The notes beneath the pieces are model-generated. The model was not told the origin of the DNA, did not search any database, and saw only the letters and a list, made by a program, of their open reading frames with translations. A DNA stretch of 64,000 nucleotides from Propylenella binzhouense (GTDB taxonomy: Bacteria > Pseudomonadota > Alphaproteobacteria > Rhizobiales > Afifellaceae). Both the position numbers and the translations under genes were made by a program. Of this stretch, positions 1-64,000 are shown one piece after another (within the stretch, counting starts at the first letter, position 1; each line of letters opens with the position of its first letter). The stretch spans positions 1 through 64,000 of the forward strand of contig NZ_SPKJ01000007.1 in NCBI RefSeq assembly GCF_009866965.1, written 5' to 3'.

Positions 1-39
1 CCCGGCGCGCCCGCCGACCGGCCGGCGGAAGCCGGGGCC

Positions 40-1587
40 GTGCGCGAGGACCGGCTCCTCGCGCTCGCGCGCCGCCGTCCGCTCGCGCTCACGGCGGCCG
101 TCGCCGTCCTCTACGCGCTCCCCTTCGCGCTCGCCCGGCTTCTCGCCTCGCCCTCGCTCGGCACCGACGACGTCAACGAGAACGTGCTGACCCAGAGCTG
201 GCAATGGGGCTACACCGCCCGCCAGCCGCCCCTCTACGACTGGCTCCTGATCTCGCTCCAGACGGTCACCGGGCCCGAGCTGCCGTCCTTCCTCGTCATC
301 CGCTATGCGACCCTGATCCTGGCGATCCTCGCTTATGCGGCGCTCGCCCGGCACGTCCTGCGGGATCGGGCCTGGGCGGTCGTGGCGGCCCTCTCTTTGA
401 CGCTCGTCTACCAGATCGGATGGCTGCAGCATCAGGTCTTCACGCACACGGCGCTGGTCGTGCTCGCCGTCCCGGTCTGCGCGCTCGCGGCTTTGCGCTG
501 GCTGGAGCGCCCGGATGCCGGCCGGGCGGTCGCGCTCGGAGCCGCCATCGCCTTCGGCTTCTACGCGAAGCACAGCTTCGCCGCCTTCATCGGAACCTTC
601 CTGGCGGCCGCGCTCCTGCAGGCGCCGATCCGCGCCAGGCTCGCCGTCCGCACCGCGCCGCTCGCCGTCCTCGCCGCGGTCGCGCTCTATCTGCCCTATG
701 CGCTCTGGCTCGCCTTCGGCGGGCAGAGCCTCCTGCAGCAGGTCGAGAACCGGCTCCTCACCGACGAGACCTATCGCGAGCGGGTGCTTCGCGGGCTCCT
801 CGACATCCCGCTCACCGTGCTCGGGTTCCTGTCGCCGCTCCTGCCGCTTCTCGTCGTGTTCTTTCCACGCGCCTTTTCGCCGAAATTCGCCCGCGCCGCC
901 TCCGGCGAGCCCGATTTCGCCCGCCTCTTCCGCGATCAGGCGCTCTTCGCCCTCGCGCTGATGGTGGTCGGCCTGCTCTTCTTCGGCGTGGGCGTGTTCA
1001 AGGAGAGCCACATGCAGGCGCTCTTCCTGCTCGCGCCGCTCTGGCTCTTCGCGCGGGTCGAGGCGTCGGCGCCGTCCGCCCGGCGCGTCCGGCTGTTCGT
1101 CCGGCTGGTGGCGGCCGCGGCGCTCTTCACCTTCGCCGTCAAGATCGGCGCCTTCGTCTGGAAGGACCGGCCCTTCTGCACGCCGATCTGCCGGGACATC
1201 AAGCCCTATGACCGGCTCGCCGAAGCGCTCGCGCAACGCGGTGCGGCGACCGGCACCCTGATCGGCGGCGACGAATATGTTGCGGGAAATCTGAGGCGGC
1301 TCTTTCCCGAGGCGCGGGTGCTCGGACTGCGGATGAGCTATTTCCGGCCGCCCGCGGACCCGGCGCGGCAGCAGGTCTGCCTGCTCGTCTACGATTCCGG
1401 TCCGGACGGCTCCAGGCCGCCGCCGCTCGACCGGATGGCGAGCGAGTTCGGGCCGGCGGCGCCGGCGGAGGGAAGCGCGGTGGTGGCGATCGACGAGCCC
1501 TGGTCGCGGCCGTTCGGGCCGGCGGGCTGGCGGACCAGCCATTGGGGCATCGTGGCGCTCGACCCTGCCGGCGAAGCCTGCCGGTGA
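40..1587 (+). CDS. GT39/ArnT-like membrane glycosyltransferase
   Basis: Predicted inner-membrane glycosyltransferase of the PMT/ArnT (GT39) type, which moves a sugar from a polyprenyl-phosphate donor to an envelope acceptor. The 515-aa protein has about ten hydrophobic segments, beginning with TM1 at residues 14-35. The first periplasmic loop carries an acidic DD at about residues 48-49 followed by a GYTARQPPLYDW-type stretch, the layout of the family active site. The C-terminal 130 residues are soluble. The start is uncertain: the GTG used here has no clear ribosome binding site and the frame stays open to the window edge, so the true start may lie upstream. The acceptor is unknown. It converges on the small gene at 1693-1902. 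Confidence 0.8.
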   Translation: MREDRLLALARRRPLALTAAVAVLYALPFALARLLASPSLGTDDVNENVLTQSWQWGYTARQPPLYDWLLISLQTVTGPELPSFLVIRYATLILAILAYAALARHVLRDRAWAVVAALSLTLVYQIGWLQHQVFTHTALVVLAVPVCALAALRWLERPDAGRAVALGAAIAFGFYAKHSFAAFIGTFLAAALLQAPIRARLAVRTAPLAVLAAVALYLPYALWLAFGGQSLLQQVENRLLTDETYRERVLRGLLDIPLTVLGFLSPLLPLLVVFFPRAFSPKFARAASGEPDFARLFRDQALFALALMVVGLLFFGVGVFKESHMQALFLLAPLWLFARVEASAPSARRVRLFVRLVAAAALFTFAVKIGAFVWKDRPFCTPICRDIKPYDRLAEALAQRGAATGTLIGGDEYVAGNLRRLFPEARVLGLRMSYFRPPADPARQQVCLLVYDSGPDGSRPPPLDRMASEFGPAAPAEGSAVVAIDEPWSRPFGPAGWRTSHWGIVALDPAGEACR

Positions 1588-1602
1588 CGCGGTAGCGCCA
1601 GA

Positions 1603-1632
1603 AAAAGCAATGCCGCCGGAAATCGGCGGCAT
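1603..1632 (-). terminator. Rho-independent terminator of the 69-aa gene
   Basis: A perfect 9-bp stem (ATGCCGCCG at 1610-1618, CGGCGGCAT at 1624-1632) with a 5-nt loop. Read on the minus strand, the stem is followed within three bases by a run of five T (1603-1607), as expected for intrinsic termination of the gene that ends at 1693. It also lies 23 nt past the stop codon of the converging glycosyltransferase gene and may act in both directions. Confidence 0.7.
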
Positions 1633-1692
1633 GCTCCGTTCCGGTCGGCCTTGCCGCCCGGCATTCGTTGTTGCGGACGGGATCCCGGCCGC

Positions 1693-1902
1693 TTACTTCG
1701 CGCCGAGAAGGCGAGCCTCGATCTCGGGGTCGATGCCGACGATCATCAGATCCTCGGGACGGGCGCGGCGCCGGCTCTCCCAGGCGTTCGCGACCGCGAC
1801 GCTGGCAAAGAACAGGTCGGCCCATTCCGAAACGCGGCGGCCGAAGCCACGGAAGCCGCCTTCGGCCGGGGCGTGGGTGAGAGTTGTCGTTCCGACAGAC
1901 AT
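1693..1902 (-). CDS. Small conserved hypothetical protein (69 aa)
   Basis: Short gene with good expression signals: GGAGGT lies 4 nt upstream of the ATG on the minus strand, and a strong hairpin terminator follows the stop codon. The 69-aa product begins [12 protein letters not shown], has an aromatic/hydrophobic middle ([20 protein letters not shown]) and ends in an acidic, proline-containing tail. There is no signal peptide, Cys pair or recognisable enzyme motif. The WADLFFAS...AWESRRR section is likely one amphipathic helix. I do not know its function. The signals make it more than a chance frame even though it runs opposite to the guaA upstream region. Confidence 0.65.
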
Positions 1903-2115
1903 TTAGACCTCCATCGCTGTCGTGGTAGAAATAATACCAGCGATGGTGCACCGCAACATACACCACCGCAGCGCTGCCATGCGCTGAGTGAATGCATGCC
2001 TGGGATGCGCGCGTCCTGCGCTTGCGCGCTGGAGGGAGGGGGGAGCGGCGCCCGGCCGCGCGCGCTCCCCGTCGCGGCCGTTGCGGATGCCTGCGGTATT
2101 GCCTACACGCGTGCC

Positions 2116-3684
2116 ATGACAGAGCCCGTCAGCGCCGTCCACGACACGGTCCTCATCGTCGATTTCGGAAGCCAGGTGACGCAGCTCATCGCGCGGCGCG
2201 TGCGCGAGGCCGGGGTCTATTCCGAGGTGGTGCCGTTCCAGGCGGCGGAGGCCGCGCTCGCGCGCCTCGCCCCGAAGGCGATCATCCTTTCCGGCGGGCC
2301 GGCGAGCGTCCACGGCGCGGAGAGCCCGCAGGCCGCGCCGGCGCTTCTGGAGGCCGGCGTCCCGGTGCTCGGCATCTGCTACGGCGAGCAGGCGATCTGC
2401 GCCCGGCTCGGCGGGTCGGTCGTTCCGGCGGAAGAGCGCGAGTTCGGCCGCGCCTTCGTCGAGATCGTGGCCGAGAGCCCGCTTTTCGAGGGCGTGTGGG
2501 AGCCCGGCACAAGGCATCAGGTCTGGATGAGCCACGGCGACAAGGTGGTCGCCATTCCGCCCGGCTTCCGGCCGATCGCGGTGACGGAAGGATCGCCGTT
2601 CGCCGCGATCGCCGACGAATCGCGCCGGATCTACGGCGTCCAGTTCCATCTCGAGGTCGTCCACACGCCGGACGGGGCGAAGCTCATCTCCAATTTCGTG
2701 CATCGCATCGCCGGCCTCGCCGGCGACTGGACGATGGCGAAGTTCAAGGACGAGGCGATCGGACGGATCAGGGCGCAGGTCGGGCAGGGGCGCGTGATCT
2801 GCGGCCTTTCCGGCGGCGTCGATTCGGCCGTCGCGGCCGTCCTCATCCACGAGGCGATCGGTGAGCGGCTCACCTGCATCTTCGTCGATCACGGCCTGAT
2901 GCGGCAGGACGAGGCGCGGCAGGTCGTCGAGCTCTTCCGCGGCCATTACAACATCCCGCTCGTCCACGTGGATGCGGCCGCGACCTTCCTCGCCGCGCTC
3001 GCGGGCGTCGCCGATCCCGAGGCGAAGCGGAAGACGATCGGCCGCCTCTTCGTCGAGACCTTCGAGGCGGAGGCGGAGAAGATCGGCGGCGCCGGCTTCC
3101 TCGCCCAGGGCACGCTCTATCCGGACGTGATCGAGAGCGTCTCCTTCACCGGCGGCCCGTCCGTCACCATCAAGTCGCACCACAATGTCGGCGGGCTGCC
3201 CGAGCGCATGAACATGGCGCTCGTCGAGCCGCTCCGGATGCTCTTCAAGGACGAGGTGCGGGCGCTCGGGCGCGAGCTCGGCCTGCCGGAGGCCTTTGTC
3301 GGGCGCCATCCCTTTCCGGGGCCGGGCCTTGCGATCCGCTGCCCCGGCGCCGTCACGCGCGAGAAGCTCGACGTGCTCAGGAAGGCGGACGCGATCTATC
3401 TCGACGAGATCCGCAAGGCGGGCCTCTACGACGCGATCTGGCAGGCCTTCGCCGTGCTGCTTCCGGTCCAGACCGTCGGCGTGATGGGCGACAGCCGCAC
3501 CTATGACAGCGTGCTGGCGCTGCGCGCCGTCACCTCGGTCGACGGCATGACCGCCGACTTCTTCCATTTCGACATGGCCTTTCTCGGCCGCGCCGCCACC
3601 CGCATCATCAACGAGGTGAAGGGCGTCAACCGCGTCGTCTACGACGTGACCTCCAAACCCCCCGGGACCATCGAGTGGGAATGA
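2116..3684 (+). CDS. guaA: GMP synthase (glutamine-hydrolysing)
   Basis: Converts XMP to GMP with ATP and glutamine, the last step of guanine nucleotide synthesis, in the cytoplasm. The 522-aa length fits the family. The N-terminal class I amidotransferase domain begins [12 protein letters not shown] and has the nucleophile Cys in GICYGEQ. The His and Glu of the triad are in QFHLEVVHT, where most family members read HPE. The ATP pyrophosphatase domain has the SGGVDS loop, and the protein ends in the usual [18 protein letters not shown]. The frame is open upstream to 1651, but the ATG at 2116 gives the normal length and N-terminus. Its 3' end is a known integration target for genomic islands, and accessory DNA follows it here. 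Confidence 0.97.
3661..3684 (+). other. Putative island attachment site at the 3' end of guaA
   Basis: Guanine-synthase genes are a documented integration site for genomic islands, which insert at the 3' end and restore the last codons. Here the coding sequence is followed at once by AT-richer DNA, a transposon relic and catabolic genes. I found no second copy of the guaA 3' end and no integrase in the window, so the other boundary is not visible and this call rests on context. Confidence 0.3.
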
Positions 3685-4132
3685 TTTTGGTCTATCCGGA
3701 CATATCCAAAACTACGCTAGGATACGATCTAACTCATTGATATAAATAAGTATTCCTGTCTGTATCTATCGATGCCTATCGGTGGACTCTTTGACGGGCC
3801 GAGTCCTGCGTTGTTTCACATCCGGTCTCGGAGCGCGGAGAATTGGTTTTGAACGGCGAGCCGCAAGCCACGCCTGAACCTCGTCCAAATCCCAAACGAC
3901 GCATCTTGGGGTCAAAGCAAAGCGCCGCGGAGATTCGCCGCGCTACTCCATTTCGTAAATTGTGCTGTCAGCCAATGGCACGATCTCGCGCAACTGCTGC
4001 CGCCGACTCGTTTTCTTGATCGGCGTGATAGCGTGAGTGCTCAAGTTGCGTCTCCTCTGGTTCCAAGTGAGGAGATAGAGAGCAATAGATCCGAAAAGAT
4101 GGAAGCCGCCATTACTCCTTATCGGGCATTAG
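3685..4132. other. 448-bp stretch without a recognisable gene
   Basis: The first 90 bp after guaA are clearly AT-rich compared with both flanks. The rest shows no open frame with a ribosome binding site and no family resemblance. A short frame from 4033 has no support, because the IstB-like coding homology that starts at 4133 is in another frame. I see no convincing terminator hairpin. It is probably the junction between chromosome and acquired DNA. Confidence 0.5.
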
Positions 4133-4488
4133 CGCGTCACGGCGAGAGGCCGCTTCTTCAACCTTGTCGACCTCGTCAGCCAACTCGAGCAGGAGAAGGC
4201 CGCTGGCCGAAGTGGAAGGACTGCCGAGACGCTCCTGCGCCATGACCTCATCGTCATCGACGAACTGGGCCATCTGACCTTCAGCCAGTCGGGCGCGGAG
4301 CTGCTCTTCCACCTGATCCGCAAGCTCTACGAGAACACCTCCATCATCATCACCACCAACCTTGCCTTCGCCGACTGGCCGCAGGTCTTCGGCGATGCAA
4401 AGATGACGACCGCCTGCTCGACCGGCTCACCCATCATTGCGACGTCGAAACCGGCAATGAAAGCTGGCGCTTCAAAAACCGCGCCTGA
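4133..4488 (+). pseudogene. IstB-like ATP-binding helper fragment (IS21 family)
   Basis: C-terminal half of an IS21-family IstB protein, the AAA+ helper that loads the transposase on target DNA. The recognisable stretch begins RFFNLVDLV, carries the Walker B-like VIDELG and continues through LLFHLIRKLYENTS, IIITTNLAF and VFGDAKMTTA. The N-terminal half with Walker A is missing. Just after KMTTA (about 4412) a one-base deletion shifts the frame; the expected LLDRLTHHCD...SWRFKNRA ending is read in the next frame and stops at 4486-4488. The gene is therefore truncated and frameshifted. No IstA remains in the window. Confidence 0.8.
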
Positions 4489-4610
4489 GCCTCACGACGT
4501 CACCGCACTCTGGGACCGCAGCCGCCCGGGCTGCGAAACCCCGACCATCTCCGCCGGGGCGGCCGCGCTCGTCCGCGTCACACGAGGAGGATGACTTCGG
4601 ACGCGAAAAC

Positions 4611-4639
4611 GGGGTGACGATTGAAAGCGAATTGAAACA
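4611..4639 (+). repeat. Putative right terminal repeat of the IS21 relic
   Basis: The segment beginning GGGGTGACGATTGAAAGCGA lies 122 bp past the istB remnant. From memory it resembles the terminal repeats of IS21-family elements that carry this type of IstB. No matching left end was found in the window, consistent with an element that lost its left part. Confidence 0.45.
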
Positions 4640-4777
4640 CTTGACGCCCAAGCCGCGACTATACCATCCCAGCAGATTAGCTGTGAACAAATTTCAACGC
4701 AACTTTTCCAAGGTGCGCGTTGACACTCTGCCGAATGACGACAGAAAATACGACTATGAGAGAATGGAGGATCTAAA

Positions 4778-5182
4778 GTGGAAATAAGACTGCACCATGT
4801 AAACGTAAATTCCTATGATGTGGCCAAAAGTGTTTCCTTTTATAAGGATATAGTTGGTTTTGATGCCGGAGAACATCGCCCTGCATTTACGGATAAGGAT
4901 GGCGCTTACATCCAGGAATCATATTGGTTCGGCGAGAAAAGGCGAGGACTGCATCTGTGCATGCCGAATCCAGATGTCACGCTGAGGCGTCGGTTTTCCA
5001 TTAATCCCACCGTTGGTGGCCATGCAGCCTTTACCGTTCCCGACATTTCGGCGCTTCGAAAAAGGCTGGACGCGGCAAATATCATGTACACAGATGCGGG
5101 AGATTGGGCAAGTATAGGCCTCAAGCAGATCTATGTTATGGATCCTTCTGGAAACGTTATTGAGTTCCATGAACTGATCTAA
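4778..5182 (+). CDS. VOC-family (glyoxalase/dioxygenase-like) protein
   Basis: Small metalloenzyme-type protein of the vicinal oxygen chelate superfamily (134 aa, one beta-alpha-beta-beta-beta pair plus repeat). Likely metal ligands are an early His in LHHVNVNS, the His of GGHAAFTV and the terminal Glu of VIEFHEL. Family members include lyases, epimerases and extradiol dioxygenases, so the reaction cannot be named. The start is GTG at 4778, 7 nt after a GGAGG box. It stands 87 bp ahead of a TTT substrate-binding protein in AT-richer DNA, so it may be the first gene of the catabolic set; an epimerase or isomerase role on a CoA ester would fit. Confidence 0.75.
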   Translation: MEIRLHHVNVNSYDVAKSVSFYKDIVGFDAGEHRPAFTDKDGAYIQESYWFGEKRRGLHLCMPNPDVTLRRRFSINPTVGGHAAFTVPDISALRKRLDAANIMYTDAGDWASIGLKQIYVMDPSGNVIEFHELI

Positions 5183-5269
5183 CGCCGAAAAGGTGGTGCG
5201 TCTTTTCATAGATCATATCAGTTCCTTTGATGAGAACATCTGACACCATTATTCGGGAGGAATAGAAAA

Positions 5270-6217
5270 ATGAAGAATATCAGCCGAAGGTTTTTCGGCG
5301 CTGCGTTGGCCCTGGGTTTCTGCTTTGGGTTCGGCCCTGCCGCAATGTCCCAGGAATATCCAAGCAAGCCCATTCGCTTCATCGTTCCGAACGGGCCGGG
5401 CAATTCGGTGGACATCGTAACGCGGCTGGTAGCGTCCAAACTGCATGAGCGCCTCGGCTGGAATACAGTGGTGGAAAACATCGCTGGCGGAAAGAATGTT
5501 CCGGGCGCCAGGGCTGTCCTGGATGCGCCTGCAGACGGCTACACTGTATTCTCTCCCGGCGCGTCGATCGCCATCTACACGGCCGCCGGTGCTCCTTATG
5601 ATCTAGTCAAGGACTTTGATCCAGTCACCAGGCTCATCGACCTGCAGATCATCATCGCTGCCAGCCTGGATATGCCCTTCGACAGTATAGCCGAGGCCGT
5701 CTCATACTCAAAGGAAAACCCCGGCAAGCTCACATTCGCCGCCTATGAGGCCGGGTCCGGCACCCATCTCGCCGGCGAATTGCTCAAGCTGAATACCGGA
5801 ATAGACATGCGCCACGTTCCATACAAGGATTCGACCTTTTTGGTCGACCTCATGTCGGGGCGGGTTGCGCTGGGCGTTTTCAGCGCTACGACTCTGGCAG
5901 GCCCGCTGGCCGAGGGGAAAATCCGCGCACTGGGCGTCCTGGGCAAACGCAGGAGTTCGACGCTGCCTGATGTCTCGACAATCTCGGAGCAGGGGCTTCC
6001 AGAAATGGATGCCGAATCCTGGGTAGGATTGATCGTCAAAAAGGGGACGCCGCCGGAGATCATCCAAACTCTGAACAAGGAGGTGGTGGAAATCCTGAAG
6101 CTTCCCGATGTGGTGCAGCGCATCGAGCAAATAGGGGGAATTCCAGCCGGTGAAGAAGTCGCCAGTTTCGATAAGAAGAACAAAGATGATGTGGAAATGT
6201 ATACCAATATTCTCTAG
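5270..6217 (+). CDS. TTT-family periplasmic substrate-binding protein (TctC/Bug type)
   Basis: Exported binding protein of a tripartite tricarboxylate transporter, 315 aa. It has an Arg-rich start, a hydrophobic signal segment (about residues 8-24) and a probable cleavage site near AMSQ-EYPSKP. The mature protein opens with the Bug hallmark YPSKPIRFIVP and then the G-P-G-N-S-V-D ligand loop; a second conserved region is near VPYKDSTFLVDLMSG. The ribosome binding site GGGAGGAA precedes the ATG. Bug proteins bind carboxylates by two bridging waters. No permease genes are adjacent: the only TctB/TctA pair lies 8 kb downstream with its own binding protein, so this one probably shares that permease or serves as an alternative receptor. 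Confidence 0.9.
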   Translation: MKNISRRFFGAALALGFCFGFGPAAMSQEYPSKPIRFIVPNGPGNSVDIVTRLVASKLHERLGWNTVVENIAGGKNVPGARAVLDAPADGYTVFSPGASIAIYTAAGAPYDLVKDFDPVTRLIDLQIIIAASLDMPFDSIAEAVSYSKENPGKLTFAAYEAGSGTHLAGELLKLNTGIDMRHVPYKDSTFLVDLMSGRVALGVFSATTLAGPLAEGKIRALGVLGKRRSSTLPDVSTISEQGLPEMDAESWVGLIVKKGTPPEIIQTLNKEVVEILKLPDVVQRIEQIGGIPAGEEVASFDKKNKDDVEMYTNIL

Positions 6218-6260
6218 AAGACGAAGATCAACCTGAAATAAGTTTATCGAGGATGAAAAA

Positions 6261-7211
6261 TTGAAGCGAGTTCTTTTGGGCTTTCAGGAGCGGCGCTGTC
6301 AAGCGCCCTCCCTTCCGCGTGGGCGGCCTAACTTGACCGTCCTTGACGGAAAGGCCGTGGTGTTTACTGGCTCAGGCCGGGGGATTGGTGCAGCCTGTGC
6401 CCGCTCGGCCGCCTCGGAGGGCGCCAAGGTCGTCATCAACGACGTTGCCGGCAACCTCGTGGACAAGGTGGTTGCCGAAATCCGCGAGGAAGGCGGGCAA
6501 GCCATCGGGTTCGCTTGCGACGTCTCTAGTTCTGCGGAAGCTCTCAAACTTATATCCTGCTGCTGCGACAGTTTTGGTAGAATAGACGGCTTGGTCAACA
6601 ACGCGGCGCTGATAAAACATCATTCGATCGATGAAATGGATGAGCAAGACATTGATGCGCTGTTGCGCGTCAATGTGATGGGGACCATCCATTGCGGGCG
6701 TCACGCGGTGGCGCGCATGAAGGCGCAGGACGGTAACGCGTCGATCGTGAACGTCACGTCCGGATCGCAGATGGGTCTCGCCGGCGCGAGCGTGTACAGC
6801 GCCACCAAGGGCGCGGTTGCATCCCTCACATATTCATGGGCGCTGGAATTGGATGGCTCGCCCATACGCGTGAATGCCGTGTCGCCCTACGCCGAGACAC
6901 GCATGTCGCAGGCGACGGATGCCTTTCGGCACAGGAAGGGTGAGCCGGCTCGTGCGGCAGCATTGCCGGAGCCCGCCGCTAATGCGCCTCTGGTCAATTT
7001 TCTCCTGTCCGACCTGAGCGAGGGAATAATCGGACAGGTGTTCCGTCTGGCGGGGGATGAGCTGAATACCGTCACACATCCGGCCCTGCTTTGTCCACCG
7101 GCCGTTCGCCGTGACTGGTCGGCCCAGAAGATTGATGCCATCCTGAAAGCCGAACTGTCCGGCATGCTGCAGCCCCTGGGTTATCAGTCGGTCGTTCAAA
7201 GGCCGGTCTAA
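6261..7211 (+). CDS. SDR-family NAD(P)-dependent oxidoreductase
   Basis: Classical short-chain dehydrogenase/reductase. The dinucleotide loop TGSGRGIG is at residues 36-43, NNAA is near 110, and the catalytic Ser...Tyr-x-x-x-Lys is Y179/K183 (YSATK) preceded by IVNVTSGSQ. It probably interconverts a hydroxyl and a keto group, perhaps on a hydroxyacyl-CoA. The TTG at 6261 has a GAGG box 8 nt upstream; a second TTG at 6333 would give a more usual SDR N-terminus without the 24-residue Arg-rich leader, and I cannot decide between them. It lies 43 bp after the binding-protein gene in the same direction and converges on the LysR gene. Confidence 0.87.
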   Translation: MKRVLLGFQERRCQAPSLPRGRPNLTVLDGKAVVFTGSGRGIGAACARSAASEGAKVVINDVAGNLVDKVVAEIREEGGQAIGFACDVSSSAEALKLISCCCDSFGRIDGLVNNAALIKHHSIDEMDEQDIDALLRVNVMGTIHCGRHAVARMKAQDGNASIVNVTSGSQMGLAGASVYSATKGAVASLTYSWALELDGSPIRVNAVSPYAETRMSQATDAFRHRKGEPARAAALPEPAANAPLVNFLLSDLSEGIIGQVFRLAGDELNTVTHPALLCPPAVRRDWSAQKIDAILKAELSGMLQPLGYQSVVQRPV

Positions 7212-7346
7212 CCGACGTCCAGTTCATCATGGCGTCTCTTTGCACCGCCATCATGATGTGTCTTCTTGTTTGAAAACGTTCTTCTGAACGTGCCATGCTG
7301 CATGCGTGTAGGATGGATGAGGTTGTTGCCGCGCGAATGCCGCCGG

Positions 7347-8261
7347 TCAATTCGACTGGATGATATTCCTGTCCAGGTTCCAGTCCTGGGCCGACAGCTT
7401 TCGACGGATATATTCGATGAACAATCGCAGACGCGGGCTTAAATTCTTTCGCGCCCTGTAGATGGCGTATATCCCTTCCAGATATGTATACGGCGTAAAA
7501 AGTTCGACTAGCCGGCCTTCCTCCAGATCCTTGGCGATCATATATCCCGGCAGTCGCGCTATGCCGACGCCATCCAGCACCAGCCCAAGCAGGAAACCGG
7601 CCTGATCGACTACGACCTTGCTGTTGATCGGCACACGGGTCACGACGCCTTCCTTCACGAAAGGCCAAGCGTCCCGTTCGGGCATGGAATAATTCAGGAG
7701 CTGGTGCGTTGCCAACTCGCTCGGCTTTGTCGGTACACCTGCGCGTTCGAGGTAGAGGGGCGAGGCGCATACAACGCGCTTGCTGGCCGCGATCCGCCTC
7801 GCGACCAAGGACGAGTCTGCCAGTTCGCCGAACTGAATCGCTATATCCGTGTCTTCGGTTAGCCCGAAGAACTTCGGACCGACGCGGAGTTCAAATTTCA
7901 GGCTCGTATATCGCGCCAGGAATTCCGGCAGTATCGGAGCAATCTGTCCCTGTGCGAAAGCCGGCGACGTGTGAATCCTGATCGTGCCGTGAGGGACTTT
8001 GATCAGCGATTCCGCCAGTTCATCCACCTCCTGAATCGCGTTCAGCACTCGGGTGATACTGCTCAGATAAAGTTCTCCTTCACGCGTCAGCATGACGAAC
8101 TTGGAGGTGCGATCGAACAGGCGTATCTTGAGCCTGTCCTCGATCCTGTTGACCATCTTGCTGATCGCCGACGGCGAAAGCCGCAAGGCGCGCGCGGCAG
8201 AGGAGAAATTGCCGTTCTTCGCGACGGCGGCGATCATGTTGAACTCGTCGAACCGGTTCAT
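7347..8261 (-). CDS. LysR-type transcriptional regulator
   Basis: DNA-binding regulator of 304 aa. The N-terminal winged helix-turn-helix spans about residues 4-62, with the recognition region FSSAARALRLSPSAISKMV and the following RLFDRTSK. A LysR effector-binding domain follows (about 90-300). It is divergent from the enoyl-CoA hydratase gene and the long catabolic operon behind it, the usual position of a LysR activator. A 7-7-7 inverted repeat in the 165-bp shared spacer (8319-8339) is the best candidate operator. The effector is unknown, presumably the imported acid or an early CoA ester. Confidence 0.93.
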   Translation of the reverse strand: MNRFDEFNMIAAVAKNGNFSSAARALRLSPSAISKMVNRIEDRLKIRLFDRTSKFVMLTREGELYLSSITRVLNAIQEVDELAESLIKVPHGTIRIHTSPAFAQGQIAPILPEFLARYTSLKFELRVGPKFFGLTEDTDIAIQFGELADSSLVARRIAASKRVVCASPLYLERAGVPTKPSELATHQLLNYSMPERDAWPFVKEGVVTRVPINSKVVVDQAGFLLGLVLDGVGIARLPGYMIAKDLEEGRLVELFTPYTYLEGIYAIYRARKNLSPRLRLFIEYIRRKLSAQDWNLDRNIIQSN

Positions 8262-8318
8262 GGAGCCCCCAATTCAATGCGGCGATCATGCTCCGCCGGA
8301 AAAGCATACACCAGGGCT

Positions 8319-8339
8319 GCTGTGAAGGAATCTCACAGC
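8319..8339. promoter_or_regulatory. Inverted repeat, candidate LysR operator
   Basis: Perfect inverted repeat GCTGTGA-N7-TCACAGC in the divergent spacer between the lysR gene (start 8261) and the enoyl-CoA hydratase gene (start 8427). It is centred about 68 bp from the lysR start and 98 bp from the hydratase start. Position and symmetry suit a regulator dimer; assignment to this LysR protein is inferred from proximity only. Confidence 0.45.
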
Positions 8340-8426
8340 GAATGTTCCAAATGCTTTCTAGCAGCTCCGGCGGCTCGCCCTTACCCTCCAGCCAGATAAT
8401 CGTTCGGCTGGACAACGGATAGACTT

Positions 8427-9194
8427 ATGGAAGGCATGCAGGCGGTCACCTATGAACTGGCGGATGGGGTCGCTCTTGTGACGATACGGCGCCCGGACCA
8501 GCTCAATGCGGTCACCAAGGCCGTCCGCGAAGGCCTGGTCGATGCCTTCGTCCGTTTCGAGTCCGATCCGGAGGCAAAGGTGGCCATCCTGACCGGGGAG
8601 GGCCGGGCGTTCTGCGCAGGGGCCGATCTCAAGGAGATGGTGGATACGGGCAAGAAAATTCCCGGGGCTATGGCCATTCCTCATCTCGGCCGCACGCTGC
8701 ACGTCTCGAAGCCGACGATCGCCCAGGTCAATGGGATTGCCTATGCCGGCGGCTTCCTTCTAGCGCAGATGTGCGACCTGTGCACCGCCTCGGAGGATGC
8801 TGAGTTTGGCCTGACCGAGGTGCGTTGGGGACGCGGCGCACCATGGGCGGGGCCATTGCTCTGGATGCTACCGCAGCGGATCATGATGGAAATGCTGGTC
8901 ACCGGGGAGCCGCTGTCGGCCCGGCGCGCCTATGAGCTTGGCTTCGTCAACAGGCTGGCGCCTGCTGATCAGCTGGCCGAAGTGACAATGAACCTGGCGC
9001 GCACGATCTCCAGGAATGCGCCGCTCGGCGTGAAGGCGGGGCGAGAACTGGCTTATCTGGCGGCCGACACCGGACGGACCGGAAGCTTCGCCGCAGGCGA
9101 TTTGTGCTTCAGAGCCGCCTATCTCAGCGAGGACGCGATCGAGGGTCCCAAGGCGTTCAAGGAACGCCGCGCGCCCAACTGGAAAGGTCGCTGA
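8427..9194 (+). CDS. Enoyl-CoA hydratase/isomerase family protein
   Basis: Crotonase-fold enzyme, 255 aa. The first oxyanion-hole segment is RAFCAGADLKEM (about residues 66-77) and the second is GIAYAGGF. A Glu in the LTEVRWG segment lies where hydratases carry a catalytic Glu. The C-terminal KERRAPNWKGR is typical. It probably hydrates a 2-enoyl-CoA intermediate. It is the first gene after the divergent regulator region, ends 3 bp before the AtuA-like gene, and so likely heads the operon. An ATG at 8436 is an alternative start. Confidence 0.9.
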   Translation: MEGMQAVTYELADGVALVTIRRPDQLNAVTKAVREGLVDAFVRFESDPEAKVAILTGEGRAFCAGADLKEMVDTGKKIPGAMAIPHLGRTLHVSKPTIAQVNGIAYAGGFLLAQMCDLCTASEDAEFGLTEVRWGRGAPWAGPLLWMLPQRIMMEMLVTGEPLSARRAYELGFVNRLAPADQLAEVTMNLARTISRNAPLGVKAGRELAYLAADTGRTGSFAAGDLCFRAAYLSEDAIEGPKAFKERRAPNWKGR

Positions 9195-9197
9195 CCG

Positions 9198-10586
9198 ATG
9201 GCCGACGAACGCATCATCCGCATCGGAAGCGGGTCCGGATCGTGGGGCAATGACATCACCGAACCGCGCGAGTTGCTCAGCCGCACCCATGTGAACTATC
9301 TGGTGATGGACTATCTCGCCGAGCTGACGCTGTCGATCATGCGCCGGCAGATGGACCGCAATCCTGAAGCCGGTTTCGCGACCGATTTCCTGGCCGTCTT
9401 GGAAGACATTCTGCCCCTCATCGCCAAGTCCGGCACCAAGATCGTCACCAATGCTGGCGGACTCAACCCCCGGACCTGCGGCAGGATGGTTGCGGAACTG
9501 GTGGAGAAAGCGGGCCTTTCCTCGCGCATCAAGGTCGCCATTGTGGATGGCGACGACCTGCTGCCGCGACTTTCCGAATTCTCGTCCGCTCTTCCCTTCG
9601 ACAACGCCGATGACGGCCGGCCTTTTTCAGAGGTCGCGCGGCGCATCGTCAGCGCGAATGCCTATTTTGGAGCACAACCGATCCGCGAAGCGCTCGACGG
9701 AGACGCCTCGATTGTCATCGCCGGACGTTGCGTGGATGTAGCGCTGACGCTTGGACCGCTCATCCATGAATTCGGCTGGGGCGAGCAGGAGTGGGACAGG
9801 CTGGCCGCCGGCACCGTCGCTGGCCATCTTCTGGAATGTGGCCCTCAGGCGACAGGTGGAAACCACCAGGGATGGCAGGACATTCCAGGGTTGGAGCATG
9901 TCGGCTATCCCATCGCGGAAGTTTCCGAAAATGGCGATGTGGTGCTGACGAAGGCTTCCGGCACCGGCGGGGCCGTGAACCGCCGGACCGTGACTGACCA
10001 GCTCCTGCATGAGGTGTTCGATCCACGCCATTTCCTCTCGCCGGACGTGACGGTGGACTGGACGACCATCGAACTGAACGAACTCGGCGACGACCGCGTC
10101 CGCCTTTCGGGAATCAAGGGAACGCCCCCGCCCTCGACGCTGAAAGTGTCGATGACCTATCGGGACGGCTACAAGGCGATCTTGATGTGGCCCTACGCCT
10201 GGCCCGATGCCGAGAAAAAGGCGCAGGCCGCCTTCCGGAAGATCGAGCACACGATCAAGCGGCATGGACTTCGGTTTGACGAAACGAGGGCGGACATCTT
10301 CGGTGCAGGCGCCATCCATGGGCGGCGCTCAAACGTGCTGCCCCGCGCGGCGGAGCCGCTCGAGGTCATCGCGCGCTTCGCGGCCCATACGGAGCACAAG
10401 GAAGACGCGGGCCGCCTGGCGTCGCAGCAGGCGCCGATGCACTATGGGCCTCCCGGTCTGGCAGGCCAGATCGCCGGCGGCAAGGGACAGGTCCTCAGTG
10501 TCTATTCACATTGGCCAACCCTGATTCCGGGCGATCTCCTCACCCCAACAGTCGAGTTCATGGGAGGGCAGGACTGCCATGGATGA
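9198..10586 (+). CDS. AtuA-family (DUF1446) protein
   Basis: Member of the acyclic terpene utilisation AtuA family (DUF1446), 462 aa. Marks are the N-terminal IRIGSGSGSWGND, KIVTNAGGLNPRTCG around residues 80-94, VIAGRCVDVALTLGP and the late SVYSHWPTLIP. AtuA is needed for citronellol/geraniol breakdown in Pseudomonas, but its chemistry is not established. Many AtuA proteins carry an extra C-terminal ferredoxin-like domain; here that part is a separate gene starting 8 bp inside this one. It is flanked by a hydratase and a CoA-transferase, so a role on a CoA thioester of a branched acid is likely. Confidence 0.9.
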   Translation: MADERIIRIGSGSGSWGNDITEPRELLSRTHVNYLVMDYLAELTLSIMRRQMDRNPEAGFATDFLAVLEDILPLIAKSGTKIVTNAGGLNPRTCGRMVAELVEKAGLSSRIKVAIVDGDDLLPRLSEFSSALPFDNADDGRPFSEVARRIVSANAYFGAQPIREALDGDASIVIAGRCVDVALTLGPLIHEFGWGEQEWDRLAAGTVAGHLLECGPQATGGNHQGWQDIPGLEHVGYPIAEVSENGDVVLTKASGTGGAVNRRTVTDQLLHEVFDPRHFLSPDVTVDWTTIELNELGDDRVRLSGIKGTPPPSTLKVSMTYRDGYKAILMWPYAWPDAEKKAQAAFRKIEHTIKRHGLRFDETRADIFGAGAIHGRRSNVLPRAAEPLEVIARFAAHTEHKEDAGRLASQQAPMHYGPPGLAGQIAGGKGQVLSVYSHWPTLIPGDLLTPTVEFMGGQDCHG

Positions 10587-10935
10587 GGGGCTGCTTCGCG
10601 ATATTGCCTGGGTCCATTCGGGTGACAAGGGCGACAATATCAATCTCGGGGTCGTCGTCTGGGACAGGAATGACTACGGCCTTCTTCTGGAGGAAGTCAC
10701 GGCGGATCGGGTGAAAGAACATTTCTCCGACATCTGCCACGGCAGCGTCACGCGCTATGAGCTGCCTAACCTCTGGGCGGTCAATCTCGTCCTGACACGC
10801 ATACTGGACGGCGGGCCGGCCCGATCGTTGCGGCTCGACCCGCAGGGCAAGACCCTTGGCGATGCGCTGCTGCTGCTGCCGCTTCGGCATGACGGCCGAT
10901 CCGTATCCGACGAGGCAAAGAAAAGGCAATCATGA
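10579..10935 (+). CDS. AtuA-associated ferredoxin-fold small subunit
   Basis: 118-aa protein matching the C-terminal domain of longer AtuA proteins: AWVHSGDKGDNINLGVVV near the start, then YELPNLWAVNLVLTRILDGG and LRLDPQGKTLGDALL at the end. The SGDKGD motif is the family mark. It overlaps the atuA-like gene by 8 bp and the next gene by 4 bp (ATGA), so the two AtuA parts and the CoA-transferase are probably translationally coupled. It probably forms a complex with the AtuA-like protein. There is no iron-sulfur Cys pattern; the name refers to fold only. Confidence 0.82.
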   Translation: MDEGLLRDIAWVHSGDKGDNINLGVVVWDRNDYGLLLEEVTADRVKEHFSDICHGSVTRYELPNLWAVNLVLTRILDGGPARSLRLDPQGKTLGDALLLLPLRHDGRSVSDEAKKRQS

Positions 10936-13295
10936 GCAACGATCTTCTGCAGGTGATCTCTCGAGATCTGCTTTGCGACCTGAAGGTCGTGGAGGTGTCC
11001 CACAGCATTGCAGGCGCGTATTGCGGCAAGGTGCTGGCCGATCTGGGCGCCGAGGTGACCCGTTTCGGCCCCGACACCGCCGCCATAGTCTCTGCCGGAA
11101 CAGCGGATGCGCTACAGGAAGTCCTGCATGGCTCGAAGGCATGCGAGCCGCTGGAGAACGTCGCTGGCCACCCGGCGCTGGCCGCTGCAAATCTCGTCAT
11201 CATCGAGACTGGAGGAACCACAATTGGTTACCCGGAACTGGTCAACGACTTCAAGGCGCGTGAAGGAATAGCGTCCGCCGCTACCCTTATCGTGATCACT
11301 CCGGCTGCGGACATCGCCGGCGAACTGCCGGGCTGCGGCCTTACCAGCGCCGCCTGGGGCAGCATGAGCTGGGCAATCGGCGAACGTTCCCGCATGCCTC
11401 TGACGCTTCCCTACGACATCGCCGACTATCTGGTGGGCGTCAACGCGGCCGCAGCAGCCGCGCTGGCGGCTGCCAGCCCGGCAAAGAGCGGTCGTGACAT
11501 TGAGGTCTCGGGGCGGGATGTGCTGGCCTACATCGTCGGCATGCTGGCTCCTCATCATCTTGCCTATGGCAGGCCGTGGTCTCGTTCCGGCCGGCGACCG
11601 TCCATGTCGGGTGGTGTGTATCCCTGCGGCCTGTTCTCCTGCAGCGATGGATATGTCGTGATCTATTGCCGCAGCAACCACGAATGGCGTGGCATACTGG
11701 CCGCGATGGGCGATCCCGAGTGGTCGCGCGAGGAGCGCTTCAGCGATCCGCGGGTCGTGGCGCGTGAACATGCGGACGAGGCAGACTCGCACCTGTTACC
11801 GTGGCTCGCCAGGCATTCGCAGGACGAGTTGATGGCGCTGGCTCTCGATCGCGGGTTTGCGGTCGGTCCGGTCAAGTCGTTGGACGAAGTTCTCGGCGAT
11901 CGGCAATTCGCGCACAGGCAAGCGTTCGAGGCGATCAGCGCAGGCAGGGCAGCGACAGCCGGCTCGCCAGTCGTCGCTCCCAGAATGCCCTGGCTCCTGA
12001 AGGAACTGGACACGTCTCAAAAGCCTCATGCCGCGCCCGTCACCAGACCCCCTGCGGACTGCCAGCCACAGGAGCCGTCATCCTATCTTGGCGGTCTCAG
12101 GGTGCTGGACCTTTCCTGGGTGTGGTCGGGGCCGATGGTGACCTCGATCCTGGTCGATTTCGGCGCGGAGGTCCTGAAGATCGAACACCCCTCGCATCTC
12201 GACTCCGTGCGCCTGCGCGGCCGTCCAATCATCAACGGCAAGCCCATCGAGGGGCCAGAGGTTGAGGTCAGCCCCTGGTTCAACCAGCTCAACCACGGCA
12301 AGAGAAGCGTGACGATCGACATCAAGTCGCCAGAAGGCCAGGAGCAGATACGTCGGCTCGCGGCGTCCTGCGATGTCGTCGTGGAGAATATGCGGCCAGG
12401 CGTGCTGGACCGCCTGAACATCGGCTATCGGGACCTTGCCGCCGCAAATCCCGGAGTCATCATGCTTTCGATGTCCATGGTGGGACAGACCGGGCCGCTC
12501 AGCCAGATGAAAGGCTATGCCGGGATCATGTCGAGCATGGCCGGGCTGGAATCGCTCGTTGGCTATGTTTCCGACGGTGGCGAACCCGACATCGTGGGAA
12601 TGATGATGACGGCGCTGGGCGATCCCAATGCCGCTATCCATGCCACCACGGCGCTTCTGTCGGCGATTGTCCGGCAGCGCCGCACTGGTCGTGGATGCTG
12701 GATCGATCTATCGCAGATCGAGGCGATGCTCTCGGTCATGCCGGCGCCGCTTCTCCAGCATCAGGTTGAAGGCGATGTGCCGATCCTGGGAAACCGTCAT
12801 ACGCTCTACGCTCCACACGGCCATTTTCCCTGTAAGGGGCAAGACAGCTGGACAGCCATCTGCATCAGGACCGACGAGCAGTGGCGAGAGCTGGTCGACA
12901 AATCCGGGAGTGGCGGACTTGCCCGGTTCCGGGATCTCGATTCGGCCGGGCGCCTGAGGCAGGTTTCCGAGATCGAAAGCGCCGTCGCCGAGTGGACGTC
13001 GGGTCTGCCTCGGGACCAGCTTGTGAACGAGCTATTGGCTATTGGCGTTGCGGCGGCACCCGTCAACTCTTTCGAGGATATGACTGGATCAGCCTGGAAA
13101 GCTGAGCGGGCTTTCACGATGAATGTCAAGCATCCGTTCCTGGGCACACGCGAAGTCTTCATCCCCCCTTGGCGCTTTGACGGGCGATTGAGTGGCGTGA
13201 ATATTCCAGCACCGATATTGGGCGCCGATACCGCTGCGGTGCTGGATAAAATGGCCCGTGACGGAGGTGCCGTTCGCCAAGCAGTCGGGCATTGA
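10932..13295 (+). CDS. Two-domain CaiB/BaiF (family III) CoA-transferase
   Basis: At 787 aa it is twice the usual family III size: two CoA-transferase domains in one chain. Domain 1 (about 10-360) opens DLKVVEVSHSIAGAYCGKVL; domain 2 (about 385-780) opens YLGGLRVLDLSWVWSGPMV. Each continues with the LADLGAEV or LVDFGAEVLKIE signature. Domain 1 is the more divergent and lacks the usual NRNK-like motif; domain 2 keeps NHGKRSVTIDIK. It should move CoA from a donor such as succinyl-CoA to the imported acid. Single-chain tandem forms resemble two-subunit enzymes such as BbsEF, so domain 1 may be structural. ATGA overlap with the gene before. Confidence 0.9.
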   Translation: MSNDLLQVISRDLLCDLKVVEVSHSIAGAYCGKVLADLGAEVTRFGPDTAAIVSAGTADALQEVLHGSKACEPLENVAGHPALAAANLVIIETGGTTIGYPELVNDFKAREGIASAATLIVITPAADIAGELPGCGLTSAAWGSMSWAIGERSRMPLTLPYDIADYLVGVNAAAAAALAAASPAKSGRDIEVSGRDVLAYIVGMLAPHHLAYGRPWSRSGRRPSMSGGVYPCGLFSCSDGYVVIYCRSNHEWRGILAAMGDPEWSREERFSDPRVVAREHADEADSHLLPWLARHSQDELMALALDRGFAVGPVKSLDEVLGDRQFAHRQAFEAISAGRAATAGSPVVAPRMPWLLKELDTSQKPHAAPVTRPPADCQPQEPSSYLGGLRVLDLSWVWSGPMVTSILVDFGAEVLKIEHPSHLDSVRLRGRPIINGKPIEGPEVEVSPWFNQLNHGKRSVTIDIKSPEGQEQIRRLAASCDVVVENMRPGVLDRLNIGYRDLAAANPGVIMLSMSMVGQTGPLSQMKGYAGIMSSMAGLESLVGYVSDGGEPDIVGMMMTALGDPNAAIHATTALLSAIVRQRRTGRGCWIDLSQIEAMLSVMPAPLLQHQVEGDVPILGNRHTLYAPHGHFPCKGQDSWTAICIRTDEQWRELVDKSGSGGLARFRDLDSAGRLRQVSEIESAVAEWTSGLPRDQLVNELLAIGVAAAPVNSFEDMTGSAWKAERAFTMNVKHPFLGTREVFIPPWRFDGRLSGVNIPAPILGADTAAVLDKMARDGGAVRQAVGH

Positions 13296-13309
13296 AAAAG
13301 GAGGAAGAA

Positions 13310-14287
13310 ATGCGTTCTAGATATCTATTGGCTGCGGTGGTCTCTGCCGCCTTTGCCTTTGGAAATATCACGCCGGGTGCAGCGCAATCCTATCCGGAAA
13401 AGCCTGTGCGCATCATCATTGGCTTTTCTGCTGGTGGTGGAACAGATATTTATTCGAGACTCCTTGGTGATAATCTTTCAAAGATCCTCGACCAGAATTT
13501 CATTGTAGAAAATATGCCCGGAGCCGCAACCAAAATTGCTGCTGAAGCCGTGGCGAGGGCGCCTGCAGATGGATATACGCTATTTTTTACCGGTGCTACG
13601 GCGTTAGTTTCCAACCCTCATCTATATGAAAAGATTTCCTACAGCGCCGATGATTTTGCACCGATATCGCTCGTGGCAACGACTCCCTACACGGTGATGG
13701 TAGGAGCCAAATTCCCTGCTCAGACCTTCGACGACCTCATCAAGCTCGCGAAGGAGCGACCCGCGAGCATCAAAGTCGGATCGCTCGGCGTCGGAAGCGG
13801 GCCGTATCTCGTCGGCAAGGCCGTGGAGCAGGCCTTCGGTCTCCAGTTCGTCGAGGTGCCATACAAGGGGTCGGCGGACGCCGGTCTCGATCTCGCAGCC
13901 GGCCGGCTCGATGTCTATCCGGACGGCATGACCGGCTCGCTGATGATGCACAAGAATGGCAATGGCAAGATCGTCGCCGTAATGGACGACAAGCGCTCGC
14001 CCTCGGTGCCGGACGTGCCCTCAATTGCTGAACTCGGCCACCCCGAACTGGCCTTGATCAACTGGTTTGCGCTCGTTGCGCCGGCGGGAACCCCCAAGGA
14101 AATTATCGACAAGCTGAACAAGGCTACTGTCGAGGCGGTAAAGATGAACAATTTCTCGGAGTGTCTTTTGGAGAATGGGGTTATCGCACAGTCCAGCACA
14201 CCAGAGGAACTGGGAGAGCGTATAAAATCAGGCTCGGTCACCTGGCGGAAGCTGATCGAGTCCTTGCATCTCAAACTGAGAGATTGA
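13310..14287 (+). CDS. TTT-family periplasmic substrate-binding protein (TctC/Bug type)
   Basis: Second Bug-type binding protein, 325 aa. The ATG at 13310 follows an AGGAGG box and is preferred to an upstream TTG at 13292. The signal peptide is about residues 1-24 (MRSRYLLAAVVSAAFAFG, cleavage near GAAQ). The mature protein starts SYPEKPVRIIIGFSAGGGTD, the family ligand loop, and VPYKGSADAGLDLAAGR follows. It is followed by its permease genes tctB and tctA, making a complete transporter. A stem-loop between it and tctB would favour excess binding protein. It is only loosely similar to the protein at 5270-6217. Confidence 0.92.
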   Translation: MRSRYLLAAVVSAAFAFGNITPGAAQSYPEKPVRIIIGFSAGGGTDIYSRLLGDNLSKILDQNFIVENMPGAATKIAAEAVARAPADGYTLFFTGATALVSNPHLYEKISYSADDFAPISLVATTPYTVMVGAKFPAQTFDDLIKLAKERPASIKVGSLGVGSGPYLVGKAVEQAFGLQFVEVPYKGSADAGLDLAAGRLDVYPDGMTGSLMMHKNGNGKIVAVMDDKRSPSVPDVPSIAELGHPELALINWFALVAPAGTPKEIIDKLNKATVEAVKMNNFSECLLENGVIAQSSTPEELGERIKSGSVTWRKLIESLHLKLRD

Positions 14288-14305
14288 GGGATTTAACAAG
14301 AAAGT

Positions 14306-14334
14306 CGGCTGGCTTGTCACAGGCGAGCCAGCCG
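14306..14334 (+). promoter_or_regulatory. Stem-loop between binding-protein and permease genes
   Basis: Perfect 9-bp stem (CGGCTGGCT at 14306-14314, AGCCAGCCG at 14326-14334) with an 11-nt loop, 18 bp after the binding-protein stop codon. There is no T-run behind it, so it is more likely an mRNA-stabilising or attenuating hairpin than a full terminator. Such hairpins commonly raise binding protein over permease. Confidence 0.5.
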
Positions 14335-14351
14335 CAATGTGGGAGAAGACG

Positions 14352-14807
14352 ATGACGCTGAATACTAATAATTTGTTCACGGGAGCCATATTCGTAGCCA
14401 TTGGCGCCTTTGCCGCCTTGTGGGCGGTCATGGACATGCAAGTCGGCTCGGCATTGAGAATGGGGCCGGGCTATTTTCCCGTGATCATTGGCGTTGGCCT
14501 TGTCTTTTTTGGAATAGTTGTCGCCCTGCAGGGCGGGGAGCATACCGACTTCGCCATGAAGGGTCTCCCCTGGCGGGGCATAATCCTCATTTCGCTGGCA
14601 CCGATTCTCTTCGGCGCCACCGTTCGCGGCTTCGGGCTGGTGCCGGCGACGATCCTGGCGACAGTGAGCGCGGCTTATGCCAGCAAGGGCATGACGCTGT
14701 TTTTCGCAGTAGTTCTCGCGCTCTGTCTCGCCACATTCTGCACATTGGTGTTCGTATATGGTCTGGGATTGTCTCTCCCGGTCGTCGGCCTGTGGCTGTG
14801 GGGATAG
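14352..14807 (+). CDS. tctB: TTT transporter small membrane subunit TctB
   Basis: Small membrane subunit of a tripartite tricarboxylate transporter, 151 aa, with four predicted membrane segments: about residues 8-26, 37-56, 75-105 (possibly split) and 115-145. The family-typical GPGYFPVIIG follows the first segment. The ATG at 14352 sits 4 nt after GGGAGAA and is preferred to the ATG 15 nt upstream. It lies 8 bp ahead of tctA. With TctA and the binding protein it forms a cation-coupled importer for di- or tricarboxylates. Confidence 0.88.
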   Translation: MTLNTNNLFTGAIFVAIGAFAALWAVMDMQVGSALRMGPGYFPVIIGVGLVFFGIVVALQGGEHTDFAMKGLPWRGIILISLAPILFGATVRGFGLVPATILATVSAAYASKGMTLFFAVVLALCLATFCTLVFVYGLGLSLPVVGLWLWG

Positions 14808-14815
14808 GCTGACCA

Positions 14816-16318
14816 ATGGACATCCTTTCTCACATCGCACTGGGGTTGCAGGTTGCCGGGTCGCCTGGAAATCTATTCTATTGTCTGATCGGCGTGCTGC
14901 TCGGCACCATCATAGGCGTCCTGCCGGGCATTGGTCCGACAGCCACGGTCGCCATGCTGCTGCCGATCACATTCAGCCTCTCGCCCGAGGCTGCCCTCAT
15001 CATGTTGGCGGGCATTTACTACGGATCAGCCTATGGCGGTTCGACCACGGCCATATTGATCAACCTCCCCGGCGAAGCATCCGCCTCGGTGACGACTCTG
15101 GATGGTTATCAGATGGCGTTGAAGGGTCGGCCTGGCGCCGCTCTCTCGGTGGCGGCCGTCGGCTCGTTCGTTGCCGGGTGCGTGGCCACCCTGCTCATCG
15201 CGATGTTTGCGGTTCCGTTGACGCGGATCGCGCTGGATTTTGGGCCCGCTGAATATTTCTCTCTTATCATACTCGGATTGGTGTCTTCGGTCACGCTGGC
15301 GCATGGCTCGATAGCCAAGGCCCTTGCGATGATCCTTCTCGGACTGCTGCTTGGCACGGTCGGGACCGACATTTATGCAGGCGTGCCGCGATTTACTTTC
15401 GGCTTTTATGAGTTGGCCGAGGGACTAAGTATAGTGCCACTGGCTGTTGGCCTATTTGGTGTAGCCGAAATCCTGCGCAATCTCGGCTTGCCTATGGGAA
15501 ATGACGTCGACGCCATCAAGGTTACGTCACTGTTTCCAAATCGATCTGAGGCTCGGGCCTCGGTCAAGCCCATTCTCAGGGGAACCGTGATTGGCTCCCT
15601 GCTGGGTGTGCTGCCAGGCGGCGGTGCGCTTCTATCCTCCTTCGCTTCCTACACGATCGAAAAGAAGCTTTCTAAGCATCCCGAAATGTTCGGCAATGGC
15701 GCAATAGAAGGTGTTGCTGGTCCCGAGTCGGCGAACAATGCGGGCGCGCAAACCTCGTTCATCCCGATGCTCACGCTCGGCATTCCGTCGAACGGCGTCA
15801 TGGCGTTGATGATAGGCGCCCTCATGATCCAGGGTATTCAGCCGGGCCCAAATGTCGTCAACACCAATCCTGAGCTGTTCTGGGGGCTCATTGTATCGAT
15901 GTGGATCGGCAATTTGATGCTGGTTGTTCTCAACCTGCCGCTGGTCGGCCTATGGGTGAAGATGCTGAGCGTCCCATACAAGGTTCTGTTCCCGTCCATC
16001 ATGGTGTTTTCGGCTATCGGCGCATACACTGTCAGCTTCAATTCGTTCGATGTGTATGCCATCACCGCGTTTGGACTCGGGGGATACATCCTTATCAGGC
16101 TGGGTTGCGAACCGGTGCCTCTTCTCCTGGGCTTTGTTCTCGGTCCGCTGCTGGAGGAGAACCTGCGTCGGGCCACGATCATGTCACAAGGAAACCTCAG
16201 CATATTCGTCAATAGTCCGATCAGCGCCGGGCTGATCGTCGCTGCAGCCATCATGCTGGCGGTGGTTGCGTTGCCCTACTTTTCGCGCAAGCGCGAAGAG
16301 GTCTTCGTAGAGGACTGA
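14816..16318 (+). CDS. tctA: TTT transporter large membrane subunit TctA
   Basis: 500-aa transmembrane subunit of the TTT transporter with about 11-12 membrane segments. It shows both duplicated family motifs: GVLPGIGPTATVAMLLPITF near residues 39-58, and LLGVLPGGGALLSSF with PESANNAGAQTSFIPMLTLG in the second half. It drives secondary uptake of a carboxylate delivered by the binding protein. It ends 5 bp before the PrpF-like gene, so transport and the isomerase/lyase genes are transcribed together. Confidence 0.94.
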   Translation: MDILSHIALGLQVAGSPGNLFYCLIGVLLGTIIGVLPGIGPTATVAMLLPITFSLSPEAALIMLAGIYYGSAYGGSTTAILINLPGEASASVTTLDGYQMALKGRPGAALSVAAVGSFVAGCVATLLIAMFAVPLTRIALDFGPAEYFSLIILGLVSSVTLAHGSIAKALAMILLGLLLGTVGTDIYAGVPRFTFGFYELAEGLSIVPLAVGLFGVAEILRNLGLPMGNDVDAIKVTSLFPNRSEARASVKPILRGTVIGSLLGVLPGGGALLSSFASYTIEKKLSKHPEMFGNGAIEGVAGPESANNAGAQTSFIPMLTLGIPSNGVMALMIGALMIQGIQPGPNVVNTNPELFWGLIVSMWIGNLMLVVLNLPLVGLWVKMLSVPYKVLFPSIMVFSAIGAYTVSFNSFDVYAITAFGLGGYILIRLGCEPVPLLLGFVLGPLLEENLRRATIMSQGNLSIFVNSPISAGLIVAAAIMLAVVALPYFSRKREEVFVED

Positions 16319-16323
16319 AGACC

Positions 16324-17484
16324 ATGTTCGGTGTGACGCAGGAAGCCATCAAAGCAGCCTTCATTCGTGGCGGAACCTCCAAGGCCGTCATCTTCCGGCG
16401 GGAGGACCTGCCGGAAGAACAGAAGGACTGGGATCCCATCTTCCTGTCGCTGATGGGTTCTCCCGACCCCAATGGCCGGCAGCTGGACGGAATGGGAGGC
16501 GGTTTGTCGTCCCTGTCCAAAATCTGCGTGGTGGGTCGATCCAAACGCTCCGATGCGGATGTCGACTATACGTTCGCGCAAGTCGGCATCCGCGAGGCAA
16601 CCGTCGATTATGCGGGCAATTGCGGAAACATGTCTTCCGCAATAGGGCCTTTTGCGGTGGATGAAGGGCTGGTCGACCCTCCGGCGGACGGAACCGCGAC
16701 CATCCGGATCTACAACACGAACACCGCTAAGATCATCTGCGCATCCTTTGAAACCAGGAACGGGAAAGCTGTCGTCGCGGGAGACTTCAGGATCGACGGT
16801 GTTGCCGGTAGTGGCGCGCCCATCCGGCTGGAGTTCATGGATCCCGGCGGTGCCAAAACCGGGACACTCCTACCAACCGGAGCGGCGCGTGACGTGCTAA
16901 ATGTCCCGGGTCTTGGGGAGACGGAGGTTACGCTCCTCGATGCGGCCAACCCTTGCGTGTTCGTCCCTGCCTCCGCGCTTGGCAAGGTCGGCAATGAACG
17001 CCCGGACGAACTCGATGGCGACGCTCTACTGCTCGAACGCCTGGAAGCGATCCGCAGCGCCGGGTCCGTACGGATGGGCCTGGCGGCAAACCTCGTTGAG
17101 GCTCACCGCATCTCTTCCATTCCGCAGATCATCATGGTGAGCGCCCCAGCCGACATGCGCACTACGTCTGGCGAAAGGCTCAGCGCGCGGGATTACTCGA
17201 TCGGGGTGCGGGCGATATCGAACGGCCAGCCCCACCGCGCCCTGATGATCACCGGGGCGCTATGCCTTGCGGTTGCCGTCCGCATCAACGGAACCATACC
17301 CCACGGACTGGCTACAGCGTCGAGCGGGCCGATAAGGATCGGTCATCCTTCCGGGATCCTGTCCGTGGATGCCGAGGTCGTGGGCACCGAAAACCCGGCT
17401 GAGGCGCGGGCGACTTATGGCGCGATCTACCGGACGTCGCGCCGGCTCTTCGAAGGCCGCGTCCTGTATTCTCTATCTCGCTGA
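16324..17484 (+). CDS. PrpF-family isomerase (aconitate/oxalomesaconate type)
   Basis: 386-aa member of the PrpF family (diaminopimelate-epimerase fold). Marks are the N-terminal AAFIRGGTSKAVIFR, LDGMGGGLSSLSKICVV and DYAGNCGNMSSAIGPFAV, the last carrying the loop Cys. Family members shift double bonds in tricarboxylates: 2-methylaconitate cis-trans isomerase (PrpF) and 4-oxalomesaconate tautomerase. Placement between a tricarboxylate transporter and a methylisocitrate-lyase-like gene suits action on an aconitate-like tricarboxylate. There is no prpC or prpD nearby, so an ordinary methylcitrate cycle is not encoded here. Confidence 0.85.
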   Translation: MFGVTQEAIKAAFIRGGTSKAVIFRREDLPEEQKDWDPIFLSLMGSPDPNGRQLDGMGGGLSSLSKICVVGRSKRSDADVDYTFAQVGIREATVDYAGNCGNMSSAIGPFAVDEGLVDPPADGTATIRIYNTNTAKIICASFETRNGKAVVAGDFRIDGVAGSGAPIRLEFMDPGGAKTGTLLPTGAARDVLNVPGLGETEVTLLDAANPCVFVPASALGKVGNERPDELDGDALLLERLEAIRSAGSVRMGLAANLVEAHRISSIPQIIMVSAPADMRTTSGERLSARDYSIGVRAISNGQPHRALMITGALCLAVAVRINGTIPHGLATASSGPIRIGHPSGILSVDAEVVGTENPAEARATYGAIYRTSRRLFEGRVLYSLSR

Positions 17485-17496
17485 CGAGGAGCTTCC

Positions 17497-18414
17497 ATGC
17501 CCTACCTGACACGATCCGACAATCTGCCGGCAGGTGAACGCTTTCGGACTCTCGTCGAGAAGGGGTTCGTGCAGATTCCTGGCGCGCATAACGGAATGGC
17601 AGCCCTACAAGCGAAGAAGGAAGGCTTCGAAGCAGTCTACCTGTCGGGCGCCGCCATGACGGCCTCCATGGGATTCCCCGATGTCGGGCTGATCACGATC
17701 GATCAGGTCGTTTTCTTTCTGACACAGATTGCCCGCAGCAGCGGCCTGCCAGTACTCGTCGATGCCGATACCGGCTTCGGGGGCACCCTGAACACCATGC
17801 ACACCGTGCGCGCCTTCGAGGATGCCGGCGCCGGCGCCATTCAGATCGAGGATCAACTGCTTCCAAAGAAATGCGGCCATCTCAACGACAAGAAGCTCGT
17901 CGAGCCGCATGAAATGGCAGCGAAGGTTGCCGGGGCGGTCGCGGCGCGACGCTCCCTCTACGTGATCGCGCGTACTGACGCTGTAGCCAGTGAGGGACTG
18001 GATGCCGCCATCGAAAGAGCCAGGCTCTATGTCAAAGCGGGCGCTGACGCGATCTTTCCGGAAGCGCTGACGAGCGCCGACATGTTCCGTGAATTTTCGT
18101 CCCGGCTTCCCGGCGTACCGCTACTTGCCAACATGACGGAATTCGGCCGGACCCCTTTCTTCACGGCTGCGGAGTTCGAGGAGATGGGCTTCCGAATGGT
18201 GATTTGGCCGGTCTCGTCCCTCAGGGTAGCGAACAAGGCGCAGGAAAGGCTTTACGCGGCGCTGCGTCGTGATGGGAGCTCCGCCCTTGTGCTCGACCAA
18301 ATGCAGACTCGCGCCGAACTATACGACCTGATCGACCTGCGCGGATTCGAGGCGCTGGACAATTCGATCGCGGAGACCGTACTCCCATCGCTGAACAACC
18401 AGCACTTGGCTTAG
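17497..18414 (+). CDS. Isocitrate lyase/PEP mutase family C-C lyase (PrpB-like)
   Basis: 305-aa protein of the isocitrate lyase/PEP mutase superfamily, close in size to 2-methylisocitrate lyase. Metal- and substrate-binding DADTGFG is at 89-95, and IEDQLLPKKCGH with the catalytic Cys loop is at 117-128; VIARTDA follows. The KKCGH loop marks a true lyase rather than a mutase. It would split a 2-methylisocitrate- or 2,3-dimethylmalate-like acid into pyruvate or glyoxylate plus a dicarboxylate. It lies 12 bp after the PrpF-like gene and 6 bp before the ThDP enzyme, so the three may act in series. Confidence 0.87.
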   Translation: MPYLTRSDNLPAGERFRTLVEKGFVQIPGAHNGMAALQAKKEGFEAVYLSGAAMTASMGFPDVGLITIDQVVFFLTQIARSSGLPVLVDADTGFGGTLNTMHTVRAFEDAGAGAIQIEDQLLPKKCGHLNDKKLVEPHEMAAKVAGAVAARRSLYVIARTDAVASEGLDAAIERARLYVKAGADAIFPEALTSADMFREFSSRLPGVPLLANMTEFGRTPFFTAAEFEEMGFRMVIWPVSSLRVANKAQERLYAALRRDGSSALVLDQMQTRAELYDLIDLRGFEALDNSIAETVLPSLNNQHLA

Positions 18415-18420
18415 GGAAGC

Positions 18421-20091
18421 ATGCCCACTTCGGTTCCCATCTACGTCGATCTTGCGAAATGTTTTGCGACCGAAGGCGTCAAGGCTCACTTTGCACTGAT
18501 GGGCGACGGCAACATGCACTTTTTTACCGCCTTTAAGAATGTCGAAGGCGTCCAGTCTGTCTTCGTTCGTCATGAGCATTGCGCTTGCGCAATGGCTTCC
18601 GGCTACTACTGCGCGACCGGAAACCTACCGCTGGTATCCGTCTCGTGCGGACCAGCCCTGACCCAGATCATGACTGCACTCGTTACGGCTGCGCAGGCGC
18701 GGACGCCCATGGTCATCCTGGCGGGAGAAACACCACTTGGCGTAGGATGGCATCTGCAGGCCATTGAACAGAGGCCGTTCGTCGCGGCGAGCGACTGCAT
18801 TTACATCTCCGGGCACGACCCGCGCAGGATTCACGATTATGTCCGCGACGCAGTATTCCAGGCGCGCCGCCATCTTAAGCCCGTCGTCCTGGGCATTCCC
18901 TACGATCTCCAGCAACTGGCGGTCGAAGAGAAGCAGTACAGGCCTGCTCCGAAGCTGGCCATGCAACCGCCTGTCGACCCTGATCCATCACAGGTTCGTC
19001 TCGCCGCCGAGCGCCTTCGCTGTGCTTCGTTCCCAGTCGTTCTGGCCGGCCGGGGTGTCGTTCTTTCACAGGCCGAAAAGAGCGTCGAGCGCCTCGCGGA
19101 TAAGACAGGGGCGCTGCTGGCCACGACCCTGCCCATGCGTGGCCTGTTCGACCATCACCCCTTCTCGATCGGGATCGCCGGAGGCTATGCCCGAGATATC
19201 GCGCGCGAGATGGGTGAAAAGGCCGATTTCGTGGTGGCGATCGGGACGAGCCTCAATCCTTTCACCCTCGACCAGGGGAAGATGTTCCCGAAGGCAAGCG
19301 TCTTGAGCATTGACCTGGATCCCGCGATCGGCGCGATCCGTAATAATTTGGACGATGTCATCCTGATTGGGGATGCCAAGCTGGCTGTGGACGCCGTCAC
19401 GGCGGCACTGCCCGATGGCGCCGAGCCTGCCGATATCCGGTCCGCTTCCCTGGCCAGGCGGATCGCGGACGAACCTGCATATGGTGCGGCTTATCCGGTT
19501 GAACCTGGCGAACTCGATCCTCGCGAGGTGATCCACGAAATCGATGCCGTGATCCCCAAGACCTACGGCGTGGTCAGCGGCTCCGGTCACCAGTCCTATT
19601 TCCACACGGCAATGCGCAATCGCCGGCCGCACGATTATTATGGGATCAGGGAATTTGGAGCAATCGGCAATGGCATTTCCTATGCCGTAGGGGCCGCGTT
19701 AGCGAGAGGCGATGGTTCCGTCGTCCTCTTTGACGGGGATGGCAGCGCGCTGATGCATATCCAGGAACTGGAAACGATAGCCCGGCATCGCATCAAGCTG
19801 CTGATCTGCATCCTGAATGACGGGGGCTACGGTTCCGAGTTCCACAAGCTGCGGGCCGATGGGCTGGACGACAGCGGTGCCGTGTTCGGCCGTCCCAACT
19901 TCAAGGCCCTGGCTGAGGGCTTTGGATTGTGCGGCGCGACGGTTTCCGAGCCGGGTCAATTCCGTCAGCTCTTCGACGACTACCAGCGCCAGCCTCTGGC
20001 CACCGTCTGGGATATCCACATTTCGGACTGTGTGCTGACGCCCCGGATGCGTTCTTTCACGGCGCGACAAAGCGAGACCTGTGGTCGATGA
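18421..20091 (+). CDS. ThDP-dependent enzyme (acetolactate synthase/lyase-like)
   Basis: 556-aa thiamine diphosphate enzyme with three domains: Pyr (about 1-165), central (190-320) and PP (370-540). The N-terminal FALMGDGNM stretch is unusual and is shared with the paralogue at 43786-45447. The activating Glu is E52 (RHEHCACAMASGYY). The ThDP-Mg motif is GDGSALMHIQELE followed by LNDGGYGSEF. Family members include 2-hydroxyacyl-CoA lyase, oxalyl-CoA decarboxylase and acetolactate synthase; I cannot choose between them. Context among CoA genes favours 2-hydroxyacyl-CoA cleavage or 2-oxoacid decarboxylation. The start is the ATG 6 bp past the lyase stop. Confidence 0.88.
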   Translation: MPTSVPIYVDLAKCFATEGVKAHFALMGDGNMHFFTAFKNVEGVQSVFVRHEHCACAMASGYYCATGNLPLVSVSCGPALTQIMTALVTAAQARTPMVILAGETPLGVGWHLQAIEQRPFVAASDCIYISGHDPRRIHDYVRDAVFQARRHLKPVVLGIPYDLQQLAVEEKQYRPAPKLAMQPPVDPDPSQVRLAAERLRCASFPVVLAGRGVVLSQAEKSVERLADKTGALLATTLPMRGLFDHHPFSIGIAGGYARDIAREMGEKADFVVAIGTSLNPFTLDQGKMFPKASVLSIDLDPAIGAIRNNLDDVILIGDAKLAVDAVTAALPDGAEPADIRSASLARRIADEPAYGAAYPVEPGELDPREVIHEIDAVIPKTYGVVSGSGHQSYFHTAMRNRRPHDYYGIREFGAIGNGISYAVGAALARGDGSVVLFDGDGSALMHIQELETIARHRIKLLICILNDGGYGSEFHKLRADGLDDSGAVFGRPNFKALAEGFGLCGATVSEPGQFRQLFDDYQRQPLATVWDIHISDCVLTPRMRSFTARQSETCGR

Positions 20092-20176
20092 CCCTTGTTG
20101 GAAGTAATGGGCTGACTAGAAGGGCGCTCAAGCACTTTCCGGCGTGGCCGCCAGCTGGCGCCCGGCCCACCTTTTC

Positions 20177-20859
20177 CAAGCGTTTCTTTGACAATGCCAA
20201 TGTCGGCGGCGACGGGATTGTAGGGACGGTCGATGGCGGGTGGAACGTTGCGTTGCCGACGCTGAACTTCGAGCGGTTTCCGCCTGTCGCTCGCGCTCGG
20301 CCATGCGGGGCCGGCATGAAGGCCAATTCGAAAAGGCGGCCAGCGCGGCGGCTGCCGAACGAGGCCGTCTCGACCGTCAAACGGTCATTGGCCGGGCGTT
20401 TCCGCCGGCGCTTGCGGATTGGCCAAACACGGCAGACAGGCTCGAGGGCGCTGCCGTGGAGCAATGTATCGGGAAATGGCCGTCAACTACGCCAAGGCCA
20501 GGCATCAATTCGGCCAGACGGTCGGCAGCTTCTAGGCCATCAAGCACAAATGCGTCGATATGCTGGTGAAGGTCGCGGCCGCGCTGACCGCCGGCATGGC
20601 GGCGTCACTTCTGGACATGTCGGATCATGAACTGGCGCTCGCCGCCCACGTGGCCCGGTCGCATTGGAGCGACGCTTATCTCTGGTGTGCTTCCGAGTAC
20701 ATCCAGATTCAAGGCGGCATTGGATTCACGTCGGAGCATGACGCCCATCTCTACTTCCGGCGCGCCCAGGCTTCCGAGCTTCTGTTCGGTGACAGAGCCT
20801 ATCATCGCGTAGGCTTGGCGGACTTTCTGGTGAACAGAAAAAGCGAAAAGAGAATTTGA
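20177..20859 (+). pseudogene. Decayed acyl-CoA dehydrogenase
   Basis: Remnant of an acyl-CoA dehydrogenase in several frames. One frame (from about 20177) gives FFDNANVGGDGIVGTVDGGW and NVALPTLNFER, the middle beta-domain of the family. A different frame gives GAMYREMAVNYAKARHQFGQ, then TVGSF followed by TAG at 20533-20535 where homologues have Gln (CAG to TAG), then AIKHKCVDMLVKVAAAL and YIQIQGGIGFTSEHD to a TGA at 20857-20859. At least one frameshift, one nonsense mutation and loss of the N-terminal domain make it inactive. An intact acyl-CoA dehydrogenase gene 2.5 kb downstream may have taken over. Confidence 0.85.
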
Positions 20860-22031
20860 TGTCCCGTACAGCGCAAGCGTTCATCGCCGGAGCATTCGAG
20901 CATCCGAAGAGGAGCCTTCCCGACAAGACCGTCCCGCAGATCCATGCCGAGGTCGCGGTGGGAGCGCTCAATGACGCCGGTCTCAGCCTGCGCGATGTGG
21001 ACGCCTTCTTCTGCGCCGGCGATGCGCCGGGCTTCGGCGGCATATCGATGGCAGAGTATCTCGGGCTTAAGCTGTCGTACATCGATTCCACAGACACTGG
21101 CGGATCATCCTATCTGGCGCATATCGGCCATGCTCGCGCGGCGATCGCGCAGGGCAAATGCAGCGTCGCCCTCATCACGCTCGCTGGAAAGGCCAGAGAA
21201 AGCGCCAAGGCCAAGGGCAGTGTCCAGACGCTGAGGGACGATGCGCCTGAATATGGGTTCGAAGACGTTTTCGGCACGTCGATTGCTGGCAAATATGCGC
21301 TCTGTGCAAAACGGCACATGCATGAATTTGGCACGACAAGTGAGCAACTTGCCGAGATAAAGGTCGCAGCGTCCGTTCACGCACAACACAATGAGAATGC
21401 ATTCCTTCGCAAGGTAGTCACCATCGAAGATGTGCTTTCCTCGCCGATGATAAGCGATCCGCTTCACCGGCTTGATTGCTGTGTGGTGACGGATGGTGGC
21501 GGCGCGCTCGTAGTGGTCAGTCCGGAGGTCGCGCGGGCTCTTCCGCGACGTTGCGTGAAGGTTCTCGGGCACGGTGAAGCTATTAAACATGCCGATGTGG
21601 GACGCCTTGACCTTACCCATACCGGGGCGGTCTGGTCCGGTCCGAGAGCCTTCGCCGAAGCGCGCTTGACGCCGGACGACATCGACTATGCCTCGATCTA
21701 CGACTCTTTCACTATCACGGTGCTGATGACGCTGGAAGATCTGGGCTTTTGCAAGAAGGGTGAAGGCGGACGCTTCGTCTTGGACGGTAACCTGATTTCG
21801 GGCGTGGGCAAGCTGCCCTTCAACACGGATGGCGGCGGGCTTTGCAATAACCACCCGAGAAATCGCGGCGGCATGACCAAGGTGATCGAAGCTGTCCGTC
21901 AGCTTCGCGGCGAGGCGCATCCTGCGGTGCAAGTGCCGGATTGCCGGCTGGCGCTGGCGCATGGAACCGGCGGCTCGATTTCCACCCGAATGGGCAGTGT
22001 AACGTTGCTGCTGGGCAGTGAGGACGCATGA
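20859..22031 (+). CDS. Thiolase-like protein lacking the catalytic Cys (aldolase candidate)
   Basis: 390-aa thiolase-superfamily protein of the SCP2/lipid-transfer type. At the position of the usual CxSG nucleophile it reads STDTGGSSY, with no Cys. It keeps DYASIYDSFTITV, with the Tyr-Asp pair of the aldolase subgroup, and ends with the CNNHPRNRGG and QLRGEAHPAVQV segments. Together with the adjoining DUF35 gene (4-bp overlap) it matches Ltp2-ChsH2 of steroid side-chain degradation, which catalyses retro-aldol cleavage, and the BbsB-BbsA pair. The substrate is probably a branched or tertiary 3-hydroxyacyl-CoA. The ATG overlaps the stop of the dehydrogenase remnant. Confidence 0.85.
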   Translation: MSRTAQAFIAGAFEHPKRSLPDKTVPQIHAEVAVGALNDAGLSLRDVDAFFCAGDAPGFGGISMAEYLGLKLSYIDSTDTGGSSYLAHIGHARAAIAQGKCSVALITLAGKARESAKAKGSVQTLRDDAPEYGFEDVFGTSIAGKYALCAKRHMHEFGTTSEQLAEIKVAASVHAQHNENAFLRKVVTIEDVLSSPMISDPLHRLDCCVVTDGGGALVVVSPEVARALPRRCVKVLGHGEAIKHADVGRLDLTHTGAVWSGPRAFAEARLTPDDIDYASIYDSFTITVLMTLEDLGFCKKGEGGRFVLDGNLISGVGKLPFNTDGGGLCNNHPRNRGGMTKVIEAVRQLRGEAHPAVQVPDCRLALAHGTGGSISTRMGSVTLLLGSEDA

Positions 22032-22447
22032 CCGAAAAGCTACCTTCTCCCGACCCGCTTATCTCGCTGGAAACGCAGCCCTTCTGGGATGCAACCGCCA
22101 AGGGAGAGCTGAGGATCTGCCGTTGTCGGCAGTGTCGCTCCTACATTTGGTATCCTCGGTCGATCTGTCCGTTCTGCATGGCGGAGGATTGTGAGCTTGT
22201 TCCCGCCTCAGGCGGTGGAACCATCTATTCCTTCACCATCACGCGCCGCGGAAGTGGAGCCTACAAGGACAGCGGCCCCTATGTCCTGGCCTATGTCGAG
22301 CTAGACGAGGGGCCACGGGTCATGACGAACATAGTCGGCATCGCCCCGGACGAAGTCAGGATCGGAAGCCGCGTCGGGGTGACCTTCGATCCTGCCGAGG
22401 AGAGGGGGTGGTCGCTGCCCCGCTTCGCGCCTGAAACTGTGGCATGA
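22028..22447 (+). CDS. DUF35 zinc-ribbon/OB-fold partner protein
   Basis: 139-aa protein with an N-terminal helix and Cys4 zinc ribbon (CRQCRSYIWYPRSICPFC, about residues 33-51), then an OB-fold with IYSFTITRRGSGAYKDSGPY and YVLAYVELDEGPRVMTNIVG. Proteins of this family bind thiolase-like enzymes and complete their acyl-CoA site (ChsH2 C-terminal domain, BbsA). It starts inside the thiolase-like gene by an ATGA overlap, so the two are made in equal amounts and most likely form one complex. Confidence 0.9.
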   Translation: MTEKLPSPDPLISLETQPFWDATAKGELRICRCRQCRSYIWYPRSICPFCMAEDCELVPASGGGTIYSFTITRRGSGAYKDSGPYVLAYVELDEGPRVMTNIVGIAPDEVRIGSRVGVTFDPAEERGWSLPRFAPETVA

Positions 22448-23168
22448 GGGAGGGCTCGTTCCGGTTCCCATCGAGCGCGAGCACGTCTTTATCTACGCCC
22501 GAGCCGGTGGCGAGGCGACAGAAACGGCCATCGAGAGCGGTGCCGATCTGACAATACCGCCTGGTTCCTGGCCGCATGGCGCACTTCGATCCGCACTCGC
22601 ATCTGCGGCCCATGCAGAAGAGCCCTGGGCAGGATCGGGCGCCACGGACAGCGGCGTGGACAGGAATCAGCGCAGCCCATGGCTTGCGGCCGAGCGGGGT
22701 TACGAATACCTTCCGGCCGATCCGGACCGGAGATGCGCTCAGCGCCGAGACGCGTCCTGGTCGCAAATGGCAGAAACGGGGCCGCAAGGGCACTTGTGTC
22801 CGCCTCACCGCCCGCAGCTTGTCCAGTTCGCCGGGGCGTCCGGTGACTACCGACGCGATCCACACGGACGAAGTCTTTGCGACGAGAGCCGCCAACCTGC
22901 GCCGCGTGATGGCTCATGGCAGTTGAACACGGGCATGGCGTGGCGTGCGGTGCAGAACGCGTCGGCGACGATGCTATCCGCAAAATTCGACGTTTCGTTT
23001 CCTCGGCTCGGTCTGGCCGGGAGGCAGTCTCGACGCCGTGGTCAACGGTCGTCGCTGTGGTCGAGAATTCATCCACCCCGCCCCAAAGCTCTCACTTCAC
23101 GCATTGAACCGGAAGAAGGGGAGGGTGTGCTTTCAGGCACCTGCGTCGTGACATTTGCAAGGAACTGA
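22448..23168 (+). pseudogene. Decayed two-domain MaoC/FAS1-like dehydratase
   Basis: No intact frame, but successive frames give hot-dog dehydratase segments in the right order: VPIEREHVFIYARAGGEAT (start of a FAS1-like domain), NTFRPIRTGDALSAETR followed by KRGRKG (first-domain end), then around 22980-23040 pieces of IRKFDV and FRFLGSVWPGGSLD in neighbouring frames, and finally GEGVLSGTCVVTF before a TGA near 23166. At least three frameshifts are needed to join them. The gene would have hydrated an enoyl-CoA. The enoyl-CoA hydratase at 8427-9194 may substitute. The identification comes from pattern recognition only. Confidence 0.6.
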
Positions 23169-23352
23169 GCGGCACTCTTCCCAATGTAGCCGAAAACGGG
23201 ATGTGCAGCTGTGACGTATACTCACAAGTAGTGTTCCCAGCTTTTGGTTCCAGCCCCCCAGCAACGCCGATACTATCAGCCTACCGATCGATCAAAGTCG
23301 CGTAGCGACCGCGGTTGATCGACCCGACACTCACGGGAGCAGGCAACGATTC

Positions 23353-24519
23353 ATGAATTTCTCCCCGACGGACGATCACTTGCAGATCCGGGAAGCGGTT
23401 GCCCAGATATGCGTGAAGTTTCCCGCCGAATACTGGCTGGAAAAGGACAAGAACGGTGGTTTCCCGCATGACTTTCACAAAGCGTTCGCGGATGCCGGCT
23501 GGCTGGGGATCGCCATGCCCGCGGAATATGGCGGCGCGGGCCTCGGCATAAGCGAGGCGGCGGTGCTCATGGAGGCTATCGTCGCCTCCGGCGCCGGGCT
23601 TTCGGGGGCGTCGGCCGTCCATTTCAATATTTTCGGCCTGCATCCCGTCGTAGTGTTCGGAACGCCCGAGCAAAAAGCCCGCTGGCTTCCGCCGCTGATC
23701 GCGGGAGAGCACAAGGCGTGCTTCGCGGTGACGGAGCCCAATACGGGCCTGAATACGCTTAAGCTGAAGACATTCGCTCGCAGAGAGGGCGACCGCTACA
23801 TCGTCAATGGCCAGAAGGTTTGGATATCGACGGCGCAAGTCGCCAATAGGATTTTGCTCCTGGCACGCACCACGGCAATCGAGGAGTGCGAAAAGCCGTC
23901 TTTGGGCCTGTCGTTGTTTTACACGGATTTTGACCGTTCGAAGATCGAGGCTCGCGAAATCGACAAGATGGGACGCAAGGCTGTCGATTCGAACCAACTC
24001 TTTATCGACGGCCTCGAGATTCCGATCGAAGACCGCATCGGCGAGGAAGGCAAGGGCTTCCAGTACATCCTGCACGGCATGAATCCGGAGCGTGTCCTCG
24101 TGTCGGCCGAAGCCATCGGGCTTGGACGCGTCGCTTTGGACCGCGCTGCAAACTATGCGCGGGAACGCATCGTTTTCGATCGTCCCATCGGCAAGAACCA
24201 GAGCATCCAGCATCCTCTCGCCGAACGGTGGATCGACGTGGAGGCGGGCTCGCTGCTCTACCAGAAGGCGGACTGGCTGTACGATAACGATAGGCCGTGC
24301 GGCGCGGAAGCCAACGCAGCCAAGTTCTTCTGCTGTGAGGCGGGATACCGAGCCTGCGAGACCGCGATAGCGACGCATGGCGGCATGGGATACGCCAAGG
24401 AGTATCACGTTGAGCGATACTTCCGGGAGGCCATGATCTCCCGTCTCGCACCGGTTTCGCCGCAACTCGTGCTGTCGTTCATCGCCGAGCGTGTTCTCGG
24501 TATGCCCAAGTCTTACTGA
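23353..24519 (+). CDS. Acyl-CoA dehydrogenase
   Basis: 388-aa flavoenzyme with the full three-domain acyl-CoA dehydrogenase layout. The N-terminal helical domain has WLGIAMPAEYGGAGLG, the beta domain CFAVTEPNTGLNT and VNGQKVWIS, and the C-terminal domain ATHGGMGYAKEYHVERYFRE, whose Glu-Tyr lies where several subfamilies keep the catalytic base. It should introduce a 2,3 double bond and pass electrons to ETF, whose genes follow at 26129. The ATG has no strong ribosome binding site. It is preceded by about 900 bp of decayed sequence, so it may have its own promoter. Confidence 0.93.
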   Translation: MNFSPTDDHLQIREAVAQICVKFPAEYWLEKDKNGGFPHDFHKAFADAGWLGIAMPAEYGGAGLGISEAAVLMEAIVASGAGLSGASAVHFNIFGLHPVVVFGTPEQKARWLPPLIAGEHKACFAVTEPNTGLNTLKLKTFARREGDRYIVNGQKVWISTAQVANRILLLARTTAIEECEKPSLGLSLFYTDFDRSKIEAREIDKMGRKAVDSNQLFIDGLEIPIEDRIGEEGKGFQYILHGMNPERVLVSAEAIGLGRVALDRAANYARERIVFDRPIGKNQSIQHPLAERWIDVEAGSLLYQKADWLYDNDRPCGAEANAAKFFCCEAGYRACETAIATHGGMGYAKEYHVERYFREAMISRLAPVSPQLVLSFIAERVLGMPKSY

Positions 24520-24578
24520 GCGCAAGAGCCTGCAGACTGAAAAGATTGCACTTGTTCGCGCGACGTTAGGAGGAAAAT

Positions 24579-26087
24579 ATGTCCGACTATGATGTCATTG
24601 TGGTTGGAGCGGGCAATGCCGCGCTTTGTGCTGCTCTTTCGGCAGCTGAAAACGGCTCCAGCGTTCTCGTTCTGGAGAAAGCGCCCGAGGATGAGCGGGG
24701 TGGCAATTCCTATTTTACGGCGGGGGGCTTCAGGTTTGCCCATGACGGCCTTGAGGACGTTCAGCGGGACGTGTTGGTGGACCTGTCCGAGACCGAGAGA
24801 AACCAGATCATCTTGCCGTCGCACAGCAGACAATTCTTCTACGATCAGCTCATGGAAGTCACTCAGTATCAGTCGGACGAAGATCTGGCTTGGGTGCTGA
24901 TCGACCGCTCCCGCCCCACGATGGGTTGGCTTCGCAGCCATGGCATTCGTTTCGTTCCCATGTATGGACGTCAGTCCTATCTGGTCGAGGGCAAGCACCA
25001 TTTCTATGGTGGCGTGAACATCGAGGCCGTCGGAGGCGGCGCGGGGCTAGTGGAGGCGGAAATCGCACGGGCGCAGGTTCTGGGCGTGGAAATCCGCTAC
25101 GCCACCGCCGCGATCGAGCTCCTCCAGAAGGATGATCGCACCGTGACCGGGGTCAGGGTGCGTGGTCGTGACGGCTATTCCGAAATCTCTGCCAAGGCCG
25201 TCATCCTGGCCTGCGGGGGCTTTGAATCGAACCCGGAGATGCGCGTTCGTTATCTCGGGCCGGGCTGGGATCTCTGTCGAGTGCGCGGTACTCGCCACAA
25301 TATGGGTGAAGGCATTCAGATGGCGCTCGCGATCGGGGCTCGGCCCTATGGAAATTGGTCGAGCTGTCACGCATGCGAATGGGACATCTCGGCCCCACCC
25401 TATGGCGACCGCTGGGTGCTAGACAATTTCCAGAAGCATTCCTATCCACTCGGCATCATGGTCAACATCAATGGCGAGCGTTTCCTCGACGAAGGCGAGG
25501 ATTACAGGAACCTGACCTACGCCAAGTTTGGCCGCGAGATCATGAAACAGCCCCGGCGCACGGCGATCCAGATTTTCGACCAGAAGACGGTTGGTATGCT
25601 GCGGGACGAATATCGCATCAAGCAGGTCACAAAGGTCGAGGCCGATACCATCGCAGGGTTGGCTGAAGCGCTGGAGGTTGACCCGGTGACGCTCGAACGC
25701 ACCGTCAAAGCATTCAATGCTGCCTGCGGGTCTGAGACGTTCAACCCTGCGGTGCTGGACGGAAAGTCGGCGCATGGCATCGTACCGCCGAAGTCGAACT
25801 GGGCACTGCCGCTCGACAAGCCGCCCTTCGTTGCCTTCACCACCACCACAGGAATTACCTTCACTTTCGGCGGGCTACAGATCAACACAAAGGGTGAAGT
25901 CCAGGACATGACCGACCAGTCAATTCCCGGGCTTTATGCCGCCGGCGAACTCGTTGGAGGTCTGTTTTATGAGAATTATCCCGGCGGCACCGGCCTAATG
26001 TCGGGCTCAGTTTTCGGGAAGCTTGCAGGAGAGAGCGCTGCCGCCTGGGCCAAAAAGTCGGACCCCGAGCGTGTAGAAGCAGCTTAA
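24579..26087 (+). CDS. TcuA-like FAD-dependent dehydrogenase
   Basis: 502-aa flavoprotein of the fumarate reductase/succinate dehydrogenase group, closest by motif to tricarballylate dehydrogenase TcuA. The FAD site is VVGAGNAALCAALSAAENG at the N-terminus, followed by ERGGNSYFTAGGFRFAH, which is typical of TcuA. ERFLDEGEDYRN is in the capping domain, and the C-terminal FAD segment is FTFGGLQINTKGEV and GLYAAGELVGG. TcuA oxidises tricarballylate to cis-aconitate, which fits a tricarboxylate transporter and a PrpF-like isomerase in the same cluster. The TcuB electron acceptor is absent. A 3-ketosteroid-dehydrogenase-like activity is an alternative. The start has a GGAGGA box. Confidence 0.82.
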   Translation: MSDYDVIVVGAGNAALCAALSAAENGSSVLVLEKAPEDERGGNSYFTAGGFRFAHDGLEDVQRDVLVDLSETERNQIILPSHSRQFFYDQLMEVTQYQSDEDLAWVLIDRSRPTMGWLRSHGIRFVPMYGRQSYLVEGKHHFYGGVNIEAVGGGAGLVEAEIARAQVLGVEIRYATAAIELLQKDDRTVTGVRVRGRDGYSEISAKAVILACGGFESNPEMRVRYLGPGWDLCRVRGTRHNMGEGIQMALAIGARPYGNWSSCHACEWDISAPPYGDRWVLDNFQKHSYPLGIMVNINGERFLDEGEDYRNLTYAKFGREIMKQPRRTAIQIFDQKTVGMLRDEYRIKQVTKVEADTIAGLAEALEVDPVTLERTVKAFNAACGSETFNPAVLDGKSAHGIVPPKSNWALPLDKPPFVAFTTTTGITFTFGGLQINTKGEVQDMTDQSIPGLYAAGELVGGLFYENYPGGTGLMSGSVFGKLAGESAAAWAKKSDPERVEAA

Positions 26088-26128
26088 CGAAGACTATCAA
26101 GTTCAACGCCCTGTTTTGAGGACGCTCA

Positions 26129-26875
26129 ATGAAAGTGCTTGTGCCTGTCAAGCGGGTTGTCGACTATAACGTGAAGATCCGCGTTCGTTCGGGCGGTTCG
26201 GGCGTCGAGCTTGCCAACGTCAAGATGGCGATGAACCCGTTCGACGAGATCGCGGTTGAAGAAGCGATCCGCCTGAAGGAAGCCGGCAAGGTCGAGGAGA
26301 TCGTGGTCGTCTCGATCGGCCCGCAGCAGGCGGCCGAGACGCTGCGCACCGCGCTTGCCATGGGCGCCGACCGGGCGATCCTCGTCAAGGCGGAGGAGAC
26401 GGTCGAGCCGCTCGGCGTCGCCAAGGTCCTGAAGGGCGTGGTCGAGGCCGAGCAGCCGGGCCTGGTCATCCTCGGCAAGCAGGCGATCGACGACGATTCC
26501 AACCAGACCGGGCAGATGCTGGCGGCGCTTCTCGGCTGGGCGCAGGGCACCTTCGCCTCGAAGGTCGAGCTCGACGGCGAAAAGGCCAGGGTGACGCGCG
26601 AAGTCGACGGCGGCCTGCAGACGATCGAATTGAAGATGCCGGCCATCGTCACCGCTGATCTTCGCCTGAACCAGCCGCGTTATGCCTCGCTGCCCAACAT
26701 CATGAAGGCCAAGAAGAAGCCGCTCGAGGAAAAGACCGCCGCCGATCTCGGCGCCGACATTGCGCCGCGCCTTAAGGTGCTGAATACCGAGGAGCCGGCA
26801 GGCCGCAAGGCCGGCGTCAAGGTCAAGGACGTGGCGGAATTGGTCGCCAGCCTCAAGACCGCCGGCGTGATCTGA
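26129..26875 (+). CDS. etfB: Electron transfer flavoprotein beta subunit
   Basis: 248-aa ETF beta subunit. It begins [17 protein letters not shown], has the family-typical [18 protein letters not shown] and [20 protein letters not shown], and the recognition loop [20 protein letters not shown] that docks on dehydrogenases. With EtfA it takes electrons from acyl-CoA dehydrogenases and passes them to ETF-ubiquinone oxidoreductase. The sequence is of housekeeping type, with GC-richer codons than the catabolic genes just upstream, so it may be older chromosome or from a different donor. The etfA gene follows 24 bp later. Confidence 0.97.
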
Positions 26876-26899
26876 GCGATACGGAAAGGATTGGAACAA

Positions 26900-27829
26900 A
26901 TGGCAATTCTCCTGATCGCCGAGCACGACAATGCGACGCTTTCCGACCAGACCGGCAAGGCGCTGTCGGCAGCAGCCAAGATCGGTTCCGACGTCGACGT
27001 TCTGGTCGCCGGCAAGGACGCCAAGGCAGCGGCCGAGGCCGCCGCCAAGCTGACGGGCGTGCGCAAGGTGCTGCTGGCCGAGGCCGACAGCCTGGCCGAG
27101 CGCCTTGCCGAGCCGCTGTCCGCCCTCGTCGTGTCGCTCGCCGGCGGCTATGACGCGATCGTCGCGCCGGCCACCTCGACCGGCAAGAACGTCGCGCCGC
27201 GCATCGCGGCCCTCCTCGACGTCGCGCAAATCTCCGACATCGTCGAAGTCGTCTCAGCCGACACCTTCAAGCGGCCGATCTATGCCGGCAACGCCATCCA
27301 GACCGTGCAGTCGGGCGACACCAAGAAGGTGGTCACCGTGCGCACCGCCTCCTTCCCGGCCGCCGAAGACGGTGGCTCCGCCTCCGTCGAGACGGTCGAG
27401 GCAGCGGCCGATCCGGGCCTCTCGGCCTTCGTCGAGAACAAGCTCTCCGAGAGCGACCGGCCTGAACTGACCTCGGCGCGCATCATCATCTCGGGCGGCC
27501 GTGCGCTGGGTTCGGCCGAGAAGTTCCAGGAAGTTATCCTGCCGGTGGCCGACAAGCTGGGTGCCGCAGTTGGCGCTTCGCGCGCCGCGGTCGACGCCGG
27601 CTACGCCCCCAACGACTGGCAGGTCGGCCAGACCGGCAAGGTGGTCGCGCCGCAGCTCTACATCGCCGTCGGCATCTCCGGGGCCATCCAGCATCTGGCC
27701 GGCATGAAGGACTCCAAGGTGATCGTGGCCATCAACAAGGACGAGGAAGCGCCAATCTTCCAGGTCGCCGATTACGGCCTCGTCGGTGACCTCTTCACCA
27801 TCCTGCCAGAACTTGAAAAAGCCATTTAA
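26900..27829 (+). CDS. etfA: Electron transfer flavoprotein alpha subunit
   Basis: 309-aa ETF alpha subunit. The N-terminal domain starts [16 protein letters not shown]. The C-terminal FAD domain carries [55 protein letters not shown] and [20 protein letters not shown], the standard FAD-binding series. The ATG at 26900 is preferred to an upstream in-frame TTG at 26891 because it gives the normal start and has a GGAAAGG box. It is partner of EtfB. A copy inside a catabolic cluster would serve the acyl-CoA dehydrogenase and perhaps the TcuA-like flavoprotein. Confidence 0.97.
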
Positions 27830-28008
27830 TTTTTCTTCAGCATGCTAGCCGCCTTTAGCCGTGGCCATACAACTACCCCCAAGAGAGTGTGACCAGGAGG
27901 CATAGATTAGAGGGGTTGCAGTGCGAATTGTACGTTAGTCGGAGCGGCGCGCCGCTCTTCCCAGAAGCTTCGGGGGGGTGGCCTGCTGCCGGTCTTTCGG
28001 ACACGCAG

Positions 28009-28161
28009 TTAAGCTAACATAGCGTTTTCCTCGAACTTGACAGGGCTCATATGGCCCAGCGTCGAGTGCCTTCGCCGAGGGTTTTGGAAGCGCTCGATGC
28101 AATCGAACACATCCGCCCTGGCTTCATCCCTCGTCCTGTAGACCTTGCGGGCTGTCCGCTC
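28009..28161 (-). pseudogene. IS3-family transposase OrfB, C-terminal fragment
   Basis: The minus strand gives about 50 residues ending in a stop at 28009: TARKVYRTRDEARADVFDCI, ERFQNPRRRHSTLGH and MSPVKFEENAM. This is the end of an IS3-family integrase core, including the RRRHSTLG motif downstream of the catalytic Glu. The catalytic core itself is missing; the upstream side is cut near the IS630 element at 28211. The 179 bp between etfA and this fragment contain no gene that I can see. Confidence 0.8.
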
Positions 28162-28210
28162 GGGTGGAGAGTGACTGGTTTTGCGATGGTGGTTTCGCTC
28201 AAGTCGGCTA

Positions 28211-29253
28211 GAGCAGGCTCACTTATCCCCGAGTCGTAATGGGCTGTCAGGATCGGCGTGACTCGCTTTTCCCGAGTGATTCGGGAGGCTGGGATGGGTC
28301 GGGCGCTGGGGATGGATCGGCGGCTCAGGGTGGTGCACGCGATCGACGCAGGCTTGTCCACCCGCGCGGCCGCGCGGCGGTTGGCGATCGGCATCGCAAC
28401 GGCTGGCGCCTGGCACCGGCTGTGGCGGCGCACCGGCAGCGTGGCGCCCGCTCGACAGGGCCATCCGGTGCGCTCCAAGCTCGATCCGCACGAGGGCTTC
28501 ATCATGGACCTCGTCATTGAGCGGCCGGACATCACGCTGTCGGAGATTGCCGCGCTGCTTGGCGAGGAGCGCGGCGTCGCCGACAGCCGCGTCCTGATGT
28601 GGAAGTTCTTTGCCAAGCGCGGCGTTACCTTCAAAAAAGTCCGCGCATGCGGCCGAGCAGGAGCGTCCGGACGTCGCCCGCCGGCGTGCGGCCTGGTTCG
28701 AGGGCCAGGCTCGGCCTCGATCCCGCCCGCCTGATCTTCATCGACGAGACCGGCGCCAGCACGAAGATGGCCCGGCTCAGAGGGCGAGCTGCGCGCGGCG
28801 TACGCTGCCGCGCCGCCATCCCGCACGGGCACTGGAAGACGACCACCTTCACCCGCGGCATCCGCCAGGACGGCCTCGTCGCTCCGTTCCTGATCGACGG
28901 GGCGATGGATGCCGACGCCTTCCGCGCCTATGTGACCCGCGTTCTGGTGCCCGAACTTGTCCCCGGCGACGTCGTCGTTATGGACAACCTCGCAACCCAC
29001 AAGGTTGCCGGCATTGCCCAGGCGATCGAGGAGGCCGGCGCCTCGCTGCTCTACCTCCCGCCGTACTCGCCCGACTTCAACCCTATTGAGAAAGCCTTCG
29101 CCAAGCTGAAGGCCCTGCTGCGCAAGGCGGCCGCCCGCACGGTCGCCGACCTGTGGGACGCCATCGCTGCCGCCCTCGACGAATTCTCCCCGCGGGAATG
29201 TTGCAACCTCTTCGCCGCCTGTGGCTACGACTGCGAATAGGATGAATCCGCTC
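28211..29253 (+). mobile_element. IS630-family insertion sequence with TA target duplication
   Basis: A 1043-bp element bounded by imperfect inverted repeats: the left end starts GAGCAGGCTCA and the right end, read inward on the minus strand, starts GAGCGGATTCA. Each end abuts a TA dinucleotide (28209-28210 and 29254-29255), the target duplication of IS630/Tc1 elements. It carries one transposase gene, which is frameshifted. It lies between an IS3 fragment and a conserved hypothetical gene whose stop codon overlaps the right junction. Confidence 0.8.
28294..29240 (+). pseudogene. IS630-family transposase with two frameshifts
   Basis: DDE transposase of the IS630 family. The N-terminal HTH part (MGRALGMDRRLRVVHAID, then STRAAARRLAIG) is in one frame up to VTFKK near 28635. 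The next 25-30 residues (AHAAEQERPDVARRRAAWFE) are in the +1 frame, and from about 28715 the rest is in a third frame: LIFIDETGAST, VVMDNLATHK and PYSPDFNPIEKAFAKLKAL, which hold the D, D and E. Each shift is explained by one extra G (after the A6 run near 28636, and in CAGGCTC near 28710). The first lies on a slippery A-run, but the second has no such signal, so decay is more likely than programmed frameshifting. Confidence 0.85.
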
Positions 29254-29762
29254 TAGATTCTCCGGCTGTCATAGGCCCAATGTAGCAGCGCTTGGCGCTG
29301 GCGCGGGCGGCAAGCCAGGTTTCCCGGCTCGCAATGCATCCTGATTTGCGAGACGTGTCGGCTCATGGCCTTCCAGCGCCTGATCTGGCGAGCGTCCTCC
29401 TCGGGCAGGCGCCGGCCCATGTAGTACCGACAGTACCACTGGAACCAGCCACGCGGATCGTCCGGATATATCCAGCCCTTTCTCCGCCATTCCGACAGGG
29501 GTTGGCTGGCGTCCACGCCGAAATAGTTCAAGGAGCAGTCGCGGCCCGCAGGCGAGAGCTTCGCCCGCGCGAACCAGCTGGCGGGAAACTCGTCGCGACA
29601 ATCGGTCAGGTATTTGCCGCAGAACACGCCGAGTTCGAGCATCTGCTTTGGCGTCAGATCGGGCCGGAACTGCGCGTCGAAATCACGGCCGGCCGGCGCG
29701 GACGACACGTAGCGATAGCCTTGCTGCATCCTGTCGTTGACGATCACAATGCGGCGGCGCAT
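29253..29762 (-). CDS. Conserved hypothetical protein (about 169 aa)
   Basis: I recognise this as a widely conserved but unnamed bacterial protein: FRPDLTPKQMLELGVFCGKY, LTDCRDEFPASWFARAKLSP, GWIYPDDPRGWFQWYCRYYM and RQRQALLHWAYDSRR. It is rich in Trp, Tyr and Arg and has no membrane segment or signal peptide. The start at 29762 (MRRRIVIVNDR) or the ATG at 29729 are both possible. The TAG stop is formed across the right junction of the IS630 element: the TA is the target duplication and the G is the first base of the element. Homologues as I recall them end at about this point, so little or nothing has been lost. It lies 11 bp downstream of the tspO fragment. Confidence 0.7.
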   Translation of the reverse strand: MRRRIVIVNDRMQQGYRYVSSAPAGRDFDAQFRPDLTPKQMLELGVFCGKYLTDCRDEFPASWFARAKLSPAGRDCSLNYFGVDASQPLSEWRRKGWIYPDDPRGWFQWYCRYYMGRRLPEEDARQIRRWKAMSRHVSQIRMHCEPGNLACRPRQRQALLHWAYDSRRI

Positions 29763-29773
29763 CCGGCGTCCTG

Positions 29774-30052
29774 TCAGTTCGATGGCCAGATCGCGCCGTT
29801 CAGGACCGAAGCGAACGCGACCCAGGAAGCGTAGGGCACGAACAGGAGCGATGCGACCTTGTCCTGTCGCCAAGCCACCGCGATGAAGCCGATGATCGTG
29901 ATCAGGAGCAGCACGATTATGCCAAGCGCGGCATCGATATGATGGCCTGAGAAGAAGGTGGACGACCAAGCGAAGTTCAGAGCGAGCTGCGTCCACCATA
30001 GCTTCATCGGCAGGCTGCTGCGGCCCTCTCGCCAGACCCCGCCACCCGGTTC
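29774..30052 (-). pseudogene. TspO/MBR protein, N-terminally truncated
   Basis: The frame gives the last three of the five membrane helices of a TspO/MBR tryptophan-rich sensory protein: LWWTQLALNFAWSSTFF, then a hydrophobic helix, then LLFVPYASWVAFASVLNGAI. Full-length proteins have about 150-160 residues; here about 90 remain and the first two helices, including the PxW segment of helix 1, are missing. Upstream sequence up to 30223 shows no continuation. TspO binds porphyrins and related ligands; this copy is unlikely to fold. Confidence 0.75.
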
Positions 30053-30223
30053 TTCGGTGGCCAACTGTCAGGTGATTACGATCTCAGCACACTCAGCTGG
30101 CCGTCTTTGCCGAACCCGTGACGGCATCGATCGAACCGGTCAGCGATGTGCGTCACCTGTTCGCGATCGGAAACCCCGGCAGAACCGACCGCATCATCGC
30201 CCGGTGCTGTCGGAGCGGGCCCT

Positions 30224-31186
30224 CTAAGGGGCGTTCGTCCGGGCGGGTTGGCTCCTTGCCTGCCCGGGCGAACGAGTGCGTTGCATGGCCGCCTTGCCGA
30301 TCAGCCCCCGAAACCAGCGTTGCGCGAGATTGGCATCGTTGCGACGGTGCCAGTTCATCGTGAACGGGGCGGAGGGCAAATCGAGCGGGGTCTTGGCCAG
30401 CACGACCCTGCCGGCGGCCTCGAACTGAAGCGCGAGACCGGTCAGCATCGTGCACAGCGCATCGGTCCGCTCGACGACAAGCGCCGCGGCGGTGGCATTG
30501 GGCACGGTCAGCACGAGTTTGCGTTTCAGGCCGAGTTCTTCGAGGCGTTCGTCGACGATCCCGAACCGGTCGTCCTCGGGCGAGAACAGGACATGCGGCC
30601 AAGCGAGGAAGGCAGACCGGGTCAGGGGACCTTCGGCCGCGGGATGCCCGGCCCGCATCATCGTGACGAACCCGTCCTCGAAGAGCGGGCGCGAGAGGAT
30701 ACGGCCTGCCTTCTCGGTTGGCGGAACACCGATCGCGACGTCGACCACGCCGCTGTCGAGGAGCGCAATCGCCTCGTCGCGATCGTCGAACCCGCGCACA
30801 TGCATCGTGATCCCGGGCGCCGCGCGCGTCAGCTCCTCGAACAGCGCGGGAAGCAGCGAGATCGTCGGCGGATCAGACATGGCGATGGTAAGCGCGATTT
30901 CGGCGGTCTCCGGCACGAAGCGGTCGCGAAAGGAGAACGCCGCCTCGATCTGGGCCAAGGCCCTGCCGACCGGCTCGTGCAGTTCGAGCGCGCGCGGGGT
31001 GGGCTGAAGCCCATGCGCCGTACGGATGAAGAGTTCGTCCTCCATCAACTCGCGCAGGCGCGCCAGCGTGCCGCTCATCGCAGGCTGCGTACGCCCGATG
31101 CGCGCAGCGGCGCGGGTCACGTTCCGTTCGGCCATCAGCGCTTCGAAGCCGACGAGCAGGTTGAGATCGATACTGTTGAGATTCAT
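30224..31186 (-). CDS. LysR-type transcriptional regulator
   Basis: 320-aa LysR regulator. The N-terminal MNLNSIDLNLLVGFEALMAE and helix-turn-helix (NVTRAAARIGRTQPAMSGTL) resemble the NodD/PcpR-type subgroup; the effector-binding domain spans about 90-300. The tail is Arg/Pro-rich and may run a little beyond the family end. The ATG at 31186 is chosen because it gives the standard N-terminus; an upstream extension to 31237 has no support. It is divergent from an NADP-dependent oxidoreductase gene (31309), which it probably controls through the ATAAT-N11-ATTAT element in the spacer. Confidence 0.92.
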   Translation of the reverse strand: MNLNSIDLNLLVGFEALMAERNVTRAAARIGRTQPAMSGTLARLRELMEDELFIRTAHGLQPTPRALELHEPVGRALAQIEAAFSFRDRFVPETAEIALTIAMSDPPTISLLPALFEELTRAAPGITMHVRGFDDRDEAIALLDSGVVDVAIGVPPTEKAGRILSRPLFEDGFVTMMRAGHPAAEGPLTRSAFLAWPHVLFSPEDDRFGIVDERLEELGLKRKLVLTVPNATAAALVVERTDALCTMLTGLALQFEAAGRVVLAKTPLDLPSAPFTMNWHRRNDANLAQRWFRGLIGKAAMQRTRSPGQARSQPARTNAP

Positions 31187-31227
31187 GACCGGCGTCTGCT
31201 TTCGCACCAGGATTATAAGCACCACAG

Positions 31228-31248
31228 ATAATGCCATATCATGATTAT
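31228..31248. promoter_or_regulatory. ATAAT-N11-ATTAT element, candidate LysR box
   Basis: Inverted repeat ATAAT (31228-31232) and ATTAT (31244-31248) with an 11-bp gap between lysR (start 31186) and the oxidoreductase gene (start 31309). It fits the T-N11-A rule for LysR binding sites and lies 42 bp from the lysR start. It is in the most AT-rich part of the spacer, so chance symmetry is possible. Confidence 0.4.
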
Positions 31249-31308
31249 TGAGTTACGCAATGGCGATCGGCTTGCCACATTCGACCGGCGATCAAGGAGC
31301 AAGCCGGC

Positions 31309-32232
31309 ATGAAGACCCTCGAATACAATGATTATGGACAAGCACCGGCCATCGCTGAGCGCCCCGCGCCGCAGGCGGCGATGGGCGAAGTGCTCGTCCG
31401 GGTCGCGGGCGCGGCGCTCAACCCCCTCGATACCAAGATCCACGCCGGCTACATGACAGACTTCTTCCTTGCCGCCTTCCCCTATGTGCCGGGCACCGAC
31501 ATCTCGGGCACCATCGAAGCGATTGGCGACGGGGTCTCAGGCTGGAAGATTGGCGACGAGATCATCGCCCGGCTCGATCCTTCCAAGGGCGGTGCCTTCG
31601 CTGAGTTCGCCGCCGTTCCCGCCGACCAGCTGGTTCGCGCGCCGACATCGATGCCACTCGCCGAGAGCGCAGGCCTCGTCACGATCGGCGGCACCGCCTG
31701 GCAAATCCTGTTCGACGAGTTCGCGGTGGCTTCAGGCCAGCGCGTGCTGGTCCACGGTGCGGCCGGGCCGGTCGGCGCCTTCGCGACCCAGCTCGCCGTC
31801 CAGGCGGGCGCCGAGGTCTTCGCCACCGCCTCGGCGCAGGATGCCGACTATGTCCGCGGCCTCGGCGCGGCACAGGTGATCGACTACCGGAACGAGCGGT
31901 TCGAGGATCAGCTGTCCGACATCGATCTGGTCGTCGACACGGTGGGCGGTGATGTCGAGGAGCGCTCGCTCAAGGTTCTGAAGCAGGGCGGCACGCTGAT
32001 TGCCACTCCGGTGCCGCCTGACGCAGATCGCGCGCGCGCAGCGGGCGTCGAGGCGAAGTTCGTCTTCCACCGGTCCGATGCCGCCAAGCTCGGGCATGTC
32101 GCGGAGCGCGCCGATCACGGCGTCAAGGTGCGCCTCGACCGCATGGTCCGCTTCGAGGAGGGCGCAGATGCGTTCGCCCGGCAAGCCGGCGGCGATGCGA
32201 AGGGCAAGATCATCTTCAAACCGCGCAACTGA
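31309..32232 (+). CDS. Zinc-free NADP-dependent oxidoreductase (quinone reductase-like MDR)
   Basis: 307-aa medium-chain dehydrogenase/reductase. The N-terminal GroES-like domain has NPLDTKIHAGY and the VPGTDISGTIEAIG motif. The Rossmann domain has the NADPH loop VLVHGAAGPVGAFATQLA (residues about 146-163) and VVDTVGGDV. No structural or catalytic zinc Cys are seen, as in quinone oxidoreductases. It probably reduces enones or quinones. It is divergent from LysR and followed 13 bp later by a second MDR-type gene, so the two are likely co-transcribed. Confidence 0.88.
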   Translation: MKTLEYNDYGQAPAIAERPAPQAAMGEVLVRVAGAALNPLDTKIHAGYMTDFFLAAFPYVPGTDISGTIEAIGDGVSGWKIGDEIIARLDPSKGGAFAEFAAVPADQLVRAPTSMPLAESAGLVTIGGTAWQILFDEFAVASGQRVLVHGAAGPVGAFATQLAVQAGAEVFATASAQDADYVRGLGAAQVIDYRNERFEDQLSDIDLVVDTVGGDVEERSLKVLKQGGTLIATPVPPDADRARAAGVEAKFVFHRSDAAKLGHVAERADHGVKVRLDRMVRFEEGADAFARQAGGDAKGKIIFKPRN

Positions 32233-32245
32233 CGGAAGCACGCTT

Positions 32246-33199
32246 ATGTCCATGATGAAGGCCGCAATGGTGGAATCCTTTGACGAGCCGCCGCACCTCC
32301 GCTCCGTGCCGGTGCCGCGTCCCCACTCCGGTAAGGAGTTGGTCGATGTGCTCGCCGTCGGCATCAGCCATGCCACACGCGGTGCGGCGGCTGGGAAGCA
32401 TTATACCAGCCCAAAGTCGCTTCCGGCTTTGGCTGGTATCGACGCCGTCGTCCGCAGAAAGAATGGTGATCTTGCCTTCGTGATGTCTCCCGGTACCGGC
32501 TCGCTCGCCGAGCGAATCCTCGTCGATCCGAAGGACCTGGTCCCAGTGCCCCGTGGCGCGGATCCGGCGGTCGTTGCAGCGACGATGAACGCGGCCCTGT
32601 CGTCATGGGTCGCCCTGAAGGCGCGAGTCCATTTCGAGCCGGGTCAATCGGTGCTGGTGATCGGCGCCACCGGCAACGCCGGCTCCTCCGGTGTCAGGGT
32701 CGCCAAGCACCTCGGCGCGGCACGCGTCGTCGCAGCGGGCCGCAATCGCGAGCGTCTGGATGGACTGCTAGCGGAGGGGGCAGACGAACTGGTCCCCCTT
32801 ACGTCCGATGAAGCCGCAACCGCCGTCGCGTATGCCACGGCGGCAGCAGAGATCGACGTCGTGCTGGACTATGTGTGGGGACCGCCAGCGGAGCAGGCGA
32901 TGCAGGCGATCCTCAGTGCGCGGACCGAACACACGCGCATCCTGGATTGGGTACAGGTGGGAGGCACCGGGGGCATGTCGATCACGCTGGGGGGGAACGC
33001 CTTACGGCACAACGCGCTCCGTATCAGCGGAAGCGGGTTCGGTTCCGTGATCATGGAAGATGCGGACCTCCCGGGGCTCAGCGCTGCTCTTGCATCCGGC
33101 TTGGTCGGCGTTCGCCCCCATATCGTTCCACTTGCTGACGTCGAGAAAGCATGGGCGCACGTCGATCGGCCCGGTGAACGAACCGTGATCGTTCCCTGA
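32246..33199 (+). CDS. Medium-chain dehydrogenase/quinone oxidoreductase-like protein
   Basis: 317-aa MDR protein. The N-terminal MMKAAMVESFDEPPHLR is the typical beta strand of the GroES-like domain. The Rossmann loop is VLVIGATGNAGSSGVRVAKHL, and DVVLDYVWGPPAEQAM follows where others have VVDxxG. The protein lacks the zinc-binding Cys set. The ATG at 32246 gives the family start; the frame extends further upstream over the previous gene. Both this and the preceding reductase may act on one carbonyl or enone compound; the substrate is unknown. Confidence 0.85.
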   Translation: MSMMKAAMVESFDEPPHLRSVPVPRPHSGKELVDVLAVGISHATRGAAAGKHYTSPKSLPALAGIDAVVRRKNGDLAFVMSPGTGSLAERILVDPKDLVPVPRGADPAVVAATMNAALSSWVALKARVHFEPGQSVLVIGATGNAGSSGVRVAKHLGAARVVAAGRNRERLDGLLAEGADELVPLTSDEAATAVAYATAAAEIDVVLDYVWGPPAEQAMQAILSARTEHTRILDWVQVGGTGGMSITLGGNALRHNALRISGSGFGSVIMEDADLPGLSAALASGLVGVRPHIVPLADVEKAWAHVDRPGERTVIVP

Positions 33200-33430
33200 T
33201 CCAGTGGAGCGGGCTGTCTTATGTAGCTGACTGACCCAGCTGTGTTGGATGCCGCTGTCGACTGAACGGAGATCGAAGTACCTTCGTCCGGGAAGCACGT
33301 GCTGCAAAGACCGTGCGACGCAATCCGGGTTCAGACGCGCGGGATGGGGAAGCTTCGCACGCCGCTTCTGGTGATAATGAGCGGTGAGGAACACGGGCTA
33401 CAAGGCCCGAGTGACCTGCGAGGCGCACCT

Positions 33431-34015
33431 TCATGACGCGAGTACGGTCGCGAACAGGACGCGCCTGAACTGCTCAATCGGTCGCGGCGAACGATCGACC
33501 TTCATGCGCATCATGGCGCCCTGCCAGGAGGCAAGGATGAAGACAGCCATGTCAGCCGCATCGAGGTCGCTGCGGATCTCGCCCGCCTTCTGCCCCGCGC
33601 GAACGGCTTCCGCGAAAGATGACGTGAGCGCGCTCGAGACGTCGATCAGATGCGTGCGAAGCAGCTCGCTCTGCTCGGTGACCTCCAGGCTCATGTTGCC
33701 GACCAGGCAGCCATATCGCCAGCCGGCTGCCTCGAGCCATTCAGCGATCGCGTCGAAATAGGCGTGCAGCCGCTCGACGGCCGGCCTGCTCGCGTCGCGG
33801 AGCGTCGCGTCCATGATCGCCTGGGTCCGCTCCTGATACCGGTCGAGGACCGTGACCGCGAAGGCCTCTTTCGACCGGAAGTGATTGGTGAAGCAACCTT
33901 GCGCGACGCCGGCATCGGCGGTGATCTCGCGGACGCCGGCGCCGGCGTAGCCTCGCTTGTGCAGCGTCTGAACGCCGGATTCGACGATTTTCTCGCGAAG
34001 TGAAGGTCTGGCCAT
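33431..34015 (-). CDS. TetR/AcrR-family transcriptional regulator
   Basis: 194-aa repressor. The N-terminal helix-turn-helix MARPSLREKIVESGVQTLHK, then VREITADAGVAQGCFTNHF, is typical of the AcuR/YxaF-like subgroup (TetR_C_6/C_11 ligand domain, about 80-190, with YGCLVGNMSLEV). The ATG at 34015 is preferred to the upstream frame extension. The divergent gene at 34135 (DUF1330-like) and the hydrolase-like gene after it are the likely targets. A long imperfect palindrome overlaps the region just before its own start (34020-34045). Confidence 0.9.
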   Translation of the reverse strand: MARPSLREKIVESGVQTLHKRGYAGAGVREITADAGVAQGCFTNHFRSKEAFAVTVLDRYQERTQAIMDATLRDASRPAVERLHAYFDAIAEWLEAAGWRYGCLVGNMSLEVTEQSELLRTHLIDVSSALTSSFAEAVRAGQKAGEIRSDLDAADMAVFILASWQGAMMRMKVDRSPRPIEQFRRVLFATVLAS

Positions 34016-34019
34016 TGCG

Positions 34020-34045
34020 TATAAATACAGTTGGACGTATTGATA
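34020..34045. promoter_or_regulatory. Palindrome, candidate TetR operator
   Basis: TAT-A-AATAC-N8-GTATT-G-ATA: eight of nine arm positions pair around an 8-bp centre. It starts 5 bp upstream of the tetR ATG and lies 90 bp before the divergent gene at 34135, the normal place for a TetR operator that represses both genes. Confidence 0.5.
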
Positions 34046-34134
34046 GGCAAGGGGCAATGTCAGGTGACGAGTTCCGAGCGCCCGCGCCGGTGCCACAATG
34101 CGGCTCAGTCCGGGAAAGCAGGAGAAAGAGAAAC

Positions 34135-34557
34135 ATGTCGATGATCGAATGCACTCCAGCGGCGCTGCAGGCCGCTGGTGAACGGCTCGGCGAAGCTCAA
34201 CCGGTCTACATGGTCAACCTTGTCCGCTACCGCGACGAGGCGGCTTATGAAGCGGGAAGCACCTTGCCCTCCTGCTCGGGTCGCGAGGCCTATTTCCAGC
34301 GTTACGCTCCCGCCTTCAACACAGTCGCGCAAGGTGAGGACTATGGGCTCTTCTGGGTGGGCAATGTCCGTGGCGTGCTGGTGGGAACCGACGGCGAAGC
34401 GTGGGATGATGTCGTCATCGTTCGTTATCCGAACTTTGCCGTGCTGCGCCGAATTCTGGAAAGCCCGGCTTATGCCTCGCAAGCCAAGCCTCACCGCGTC
34501 GCGGCGCTGGCGGACTGGAAGTTCATCGTGACGACGCAACCGGAGATGCCGCAATGA
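34135..34557 (+). CDS. DUF1330-like dimeric alpha-beta barrel protein
   Basis: 140-aa protein with the DUF1330/ferredoxin-like barrel pattern: PVYMVNLVRYRDEAAYEAG near the N-terminus, REAYFQRYAPAF, then VGNVRGVLVG, and WDDVVIVRYPNFAVLRRILE with SPAYASQAKPHRVAAL. The family has no agreed function. The start at 34135 follows AGGAGAAAG by 5 nt. It is divergent from tetR and directly upstream of the hydrolase-like gene, so probably repressed by that TetR. Confidence 0.8.
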   Translation: MSMIECTPAALQAAGERLGEAQPVYMVNLVRYRDEAAYEAGSTLPSCSGREAYFQRYAPAFNTVAQGEDYGLFWVGNVRGVLVGTDGEAWDDVVIVRYPNFAVLRRILESPAYASQAKPHRVAALADWKFIVTTQPEMPQ

Positions 34558-34693
34558 TCTTGCCGCCCGCCATGGCGTTCTCGCACCAACAGCGGATCCG
34601 GTCGTGATCGGCGCCGGCGTTTGACGCCGCAGCACCGAAAGCGATCGCCATCGGACGGTCTGGCTGGAGGCCGGCCCGACGGATGGGCCGTTG

Positions 34694-35623
34694 ATGATCT
34701 TCCTGCACGGCTGGCCCGAGCTGGGGCTCGTATGGCGACGGCAGATCGAATATTTCTCGGCGCAGGGCTGGCGATGCGTCGCGCCGGACATGCGCGGATA
34801 CGGTGGATCTTCGCGGCCCGATTGCACCGCCGCCTACACCGTTCGCGAACTCGTCGCTGACATGATCGAGTTGCACGACGCGCTCGGCGGTGCTCCGGCG
34901 GTTTGGGTCGGGCATAATTGGGGAAGCGCGGTCGCCTGGTCCATGGCCTCGCATCACGCGTCACGATGCCGTGGTGTGGTCAATCTCTGCGTGCCATACT
35001 TCGCGCGCGGGTTCGCTCTTCCCAATGTTCTGCCGCTGATCGATCGCGACGTGTATCCCGCAGAGCGCTATCCCGTTGGCCAATGGGATTACTGGCTGTT
35101 CTACCGCGCGCATTTCGTTCGTGCTTCACGTGAATTCGAAGCCGACGTCGCCGCGACTCTGGCGCTCCTCTATCGGACGGCGCCACCGCGTCAGCCGGGA
35201 CAGCGGGCCTTCACCGCCGATATCTGCGCGCGGAATGGCTGGTTCGGTCCGGCGGGTCGCGCGCCGGCTACACCGCTCGACACTGTCTTGCTGGACCGGG
35301 AGGATTTCGATGCGATGGTTGAAGCCTTCACCGTGACCGGGTTTTCAGGCGCTGACGCCTGGTACATGAATGACGCCCCCAATACCGCTTATGCAGCAGA
35401 GGCGCCGAATTTCGGTCGGCTCATGCTTCCAGCGCTCTTCATCCACGCCACCAACGACATTGTCTGCGATACGACGCGGAGCCGGCTGGCCGAGCCTATG
35501 CGCGAGGACTGCGAGCGGCTCTCCGAAGTCACGATAGAAGGCGGTCACCAGATCATGCTCGAAGCTCCTGCCGCAGTGAACGAAGCAATTGCAGACTGGC
35601 TTCAGTCCGCTGTACTTGTCTGA
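34694..35623 (+). CDS. Epoxide-hydrolase-like alpha/beta hydrolase, probably inactive
   Basis: Alpha/beta hydrolase of the epoxide hydrolase/haloalkane dehalogenase group: HGWPE oxyanion motif, MRGYGGSSRPD, the nucleophile elbow VWVGHNWGSAV, late Asp in HATNDIV and His in EGGHQIMLEAP. The elbow reads GHNWG where active enzymes have GHDWG, so the nucleophilic Asp is replaced by Asn. The first strand is also broken: in-frame family-like residues (VWLEAGPTDGPL) continue upstream to a TGA at 34622 with no start codon, and MAFSHQQRIRS, which resembles the expected N-terminus, lies in another frame at 34572. It is probably a recent pseudogene. The ATG at 34694 is only the first possible start. Confidence 0.65.
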   Translation: MIFLHGWPELGLVWRRQIEYFSAQGWRCVAPDMRGYGGSSRPDCTAAYTVRELVADMIELHDALGGAPAVWVGHNWGSAVAWSMASHHASRCRGVVNLCVPYFARGFALPNVLPLIDRDVYPAERYPVGQWDYWLFYRAHFVRASREFEADVAATLALLYRTAPPRQPGQRAFTADICARNGWFGPAGRAPATPLDTVLLDREDFDAMVEAFTVTGFSGADAWYMNDAPNTAYAAEAPNFGRLMLPALFIHATNDIVCDTTRSRLAEPMREDCERLSEVTIEGGHQIMLEAPAAVNEAIADWLQSAVLV

Positions 35624-35731
35624 CCCGATATGCCGATGGGGCGGTTAGGCGTTTACGCCGGAATGGCGAAAACGGCCGTGGGACGCGACCGCGGTCTATC
35701 TGTCGCTCGGTCGCATCCCACGGCAATCGAT

Positions 35732-36826
35732 TCAGACTCGATCTTGCGTCAACCTCTGCCAGCGCGTTGCGGGGACCGCATAGCTCTTGCCGTCGAACAC
35801 GAACGCAACGCTATGCCGTGCCCGGGTGACGGCCACATACATTTTGGTCGCGGACTTCTCGACGTGCTTGAGATCACCCGTGGCTAGCCATGAAGCTGCC
35901 TTTCCGTGCGGGTAGATCAGGACACGCTCGAAGGTCAGGCCCTTGGCCTCGCCGAAGTTCATCGCCTCGTAGGGCTCGCACTTCGTCTTCGCGGAATAGC
36001 GCAGGACCTGCGGAGTGAAGGCGGCCATGTATGCACCAACGTCGGCGCTCGCTACGAGGAAAATCCCGTCGTGGCCGGTCACCACTGCGTTCCTCGAGAT
36101 GGTCTTCGGCTCGAGCGGGAAGAAGCCGTCGCCGAGGTCGGCGATCGCTTGGTTGCAGCGGTGCGTGTGGCATTCGTAATCAATGGCGACGAGACCGGCC
36201 TTCTTCCACTGCTCGAACTTCTTGATGATGGCCGGGCCGGCGAATCTTTTGTTCTTCGCCGCGTTGTTGGTCGCGAAGGTCGCCTGTCGGTGATCGCCCA
36301 CCAGCGTCGCCGGAATGCCTGACCGGAGGATCAACTCGAGCAGGTCGAGATCGTAGCCCGCCATGTCTTGGATCTCGTCGATGATGAGGTGGGCATAGCG
36401 GGCCTTCAGCCGCCGCATGACGGCACCACCGGAACGCGCGTCGCAGCGACAGATGAACTTGGCGATCTTGTCGGAATAGATGCGGGTGCTGTCCAAGAAA
36501 TAGTGGGCGTCCGTCTTGTCCTCAGGCACATACGGGACCGACTTGCCCTCGACCCAATGGATCCCATCGATGCGCCGACCATGCATCGCCGACCGATACG
36601 GCCGGGCGAGCTCGCGCAGGAGGAAGGAGTACCACGAGAGCACCTCGACGTTCGCCGGGATCACAGTCGATCGTCCGTACGCCTTGAGCTGGATCTCGCG
36701 CACGTTGTTCCGCGTGTAGGTGATCAGCGCGGTGATGCCGCTGTCGTTCGCCAGCGCCTGATCGACGACACGTGTGGTCTTGCCGCCGCCAGCGGCCGAT
36801 ATGACGATGCGGCTAGCGGATGGCAC
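35732..36826 (-). CDS. Compact UvrD-like helicase/ATPase (Gabija GajB-like)
   Basis: 364-aa superfamily 1 helicase-like protein. It has Walker A SAAGGGKTT (10-18), motif Ia TYTRNN (36-41), motif II IIDEIQD (148-154), motif III VGDHRQ (176-181), motif V NFGEAKGLTFERV (290-302) and motif VI YVAVTRAR (330-337). All core motifs are present, but the chain is shorter than GajB (about 490 aa), so the 1B/2B insertions are small or missing. It overlaps the upstream OLD-nuclease gene by 14 bp and must be its partner. In Gabija the helicase-like GajB works with GajA against phage DNA. Its ATG codons are embedded in the end of the OLD gene. Confidence 0.85.
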   Translation of the reverse strand: MPSASRIVISAAGGGKTTRVVDQALANDSGITALITYTRNNVREIQLKAYGRSTVIPANVEVLSWYSFLLRELARPYRSAMHGRRIDGIHWVEGKSVPYVPEDKTDAHYFLDSTRIYSDKIAKFICRCDARSGGAVMRRLKARYAHLIIDEIQDMAGYDLDLLELILRSGIPATLVGDHRQATFATNNAAKNKRFAGPAIIKKFEQWKKAGLVAIDYECHTHRCNQAIADLGDGFFPLEPKTISRNAVVTGHDGIFLVASADVGAYMAAFTPQVLRYSAKTKCEPYEAMNFGEAKGLTFERVLIYPHGKAASWLATGDLKHVEKSATKMYVAVTRARHSVAFVFDGKSYAVPATRWQRLTQDRV

Positions 36827-38411
36827 GGGCGATGTAGTCCGGTGGTGACCAATTGACGTTGGTCTCGAAGAACCTGAGCGCCGTGTCGGCCTTGTGGCTG
36901 GTCATGTACTCGATCGCCGAACCGTCGTCCGAGAACGACTTGCCGAGCACGGCGTTGATCACGGCGAGCCCGTTCTTCTTGAGCAGCTGGGGCTCCAGCG
37001 TCCGCGCGGCCTCATCATCGTCGTACTGGACAGTGACGAGGGGGGAAGTCAGGTAGTCGGCGTATTTCCTTTGCAGAGCGGCGACGTCCCCGTCGTTGTC
37101 GGTCACCACGTCGGTGATGCGCGACAGCTTCACCGCAATCTGCAGGAAGCGCTTGAACGCGAGCGAGTTGACCGAGATCACGTCGACGCCGTCCTCGAGC
37201 GGCATCCTGCCGTGCTTGCGCTGGTAGGCGCGCTGCACGATCAGTTCGTCCGACGGGCCCTCGACCAGGATCGACCGTTGGGCGAGAATCAGCCGCAGCG
37301 TGTCGTGCCCAGGCAGCTTCATGAAATAGTCCTGGGTCGTCTTGTCCTCCAGGTCTGTCAGGTGGAGGCCTTCGCCGCGCTGGAAGAGAAGCACGGATTC
37401 CACGCCGAGCTTGTTCAGCACGAAGCTGCTGTGGGTCGTGATGAAGATTTGTCTCGAGCCGGAATTTGCCGAGATGTGCCCGATCAACTCGTTCAGGCTC
37501 GCATAGGAGAGGTGGTTCTCCGCCTCCTCGATCAGGATGATGTGCGAGTTGGCCGACGTCTCCATCGCGAGCTTGATCTTCACCGAGTTCTGCTCGCCCT
37601 TGCCGACGAGCGTCAGGGGGATCTCGTCCAAGTGTGGCATGATGCCCGCTTCCCAGCTTGCCCGCGAGGACGTGTCGAGCGACACCGAGATGACCTTGTC
37701 GCTGATGCCGCCCTTCCGAGCGGCCAGCGCGTCGTTGATCGACTTCACCTTCGGCTGCTCGAGGAACCGGTCCTTCATCAGGCGGTAGCTGAGCGCCAGG
37801 TCGACCTTCTCCTTGCTGCTCAGGCTCTCCTTCACGATGTTGACAACGTAGCGATTGGCAGCCGCGTTGTTCCTGATCGTGCTGGCGTCGATGAGGCTGG
37901 TCTGCAGCGGGATGCCGCGGGCGTTGCTGATATCGTTTTCCGCGAAGTCGCGCCACTTGATCCAGTAATATTCCACCGGCAGCGTCCGGATCTCCGAGGG
38001 ATCGGCGACATACTGCTGGAAATCCTCGGCGTGGCCGGGGTTGAGTTCGACTACGAGCGAGACGCCTGGCAGGTCCAGACCGAGGCTGTTGTTGTCGCCC
38101 TTGAGCTTTGCGAGGGAGGGATCGTCGGCGAGATAAACCTCGATGAGGATGCTGGGCGGCTCTGCGGGCTCGCCCTTCGCCAGCGCCTTCGCGTAGGTCT
38201 TTACCTGATCGAGATTAAACAGGTAGGGGTGCAGTTCGACGAGGAGCGGCCGTCCGTTGAGTTGCCCCGTCATCGCGAGGTGCACGGCTTCGAGCAACGT
38301 CGACTTCCCGCATTCGTTGTTGCCGACGATGACGTTCAATTTTTCGTTGAGTGTGACGTCCGCCTTTTTCAAGCAGCGGTAGTTCTTCACGACGACACGT
38401 TGGATAAACAC
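36813..38411 (-). CDS. OLD-family ATPase-TOPRIM endonuclease (Gabija GajA-like)
   Basis: 532-aa overcoming-lysogenisation-defect nuclease. N-terminal ABC ATPase: Walker A GNNECGKST (30-38), signature-like VGKGEQNSVK (269-278), Walker B IILIEEAENHLS (291-302) and H-loop TTHSS (325-329), with a helical insertion about 140-240. C-terminal TOPRIM nuclease: ILVEGPSDE (381-389) with the conserved Glu, and VTDNDGD (436-442) with the metal Asp residues. Class 2 OLD enzymes paired with a UvrD-like helicase are Gabija defence systems; GajA (about 580 aa) nicks DNA and is held off by nucleotides. Sequence identity to GajA cannot be judged here, so the name is by architecture. Gene order is OLD then helicase, as in Gabija. 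Confidence 0.88.
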   Translation of the reverse strand: MFIQRVVVKNYRCLKKADVTLNEKLNVIVGNNECGKSTLLEAVHLAMTGQLNGRPLLVELHPYLFNLDQVKTYAKALAKGEPAEPPSILIEVYLADDPSLAKLKGDNNSLGLDLPGVSLVVELNPGHAEDFQQYVADPSEIRTLPVEYYWIKWRDFAENDISNARGIPLQTSLIDASTIRNNAAANRYVVNIVKESLSSKEKVDLALSYRLMKDRFLEQPKVKSINDALAARKGGISDKVISVSLDTSSRASWEAGIMPHLDEIPLTLVGKGEQNSVKIKLAMETSANSHIILIEEAENHLSYASLNELIGHISANSGSRQIFITTHSSFVLNKLGVESVLLFQRGEGLHLTDLEDKTTQDYFMKLPGHDTLRLILAQRSILVEGPSDELIVQRAYQRKHGRMPLEDGVDVISVNSLAFKRFLQIAVKLSRITDVVTDNDGDVAALQRKYADYLTSPLVTVQYDDDEAARTLEPQLLKKNGLAVINAVLGKSFSDDGSAIEYMTSHKADTALRFFETNVNWSPPDYIARAIR

Positions 38412-38910
38412 GAAAGCTCCTCAGTTACCGGCCGTCTACTATGACGGTTACGGTACACAAAAGCGGTGGTGGTCTAAAGTCGCCTTTCATCGGACTTTCA
38501 CCACGCTCCAATTCAGGAGCAGCATTCCGCCAAAACCAGAACGTCGCCTTTGTCGCCGCTTGGCGGGTGGTTGCAATTTGCCATCAGCGCCCATCATTGC
38601 GTTGGCCCCCTTTCATCGTCGACCAGCATGTACGCCGATGTACTCAAGGCCGAGGACGTCTTCCCAAATTAGGTACCAGAATCGGGGTCACAATCTTTCC
38701 CGGTACCGTCGGTCATTCTGCGAGGTCGGTAGAGATCTGCTGAATATCGGCTCCTTGCAACAGCTGCCGTTCGACCAGTCACGTTCGAACGGCAAGAATG
38801 TCCCACGACCGTCATTTGCAGGCTGGTGCGCGCCCCGACACGGAGCCCGTTCCGCCTTTTTATCAGGTCTATCGCGACGCTTTATCGCGTCTCCGGTATG
38901 GGGCTCAAAT
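38412..38910. other. About 500 bp without a recognisable gene
   Basis: Upstream of the OLD gene (which starts at 38411). Open frames here are short and have no ribosome binding site or family motif. The promoter of the defence pair should lie at its left end; I see no clear -35/-10 pair. The right end runs into the 133-bp repeat. Confidence 0.4.
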
Positions 38911-39043
38911 CCTCGGAAATCTCCTGCCGCAGCTTCGGCCCGTTCGCGAGCCTGCGCCCCAGCGCCGCGACGACGGCGTCGTAACGCTCGCCGGCCTGGG
39001 CGCGTGCTGCCGCCTGGGCCGGCCCGGGCAGCGGCGGATTGGT
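38911..39043 (+). repeat. 133-bp repeat, copy 1
   Basis: Direct repeat with 41981-42113. The first 30 bp differ at one position and overall identity looks like about 80 percent. On the minus strand both copies can encode NPPLPxPAQAAARAQAGERY (x is G in copy 1 and E in copy 2) followed by DAVVAALG or DAFVAALA and then GPKLRQEISED, so the repeat is probably a coding relic; the second copy is joined to a traG-like remnant. The two copies flank the amidohydrolase/SDR/TetR module. Confidence 0.7.
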
Positions 39044-39147
39044 GGCCGACGGTTCGCTCGTGCCGATCCTCGAATGCGAGATGATGCAGACCGGCGTCTT
39101 GACCATGCTTTGGCCCCGGAGCGAGGGGCAGCTCCTTTCTGAGCCGG

Positions 39148-40179
39148 TCACAGACCCAGGAGCTGTTCCGCGTTGCGATGCGCGATCTTTTCCCGGTCCT
39201 CGTCGCTGACGGGAAGCGTCTCGAGGAACTCGCGCGTCCCGTCGAGCGTGACATAGGGGTAGTCCACCGACCAGATGATCCGGTCCGCTCCCAGGACCTT
39301 GTGGATGAACTCGAAGTGCGGCCGATCGAACATGCCGCTCGGTGTGACCCACACCTGCGAACGATAGGTTTCGCTGACGCTGCGCGACAGCCCGGTCACG
39401 GCGGGAGGAAGCGTATCGTCGAGCCGGGCGAGGAAGAAGGGGACCATCTCACCCCAGTGCCCGCTGATGATCCGAAGGTCGGGGAGGCGGTCGAGCAGCC
39501 CGGCCAGGATCAGCCGCAGGGTTTGCACGCCCGCCTCGTGGTGCCAGCCCCACCCCGCAAGGGAAAACTGGGCGGTCACCTCCGGATCCAGGCCGCCGTA
39601 ATAGGCCTGCTGCACCGGCGGCAGAGGGACGAAGGGGTGGATGTAGAGCGGCGCCTTCAGCGCATTCAGCCTTTCAAGGACCGGAAGGTAACGCGGATCG
39701 TCGAGGAAGCTGTCGCCAGGCCGACCGACAATAAGCGCTCCTTTGAGGCCAAGCTCGGTCACGGCCCGCGAAAGCTCGTCGGCCGCGGCCGTCGGATCCT
39801 GCCAGGGCAGAGTGGCGAAACCGCTCAGGCGAGACGGGTTTTCGGCAATGGCGGCGGCGAGCCGATCATTGGCGGCGCGGGCAAGGCCTGGTGCGTCGCT
39901 GGCTGGCGTCATCTGGATGGGCGAGGCCCAGGAGACGACCTGCATCTGGATTGCCTGTTCATCCATCGCGGCGATGCGCATTGCGCCGAGGTCGGCCGCG
40001 AGCGGCCCGACCCTTTTCATGGGAAGAAAGGTCGGTCGGCGCGGGTTTCGCGGTGCCGAGGCAGCACGCTCCGTGCACGACAGCGCCATATAAGGCGCAT
40101 CGCGTTGCATCGCAGGGCCTGCCGCCTGGCCGATCGCCGGGTCGGCGGCGTGTTCTTCGATACAGATGATCCTTAACAT
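39148..40179 (-). CDS. Amidohydrolase-family protein (LigW/resorcylate decarboxylase-like)
   Basis: 343-aa TIM-barrel metal enzyme of amidohydrolase family 2 (ACMSD-related). The N-terminal strand reads IICIEEH in place of HxH, as in LigW and gamma-resorcylate decarboxylase. Later metal and catalytic residues are in YIHPFVPLPP, SGHWGEMVPFFLARLDDT and SVDYPYV. Enzymes of this group decarboxylate aromatic or cyclic acids without oxygen, or hydrolyse lactones. It is followed on the same strand by an NmrA-like reductase 30 bp upstream in gene order, and the module is controlled by a divergent TetR. The substrate is unknown. Confidence 0.87.
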   Translation of the reverse strand: MLRIICIEEHAADPAIGQAAGPAMQRDAPYMALSCTERAASAPRNPRRPTFLPMKRVGPLAADLGAMRIAAMDEQAIQMQVVSWASPIQMTPASDAPGLARAANDRLAAAIAENPSRLSGFATLPWQDPTAAADELSRAVTELGLKGALIVGRPGDSFLDDPRYLPVLERLNALKAPLYIHPFVPLPPVQQAYYGGLDPEVTAQFSLAGWGWHHEAGVQTLRLILAGLLDRLPDLRIISGHWGEMVPFFLARLDDTLPPAVTGLSRSVSETYRSQVWVTPSGMFDRPHFEFIHKVLGADRIIWSVDYPYVTLDGTREFLETLPVSDEDREKIAHRNAEQLLGL

Positions 40180-40209
40180 GGGGCTATTCTTCCAGCTGGA
40201 TGGATGGCT

Positions 40210-41070
40210 TCACGGTTTCAGAGTGGCCGCGAGCACATCGCGCATCGTCTGTGGCGGGCGGCCGAGCAGCCTTTCCAGTGTCGGATCCACCGTCGCGAAA
40301 TCGCCGCGCCGCGACGCTTGGAAGATCCCCACCAACAGGTCAGCCTGAGCCTCGGGCGCGCCATGTGAGACCAGCGTCTCTCGCCACCGCGCATCGGCGA
40401 CGACGATGCGCTTGATCTGTCGGCCGGTGATTTCGGAGGCGATCGCGGCGAGATCGTCGAAATCGAAAGCTTCTCCCGCTGTCAGCGGCGGGGTGAGGCC
40501 GTCGAGACCGCTTTCGCCGCCGAGCGCTATTGCGGCCGCTTCGGCAAGGTCCGCGTGTGTCGTCCAGGCGACTTTGCCGTCTTCCGGGGCGTAAATTTCC
40601 CCGCTCTTCAATCCGCGATCGAGCAGCTGGAGCGCACTGGCGGCGTAGAACCCGTTGCGCAGCGATGTGAAGGCCACGCCGCAATGCTGCAGCACCGCTT
40701 CGGTCGCGGCGTGGTCGGGCATCGGCGGGAAGGGCGAATCCGGCCGCGCGCCCATATGGCTGGTGTAGAGGATACGTCTCGCGCCGGCTTTTGCTGCGGC
40801 CTCAATGGCCTCGGTGTGCATGCGCACGGCTCTCTCGCCGGTCGCATCGGTGGAAACCACCAGCACTTGGCTCGCGCCCTCGAATGCCTCCGCGAGGGAT
40901 GCCGGATCGGTAAAGTCACCTCGCCGTACCCGGATCCCTTGTTCTGTGAAGGCAGTCGCCTTCGCGGGATCGACCACACTGACGCCGATCTGATTTGCCG
41001 GCATTCGCGCCAGAAGCTGCGCAACGATGGCTCCGCCAAGCTGGCCGTTTGCGCCGGTCACGATGATCAT
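40210..41070 (-). CDS. NmrA-like NAD(P)H-binding SDR (YtfG-type)
   Basis: 286-aa atypical short-chain dehydrogenase resembling quinone oxidoreductase 2 (YtfG/QorB) and NmrA proteins. The NAD(P) loop is VTGANGQLGGAIV (4-16); ILYTSHMG and HAATEAVLQHCG follow, where canonical SDRs have the YxxxK pair. LRNGFY is the family lid motif. It may reduce a quinone or act as a redox sensor. Its start is 115 bp from the divergent tetR start, with three operator-like sites between them, so it heads the operon with the amidohydrolase. Confidence 0.87.
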   Translation of the reverse strand: MIIVTGANGQLGGAIVAQLLARMPANQIGVSVVDPAKATAFTEQGIRVRRGDFTDPASLAEAFEGASQVLVVSTDATGERAVRMHTEAIEAAAKAGARRILYTSHMGARPDSPFPPMPDHAATEAVLQHCGVAFTSLRNGFYAASALQLLDRGLKSGEIYAPEDGKVAWTTHADLAEAAAIALGGESGLDGLTPPLTAGEAFDFDDLAAIASEITGRQIKRIVVADARWRETLVSHGAPEAQADLLVGIFQASRRGDFATVDPTLERLLGRPPQTMRDVLAATLKP

Positions 41071-41093
41071 AAAGCGTCTCCTTCATCGAGTGT

Positions 41094-41161
41094 TATCATC
41101 GATAGTGCCAGGAGCATATCACCGATAATTCATCGATATCAAGGGCGCGCTATCACTGATA
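41094..41161. promoter_or_regulatory. Three TATCA-N-N-GATA operator-like sites
   Basis: Three near-identical 11-bp palindromes in the divergent spacer: TATCATCGATA (41094-41104), TATCACCGATA (41117-41127) and TATCACTGATA (41151-41161). Starts are 23 and 34 bp apart. A fourth weaker element, ATCGAT, is at 41132-41137. The site nearest tetR lies 24 bp before its ATG. Repetition of the same core in a tetR/target spacer strongly suggests binding by the TetR at 41186. Confidence 0.65.
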
Positions 41162-41185
41162 CGAAATGTGCGATATGGTCCACCC

Positions 41186-41917
41186 ATGGATCAGGCAAAC
41201 ACCGTCGAAGAAGGCGAGAACGGCCCGGATGCCCGGCAGCGGATCTTGGTCTGTGCGGCCGAGTTGCTGAGGCATGGCGGCCGCGAGGCGCTGACGACCC
41301 GAGCGGTGGCAACCGCAGCAGGAGTGCAGCAGCCCACCATTTATCGGCTGTTTGGCGATAAGGACGCCCTGCTCGATGCCGTCGCCGAATATGGGTTTCT
41401 TGCTTACCTGAAACAGAAAAGCCCTAATGAGCCAGGCCAGGATCCGATCGATGCGCTTCGGGCAGGGTGGGATTTGCACGTCGGCTTCGGCCTGGCGAAC
41501 CCGGCCATCTTCTCGATCATGTATGGTGATCCACGCCCCGGAAAGACGTCGCCGGCGGCCGCGAAGGCCGTCGATTTTCTTCGTCAACGGATGCGACTTC
41601 TGGCGGCCTCGGGGCGGCTTCGGGTCAGCGAAGAGCGGGCGGCCAATTTGATCCGGGCTGGCGGATGCGGAACGGTGTTCACATTACTGGCGATGCCGGA
41701 AGCTGAACGTGATCTCGACCTGTCGATCGTCGCACGTGAAGCGGTGCTTGCGACCATCATCACGCAAACCCCGCAATGGAAAGCGTCGGGCGTCGTGTCG
41801 GCAGCGATCGCACTTCGCGCTACCCTGTCCGAAACCAATGCGCTCACGGCCAGTGAGCAGCGATTGCTCTCGGAATGGCTTGCCAGGATCGCCGCGCCCG
41901 GTGGGGAAGTGTCGTGA
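41186..41917 (+). CDS. TetR-family transcriptional regulator
   Basis: 243-aa TetR regulator. The helix-turn-helix is at about residues 20-65 (QRILVCAAELLRHGGREALT, then AGVQQPTIYRLFGDK), followed by a long ligand domain with NPAIFSIMYGDPRPGKTSPA. The ATG at 41186 is preferred to a GTG six codons upstream, because the GTG would place the start within the operator array. It probably represses itself and the divergent SDR/amidohydrolase operon. Its end runs into the copy 2 repeat and traG relic, so the module boundary is close. Confidence 0.9.
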   Translation: MDQANTVEEGENGPDARQRILVCAAELLRHGGREALTTRAVATAAGVQQPTIYRLFGDKDALLDAVAEYGFLAYLKQKSPNEPGQDPIDALRAGWDLHVGFGLANPAIFSIMYGDPRPGKTSPAAAKAVDFLRQRMRLLAASGRLRVSEERAANLIRAGGCGTVFTLLAMPEAERDLDLSIVAREAVLATIITQTPQWKASGVVSAAIALRATLSETNALTASEQRLLSEWLARIAAPGGEVS

Positions 41918-41980
41918 GCCCACAAAGCGCGGTCGCGGACCCTTTGGACTGCTGCTCAGGCGCCAATGCCGGCTCGATAT

Positions 41981-42113
41981 CCTCCGAAATCTCCTGCCGC
42001 AGCTTCGGCCCCTTTGCGGGCCTGCGGCCAGCGCGGCGACGAACGCGTCGTAGCGCTCGCCGGCCTGAGCCCGGGCGGCGGCCTGCGCCGGCTCGGGCAA
42101 AGGCGGGTTGGTC
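41981..42113 (+). repeat. 133-bp repeat, copy 2
   Basis: Partner of 38911-39043, in the same orientation. On the minus strand it is in frame with a traG/virD4-like C-terminal segment through GEIKQVRCRLTTNPPLP, and a small indel within it shifts the frame after FVAALA. The pair could mark the ends of an inserted module or two remnants of one gene. Confidence 0.7.
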
Positions 42114-42275
42114 GTCAGCCGGCAGCGCACCTGCTTGATCTCGCCCGGGGTGAGCAGCGGCCCGGCGGTCTCCGAGCGTGACACCATCAGGTGGCCGAGC
42201 CAGGGCGAGAGGCGAGGGCCGGCATAGTTGCGCATGGCGCGCATCTCGGTCGCCGTTCCGAGCGCGTCGCATCCG
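41984..42275 (-). pseudogene. TraG/VirD4 coupling-protein remnant
   Basis: The minus strand gives ALGTATEMRAMRNYAG, then PRLSPWLGHLMVSRSETAG and PLLTPGEI, the region near the C-terminus of TraG/VirD4 type IV coupling proteins, which pump the relaxosome through the conjugation channel. The ATPase core is missing. After GEI the sequence departs from TraG and continues into the peptide of the 133-bp repeat. No other conjugation gene is present in the window. The identification is by recalled motif. Confidence 0.6.
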
Positions 42276-42496
42276 CGCGCCGGCTCCTCAGCCCAGCGAC
42301 TGATCGTCTATGTGATCCAGCGTCCGGCCTGATGCGGTCATGTTGCTGAACACACGTGGGCGGTTTGGCGTTCCACGAGCGCCGGCCCCGGCGGAGCACG
42401 GGCGCAACGATCAGATCTCCCTGGATCGAAATGCGTGCTTTTGAACAAGGCCGGCTCGGGTTTTGACCAGAGCTTCAGGCAGCAAAGGAGATCGCC

Positions 42497-43045
42497 ATGA
42501 ACGACAGATCACCCGCCATGAAACCAAGCGAAGAAGCCGATCGCAGAGGTCTCGAGCTCGGGTGCCGGCAGGGGAAGGCACTCGGCGACACGCTCGAGCA
42601 CATGATCGGCAAGATCGCCGAAAGCGGCGCAGAGACGAGATCAGACGAATATCTCGTCGGCTATGCGGTCGAGGAAGCGGAGGGGATGTATCACCGCAAG
42701 AACGGTGAACTGCGCTGGATCGAGCCGGACGAGGAGAACGTCCATATCGAGGCGCTGGTGCGCGACGCCGCCGACGGGCGCTTCATACCCGGTCTGCGGG
42801 TGAGCGTCACGGTGAAGGCCGAGAGCGGCGAGGAGATCGGCACCCACGAGCATCCGCTGCTCTGGCACCCTTATCTCTATCACTATGGCCGCAACTGGAA
42901 GGTGCCTGGCGAAGGCAAGTACGACCTGACGATCCGGTTCGATGCGCCGGATTTCCCGCGCCACGACAAGAAGAACGGCAAGCGCTTCGTCGATGGTGCC
43001 GAGGTGACCTTCAAGGGCGTGGAGATCAAGACCGGCGCGAAGTGA
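42497..43045 (+). CDS. Tp34/P19-family iron-transport-like protein
   Basis: 182-aa protein resembling the Tp34/P19 family of periplasmic metal-binding proteins. Its signature is THEHPLLWHPYLYHYGRNWK followed by KYDLTIRFDAPDFPRHDKKN, with clustered His, and it ends VTFKGVEIKTG. Usual members are exported and work with an FTR1-type permease. Here the first 40 residues are hydrophilic and charged, with no signal peptide, so it may be cytoplasmic or use another route. There is an AAGGAGA box before the ATG. No permease gene is adjacent; a 258-bp spacer without a visible gene follows. Confidence 0.65.
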   Translation: MNDRSPAMKPSEEADRRGLELGCRQGKALGDTLEHMIGKIAESGAETRSDEYLVGYAVEEAEGMYHRKNGELRWIEPDEENVHIEALVRDAADGRFIPGLRVSVTVKAESGEEIGTHEHPLLWHPYLYHYGRNWKVPGEGKYDLTIRFDAPDFPRHDKKNGKRFVDGAEVTFKGVEIKTGAK

Positions 43046-43303
43046 GGCTGGGCGAGGCAGGTGTCGCAGGCCGCCGCCTTCCGCCTGCCTGCCCCGGACA
43101 GCAGCGGATCCTGGCGAGCGCGCCTCGTCGGCCCTCGTGCATGAGCAGGCGGTGGGCCATGCGGCTTTCGTTGACGAGCATGACGGCAGAGGAATGGCGC
43201 CGGCCGGCTCGGCCGCCGGCCACGAAACGCTTGCATTGCGAACGGATTGCGCCGAATAGGATGTCCTGAAGGGTAATTGCGGATACCGTTGGGTAGGTCT
43301 TGG

Positions 43304-43789
43304 ATGACCGATGGTTCTCCGATGAGCGCTCGGGCGCAGTCTGACAGCTCCGCGGGGTGGCGGCAGATCCCCGACGCTTCTTTCGCGACGTTACTCGGGC
43401 CGCTCTGGCTGCGCGAGGAGGATGGTCGCCCCGTGTTCGGCTTTCAGACCGAAGCGCGCCACGCCAATAGCCGCGGCGTGGTGCATGGCGGAGTGCTCGC
43501 TTTGTTCGCCGACCACGCGCTCGGTCGCAGTCTGCGGCTTCAGGAGCGCGCGGACCGTCAGGCGACCATCCAGCTGCAGGTCCAGTATATTGCGCCAGTC
43601 ATCCCCGGCGATTTCCTCGAAGCGCGGGCGGAGGTGCTGCGCAGCACCACGCATGTCGCCTATCTCCGGGGCATCCTCAGCGTCGGCGGCAAGGTCGTCG
43701 TGGAGACAAGCGGATTGTGGAAGCTGAGCCGCGGCAGGCGGGAAAGCGCCGGGGCCGAGCTGCCGGATGCGGAAAGGGGCCAGGGATGA
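43304..43789 (+). CDS. PaaI-type hot-dog thioesterase
   Basis: 161-aa single hot-dog domain. The family motif is HANSRGVVHGGVLALFADHA (N, HGG and D are the usual positions), then the beta sheet with QATIQLQVQYIAPVIPGDFL and VVVETSGLWKL. It probably hydrolyses dead-end acyl-CoA esters to release CoA. The ATG at 43304 is chosen; a second ATG at 43322 is possible. It overlaps the ThDP enzyme gene by ATGA, so it is the first gene of the region B operon. Confidence 0.87.
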   Translation: MTDGSPMSARAQSDSSAGWRQIPDASFATLLGPLWLREEDGRPVFGFQTEARHANSRGVVHGGVLALFADHALGRSLRLQERADRQATIQLQVQYIAPVIPGDFLEARAEVLRSTTHVAYLRGILSVGGKVVVETSGLWKLSRGRRESAGAELPDAERGQG

Positions 43790-45447
43790 AAATCTACGAG
43801 GCCGTTGCCGACGCACTGGCCGCTGAGCGCGTGGACCCGATCTTCGGGCTGATGGGCGACGGCAACATGTCGCTGTGGTCGACGGTCGCGGCGCGCAGGC
43901 AGGCCGAGATCCTGTCGGCCCGCAACGAAGCCGGCGCGATCGCCATGGCCGACGGCTATTTCCGCGCCACGGGACGCCTCGGCGTAGCGACCGTCACCTG
44001 CGGACCCGGCCTGACCCAGATCGGCACCTCGCTGATGGCGGCGGCGCGCAACAGGTCGGCCATCCTGGTGCTCACCGGCGAAATCCCGCCGCATGCCGTC
44101 AACAGGCTGCAGTCGATGGACCAGCGCCGTTTCGTCGAGGCCTGCAGCGCGCGCTATCTGTCGATCACCGGCACGGCCTCGCTGGCCCGCGAGATCGTCG
44201 AAGCCTTTCGGCTGGCGCGGCTCGAATCCTGCCCGGTCGTGCTCAACATGCCGAACGACATCCAGGAATGGGACTTCGCCCATCCCTGGCGCTACATCGC
44301 GTCCGACGATCTTCTCCCGCCGGCCGATCCGGCGCCGAACGAGGAGGATGTCGAGCGCCTGGTCGAGGCGGTGATGGCCTCGCAACGGCCGATCCTCATC
44401 GCCGGGCGCGGCGCGAAGCTCTCGGGCGCCGTGCCGGGCATCCGCGCGCTCGCCGAGCGCATCGGCGCGCTTCTGAGCACATCGCTGCAGATGAAGGGGA
44501 CCTTCTCGCAGGACGAGTGGTCGGTCGGCATTGTCGGCGGCTATTCCTCGGCCGTCACCGAGGGGCTCTGCCGGCAGGCCGACCTCGTCATCGGCGTCGG
44601 TGCCGAGATCGGCCATTATACGAGCTGGGGCGGCACGCTGTTTCCACAGGCGCGCCTGATCCGTATCGATACGGCGGCGAGCCTGGGCGATGTGGCCGCG
44701 GCACCCGGCCTGCATATCCGCGCCGATGCCGCCAAGACCGTCTCCCGCCTTACGGCCGCCCTGGAAGAGCGGCAGGTACGCCGGGAAGGCTTCCGCACGC
44801 CCGCAACTGCCGAGACGCTGGCGCAGCGGCCGGAGCCGTTCCCCCCGGCCACCGACGGGCTCGATCCGCGCCGGCTCGCCCGCGCGCTTGGCGCCGCGCT
44901 GCCGGACGACGCGATGATCACCTGCGGCGTCGGCCATTTCCAGGGTTTCGTCGCCATGTACCTGCCGGTGCGCCCCGGCAACGAGGTCGAGTTCTCCAGC
45001 CAGTTCGGCGCGGTGGGCCAGACGCTGCCGGTGGCGATCGGCATCGGGGCGGCCCGGCCGGGCAGGCCGCATCTCGTCATCGAAGGCGATGGCAGCCTGA
45101 TGATGAACATGCAGGAACTGGAGACCGCGGCGCGGCACAAGGTGTCCATGGTGCTGGTGGTGTGGAACGACAGCGGTTACGGCGCCGAGTTCCATCGCCT
45201 GCCGCTCAAGGGCTTCACGGGCGATACGGCGAAATGGAGCTCGCCCGACTTCGTGGCGCTCGCCAAGGCTTTCGGCGGCGACGGCGTGACGCTGACCGAC
45301 CTCGACGCCCTGCCGGAAGCGGTCGCGCGCGGCATGGGCTTCGAGGGGCTTTTCGTCATCGACGCGCGGGTCTCGCAATCGGAAACGAGCGACAGCTACC
45401 GCAAGCTCTACAAGGGCGAGCCGAACCGCGCGCCCCTGCTTGCGTGA
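43786..45447 (+). CDS. ThDP-dependent enzyme, paralogue of the one at 18421
   Basis: 553-aa thiamine diphosphate enzyme. The N-terminus IFGLMGDGNMSLWS repeats the rare LMGDGNM feature of the region A protein. The activating Glu is E48 (ARNEAGAIAMADGYF). The ThDP motif is GDGSLMMNMQELETAARHK with WNDSGYGAEFHRL. The three-domain layout and length match acetolactate synthase and 2-hydroxyacyl-CoA lyase relatives. The conserved pairing of such a gene with thiolase-like/DUF35 and CaiB genes in both clusters suggests a shared C-C cleavage or decarboxylation step. The start is the ATG within the thioesterase stop. Confidence 0.88.
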   Translation: MKIYEAVADALAAERVDPIFGLMGDGNMSLWSTVAARRQAEILSARNEAGAIAMADGYFRATGRLGVATVTCGPGLTQIGTSLMAAARNRSAILVLTGEIPPHAVNRLQSMDQRRFVEACSARYLSITGTASLAREIVEAFRLARLESCPVVLNMPNDIQEWDFAHPWRYIASDDLLPPADPAPNEEDVERLVEAVMASQRPILIAGRGAKLSGAVPGIRALAERIGALLSTSLQMKGTFSQDEWSVGIVGGYSSAVTEGLCRQADLVIGVGAEIGHYTSWGGTLFPQARLIRIDTAASLGDVAAAPGLHIRADAAKTVSRLTAALEERQVRREGFRTPATAETLAQRPEPFPPATDGLDPRRLARALGAALPDDAMITCGVGHFQGFVAMYLPVRPGNEVEFSSQFGAVGQTLPVAIGIGAARPGRPHLVIEGDGSLMMNMQELETAARHKVSMVLVVWNDSGYGAEFHRLPLKGFTGDTAKWSSPDFVALAKAFGGDGVTLTDLDALPEAVARGMGFEGLFVIDARVSQSETSDSYRKLYKGEPNRAPLLA

Positions 45448-45498
45448 GCGCGCCGGCATCGCCGGTTTGCCTGCTTGAATTCTGATCGGTAGAAACAT

Positions 45499-45512
45499 AT
45501 ACCAGCAAGAAT
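45499..45512. promoter_or_regulatory. ATACCAG half-site, region B regulon element
   Basis: ATACCAGCAAGAAT, 38 bp before the acyl-CoA synthetase start. Only the left half (TATACCAG) matches the element found at 51255, 52450, 60278 and 62218; a GATCGGTA half-site lies at 45484-45491. It is the weakest member of the set. Confidence 0.35.
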
Positions 45513-45550
45513 ACAAACGCGGGCGACCCCATCGGGAGGACGAGGAGACG

Positions 45551-47701
45551 ATGCGTCAAGCCCAGGCTGTGCGGGCAGACCCACCGGCGCAATCCGATGC
45601 GGCCGGCACGCTGCTCAATCCGCGCTCGATCGCGATCGTCGGGGCCTCAGACCGCTCGCGCTGGTCCTCGATGCTCGTGCAGAATCTCGATGCGACCGGT
45701 TTCGAAGGGCGGCTGGCGCTGGTCAACCCAAAGGGCGGTACGGTCCACGGCCGGCCGGCTGCGAGAAGTTGCGCCGAGATCGGGGCCGGGATCGACTTGG
45801 GTGTCGTCGTGGTGCCGCAGGACGCGGTGATCGACGTCGTTGCCGAGCTTGCGGAGGCCGGCGCCCGCTCGGCCATGGTCCTGACCTCGGGCTTCGCCGA
45901 GACCGGCGAGGAGGGGGCGGAGCGCCAGCGCAGGCTGGTCGAGACGGCCCGCGCGCGCGGCGTGCGTCTGCTCGGGCCCAACAGCCTCGGCTTCATCAAC
46001 CTTGCCGAGAATGTCTTCGCCTGGGCCACGCCGCTGCGGCCGCTCTCGCGCCGCGAGGGTGTGGGGATTGTCTCGCAGAGCGGCGCCACCGCGCTGTTCC
46101 TCGCCGACCTCGCCCACGAGCAGGATATCGGGCTGAGCCACGTCATTGCCACCGGCAACGAGGCCGATCTCGACGGTACCGTCTTCCTGGATTATCTGGT
46201 CGACCATCCGGCAACGCGCTCCATCGCGGTCTTCCTGGAAACGATCCGCGATCCGGCCGCCTTCATCCGCTCCGCCGAGCGCGCGCTCGCCAGCGGCAAG
46301 CCGTTGGTGGCGCTGAAAGTCGGTGCGAGCGAGGTGACCGCGCGCTCGGCCGAGGCCCATACCGGGGCGCTCGTCGGCGACGACCGGGTCTTCGAGGGCA
46401 TCTGCCGCCAATACGGCATCATCCGCGTTTCCTCGGTGGAGGACCTTCTGGTCACCGCCGACATCGCCGCCCGCACCGGCATGCTCCGGCCGGGCGGCCT
46501 GGCGGTGCTGTCCAATTCGGGCGGGATTTGCGAGATCGCCGCCGACCGCGCCGATGCCTGCGGGCTGATGATGCCCGAGCTCTCCGGCGAGACGAGCCGG
46601 AAGCTGCGCGAGCTCATTCCCGGCTTCGGGACGCCGCACAATCCGCTCGACCTCACCGGCGGCATCGACCCGCTCCGGACAGAGCAGATCGTGCGCCTGA
46701 TCGGCGGGCAGGAGGATTATGCGGCGGTGCTTTGCCCCTATTATCCGGTGCCTTCCACGCCCGACCAGATCAACGAGCGGCTCACGGCCCTCCATGACGG
46801 GCTGTCGCGCGGCCTGAAGGGCCTCGACATTCCGGGCCTGCTGGTCAGCTACACCAATGCGGTGGTCACCGACCTGACGCGTTCGATCGTGGCCAAGTCG
46901 GACATGCCCTACCATGCCTGCGGCCTCGACCGCGCGCTGACCGCCCTGGCAGGCATCGCCCGGTGGTCGGAGCGCAAGCGCAGCTTCGCGGGCCGCGAGA
47001 ATGTCGCGGCGGCGGTGGAGGGGGCGGGGCAGGGGCAGGCCGCGCGCCCGCGCAGCGAACACGAGGCGCTGGCCTTCCTCGCCGGGCACGGGGTGCCCGT
47101 CGTGCCGGCGCATCTGGTGCGCAGCCGCGAGGAGGCGGCCGCCGCGGCCGCCGCGATCGGCGGCCCCGCGGTGGTGAAGATCGCCTCGCCCGACATCGCG
47201 CACAAGAGCGACATCGGCGGCGTCATCCTCAACCTCGACGGCGAGGAGGCGGTAGCCGAAGGGTTTGCGCGCGTGGTCGAGGCGGCGCGGGAGCGCAAGC
47301 CGGAAGCGCGCATCGACGGCGCGTTGGTGCTGCCGATGCGCCAAGGCGGCCTGGAACTGTTCGTCGGGTGCAGCCGCGATCCCCAATGGGGGCCGGTCCT
47401 GGCGGTCGGGCTCGGCGGCATCTTCGTGGAGGTGCTGAAGGACGTGTCGCTGCGCCTTCTGCCTGTCTCCGAGGCGGAGGTCCGCCGCATGCTGGGCGAG
47501 TTGCGCGGCAAGGCGCTGCTGGACGGCCAGCGCGGCATTCCGCCCGCCGACCTCGACGCGGTCGCCGCGGCAGTTGCCGCCATCGGGCGCGCCGCGCTTT
47601 CCGCAGGGCCAGAGCTTGCCGCCCTGGACGTCAACCCGCTCTGGGTGCGCGGCGACCGGGTGGAGGCGCTTGACGCCTATTTCGACTGGAACGCCGGGTA
47701 A
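45551..47701 (+). CDS. ADP-forming acyl-CoA synthetase (acetate-CoA ligase family)
   Basis: 716-aa fused NDP-forming acyl-CoA synthetase. The N-terminal CoA-binding domain has IAIVGASDRSRWSSMLVQNL and GPNSLGFIN. The CoA-ligase domain has GIVSQSGATA, with the phosphorylated His expected in EAHTGALVGDDRVFEGI. The C-terminal ATP-grasp domain has VVKIASPDIAHKSDIGGVIL. It reversibly makes acyl-CoA from acid, ATP and CoA. GAGGAG precedes the ATG. In this cluster it could activate the imported acid or recover ATP from a released acyl-CoA. Confidence 0.9.
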   Translation: MRQAQAVRADPPAQSDAAGTLLNPRSIAIVGASDRSRWSSMLVQNLDATGFEGRLALVNPKGGTVHGRPAARSCAEIGAGIDLGVVVVPQDAVIDVVAELAEAGARSAMVLTSGFAETGEEGAERQRRLVETARARGVRLLGPNSLGFINLAENVFAWATPLRPLSRREGVGIVSQSGATALFLADLAHEQDIGLSHVIATGNEADLDGTVFLDYLVDHPATRSIAVFLETIRDPAAFIRSAERALASGKPLVALKVGASEVTARSAEAHTGALVGDDRVFEGICRQYGIIRVSSVEDLLVTADIAARTGMLRPGGLAVLSNSGGICEIAADRADACGLMMPELSGETSRKLRELIPGFGTPHNPLDLTGGIDPLRTEQIVRLIGGQEDYAAVLCPYYPVPSTPDQINERLTALHDGLSRGLKGLDIPGLLVSYTNAVVTDLTRSIVAKSDMPYHACGLDRALTALAGIARWSERKRSFAGRENVAAAVEGAGQGQAARPRSEHEALAFLAGHGVPVVPAHLVRSREEAAAAAAAIGGPAVVKIASPDIAHKSDIGGVILNLDGEEAVAEGFARVVEAARERKPEARIDGALVLPMRQGGLELFVGCSRDPQWGPVLAVGLGGIFVEVLKDVSLRLLPVSEAEVRRMLGELRGKALLDGQRGIPPADLDAVAAAVAAIGRAALSAGPELAALDVNPLWVRGDRVEALDAYFDWNAG

Positions 47702-47714
47702 GGAACGAGAGACG

Positions 47715-48866
47715 ATGTCGCTGAAAGGCAAGGGTGCGGTCACCGGCATCGGCGAGACCGACTATATGCGGGCCTCGCCGAAAGACGCTTTCGAGCTCCA
47801 GATCGAGGCATCGTTGAAGGCGATCGCCGATGCGGGCCTCTCGCCGAGGGACATAGACGGGATCATCCCGATCGGCATCACAGGCGCGCCGGCCGAGGCC
47901 TTCGTCACCAATTTCGGCATCCCCGACCTCCGCTTCTCCGCCATCACGCCGCTCGGCGGCGCAAGCGGCATCGCCGCGCTGCAGGCCGCGGTGGCGGCGA
48001 TCTCGGCCGGCATCTGCAACCATGTCCTGATCCCCTCGGGCCGCAACGTGTCCTCCGGCGCGCGCGCCGGGGTGCGCATCCACCAGATGCCGCAGTTCCA
48101 CCTCGTCACCGAGTTCGAATACCCGCTGGGCGCGATATCGCCGGCGCAGCTCTATGCGCCGATGGCGCGGCGCCACATGGAACTCTACGGCACGACCAGC
48201 CGGCAGTTCGCCGAGGTGGCGATCGCCATGCGCGAGCATGCGATCCTGCACGGCAACGCCGTGATGAAGAAGCCGATCACGGTCGAGGACCACCAGAATT
48301 CGCGCATGATCACCGACCCGTTCCGGCTGCTCGACTGCAGCCTCGAAAGCGACGGCGGCGCGGCCCTCGTGGTCAGCGCGGCCGAGCGCGCCCGCGACAT
48401 GAGGCAGCCGGTGGTGGAGATCCTGGGCGTGGCGGAAGGCCACCCGGACTCGCCGAGCTCGATCACCCAGCGCCCCGACATCACCCGGCTTGGCATTGCC
48501 AAGGCCGCGCCCAAGGCTTTCGGCATGGCCGGCGTCACGCCCGAGGACATCCAGGTCGCCGAGATCTACGACTGCTTCACCTACATCGTGATCTGCCAGC
48601 TCGAGGACATGGGCTTCTGCAAGAAGGGGGAGGGCGGCGCCTTCGTCGAGGGCGGCCGGCTGCGGCTCGGCGGTGCACTGCCGACCAACACCCATGGCGG
48701 GCTCCTGTCGCAGGCGCACATGCTCGGCATGAACCACATCGTGGAGCTGGTCCGGCAGTTGCGCGGGCAGGGCGGCAGGACCCAGGTCGCCGATGCCAGG
48801 CTTGGCCTCGCGACCGGCTACGGCGATCTCGGCGACGGCGCCCTCACGATCATGGCCCGGGCATAG
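47715..48866 (+). CDS. Thiolase-like protein lacking the catalytic Cys (aldolase candidate)
   Basis: 383-aa SCP2-type thiolase-superfamily protein. The usual nucleophile region reads SAITPLGGASGIAAL, with no Cys. It keeps VAEIYDCFTYIVICQLEDMG with the Tyr-Asp pair and ends with NTHGGLLSQAHMLGMNHIVE and LRGQGGRTQVADARLG. It is most similar in layout to the region A protein at 20859 (both have EDLGFCKKGEGGxF or EDMGFCKKGEGGAF). It lies 13 bp after the ligase and is followed by its DUF35 partner. The ATG at 47715 follows GGAACGAGAG. Confidence 0.85.
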   Translation: MSLKGKGAVTGIGETDYMRASPKDAFELQIEASLKAIADAGLSPRDIDGIIPIGITGAPAEAFVTNFGIPDLRFSAITPLGGASGIAALQAAVAAISAGICNHVLIPSGRNVSSGARAGVRIHQMPQFHLVTEFEYPLGAISPAQLYAPMARRHMELYGTTSRQFAEVAIAMREHAILHGNAVMKKPITVEDHQNSRMITDPFRLLDCSLESDGGAALVVSAAERARDMRQPVVEILGVAEGHPDSPSSITQRPDITRLGIAKAAPKAFGMAGVTPEDIQVAEIYDCFTYIVICQLEDMGFCKKGEGGAFVEGGRLRLGGALPTNTHGGLLSQAHMLGMNHIVELVRQLRGQGGRTQVADARLGLATGYGDLGDGALTIMARA

Positions 48867-48875
48867 GAGGTGACG

Positions 48876-49298
48876 ATGGCGGCCAAACCCGAACCGCACG
48901 AGACCGAGCTGTCGCGCCCCTACTGGGACGCGGCGCGCAAGGGCGTGCTTCTGATCCAGAAGTGCGCCAACTGCGGCAAGCTGCGGCATTATCCGCAACT
49001 CGTCTGCGATCGCTGTCATTCGCTGGGCGTGGAGTGGGTCGAGGCGAGCGGCAAGGGTGAAGTGCATTCCTGGACCGTGGCGCATCACGTCTTCCATCCC
49101 GGCTTCGCCGGGGAGGTTCCCTACGCGCTGGTGACGGTGGACCTCGCGGAAGGGGTGCGCGCGCTCGGGCGCCTGGAGGGCATGGAGGCCGGTGCGCTGC
49201 GGCTCGGATTCCCGGTCGAAGCCGGCTTCCATGTCGAGGAGAACGGTACGCCGGTGCTGCGTTTCCGCCCCGCCGGGACGAGGAGAAACGACAGATGA
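48876..49298 (+). CDS. DUF35 zinc-ribbon/OB-fold partner protein
   Basis: 140-aa protein with zinc-ribbon Cys4 (QKCANCGKLRHYPQLVCDRC) and an OB-fold (GEVHSWTVAHHVFHPGFAGE, then VPYALVTVDLAEGVRALGRL). It is the partner of the preceding thiolase-like protein. The ATG at 48876 has an AGGAGG box at the right distance; a GTG at 48870 would overlap that box. It overlaps the next gene by ATGA. Confidence 0.9.
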   Translation: MAAKPEPHETELSRPYWDAARKGVLLIQKCANCGKLRHYPQLVCDRCHSLGVEWVEASGKGEVHSWTVAHHVFHPGFAGEVPYALVTVDLAEGVRALGRLEGMEAGALRLGFPVEAGFHVEENGTPVLRFRPAGTRRNDR

Positions 49299-50428
49299 GA
49301 ACCAGGATCGCGGAGCGGCTCGGCTGCGACGTGCCGATCTTCGCGTTTTCCCACTGCCGCGACGTCGTGGTCGCGGTGACGAAGGCAGGCGGCTTCGGCG
49401 TACTCGGCGCGGCAACCTTCGGTCCGGAGCAGCTCGAAGCCGAGCTGCGCTGGATCGACGACCATATCGAGGGCCGGCCCTACGGCGTCGACGTGATCAT
49501 CCCGACCAAATACGACGCCAAGGCGGAGGCCGAGACGGGCAGGACCGACCTGCACGACCTGATCCCGCCCGAGCACAAGGCGTTCATGAAGCGCATCCTC
49601 GACGAGGCAGGCGTGCCGGAACTGCCCGAGGACGAGCGCGAGCGGGTCCACCGCGAGATCATGGAGGGGCGCGGCGCCATGACGCCGGAAGGCGCGCGCA
49701 AACTGGTGCGCACCGCGCTGGCGCATCCCCAGGTGAAGCTCGTCGTCAGCGCGCTCGGGGCTCCTCCGCCCGATATAGTGGCGGAGTTGAAGCAGCGCGA
49801 CGTGATGCTCGGCGCGCTCTGCGGCAAGCCGGCGCATGCGGTCCGGCAGAAGGAGGCGGGAGTCGAACTGATCATCGCGCAGGGAACGGAGGCCGGCGGG
49901 CACACGGGCGACATCTCCACGCTGGTGCTGGTGCCGCAGGTGATCGACGCCGTGAACAACGAGATCCCCGTGCTGGCGGCCGGCGGCATCGCCCGCGGCA
50001 GCCAGGTGGCGGCGGCCCTCGCGCTGGGCGCGGAAGGCGTGTGGTGCGGGACGATCTGGCTCGGCACGCAGGAGAGCGAGCTCAACACTTTCGAGAAGGA
50101 AGCGATCTTCCGCGCCCGCACCGAGGACGCGGTGCGCCGACGCGCGCGCACGGGCAAGCCGGTGCGCATGCTCAAGAGCAAGCTGTCGGAGGCTTGGGAG
50201 GAGCCGGGCGCGCCGTCCTATCTCCTGCCGCCGCTGCAGGGCATCCTCTACAACGAGGCGCATGCGCGGGTGGTGCGTGCCCAGCGTGGCGACCTGTTCT
50301 CCTTTCCCGCGGGCCAGGTGGTCGGCGCCATGGCCGGCGAGACCACGGTGAAGGACGTGATGTACCAGATGCAGCTCGAATATCTGGAGGCGATGGAGCG
50401 CCTGGTCGCGCTGCAGCCGAAGGAATGA
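49295..50428 (+). CDS. Nitronate monooxygenase-family flavoprotein
   Basis: 377-aa FMN TIM-barrel protein of the nitronate monooxygenase/2-nitropropane dioxygenase family. FMN-phosphate binding uses TEAGGHTGDISTLVLVPQ and IPVLAAGGIARGSQVAAAL, and the N-terminal IFAFSHCRDVVVAVTKAGGF is typical. Family members also include enoyl-ACP reductases and oxidases of CoA or other esters. Placement between a DUF35 and an enoyl-CoA hydratase gene makes a redox step on an acyl-CoA more likely than nitronate chemistry. It has ATGA coupling to the DUF35 gene. Confidence 0.85.
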   Translation: MRTRIAERLGCDVPIFAFSHCRDVVVAVTKAGGFGVLGAATFGPEQLEAELRWIDDHIEGRPYGVDVIIPTKYDAKAEAETGRTDLHDLIPPEHKAFMKRILDEAGVPELPEDERERVHREIMEGRGAMTPEGARKLVRTALAHPQVKLVVSALGAPPPDIVAELKQRDVMLGALCGKPAHAVRQKEAGVELIIAQGTEAGGHTGDISTLVLVPQVIDAVNNEIPVLAAGGIARGSQVAAALALGAEGVWCGTIWLGTQESELNTFEKEAIFRARTEDAVRRRARTGKPVRMLKSKLSEAWEEPGAPSYLLPPLQGILYNEAHARVVRAQRGDLFSFPAGQVVGAMAGETTVKDVMYQMQLEYLEAMERLVALQPKE

Positions 50429-50442
50429 CGAGGAGCAGGACC

Positions 50443-51207
50443 GTGACCGACGAAGTTCTCGTGGAGAAGACGGACGGGCTGATGATCATCACGATCAACC
50501 GCCCGCATGTTCGCAACGCCGTGAACCGCGCGGTCTCTTACGGGGTGTGCGCCGCGGTGGACGAGCTCGACGCCAGCGACGAGCTGCGGGTCGGCATCCT
50601 CACCGGCGCCGGCGGCAATTTCTGCGCGGGCATGGATCTCAAGGCCTTCCTGGCCGGAGAGGTGACGCGCGTCGAGGGCCGCGGCATCCTGGGAATCGCC
50701 CAGACGCCGCCGAAGAAGCCGCTGATTGCGGCTGTCGAGGGCTATGCGCTTGCCGGCGGTTTCGAATCCGTGCTGGCCTGCGATCTGGTGGTGGCGGCCA
50801 GGGACGCGAAATTCGGCCTGCCGGAGGCGCGGCGCGGGCTTGCGGCCGCGGCCGGCGGCCTGCTGCGCCTGCCTCGCCTCATCCCGCAGCGCGTCGCAAT
50901 GGAGATGGCGCTCACCGGCGAGATGGTCACGGCCGAGCGCATGCACCAGTTCGGGCTGATCAACCGCCTCACCGAGCCGGGCCATGCGCTCTCCGGAGCG
51001 ATCGAGCTTGCCCGCGCCATCTCCGCCAACGCGCCGCTTTCCGTCGCCGCCAGCAAGCGCGTCATCACCGAGCAGGTCGACTGGCCGCTCGACGAGATGT
51101 TCGAGCGTCAGAAGGCGATCACAGGCCAGCTCCTGGAATCGGAGGATGCGCGCGAGGGTGCCTCCGCCTTCGCCGAGAAGCGCGCGCCCGTCTGGCGGGG
51201 CCGCTGA
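50443..51207 (+). CDS. Enoyl-CoA hydratase/isomerase family protein
   Basis: 254-aa crotonase. The first oxyanion segment is NFCAGMDLKAFLAGE and the second VEGYALAGGFE; GLPEARRGLAAAAGGLLRLP has a Glu at the usual catalytic place, and it ends EKRAPVWRGR. The GTG at 50443 has an AGGAG box 7-8 nt upstream; an ATG at 50425 overlaps the previous stop but has a poor site. It probably hydrates an enoyl-CoA. It matches the hydratase of region A in role but not closely in sequence. Confidence 0.9.
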   Translation: MTDEVLVEKTDGLMIITINRPHVRNAVNRAVSYGVCAAVDELDASDELRVGILTGAGGNFCAGMDLKAFLAGEVTRVEGRGILGIAQTPPKKPLIAAVEGYALAGGFESVLACDLVVAARDAKFGLPEARRGLAAAAGGLLRLPRLIPQRVAMEMALTGEMVTAERMHQFGLINRLTEPGHALSGAIELARAISANAPLSVAASKRVITEQVDWPLDEMFERQKAITGQLLESEDAREGASAFAEKRAPVWRGR

Positions 51208-51254
51208 GGCCTCTTTACCTTCCGGAACCACTTGGTTTTATCACGAATGAATTT

Positions 51255-51268
51255 ATACTGGACGGTAA
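51255..51268. promoter_or_regulatory. ATACTGGACGGTAA, region B regulon element
   Basis: Inverted TAC(C/T)-N4-GGTA-type site 62 bp before the DctP gene. It matches the sites at 52450, 62218 and 62252 in spacing (10-bp core) and in the outer A/T. The hydratase stop is 47 bp upstream, so a promoter for dctP probably lies here. Confidence 0.5.
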
Positions 51269-51330
51269 GTCCGGGATGACCTGCCGGCAAGGCGGCGAGA
51301 GGGCCCTGGATCTCACAGGAGGAAATCAGG

Positions 51331-52368
51331 ATGAGATTCGTTTCGACGCGCCTGGGCGTGACGCTCCTGGGCATGGCGGCTGCACTGGCCGTGGGCGTGG
51401 GGTCGGCCGCGGCGCGGACGGTGATCCGCTATTCGCCGTGGCTCCCGGCCCACCACGCCGTGCATGACGGGCTGATCCGCCCCTGGATCAAGGAAGTTGA
51501 GCGGGTGACGGAGGGCCGGGTCTCGGTCGAGTTCCTGCCCAAGGCGGTGGGTACGGCCGCCAGCCAGTTCGACGTCGTCCGCGACGGCCTCGCCGACATG
51601 GGCGTCATCCTGCCGGGCTACACGCCGGGCCGTTTCCCGTTGCTCGAAATGGGCGAACTCCCGCTTCTGTCGAGCGATGCGGCTGTGATCGCGCCGGCCT
51701 TCTATCGGTCCTATTTCAAGCATTTCGCGGCGCTGGAACCGCTTAAGGGCACGCATGTGCTGACGATCTTCTCCACGACGCCGAACCAGCTCGTCACCGA
51801 CACGAAGATCATCGAGACGCTCTCCGATTTCAGCGGGCTCAAGCTGCGCGCGCCGACCGTCACCAGCATCCCCATCATCAATGCGCTTGGCGCGGTGCCG
51901 GTACAGAAGCCGGTCTCGGAAATGTACGAGCTGGCCTCAACCGGCGTGGTGGACGGCACCTTTTTCGCCGCGACGGCGATCAACGACTGGAAGCTCGCCG
52001 AGCTGCTGCCCTACATGACCAAGGTTCCCGGCGGTATCGGCCAGCCGGTGATGGCCTTCCTGGTCAACGAGGCGACCTGGAACTCCATTTCCGAAGAGGA
52101 CCGCAAGGCGATCATGGAGGTTTCCGGCGAGAAACTCGCCGCCGCCGCGGGAAAGAACTACGCCGAATCGGAGGAGGCCGCTTACGCCAAGCTCAAGCAG
52201 GCGGGTGTAACCATCCAGGACGCCAGCCCTTCGCTCGTCCAGGAACTGAAGCAGGCGCTCGCGCCTGTCGAGGCCGAATGGGTCGCCAAGGCCAAGGCGA
52301 ACGGGCTGGAAGATCCCGCCGCGGTCCTGGCCGAATTCCGCGCCGATATGGCGGAAGCCGAGAAATAG
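51331..52368 (+). CDS. dctP: TRAP transporter substrate-binding protein DctP
   Basis: 345-aa exported binding protein of a TRAP transporter. The signal peptide is about 1-27 (MRFVSTRLGVTLLGMAAALA, cleavage near AAAR). In the mature protein the family pattern appears as RVSVEFLPKAVGTAASQFDV, the conserved ligand Arg lies in LKLRAPTVTS, and PVSEMYELASTGVVDGT follows. It is strongly similar to the DctP at 62325-63377 (shared ILPGYTPGRFP). No DctQ or DctM gene follows it; the nearest is 11 kb downstream, so it may share that permease. A good ribosome binding site (CAGGAGGAAA) precedes it. Confidence 0.92.
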   Translation: MRFVSTRLGVTLLGMAAALAVGVGSAAARTVIRYSPWLPAHHAVHDGLIRPWIKEVERVTEGRVSVEFLPKAVGTAASQFDVVRDGLADMGVILPGYTPGRFPLLEMGELPLLSSDAAVIAPAFYRSYFKHFAALEPLKGTHVLTIFSTTPNQLVTDTKIIETLSDFSGLKLRAPTVTSIPIINALGAVPVQKPVSEMYELASTGVVDGTFFAATAINDWKLAELLPYMTKVPGGIGQPVMAFLVNEATWNSISEEDRKAIMEVSGEKLAAAAGKNYAESEEAAYAKLKQAGVTIQDASPSLVQELKQALAPVEAEWVAKAKANGLEDPAAVLAEFRADMAEAEK

Positions 52369-52449
52369 GATCGGATCAAACTCCGTCGCCGCGGGTTCCA
52401 GGCGCGGCGGGGGGCACTTTCGGACTTGTGTACCGACCGGAAGAAAGAT

Positions 52450-52463
52450 ATACCAATCGGTAA
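52450..52463. promoter_or_regulatory. ATACCAATCGGTAA, region B regulon element
   Basis: Near-perfect TACC-N4-GGTA palindrome (TACCAATCGGTA at 52451-52462) 57 bp before the acyl-CoA ligase start and 81 bp after the dctP stop. Another partial copy, TACCGACCGG, is at 52433. It is one of the clearest members of the set. Confidence 0.6.
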
Positions 52464-52520
52464 TCGGCTCCTGATTTCGTCAGATGGCCGAACGGGCAGT
52501 TCGATCAATACGACATTGGC

Positions 52521-54110
52521 ATGAATCCTCCCTTCAGCAGAACCTATCCTGACCTTCTGCGCGAAAACGCGGCGTGCCGCGGCGATGCCCCGGCCGCCAT
52601 CTGCGGTGATCGGACCGTGACCTATGCCGAACTCGCCGCGCGCGCGGCGAGCGTGTGCGCCCGGCTACGACGCCTCGGCATCCGGCGCGGCGCCCGGGTC
52701 GGCATGATCATGAGCAACCGCATCGAGTGGCTGGAGATCTGCTTCGGCGCGTCGATGGCGGGCGCGGTGGTGGTGCCGTTCAGCACCTGGTCGACGCGCA
52801 AGGAACTGGAATTCCTGCTGCCCGATTCGCGGGTGGAAGTGCTCTTCTCGCTCGCCCGGTTCGGTGACCGCGACTTCCTCTCCGACCTGACCGAGATCGA
52901 TGTCGGCGACATCGATGTGGTGATCGTCGGAGCCACGGGCGGGCTTCCCGACGGCTTCGGCGACTTCGCCAGCTTTTCCGAGGAAGTTGCGAGCCACGAT
53001 CTGCTGCCGCCCGGCGAAGGGCCGACCGCGGATGACGACGCCCTGGTCCTCTATACGTCCGGCTCGACCAGCGCGCCGAAGGCCGTTCGCCTGAAGCAGC
53101 ACGGCGTGGTCGAGAACGGCTTCAATATCGGTGAGCGCCAGGGCCTGCGTCCCTCCGACCGCGTGCTTCTTTCCGCGCCGCTATTCTGGTCCTATGGCGG
53201 AGCGAACGCGCTGCCGGCGGCATTCACCCACGGCGCCTGTCTGGTGCTGCTCGAGAAGTTCGATCCCGCCGCCGCGCTCGACGCGATCGAAAGGTTGGGC
53301 TGCACCGCGATCTACACGCTGCCGGCCATGACCAGCGCAATGGTCCGTCAAGAGGGTTTCAACCTGAAGCGGACCGCGAGCCTGCGCACCGGGCTCACCA
53401 TCGGCAGCCCGCAGGAATTCATGGTTGCCGTCGAGAAGCTCGGCGTGCCCGAGCTCTGCAACATCTACGGCGCGACTGAGACCTACGGCAATTGCGCCGT
53501 CACCTGGCATTACTGGCCGGTGGCGCGCCGCGCCGCCTGCCAGGGTTTTCCGCTCCCCGGACAGGAGTTCCGCTTCCGCGACGAGGAAACGGGCGAGTTG
53601 GTCGCGCCCGGACAGCCGGGGCTGTTGGAGGTGCGCGGCTACATCACGCCGGGCTATTCGGGCAAGAGCGCCGAACTCAACGCCAAGGTCTTCACCGATG
53701 ACGGCTTCTACTGCACGGGCGATCTCGGGCGGCTCGACGCCGACGGCGCGTTCGTCTTCGTGGGCCGCAGCACCGAGATGATCAAGCGCGCCGGCATCAA
53801 CGTCTCGCCGGCCGAGATCGAAGAAGTGCTGCTGCAGCACGACAAGGTCGCCCGCGCCGCGGTGATAGGCGTGCCCGACATGGAGCGCGGCGAAGTGATC
53901 GTGGCCTTCGTGGTTGAGAACCCGGGCGCTGGCGTCTCGCCGGAGGAACTGGTGCGGCACCTGAAGGGGCAGCTTTCCAAGTACAAGATCCCCGACCGGA
54001 TCGAGATCTGCGATGCGCTGCCGCTGACCCCGACCGGCAAGCTCCATCGCAAGCAGCTCAAGGCGAGCGCCATCGCGCTGGCCGGCGGCAAGGCGGAGGC
54101 CTCCTCGTGA
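52521..54110 (+). CDS. AMP-forming acyl-CoA synthetase
   Basis: 529-aa ANL-superfamily ligase. The P-loop is LYTSGSTSAPKAVRLKQHG, followed by NIYGATETYGN and YCTGDLGRLDADGAFVFVGR, the hinge STEMIKRAGINVSPAEIEEV and the catalytic Lys in TPTGKLHRK. It activates a carboxylic acid to acyl-CoA via the acyl-adenylate. Many ANL enzymes act on branched or cyclic acids; the acyl site cannot be read here. The spacing of 57 bp from the regulon element suggests it heads the operon ending at about 60210. It overlaps the cyclase gene by GTGA. Confidence 0.93.
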   Translation: MNPPFSRTYPDLLRENAACRGDAPAAICGDRTVTYAELAARAASVCARLRRLGIRRGARVGMIMSNRIEWLEICFGASMAGAVVVPFSTWSTRKELEFLLPDSRVEVLFSLARFGDRDFLSDLTEIDVGDIDVVIVGATGGLPDGFGDFASFSEEVASHDLLPPGEGPTADDDALVLYTSGSTSAPKAVRLKQHGVVENGFNIGERQGLRPSDRVLLSAPLFWSYGGANALPAAFTHGACLVLLEKFDPAAALDAIERLGCTAIYTLPAMTSAMVRQEGFNLKRTASLRTGLTIGSPQEFMVAVEKLGVPELCNIYGATETYGNCAVTWHYWPVARRAACQGFPLPGQEFRFRDEETGELVAPGQPGLLEVRGYITPGYSGKSAELNAKVFTDDGFYCTGDLGRLDADGAFVFVGRSTEMIKRAGINVSPAEIEEVLLQHDKVARAAVIGVPDMERGEVIVAFVVENPGAGVSPEELVRHLKGQLSKYKIPDRIEICDALPLTPTGKLHRKQLKASAIALAGGKAEASS

Positions 54111-54976
54111 AGGAAGCCTGGGCGAGATGGGGCGAGGAGGACGAGGCCGGCGCGGTCAACGCCATCGGCGCGCGGCAGGTCTGCGACGCCGCGGCACTGG
54201 TGCGCGAGGGCAGGGCCTTCAACCTCGCCCAGCCGATCTCCGGCGCGACCGCGGTGCCCAAGCATCGCTCCGGCATCCTGCATCTTCTGGGCCGTGACGG
54301 CGGCGACTATGCCGCGGGAGCCCGGCGGCCGGGCGGGTTCCAGTTCTCCGAAGACACCATCGTGATGCCCGTCCATTCCGGCACCCATATCGATGCCTTG
54401 TGCCACTGCTGGTATGACGACCAGCTCTATAATGGCTTTTCCGGCGACACGGTGCGCAGCTTCGGCGCCGGCCGCTGTGGCGTGGACAAGCTTCCCCCGC
54501 TCGTGACCCGCGGCGTGCTGCTCGACTGCGTGCGTGCCAATGGAGGCGAACTTGTCGACGGCGCGAGCATCGGCCTCGACCTCGTCCGCAAGGCCCTGGC
54601 GGCAGCGGAAGCCGAGCCGCGCGAAGGCGACGCGATCCTCATCCGGACGGGATGGCAGGAGCGGCAGGCGCCGGGCGCGAACGTCGATTTCAATGCCGAG
54701 CCGGGCATCGATGTCGAAGCGGCGGAATTCCTGGCCGAAAGCGGCGTGTCGGTCGTCGGCGCGGACAATTTCGCGCTCGAGGCGTTGCCTTTCCCGCAGG
54801 GCAAGGTGTTCCCGGTGCACCAGCGCCTGATCCGCGACTACGGCATTCCGATCCTCGAAGGCCTCGTGCTCGGCGAACTGGCGCAGGCCGGCGCGAAAAC
54901 CTTCCTGTTCTTCTGCGCCCCGCTGCGGATCGTCGGCGGCACGGGCAGCCCGGTCGCGCCGGTGGCGGTGCTGTGA
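54107..54976 (+). CDS. Cyclase-family protein (kynurenine formamidase fold)
   Basis: 289-aa metal-dependent hydrolase of the cyclase family (PF04199 type). The metal motif is HSGTHIDALCHCW, and a further His/Glu set is near GDAILIRTGWQERQ and FPVHQRLIRDYG. Family members hydrolyse amides (kynurenine formamidase) or lactone/enol esters, or act as isatin hydrolase. The GTG start overlaps the ligase stop. Within an acyl-CoA pathway it may open a lactone or cleave a cyclic diketone; this cannot be fixed from sequence. Confidence 0.87.
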   Translation: MKEAWARWGEEDEAGAVNAIGARQVCDAAALVREGRAFNLAQPISGATAVPKHRSGILHLLGRDGGDYAAGARRPGGFQFSEDTIVMPVHSGTHIDALCHCWYDDQLYNGFSGDTVRSFGAGRCGVDKLPPLVTRGVLLDCVRANGGELVDGASIGLDLVRKALAAAEAEPREGDAILIRTGWQERQAPGANVDFNAEPGIDVEAAEFLAESGVSVVGADNFALEALPFPQGKVFPVHQRLIRDYGIPILEGLVLGELAQAGAKTFLFFCAPLRIVGGTGSPVAPVAVL

Positions 54977-54994
54977 CGGGCGGGAGGCGATCCG

Positions 54995-56182
54995 ATGTCT
55001 GAGCTCGGGGGATTTCTGCGCGGCGTCAGGGTGCTGGACCTGTCGCAATATATCCCGGGTCCGATGGCGAGCCTGTTCTTGGCCGACATGGGCGCGGAGG
55101 TGCTGAAGATCGAGCCGCCGCAGGGCGACGAGATGCAGCGTCTCGGACCCCGCGACGCCGAGGGCCGGCCGGTCTTCTATGGCACCATGAACGCCGGCAA
55201 GACCGTGATGCGCATGAACCTCAAGGACGATGCCACGCGTGCGCTCTTCCTGGAGATGGTGTGCGACGCCGACGTCGTCATCGAGGGCTTCCGCCCCGGC
55301 GTCATGAAGCGCCTGGGGATCGACTATCCGGTGCTCAAGCGCGCCAATCCGGCGATCATCCTGTGTTCGATCAGCGGCTACGGCACGAACGCCTCGCAGC
55401 GCTCGATGGCCGGCCATGACGCCAACTACCTGGCGATGATGGGTGTGCTCGACCGCAACGGCGGCGACAGTCCGGCCTTTTTCGACCCGCCGGTCTCCGA
55501 TGTCGCCGGATCGCTGTTCGCGGCCATGATCATCCTGGGTGCGCTGCACGGGCGCAACCGCACTGGCGGGGGCTGCGAGATCGACTTGGCGCTCGCCGAC
55601 ACCGTGATGCCGCTGCAGATGATGCAGGTCGCCGATCACGGCGCCAACGGCACGGTGCCGAAGCGCGGCACGACCTATCTCAACGGCGGGGCGGCCTACT
55701 ACCAGGTCTACCGCACCGGCGACGGCCGCTTTGCCGTATTGGCTGCCGTCGAGCCGAAGTTCTGGCGGGCTTTCTGCGGGGCCGCCGGCCGGCCGGACTG
55801 GATCGCCCGCCACGACGATTCCTTCCCGCAGCAGGCGTTGCGGCAGGAAGTGCAGGACTTTTTCAGCCGGATCGACAGCGCCGAGGCGGCCGACCGGTTC
55901 GGATCGGTCGACTGCTGCTTCACCCTCGTGAAGGATCTCGGCGAGGCCCTGGCCGGGAAACAGGTCGACGAGCGCAGGCTGGTGCGCAGGGGACCTGCGG
56001 GCGATCTGCAGGCGCTGCTGCCCGTCTGGATCAACGGCGAGCCGCCGGCATCGCGCCCGGCGACGGTCGTGGCCGGCAATTCCGAAACCGCCAATGGCGA
56101 GTACGCCAGGCGCGCCTCCGCGCTCGCCGGTGGCGAGCCGGCGGCCGAATCCGATGAAGCAAGAGGAAAGTCATGGCCCTGA
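54995..56182 (+). CDS. CaiB/BaiF (family III) CoA-transferase
   Basis: 395-aa family III CoA-transferase of normal single-domain size. Marks are VRVLDLSQYIPGPMASLFLA, DMGAEVLKIEPPQGDEMQRL, NAGKTVMRMNLKD, IEGFRPGVMKRLG and CEIDLALADTVM, in which the final Asp is where the catalytic carboxylate is expected. It moves CoA between acids, or acts as an alpha-methylacyl-CoA racemase-like enzyme; the DQ-type racemase marks are not seen. The gene overlaps the next one by 10 bp. Confidence 0.92.
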   Translation: MSELGGFLRGVRVLDLSQYIPGPMASLFLADMGAEVLKIEPPQGDEMQRLGPRDAEGRPVFYGTMNAGKTVMRMNLKDDATRALFLEMVCDADVVIEGFRPGVMKRLGIDYPVLKRANPAIILCSISGYGTNASQRSMAGHDANYLAMMGVLDRNGGDSPAFFDPPVSDVAGSLFAAMIILGALHGRNRTGGGCEIDLALADTVMPLQMMQVADHGANGTVPKRGTTYLNGGAAYYQVYRTGDGRFAVLAAVEPKFWRAFCGAAGRPDWIARHDDSFPQQALRQEVQDFFSRIDSAEAADRFGSVDCCFTLVKDLGEALAGKQVDERRLVRRGPAGDLQALLPVWINGEPPASRPATVVAGNSETANGEYARRASALAGGEPAAESDEARGKSWP

Positions 56183-57342
56183 ACCGGAAGACTGCGGTCA
56201 TCGGGAGCGCGATATTCGCTCCGGTGACGCGGCAGGATCGAGCGCTTGAAGAGATCCTGTACGAGCTAGCCCAGGCCGCGCTGAAGGACGCCGGCCTCAC
56301 CATCGATGACATCGACGGCATCGTCGTCGCCTCGAACGACCAGTTCGACGGCCGCGCGATCTCGATCATGGCCGCCTCGGGTTCCGTCGGGGGCGTCGAT
56401 CGCGACATCCTGTCCACCCCCTCTGCCGGCGAGCACGCCTTCGTCATGGGCGTGCTGCGCATCGCGTCGGGCCAATACGACACGCATCTGATCGTCTCCT
56501 GGAGCCCGACCGAGGCGTCGTCGCTGTCGGAGGCGCAGCGCCTCGGCGCCGACCCCTATTTCCACCGCGCCCTGCCGCTGGACGAGCTGTCGAGCAATGC
56601 GCTGCAGGCTGCCGCGCTTGCCGTGGCCGCGCCGCAGGCGCATCAGCTGGCACCGCGGATCGCCGCGCGCAACCGGGCCAACGGCGCCCATGCCTATCCG
56701 GACGCAGCCAAGGCCCCGGCCGGCGAGGCGGAGATCGCATCTTCCGAGGCGATCCGCTGGCCGGTCCGCAAGGGCATGGTGTCCGAGCCGATCACCGGCG
56801 CCGTCGCATTGGTGATCGCCTCGGAGGACTTTGTCGACAAGCACGGCATCGAGAATCCCGCCTGGGTGCGCGGCATGGGCTGGGCGACGGAAGCGGGCTT
56901 CCTCGGCGACCGCGAGCTGTCCAAGGCGCCGGCGCTGGAGGAAGCGGCGCGGCGGGCCTATGAGGAGGCCGGCATCTCGGACCCGCGCCAGTCGCTCGAC
57001 CTCGTCGAGCTCACCGACGTCACGCCCTACCAGGAGCTGCTGTCCTACGAAGCGCTCGGCCTGTCGAAGCCGGAAGCGTGGGAGGCCGATCTCGGCTCCG
57101 GCATATTCGACCGGACCGGCAAGGTGCCGATCAACCCGTCGGGCGGAATCGTGACGTTGAATCCCGTTTTCTGCACCGGGCTGATCCGGATCGCGGAAGC
57201 GGCCGGGCAGGTCCGTGGCAAGGCCGGCCGGCATCAGATCAAGGGCGCCCGCACGGCGCTCGCCCATGCGGCGAGCGGCTTCGCGATGATGTACCAGACC
57301 GTTCTCGTGCTGGGCGCCGAACGAGAAGGAGTTCAGGCATGA
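56173..57342 (+). CDS. Thiolase-like protein lacking the catalytic Cys (subunit 1 of a pair)
   Basis: 389-aa thiolase-superfamily protein with a very changed active site: DRDILSTPSAGEHAFVMGVL where Cys is expected, and VELTDVTPYQELLSYEALG in place of the Tyr-Asp-Phe motif kept by the other three thiolase-like proteins here. It ends INPSGGIVTLNPVFCTGLIR and RGKAGRHQIKGARTAL. It is directly coupled (ATGA) to another thiolase-like gene, so they probably form a heteromer in which this subunit is structural. It overlaps the CoA-transferase gene by 10 bp. Confidence 0.85.
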   Translation: MALNRKTAVIGSAIFAPVTRQDRALEEILYELAQAALKDAGLTIDDIDGIVVASNDQFDGRAISIMAASGSVGGVDRDILSTPSAGEHAFVMGVLRIASGQYDTHLIVSWSPTEASSLSEAQRLGADPYFHRALPLDELSSNALQAAALAVAAPQAHQLAPRIAARNRANGAHAYPDAAKAPAGEAEIASSEAIRWPVRKGMVSEPITGAVALVIASEDFVDKHGIENPAWVRGMGWATEAGFLGDRELSKAPALEEAARRAYEEAGISDPRQSLDLVELTDVTPYQELLSYEALGLSKPEAWEADLGSGIFDRTGKVPINPSGGIVTLNPVFCTGLIRIAEAAGQVRGKAGRHQIKGARTALAHAASGFAMMYQTVLVLGAEREGVQA

Positions 57343-58517
57343 GCGCGCCGCGCGTTGGAATCATCGGCATAGGCCAATCGGAATTCCGCTCCCGCCGCGA
57401 CGATTCGAGCTATCCCGACCTCGTCCGGGAGGCGGTCGCCAAGGCGATGACCGAGGCGCAGCTCGACTTCGATGACATAGAGGCAATCGTCTATTCGCTG
57501 TCGCCGGACGCGATGGTCGGCATCGGCAATGCCGAGCGGCTCGGCGTAGATGCCGTGGGCGGGCGCGGCAAGCGCTTCCTCCGCATCAACACCGGCGGCG
57601 CGACCGGCATATCGAGCGTCGCCGCCGCCTACTACCATGTCGCGGCCGGCGCTTGCGACGTGGTCATGACGGCCGGCGCCGACAAGGTCGGCGAGTGCGG
57701 CGATTCCCAGACCGTGCTCAACAAGATCTGGGACCCCCAATACGAGCGGCCGCTGCCGCTCGGCACCATCACCATGCTGGCGATGTCGGGCATCCGCTAT
57801 GCCGAGAAATACGGCATGACCCAGGAGGACATGGCCCAGGTGGTGGTGAAGAACCGCAAGCACGCCTCGCTGAATCCCCATGCGCATCTGCGCAAGGAGG
57901 TCACGGTCGACGAGGTGATGGCCTCGCGCATGATCTCCTGGCCGATCAAGCTGATGGATTGCTGCCCGCAATCGAGCGGCGGCGGCGCGATGATCCTGGC
58001 CTCGGAGCGCTACATCAAGGAGAACCGCCTCGACGCGGTGTGGATCACCGGCGTGGGGCACTGCTCGGAAACCTATTACATCGGCGACCGCATGGGCAAC
58101 GGCTACATGGCCGACCATGCCGACGCCTTCGCCCTGAAGCGGTCCTTCGAGCGCGCTTACAAGATGGCCGGCATCACCGACCCCCGGAAGCAGGTCGACG
58201 TCGCCGAGCTCTACGCGCCGTTCTCCAACACCGAATATCACGCGATCGAGGCGGCCGGCCTTGCCGGGCTCGGCGAAGCGGTGGCCCAGGTCAACGAGGG
58301 CCGCTTCTCGATCGGCGGCGAGATACCCGTCAACCCGTCGGGGGGCGTGCTCTGCACCAACGCCATCGCGGTCACCGCAATGATCCGCGTCGCCGAGGTC
58401 GCGTTGCAGGTCTCGGGACGTGCCGGCGGCCATCAGGTCAAAGGCGCGAAGCTCGGTATCGCCAGCGGCAATGGCGGCGATCATCAGTTCTTCGGCACCA
58501 TGGTCGTCGAAGCTTGA
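57339..58517 (+). CDS. Thiolase-like protein lacking the catalytic Cys (subunit 2 of a pair)
   Basis: 392-aa thiolase-superfamily protein. The nucleophile region reads RINTGGATGISSVAAAYYH, with no Cys. The motif VAELYAPFSNTEYHAIEAAG keeps a Tyr but has Ala where the others have Asp. It ends VNPSGGVLCTNAIAVTAMIR, then SGRAGGHQVKGAKLGIASGN. The ATG lies in the stop of the preceding gene. With subunit 1 and the DUF35-type protein after it, it may form a three-part acyl-CoA lyase. Confidence 0.87.
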   Translation: MSAPRVGIIGIGQSEFRSRRDDSSYPDLVREAVAKAMTEAQLDFDDIEAIVYSLSPDAMVGIGNAERLGVDAVGGRGKRFLRINTGGATGISSVAAAYYHVAAGACDVVMTAGADKVGECGDSQTVLNKIWDPQYERPLPLGTITMLAMSGIRYAEKYGMTQEDMAQVVVKNRKHASLNPHAHLRKEVTVDEVMASRMISWPIKLMDCCPQSSGGGAMILASERYIKENRLDAVWITGVGHCSETYYIGDRMGNGYMADHADAFALKRSFERAYKMAGITDPRKQVDVAELYAPFSNTEYHAIEAAGLAGLGEAVAQVNEGRFSIGGEIPVNPSGGVLCTNAIAVTAMIRVAEVALQVSGRAGGHQVKGAKLGIASGNGGDHQFFGTMVVEA

Positions 58518-58534
58518 ACGAAGGATTTGGAAAG

Positions 58535-58993
58535 ATGGAACTTCTGAAGCGTCAGGAAGACTGGAAGATCACGTACACGCATGCGCTCGGCGAGGTGGCC
58601 AGCTGGTTCTTCGTCCAGATCCGCGACAACGCCAAGATCTTCGGCCGGCGCTGCGGCGATACCGGCCGGGTGCTGGTGCCGCCGCGGGCCTTCTCGGACC
58701 AGACGCTCGAGCCGACCACGGAATGGGTCGAGGTCGGGCCGGGCGGCAAGATCGAGACCTTCACGATCGTCTACGAGCCCTTCAATAACCTGCCCGAGCC
58801 GCCCTACGCCTTCGGCTACGTCCTGCTCGACGGTGCCGACACCGCGCTCGGCGGCTATTTCAGGGGCGTCGACCTCGCCGATCCGGCCGCCGCGGCCGAG
58901 AAGCTCAAGATCGGCACGCGTGTCGTGACCAAGTTTGCCGACAAGGACAAGCGCAAGGGCGACATGCTGGACTTCTGGTTCGAACTCGCCTGA
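58535..58993 (+). CDS. DUF35-like OB-fold protein with degenerate zinc ribbon
   Basis: 152-aa OB-fold protein of the DUF35 group: ALGEVASWFFVQIRDNAKIF, GRRCGDTGRVLVPPRAFSDQ, then IETFTIVYEPFNNLPEPPYA and FGYVLLDGADTALGGYFRG. The ribbon keeps only one Cys (CGDTG); the other three are lost, so it probably binds no zinc, unlike the two other DUF35 proteins in the window. The OB-fold and its place after two thiolase-like genes still argue for a partner role. The start is the ATG at 58535 after AAGGATTTGGAAAG. Confidence 0.85.
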   Translation: MELLKRQEDWKITYTHALGEVASWFFVQIRDNAKIFGRRCGDTGRVLVPPRAFSDQTLEPTTEWVEVGPGGKIETFTIVYEPFNNLPEPPYAFGYVLLDGADTALGGYFRGVDLADPAAAAEKLKIGTRVVTKFADKDKRKGDMLDFWFELA

Positions 58994-59052
58994 GCCGACT
59001 GAAACTGACCGGGGCCGGCGCTCCCGCCGGCCCGGCTCCCGGATGGAAAACG

Positions 59053-60210
59053 ATGATACCGCGCAGCATTCTCTCCGACGACCACGAGATCTTCCGCGAC
59101 GCGGTGCGCCGCTTCATCGCGGAGGAGATCACGCCGAATTACGCGGCGTGGGAGAAGGCTGGCATCGTGCCGCGCGAGGCATGGCTGAAGGCGGCCGCGT
59201 CCGGCTTCCTGTGCATGACCATTCCCCAGGAATATGGCGGCGCCGGAGCCGACTTCCTGTACAGCGCGATCATGATCGAGGAGATGGCGCGCGCCGGGGC
59301 CACCGCGCCGGCTTACTATCTCCATTCCGACATCGTGGCGCCGTACATCCTCCATCACGGCACCGAGGAGCAGAGGCAGCGCTGGCTGCCGAAGATGGTT
59401 GCCGGGGAAATCGTGACTGCGCTCGGCATGAGCGAGCCCTCCGGCGGCAGCGACGTGCAGAACATCAAGACGACCGCGCGTCGCGAAGGCGACGAATACG
59501 TCATCGACGGCCAGAAGGTGTTCATCACCAACGGGCATTCGGCCGATCTGGTGGTGCTGGCCTGCAAGACCGATCCGACTGCGCGCGGCCGTGGCGTGAG
59601 CCTGATCCTGGTCGAAACGGACCGGCCGGGCTTCCAGCGTGGCCGCATGCTGGAGAAGATCGGCTGCAAGGGGCAGGACACCGCCGAGCTGTTCTTCTCA
59701 GGTCTCAGGGTTCCTGTCTCCAACCTGCTCGGCGAGGAGAACCGCGGCTTCTACGTGCTGATGAAGGAACTGGCGCAGGAACGGCTGATCCAGTCCATCC
59801 GGGCCGTCGCCTCTTCCGAGGCGGCGCTGGAATGGACGCGGGACTACGCCCGGGAGCGCAAGATGTTCGGCCAGACCTTGGCCGATTTCCAGAATACCCA
59901 ATTCAAGCTCGCCGAAATGAAGGCGGAACTCACCATGCAGCGCGTCTTCCTCGACCGCTGCATCGAGCTGCACCTTGAGGGCCGGCTCGATTCGGTCGAT
60001 GCGGCGATGTCGAAGCTGGTCTCGACCGAGATGCAGGGACGGGTGATGGACCAGTGCCTGCAGCTCTTCGGCGGCTGGGGCTACATGTGGGAATACCCGA
60101 TCGCACGCGCCTTTGCCGATGCGCGGATGAGCCGGATCGGCGGCGGCAGCGTCGAGGTCATGAAGCAGATCATAGGCAAGGACATGCTGGGCAGCAGGAA
60201 ATCCGGTTGA
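59053..60210 (+). CDS. Acyl-CoA dehydrogenase
   Basis: 385-aa flavoenzyme with the full family layout: SGFLCMTIPQEYGGAGADFL, TALGMSEPSGGSDVQNIKTT, YVIDGQKVFITNGHSAD, then LQLFGGWGYMWEYPIARAFA, whose Glu-Tyr pair lies in the base region, and RMSRIGGGSVEVMKQII. It oxidises an acyl-CoA to the 2-enoyl-CoA and reduces ETF (etfBA at 26129). It follows the DUF35-like gene by 59 bp. It is the last gene before the tetR operator region. Confidence 0.94.
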   Translation: MIPRSILSDDHEIFRDAVRRFIAEEITPNYAAWEKAGIVPREAWLKAAASGFLCMTIPQEYGGAGADFLYSAIMIEEMARAGATAPAYYLHSDIVAPYILHHGTEEQRQRWLPKMVAGEIVTALGMSEPSGGSDVQNIKTTARREGDEYVIDGQKVFITNGHSADLVVLACKTDPTARGRGVSLILVETDRPGFQRGRMLEKIGCKGQDTAELFFSGLRVPVSNLLGEENRGFYVLMKELAQERLIQSIRAVASSEAALEWTRDYARERKMFGQTLADFQNTQFKLAEMKAELTMQRVFLDRCIELHLEGRLDSVDAAMSKLVSTEMQGRVMDQCLQLFGGWGYMWEYPIARAFADARMSRIGGGSVEVMKQIIGKDMLGSRKSG

Positions 60211-60277
60211 GCTCGACGCACTCGCTGCTGGGAGTTGATTGAGGAAGCTGGTGAGGCGGGGCGTTTTCGGCTACACC

Positions 60278-60293
60278 GGTATTCAGTCATACC
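60278..60293. promoter_or_regulatory. GGTAT-N6-ATACC palindrome upstream of tetR
   Basis: Perfect inverted repeat GGTAT (60278-60282) and ATACC (60289-60293), 21 bp before the tetR ATG. Its half-sites are those of the elements at 51255, 52450 and 62218 but in the opposite orientation, which suggests autoregulation and links the set to this TetR. Confidence 0.6.
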
Positions 60294-60314
60294 AGCGGGG
60301 AAAAGGAAGTACCT

Positions 60315-60944
60315 ATGGCACCGCAGCGCAAGGCGCAGCAACTCGGCATCCGCGACGAAGTCGCGGCGCTCAAGCGGTCGCGCACGATCGCCGCTGCGGT
60401 CGAGTTATTCTACGAAAAAGGATACGAGAACACGACCCTTGACGCCGTGGCCGAACGGCTCGGCGTGACGAAACCCTTCATCTACGCACATTTCAGCTCC
60501 AAGGGCGAACTGCTCGCCGAGATATGCTCGCGCGGCATCGCCTCCTCGCTGGAAGCGATGGACAGCGTTCTGCCGCTGAAGGCAAGCCCGACCGAGAAGC
60601 TGCGTGTGCTCGGCGAGCGGTTCGTGAGGGCCGTCCTGACCAGTCAGATGCACATCGCGATCTTCTCCCGCGAGGAAAAGAACCTGGCCGTCGCGGATTT
60701 CAACCGCATCAACGACATGCGGCGCGATTTCGACCGCAAGCTGACCGCGCTGCTGCGCGAAGGCATTGAAGCGGGCGAGTTCCACGTCAGCGATGCGCAT
60801 ATGGCGGCGCTGGCAATCGGCGGCATGGTGAGCTGGGCCTATGTCTGGTACCGGCCCGACGGCCGGCTGTCGCTCGACGAGGTGGTGGACCGGATGGCGC
60901 TGCTGATCCTCGACATGGTCAACGCCGACACCGGCAAGGGATGA
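60315..60944 (+). CDS. TetR-family regulator of the region B genes (predicted)
   Basis: 209-aa TetR regulator. It has a Lys/Arg-rich N-terminal tail, helix-turn-helix at about 22-66 (SRTIAAAVELFYEKGYENTT, then VAERLGVTKPFIYAHFSSK) and a ligand domain resembling the fatty-acid and CoA-ester responsive types (KstR2/FadR-like TetR_C_17 pattern; KLTALLREGIEAGEFHVSD). GGGGAAAAGGAAG precedes the ATG. It stands between the ACAD operon and the CoA-transferase/TRAP genes, with the motif set described for 51255-62265 as probable targets. It is likely a repressor released by a pathway acyl-CoA. Confidence 0.9.
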   Translation: MAPQRKAQQLGIRDEVAALKRSRTIAAAVELFYEKGYENTTLDAVAERLGVTKPFIYAHFSSKGELLAEICSRGIASSLEAMDSVLPLKASPTEKLRVLGERFVRAVLTSQMHIAIFSREEKNLAVADFNRINDMRRDFDRKLTALLREGIEAGEFHVSDAHMAALAIGGMVSWAYVWYRPDGRLSLDEVVDRMALLILDMVNADTGKG

Positions 60945-60994
60945 ACCCGCGGCGGCGCCCGGTTCGCCGTCGCAACTGATAGCGAAACTGCCTG

Positions 60995-62161
60995 ATGAAC
61001 AAGAACGGGCCGCTCAGCGGCATACGCGTCCTCGACCTTTCGTCTGTGGTGCTCGGGCCGATGACCGCCCAGTACCTGGGCGACATGGGTGCCGACGTCA
61101 TCAAGATCGAGTCGCCGGAAGGCGACATCACCCGCTCGATCGGCCCGCGCCGCTCCGAAGGCATGGGCGCGCTGTTCCTGGCCAACAATCGCAACAAGCG
61201 CAGCGTGGTGCTCGACCTGAAGCAGGAGGGCTCCGGCGAGGTGCTGCGGCGCATGGCGGCGGGCAGCGACGTTCTCGTCCATTCCATCCGCGCCGGGGCA
61301 GCCGCCAAGCTCGGCATTGCCTACGAGGCGATCGCGGAGGCCAATCCGCGCATGATCTACTGCCACCTCCAGGGCTTCGGGCAGGCCGGCCCGTATGCCG
61401 GCAAGGCGGCCTATGACGATATCGTGCAGGCGCTGTCGGGGCTCGCGATGTTGCAGAAGATCGCCGCCGGCGAGCCGCGCTACGTGCCCTCCATCATCTG
61501 CGACAAGATCACCGCGGTGCATGCGGCCTATGCGATCGCGCTGGCGCTCTTTCACCGCGAGCGCACCGGTGCGGGCCAGAAGGTCGAGGTGCCGATGCTG
61601 GAGACGATCGTCGCCTTCAACTCGGCCGAGCATCTCGGCGGCTACATCTTCGACCCGCCTGTCGGGCAGATGGGCTACGAGCCGATCCGGCAGGGGATGC
61701 GGCGTCCTTTTCCGACCGCCGACGGCTACATCTGCTTCCTGCCCTACAACGACGCCAACTGGCGCCAATTCCTCACGCTCATCGACCGGCCCGACCTGAT
61801 GGCGGATCCGCGCTTCAGCACCCAGGCCGGAAGGCAGGCCAATCTCGGCACCATCTGGGCCGAGGTGGGCCGTATCCTGAAGACGCGCTCGACCGGGGAG
61901 TGGTTGGAACTGCTCGGCGGCAGCGACATCCCTCACGCGGTCGTCAACGAACTGGAGGACCTGCTCGACGATCCGCATCTCGTCGCCACCGGCTTCTGGG
62001 AGATGCACCGGCACCCGAGCGAGGGCGGCATGCGCCTCCCCGCGAGCCCGCTCGCCTTCTCGGAAAGCCCGCCCTCGATCAGGCGGCTGCCGCCCCGGCT
62101 GGGCGAGCACACGGCCGAGGTGCTCGCCGAATTCGGCATCGAGCCTCGTCGAGCGCCCTGA
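60995..62161 (+). CDS. CaiB/BaiF (family III) CoA-transferase
   Basis: 388-aa family III CoA-transferase: GIRVLDLSSVVLGPMTAQYL, DMGADVIKIESPEGDITRSI, NRNKRSVVLDLKQE, VHSIRAGAAAKLG and QKVEVPMLETIVAFN. The last segment has Glu-Thr where the catalytic carboxylate lies, as in many relatives. It probably exchanges CoA between the imported acid and an internal acyl-CoA. It is transcribed in the same direction as tetR, 50 bp after it, and ahead of the TRAP transporter. Confidence 0.92.
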   Translation: MNKNGPLSGIRVLDLSSVVLGPMTAQYLGDMGADVIKIESPEGDITRSIGPRRSEGMGALFLANNRNKRSVVLDLKQEGSGEVLRRMAAGSDVLVHSIRAGAAAKLGIAYEAIAEANPRMIYCHLQGFGQAGPYAGKAAYDDIVQALSGLAMLQKIAAGEPRYVPSIICDKITAVHAAYAIALALFHRERTGAGQKVEVPMLETIVAFNSAEHLGGYIFDPPVGQMGYEPIRQGMRRPFPTADGYICFLPYNDANWRQFLTLIDRPDLMADPRFSTQAGRQANLGTIWAEVGRILKTRSTGEWLELLGGSDIPHAVVNELEDLLDDPHLVATGFWEMHRHPSEGGMRLPASPLAFSESPPSIRRLPPRLGEHTAEVLAEFGIEPRRAP

Positions 62162-62217
62162 CGCCGCAGGCCCGAACGGCGTGACGAAGTGCGTTGATTA
62201 CCGCCGGATATCGTTAT

Positions 62218-62265
62218 ATACCAGTCAGTATCTCCGGCCGATGCGTATTCTATACTAATCGGTAT
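62218..62265. promoter_or_regulatory. Two tandem regulon elements before dctP
   Basis: ATACCAGTCAGTAT (62218-62231) and ATACTAATCGGTAT (62252-62265), 34 bp apart, form the strongest pair of the set. They lie within a duplicated segment: the 13-mer CGGCCGATGCGTA occurs at 62235-62247 and at 62269-62281. The second site is 60 bp before the dctP ATG. Two sites 34 bp apart would allow cooperative binding. Confidence 0.6.
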
Positions 62266-62324
62266 TTTCGGCCGATGCGTACTTGCGGGTCGCGGTCAAT
62301 GCCGCGCGCGACAGGGAGGATCTT

Positions 62325-63377
62325 ATGTCCGTGCACATGAAAACCATACTCAAGACGCTCGGCGTAGCCGCGCTCGCCAATCTCTCGATCGGCCTGGCGA
62401 CAGCCGGTGCGGCAGCCGAGACGGTGCTGACCTATTCGACCTGGCTTCCGCCGGGCTACGTGCTGAACGAGCCGGTGCTCAAGCCCTGGTCGGCGGAGGT
62501 CGAGAAGGTGACGGAAGGCCGCGTCAGGGTCGAATGGCTGCCCAAGGCGGTCGGCTCGGCTGCGGCGCAGTTCGACGTGGTGCACGACGGCCTGGCCGAT
62601 GTGAGCATCATCCTGCCCGGCTACACCCCCGGCCGGTTCCCGATCATGGAGATCGGCGAACTGCCGCTGCTGGAGAACGATCCGGCCGTGTTGTCGCCCT
62701 CCTTCTACCGGGTCTACGACCAGTATCTGAAGCAGCTCAAGCCGTTCGAGGGAACGCATGTGCTGTCGATCTGGGCCAGCACGCCAACCCACATCGTCAA
62801 CGACAGCGCCATCATCACCGATGTGGCGCAGCTCAAGGGCATGAAGATGCGGGCGCCCAGCGCCACCGCCGTCGCCATCATGAACCAGCTCGGCATCGTG
62901 CCGATCCAGAAGCCGGTCTCGGAGATGTACGAACTCGCCTCGACCGGCGTCGTCGACGGCACCTTCTTCCCGTTCAACCCGATCCTCGACTGGAAGGTCC
63001 AGGACATCTTCAAATACGTCACCGTGGTTGATGGCGGCCTCGGCCAGTCCGTGCTCGCCCTCCTCGTGAACGAGCGGAAGTGGAACGCGATCTCGGAAGA
63101 GGACCGCGCCGCGATCATGGAGATCTCCGGCGAGAAACTCTCGCTTGCGGCCGGCAAAGTGTATGCCAAGGGCGAGGAGACGTCGCGCAAGGCGCTCGAG
63201 GAGGGCGGCGTGACGATCAAGGACGCCAGCGCCGAGCTGATGACGCAGATCGAGAAGGCGCTCGAACCGATCGACCAGGCCTGGATCAAAAAGGCCGAAG
63301 AGGAAGGGCTCGCCAATGCCGGCGAGGTGCTGAAAGCCTTCCGCGCCGAGCTCGACAAGGGCGCCGGCGCCAACTGA
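62325..63377 (+). CDS. dctP: TRAP transporter substrate-binding protein DctP
   Basis: 350-aa exported binding protein. The signal peptide is about 1-31 (HMKTILKTLGVAALANLSIG, cleavage near GAAAE). In the mature protein RVRVEWLPKAVGSAAAQFDV, the conserved Arg in MKMRAPSATAVA, and PVSEMYELASTGVVDGTFF match the DctP at 51331 closely over most of the length, so the two are recent paralogues. The ATG at 62325 follows GGGAGGA. It is followed by dctQ and dctM, forming a complete TRAP importer for an organic acid. Confidence 0.94.
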   Translation: MSVHMKTILKTLGVAALANLSIGLATAGAAAETVLTYSTWLPPGYVLNEPVLKPWSAEVEKVTEGRVRVEWLPKAVGSAAAQFDVVHDGLADVSIILPGYTPGRFPIMEIGELPLLENDPAVLSPSFYRVYDQYLKQLKPFEGTHVLSIWASTPTHIVNDSAIITDVAQLKGMKMRAPSATAVAIMNQLGIVPIQKPVSEMYELASTGVVDGTFFPFNPILDWKVQDIFKYVTVVDGGLGQSVLALLVNERKWNAISEEDRAAIMEISGEKLSLAAGKVYAKGEETSRKALEEGGVTIKDASAELMTQIEKALEPIDQAWIKKAEEEGLANAGEVLKAFRAELDKGAGAN

Positions 63378-63392
63378 CCCCACCCAGGCACG

Positions 63393-63426
63393 GGCTTTCC
63401 GGCGGCGAGGCTGCTGCCGGAAAGCC
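63393..63426 (+). promoter_or_regulatory. Stem-loop between dctP and dctQ
   Basis: Perfect 11-bp stem (GGCTTTCCGGC at 63393-63403, GCCGGAAAGCC at 63416-63426) with a 12-nt loop, followed by a moderately T-rich stretch (attgtttcc). It begins 15 bp after the dctP stop. It could work as a partial terminator and lower permease expression relative to the binding protein, as proposed for the TTT genes at 14306. Confidence 0.6.
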
Positions 63427-63468
63427 ATTGTTTCCTTCCCCGAGCCTGCGATCAGGAGGCGGCGACTC

Positions 63469-63963
63469 ATGCTCACCCGCATTGAAACCATCACCACCTT
63501 CGCCGCGAGCGTGCTCGTCCTTCTGCTCGCCTTCCTGACGCTCGGCGACGTGATCGGGCGCAACCTGCTCGGCAGTCCGTTGCCTGGTGCGACGGAGCTG
63601 ACCGAGCTGTCGCTGGTCGGCATCACCTTCCTGCTCTATCCGCAGCTCGCCTATCGCCAGCGCCATGTCGTGATCGACCTGTTCGACAACGTCACGCCAC
63701 CCTTGATGAAGCGGGTCCAGCAATTCATCGCGGCGGCGCTCGGGGCGGGCACTTTCGCCGTGCTGGCGTGGCGGCTCGCCGTGCAGGGATCGCGGGTGGC
63801 GAGCTACGGCGACGTCACCCCGTTCCTCCAGCTTCCGCTCTCGCCGGCCTACTATTTCATGGCGGCGCTCTCCGCGGTCACCGCCATCGCTTTCCTGCTC
63901 ACGATCTTCAGGGTTCCGGGCGACGACAACCACGGCGCGGCGCGCCATTCGGGTCTCGAATAA
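63469..63963 (+). CDS. dctQ: TRAP transporter small permease DctQ
   Basis: 164-aa membrane protein with four predicted helices (about residues 8-28, 45-62, 88-108, 128-150) and the family-typical LGDVIGRNLLGSPLPGATEL and YRQRHVVIDLFDN. It forms the membrane unit with DctM and the DctP protein. The ATG at 63469 follows a GGAGGCG box. The stop codon overlaps the next start (TAATG). Confidence 0.92.
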   Translation: MLTRIETITTFAASVLVLLLAFLTLGDVIGRNLLGSPLPGATELTELSLVGITFLLYPQLAYRQRHVVIDLFDNVTPPLMKRVQQFIAAALGAGTFAVLAWRLAVQGSRVASYGDVTPFLQLPLSPAYYFMAALSAVTAIAFLLTIFRVPGDDNHGAARHSGLE

Positions 63964-64000
63964 TGCTTGCAGCTTCCATCGGATTTCTGTGCGCCTTCGC
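63963..64000 (+). CDS. dctM: TRAP transporter large permease DctM, N-terminal part
   Basis: Only 12 codons fall in the window (MLAASIGFLCAF). The start overlaps the dctQ stop by one base, the usual coupling of dctQ and dctM, and the hydrophobic sequence fits the first helix of DctM. The gene continues beyond the window. Confidence 0.7.
   Translation, partial: MLAASIGFLCAF

Follow-up and report, generated by a model that had tools for sequence, protein, structure and literature searches.

The window, 64,000 nucleotides of Propylenella binzhouense DNA, carries what is probably a Gabija-type two-gene anti-phage cassette, of an old and widespread reduced form. We found that the upstream gene (36813..38411, minus strand, GTG start) encodes a 532-aa OLD-family ATPase-TOPRIM protein (short GajA; ORF, Pfam, PADLOC and AF2 model), and that the downstream gene (35732..36826, minus strand, GTG start) encodes a 364-aa SF1 helicase-like NTPase without the 2B subdomain (short GajB; ORF, PADLOC, AF2 and Foldseek). 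The ORF coordinates bear out the 14-bp overlap given in a preliminary description of this DNA (36813..36826, minus strand, read as GTGCCATCCGCTAG), which likely reflects translational coupling of the two genes. The overlap is exactly 14 bp at 42 of 80 homologous loci, and at 76 of the 80 an upstream frame stops somewhere from 5 nt short of the helicase gene to 29 nt into it; 70 of these frames are full-length OLD. An antisense 516-aa ORF (36894-38444) was dropped as a gene, as it is without a Pfam match.

The HMM comparison with GajA and GajB proposed in the preliminary description placed both proteins with Gabija, the best PADLOC models being GajA PDLC00102 (E 4.1e-239) and GajB PDLC00148 (E 8.4e-148), each over the full length. 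GajA and GajB were also the best PADLOC models for the pairs of E. coli, Streptomyces and Chryseobacterium (3 of 3 tried). The models that these four pairs match best are of the short form: the GajA models PDLC00102 and PDLC00098 have 532 and 534 positions, and the GajB models PDLC00148 and PDLC00140 have 369 and 365. Hence, the short pair is not a new system, since PADLOC already files it as Gabija; these names are labels, not tests. As searched, the PADLOC GajA and GajB models give no separate subtype or domain description for the short form, and our literature search (titles, abstract openings and selected passages, with few subscription papers and no supplements) found no description of a GajB without 2B. 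The models of the short form are known; it is for its anatomy that we found no published description.

The 532-aa protein matches Pfam AAA_15, AAA_21 and OLD-like_TOPRIM, and K36, E296, E384, D438, D440, E473 and K507 are invariant in 71/71 relatives, in agreement with the preliminary reading that all motifs of an OLD ATPase-TOPRIM protein are present. On the minus strand, these include the Walker A motif (residues 30-38, 38298..38324, with K36), the TOPRIM glutamate E384 (37260..37262), the TOPRIM D438-x-D440 (37092..37100) and K507 (36891..36893), the last being the likely equivalent of Bp OLD K562 and Ts OLD R487, whose roles are described in PMC6755086 and PMC7049728. Hence, by Pfam, model and conservation, the protein combines an ABC ATPase and a TOPRIM domain with intact catalytic residues. 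What differs is the tail: 88-112 residues follow the TOPRIM DxD in short OLDs (42/42; 92 in the window) vs 119-206 in the long helicase-paired OLDs (30/30), and the AF2 model (pLDDT 81.9, unsure at residues about 180-280) places four helices beyond the last strand. Since a class 2 OLD has a C-terminal helical domain or insert that adds about 50 aa relative to class 1 (PMC7049728, PMC10568477), we conclude from tail length and secondary structure that this domain is missing or much reduced in the short OLD. Removal of residues 505-577 in the tail of Bp OLD severely impaired its nuclease (PMC6755086), so cleavage by the short OLD, whose tail is below class-2 length, may differ. The solved structures that match the OLD model first are TsOLD (6p74) and GajA; in the VIA list Ts OLD is best by a small margin (Z 19.4 vs 17.0 for GajA). 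A profile of the short OLDs matches PtuA (5.6e-15), Ts OLD (1.8e-13) and AriA (4.7e-11) no less well than GajA (6.4e-11), and a BLAST of the protein against phage records returned two Listeria records at 27%.

The 364-aa protein exceeds the Pfam cut-offs for UvrD-helicase and Viral_helicase1. It is short and still carries its motifs, as had been claimed: K16, D150-E151-Q153-D154, R223, K295-G296 and R335 are invariant in 79/79 relatives. Motif I (residues 10-17, 36776..36799, with K16), motif II DEIQD (residues 150-154, 36365..36379), motif V (residues 292-296, 35939..35953, 72 residues after R223 of motif IV) and motif VI (residues 330-336, 35819..35839, with R335) all lie on the minus strand. 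The spacing between motifs IV and V is 69-75 residues in the short helicases (79/79 measured), 200-248 in long GajB (8/8), and 265-270 in 9/10 housekeeping helicases, the tenth (L014) having 201; the spacings cover the nearer relatives plus 8 plasmid or order members. A profile of the 79 short helicases aligns on solved GajB at 5-247 to 12-251 and at 286-354 to 420-479, with a gap of 38 positions vs 168 residues in GajB, and the AF2 model (pLDDT 94.7) runs from the strand at 273-276 on to 299-305. GajB has four subdomains, 1A, 1B, 2A and 2B, the accessory Cacc (2B) subdomain being residues 314-416 (PMC10681800). Hence, by spacing, profile gap and the path of the model, the short helicase has no 2B, and it keeps 1A, 1B and 2A together with its key catalytic residues. 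Between motifs I and II the short helicases have 132-162 residues, a spacing that resembles that of 6/8 long GajB (127-153; the remaining two have 184 and 216), unlike housekeeping helicases (188-199 in 9/10; 369 in L014). The proline P76, where 1B starts, is found in 41/41 short helicases, 7/8 long GajB and 0/10 housekeeping helicases.

Foldseek matches the helicase model best to a chain of a Gabija AB complex, and the VIA list ranks PcrA/UvrD/Rep above GajB (24.8 vs 18.6). The single sequence finds solved GajB weakly by phmmer (E 0.05), and the profile matches Rep (1.3e-15), UvrD (1.5e-13) and GajB (6e-14) about equally.

The short pair forms one clade across 15 phyla. The genome scan used a single pattern, DExQD[LM][ASN]G[YW], and of 319 loci it kept the 80 that resemble the window best; it therefore misses deep branches such as that of E. 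coli, where the short form occurs in 732/5426 complete genomes. The identities of OLD and helicase are correlated over 70 loci (Mantel r 0.951; 0/1000 permutations as high), and the two genes are inherited as a unit. Lengths are stable (OLD 525-557 aa in 70 loci; helicase 344-392 in 78/80). In 17 comparisons with 9 loci, dN/dS was 0.058-0.147 with synonymous sites near saturation (dS 1.25-1.87, except L042 at 0.24); the pair is under purifying selection. By the PADLOC E values and dN/dS the cassette is far beyond chance.

The preliminary description had equated the architecture with Gabija. The PADLOC calls and the gene order agree with this; the absence of 2B does not, nor does the reduction of the OLD, which that description had missed. 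Like Gabija of B. cereus VD045, the pair has an OLD ATPase-TOPRIM gene followed by an overlapping SF1 gene, the catalytic residues, helicase subdomains 1A, 1B and 2A, and the 1B proline; it differs in the lack of 2B (motifs IV and V lie about 130 residues closer together), in its shorter TOPRIM tail and in forming a separate deep clade. A UvrD/PcrA/Rep-like gene directly downstream, often overlapping, is reported for class 2 OLD genes (PMC6755086). In size and tail the OLD is close to class 1 Ts OLD, which is without the class-2 helical domain; however, class 1 genes are solitary, and the window OLD is paired with a helicase-like gene. Class 1 tails vary, being by pattern about 131 residues in P2 Old and about 112 in E. 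coli YbjD. The helicase shares the SF1A core, motifs and high structural Z with UvrD/Rep/PcrA, and differs from them in lacking 2B, in a smaller 1B, in having its own clade and in adjoining an OLD gene. AriA of PARIS and PtuA of Septu and retrons have a related ABC-ATPase domain; neither is known to have an SF1 partner. In PARIS, TOPRIM is encoded by a separate gene (PMC12796447). IbfA is a plasmid-borne 518-aa ATPase-TOPRIM protein, and the relevant passages of its source name no UvrD partner; WonA is stated to be distinct from Gabija.

We weighed whether the pair could be something other than reduced Gabija. A decayed or truncated canonical Gabija would account for the size of both proteins, which fall short of B. 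cereus GajA (578) and GajB (494), and is refuted by the stable lengths across 15 phyla, the invariant key residues and dN/dS of 0.06-0.15; we give it almost no chance. In the trees, the short helicases form a single clade (SH-aLRT 100), which together with the shared 1B proline upholds the proposal of a distinct short-helicase subtype, one for which PADLOC already has models under Gabija. Housekeeping helicases fall on one side of another branch (support 74 in the fuller and 99 in the thinned tree). In the helicase tree, short and long GajB do not form an exclusive group, nor is long GajB a single group against the rest; the contrary grouping, which sets long GajB by itself on one side, is less likely, though the AU test does not reject it (p-AU 0.109). 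The long comparators were drawn from plasmids, because a search of 150 genomes of the order with the GajB model PDLC00122 gave only two divergent helicases. In the OLD tree, the short OLDs fall among helicase-paired OLDs and not with YbjD and P2 Old, at a weak support of 76-83 from quick trees without bootstrap. The OLD tree excluded the fragments L134, L148 and L150, as well as L153, which is the window itself; later trees excluded L139, L155, L158, L161, L014 and L127 as long branches and left out about half of the short rows. Hence, the phylogeny that would have spoken against such a subtype, with the OLD outside class 2 and the helicase among housekeeping UvrD paralogues, was not seen in the best trees, and a housekeeping UvrD paralogue was rejected on the trees, the 1B proline and the motif spacing, though not by the AU test.

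We think it unlikely that the two pairs are convergent, that is, that a class-1-like OLD acquired an SF1 NTPase on its own, apart from canonical Gabija, and arrived at a similar licence-and-cut logic in a separate system. The OLD tail of 92 residues after DxD is nearly that of class 1 Ts OLD (95; 528 aa, D433), Ts OLD is also the best VIA match, the stem to the short clade is long in both trees (2.18 and 1.38 changes per column), and long GajB does not form one group; however, short and long GajB have the 1B proline in common, housekeeping helicases stand apart in the thinned tree, the OLD falls among helicase-paired OLDs (weak support), and gene order and overlap habit are those of Gabija. 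We consider it quite improbable that the cassette serves mainly against plasmids or in plasmid upkeep, with phage defence secondary. This would fit the plasmid collection, where 1122/1763 matching records are typed conjugative, and E. coli, where 780/790 occurrences are on plasmids; it would also fit two IncF-type plasmids on which the cassette adjoins vapBC (and ccdAB as well in one) and the traG relics beside the cassette in the window. However, restriction, Hma and DISARM-type genes neighbour the genome loci, and since plasmids commonly carry phage defence, plasmid location alone is undecisive.

For those neighbourhoods, we found that 143 flanking genes of other loci (from a sample of 145 of 271 genes, the two longest left out) hit 239 PADLOC families when E is capped at 1e-15 (restriction enzymes of types I and III, HmaA and DrmD among them), vs 4 families for 135 control genes (from 138, the three longest left out; a single order, not matched by phylum). 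The result counts families rather than genes, many of the 239 being near-duplicate models matched by one and the same gene, and no model was matched by more than 2/143 flank genes. Hence, the short pair elsewhere sits in defence-rich neighbourhoods. Among the window ORFs scanned, no other defence gene was identified. A third conserved component was rejected, as no flanking family recurs beyond 7/62 loci; the commonest, an RND efflux gene by eye, occurs at 5 xanthomonad or gammaproteobacterial loci and 2 others. The preliminary description had placed the pair in a mobile region with conjugation and transposon relics. The conjugation relic stands, as two 3' ends of traG genes for conjugal transfer are present, one adjoining the cassette (38909..39043) and a second at 41971..42112, where the plasmid match extends to about 42268; the transposon relic was not confirmed, as Pfam found no transposase or integrase families among the 47 window ORFs scanned. 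In a comparison for an empty site, none of 60 relatives spans the cassette site, there being short DNA matches only; the longest (relative G025, 67%) falls on the right-hand NmrA-TetR genes, and loci L031-L121 match neither flank.

Canonical Gabija is a 4:4 GajA-GajB complex, and phage resistance requires both genes. For the reduced Gabija cassette we infer an anti-phage function, complex formation, DNA-end sensing and a lack of unwinding. OLD dimers or tetramers would supply the ABC-type ATPase and the TOPRIM nuclease. The short GajB, which keeps 1A and 2A as its SF1 NTPase core, along with 1B, the docking subdomain of canonical GajB, may dock on the OLD ATPase via 1A/1B, to which the canonical GajA-GajB contacts map (PMC10781630, PMC10822852). 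Through NTP binding and hydrolysis it may sense single strands or DNA ends, as well as the nucleotide state, and this sensing would license nicking or degradation of phage DNA by the OLD. DNA unwinding would be unneeded and is probably not done.

The solved Gabija (B. cereus) is the long form, and there is work on a Gabija of E. coli ECOR94 (PMC12407980). Because PADLOC counts the short form as plain Gabija, and because 732 of 5426 complete E. coli genomes carry it, surveys lump at least two architectures together as 'Gabija'. The short clade also breaks the pattern in which short OLDs are solitary and long OLDs go with helicases, and the short pair would be a minimal complex for structural study. 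Were it instead a separate defence system, which we doubt, a class-1-like OLD nuclease would be governed by a 2B-less, non-unwinding SF1 protein acting purely as a DNA-end sensor and clamp powered by NTP, and the fact that 2B and the TOPRIM helical domain are missing together would single them out as elements that cooperate on DNA in canonical Gabija. For B. cereus GajB, two groups report seeing no unwinding (PMC10681800; PMC10568477). A natural clade that lacks 2B and retains both its NTPase motifs and the subdomain for docking on GajA allows a direct test of whether GajB is a helicase.

We found that the window holds two overlapping minus-strand genes, an OLD ATPase-TOPRIM gene (short GajA; 38411-36813, 532 aa) and an SF1 helicase-like gene (short GajB; 36826-35732, 364 aa), with the overlap of 14 bp that the preliminary description had claimed. 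Pfam and PADLOC were concordant for both assignments. In the HMM comparison, the best PADLOC models were GajA PDLC00102 (532 positions, E 4.1e-239) for the OLD and GajB PDLC00148 (369 positions, E 8.4e-148) for the helicase; hence, PADLOC already has the short pair under the name Gabija. Single-sequence similarity to the solved structures was slight (~4e-4 for GajA and 0.05 for GajB). The pair is a real, intact and widespread variant, probably of Gabija.

Two blocks of a profile of 79 short helicases aligned to the solved GajB (profile 5-247 with GajB 12-251, and 286-354 with 420-479), which leaves 38 profile positions against 168 GajB residues; residues 314-416 of GajB are reported as the accessory Cacc, or 2B, subdomain (PMC10681800). 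The spacing between motifs IV and V was 69-75 residues in 79/79 short helicases versus 200-248 in 8/8 long (canonical-size) GajB proteins, and among ten housekeeping helicases it was 265-270 in nine and 201 in the other (L014). The AlphaFold2 model of the window helicase (pLDDT 94.7) passes from a strand at 273-276 through motif V to a strand at 299-305. Across 1B, the spacing between motifs I and II was 132-162 in the short helicases, 127-216 in long GajB and at least 188 in housekeeping helicases. Hence, 1B is kept in the short form, and 2B is missing.

All 79 short helicases were identical at G13, K16, T17 and the motif II residues D150, E151, Q153 and D154, and likewise at D178, Q181, R223, G292, K295, G296 and R335; the remaining motif positions varied slightly. 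The second P-loop glycine, G15, just before the lysine, was arginine in nine of the 79 and histidine in one. A Streptomyces plasmid copy (L036) has GSRKT in motif I.

The OLD is shortened as well. After the TOPRIM DxD there were 88-112 residues in 42/42 short OLDs measured (42 sequences out of 71 aligned and nine others) versus 119-206 in 30/30 long helicase-paired OLDs. The tail of the class 1 Ts OLD (95 residues) lies within the short range and those of YbjD and P2 Old, likewise class 1, are ~112 and ~131 by pattern, so class 1 is not definable by tail length alone. The present OLD has the downstream UvrD-like gene of class 2 (PMC6755086); by length and predicted secondary structure it has neither the C-terminal helical domain nor the ~50 additional residues (PMC7049728, PMC10568477). 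Catalytic residues were complete in 71/71 aligned OLDs. In VIA-align, the top match of the OLD model (pLDDT 81.9, with residues ~180-280 uncertain) was Ts OLD (Z 19.4, 435 aligned, rmsd 9.2), followed by GajA (Z 17.0, 451 aligned, rmsd 9.7), with a small gap between them and high rmsd. Since Bp OLD is reported to require its helical domain for full nuclease activity (PMC6755086), the reduced tail calls for caution about mechanism.

A nine-member helicase alignment and one degenerate motif-II pattern, run against 84,980 species genomes, gave 319 helicase relatives, and the best 80 of the 319 were analysed; they span 15 phyla (79 assigned, one archaeal MAG). In 76 of these 80 loci, the helicase gene is preceded by a frame of at least 250 codons whose end lies no more than 5 nt ahead of that gene or 29 nt within it. 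The overlap is exactly 14 bp in 42 of the 80, the OLD is full-length (525-557 aa) in 70, and the helicase measures 344-392 aa in 78, being incomplete in L042 and L060. No OLD frame was found in L042, L066 and L103, which lie at or near contig ends (L042 is fused to other sequence); the frame runs off the contig in L080, L081 and L090, is shorter than a full OLD in L064, L074 and L112, and is a different one, 129 nt away, in L070. L042 (1-1200), a MAG contig, has the closest helicase (93% DNA identity), joined to unrelated sequence at residue 41, a junction that probably arose in assembly. A viral IMG/VR contig (L031, 1-2671) carries the pair, 77-81% identical, at its extreme edge, which may mark the boundary of a prophage instead of cargo carried by a phage. 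Within the window's order, an OLD-TOPRIM match (E ≤1e-6) occurred in 27 of 150 sampled genomes, and three of the 27 (G000, G011 and G145) have the short form; three matches were fragmentary.

Helicase matches were found in 1763 of 72,556 plasmid records, all below 60% identity; most of these records come from Klebsiella (796) or Escherichia (654). The plasmid-borne E. coli pair (521 + 340 aa) is a deep branch within the short clade. Among 5426 complete E. coli genomes it occurs in 769, of which 732 have at least 80% of the pair, and 780 of its 790 places are on plasmids; the literature searched yielded no experimental test of it. The pair adjoins vapBC in one E. coli (L038) and one Klebsiella plasmid inspected. 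In NZ_CP104037.1 (plasmid matches H2/H42), the short GajB match coincides with a feature labelled 'TGBp1 family protein', a name that probably comes from a Viral_helicase1 match and is likely an annotation artefact.

In the window, the cassette's neighbours are metabolic and regulatory genes (hydrolase, amidohydrolase, NmrA-like, TetR) and, in keeping with the conjugation relics previously described, two 3' parts of the conjugal-transfer gene traG (38909-39043 and 41971-42112). These relics are 84-90% alike, enclose the amidohydrolase, NmrA-like and TetR genes, and share 81% DNA identity with a Rhodopseudomonas plasmid traG. No relative spanning the cassette site was found. Elsewhere in the window (4000-27000), a catabolic cluster with TctA/TctC, CoA transferase, AtuA, PrpF, ETF and acyl-CoA dehydrogenase has a GC of 0.55-0.65 versus mostly 0.61-0.72 over most of the remainder, as if acquired. 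At the other loci, 143 sampled flanking genes (47 loci) matched 239 PADLOC families (E ≤1e-15), including type I and III restriction enzymes, methyltransferases, HmaA and DrmD, versus four families for 135 control genes taken from 20 arbitrarily chosen stretches in relatives (mad3 in six genes, mad8 in two, GlgB and ATPase-Toprim in one each), where the counts are of families rather than genes, many of the models nearly duplicate one another and the controls come from one order. The cassette's neighbours outside the window are richer in defence genes than the control stretches.

In quick maximum-likelihood trees (unrooted, without bootstraps), the short OLDs form one clade (SH-aLRT 100, stem 2.18), as do the short helicases (SH-aLRT 100, stem 1.38). 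Rather than grouping with the short helicases, as the preliminary description had considered for UvrD paralogues, housekeeping helicases made up one side of a branch (support 74 in the fuller tree and 99 in the thinned tree); the alternative topology that sets long GajB apart from all the others was not rejected (p-AU 0.109). Short (41/41) and long GajB (7/8) share a proline where 1B begins, which housekeeping helicases lack (0/10). Canonical GajA and GajB are reported to contact each other via 1A and 1B of GajB; the N-terminal residues 1-223 of GajB suffice for binding to GajA, and its C-terminal region does not bind (PMC10781630, PMC10822852). On these grounds, we prefer common descent with 2B loss to independent pairing of an OLD with a helicase, as a preference rather than a proof; since the trees are unrooted, they fit either loss of 2B or its later gain. 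OLD and helicase identities at 70 loci were correlated (Mantel r 0.951; highest of 1000 permutations 0.116), and dN/dS was 0.058-0.147 in 17 comparisons. Joint absence of 2B and the OLD helical part is a single tree event and therefore suggests, but cannot show, that the two work together.

For B. cereus, unwinding by GajB was not observed in the experiments reported, its (d)ATP/(d)GTP hydrolysis is stimulated by DNA, and GajA nicking is inhibited by ATP (PMC10681800, PMC10568477); P. aeruginosa Gabija is reported to act on the ends of injected phage DNA as long as RecBCD has no access to them (PMC12407980). Short GajB without 2B would be a sensor docked on the OLD, with no need for unwinding; the 2B-less form is compatible with such putative docking and sensing. 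We found no account of the short pair's anatomy in the literature searched, and with this anatomy the role of the helicase arm can be tested.
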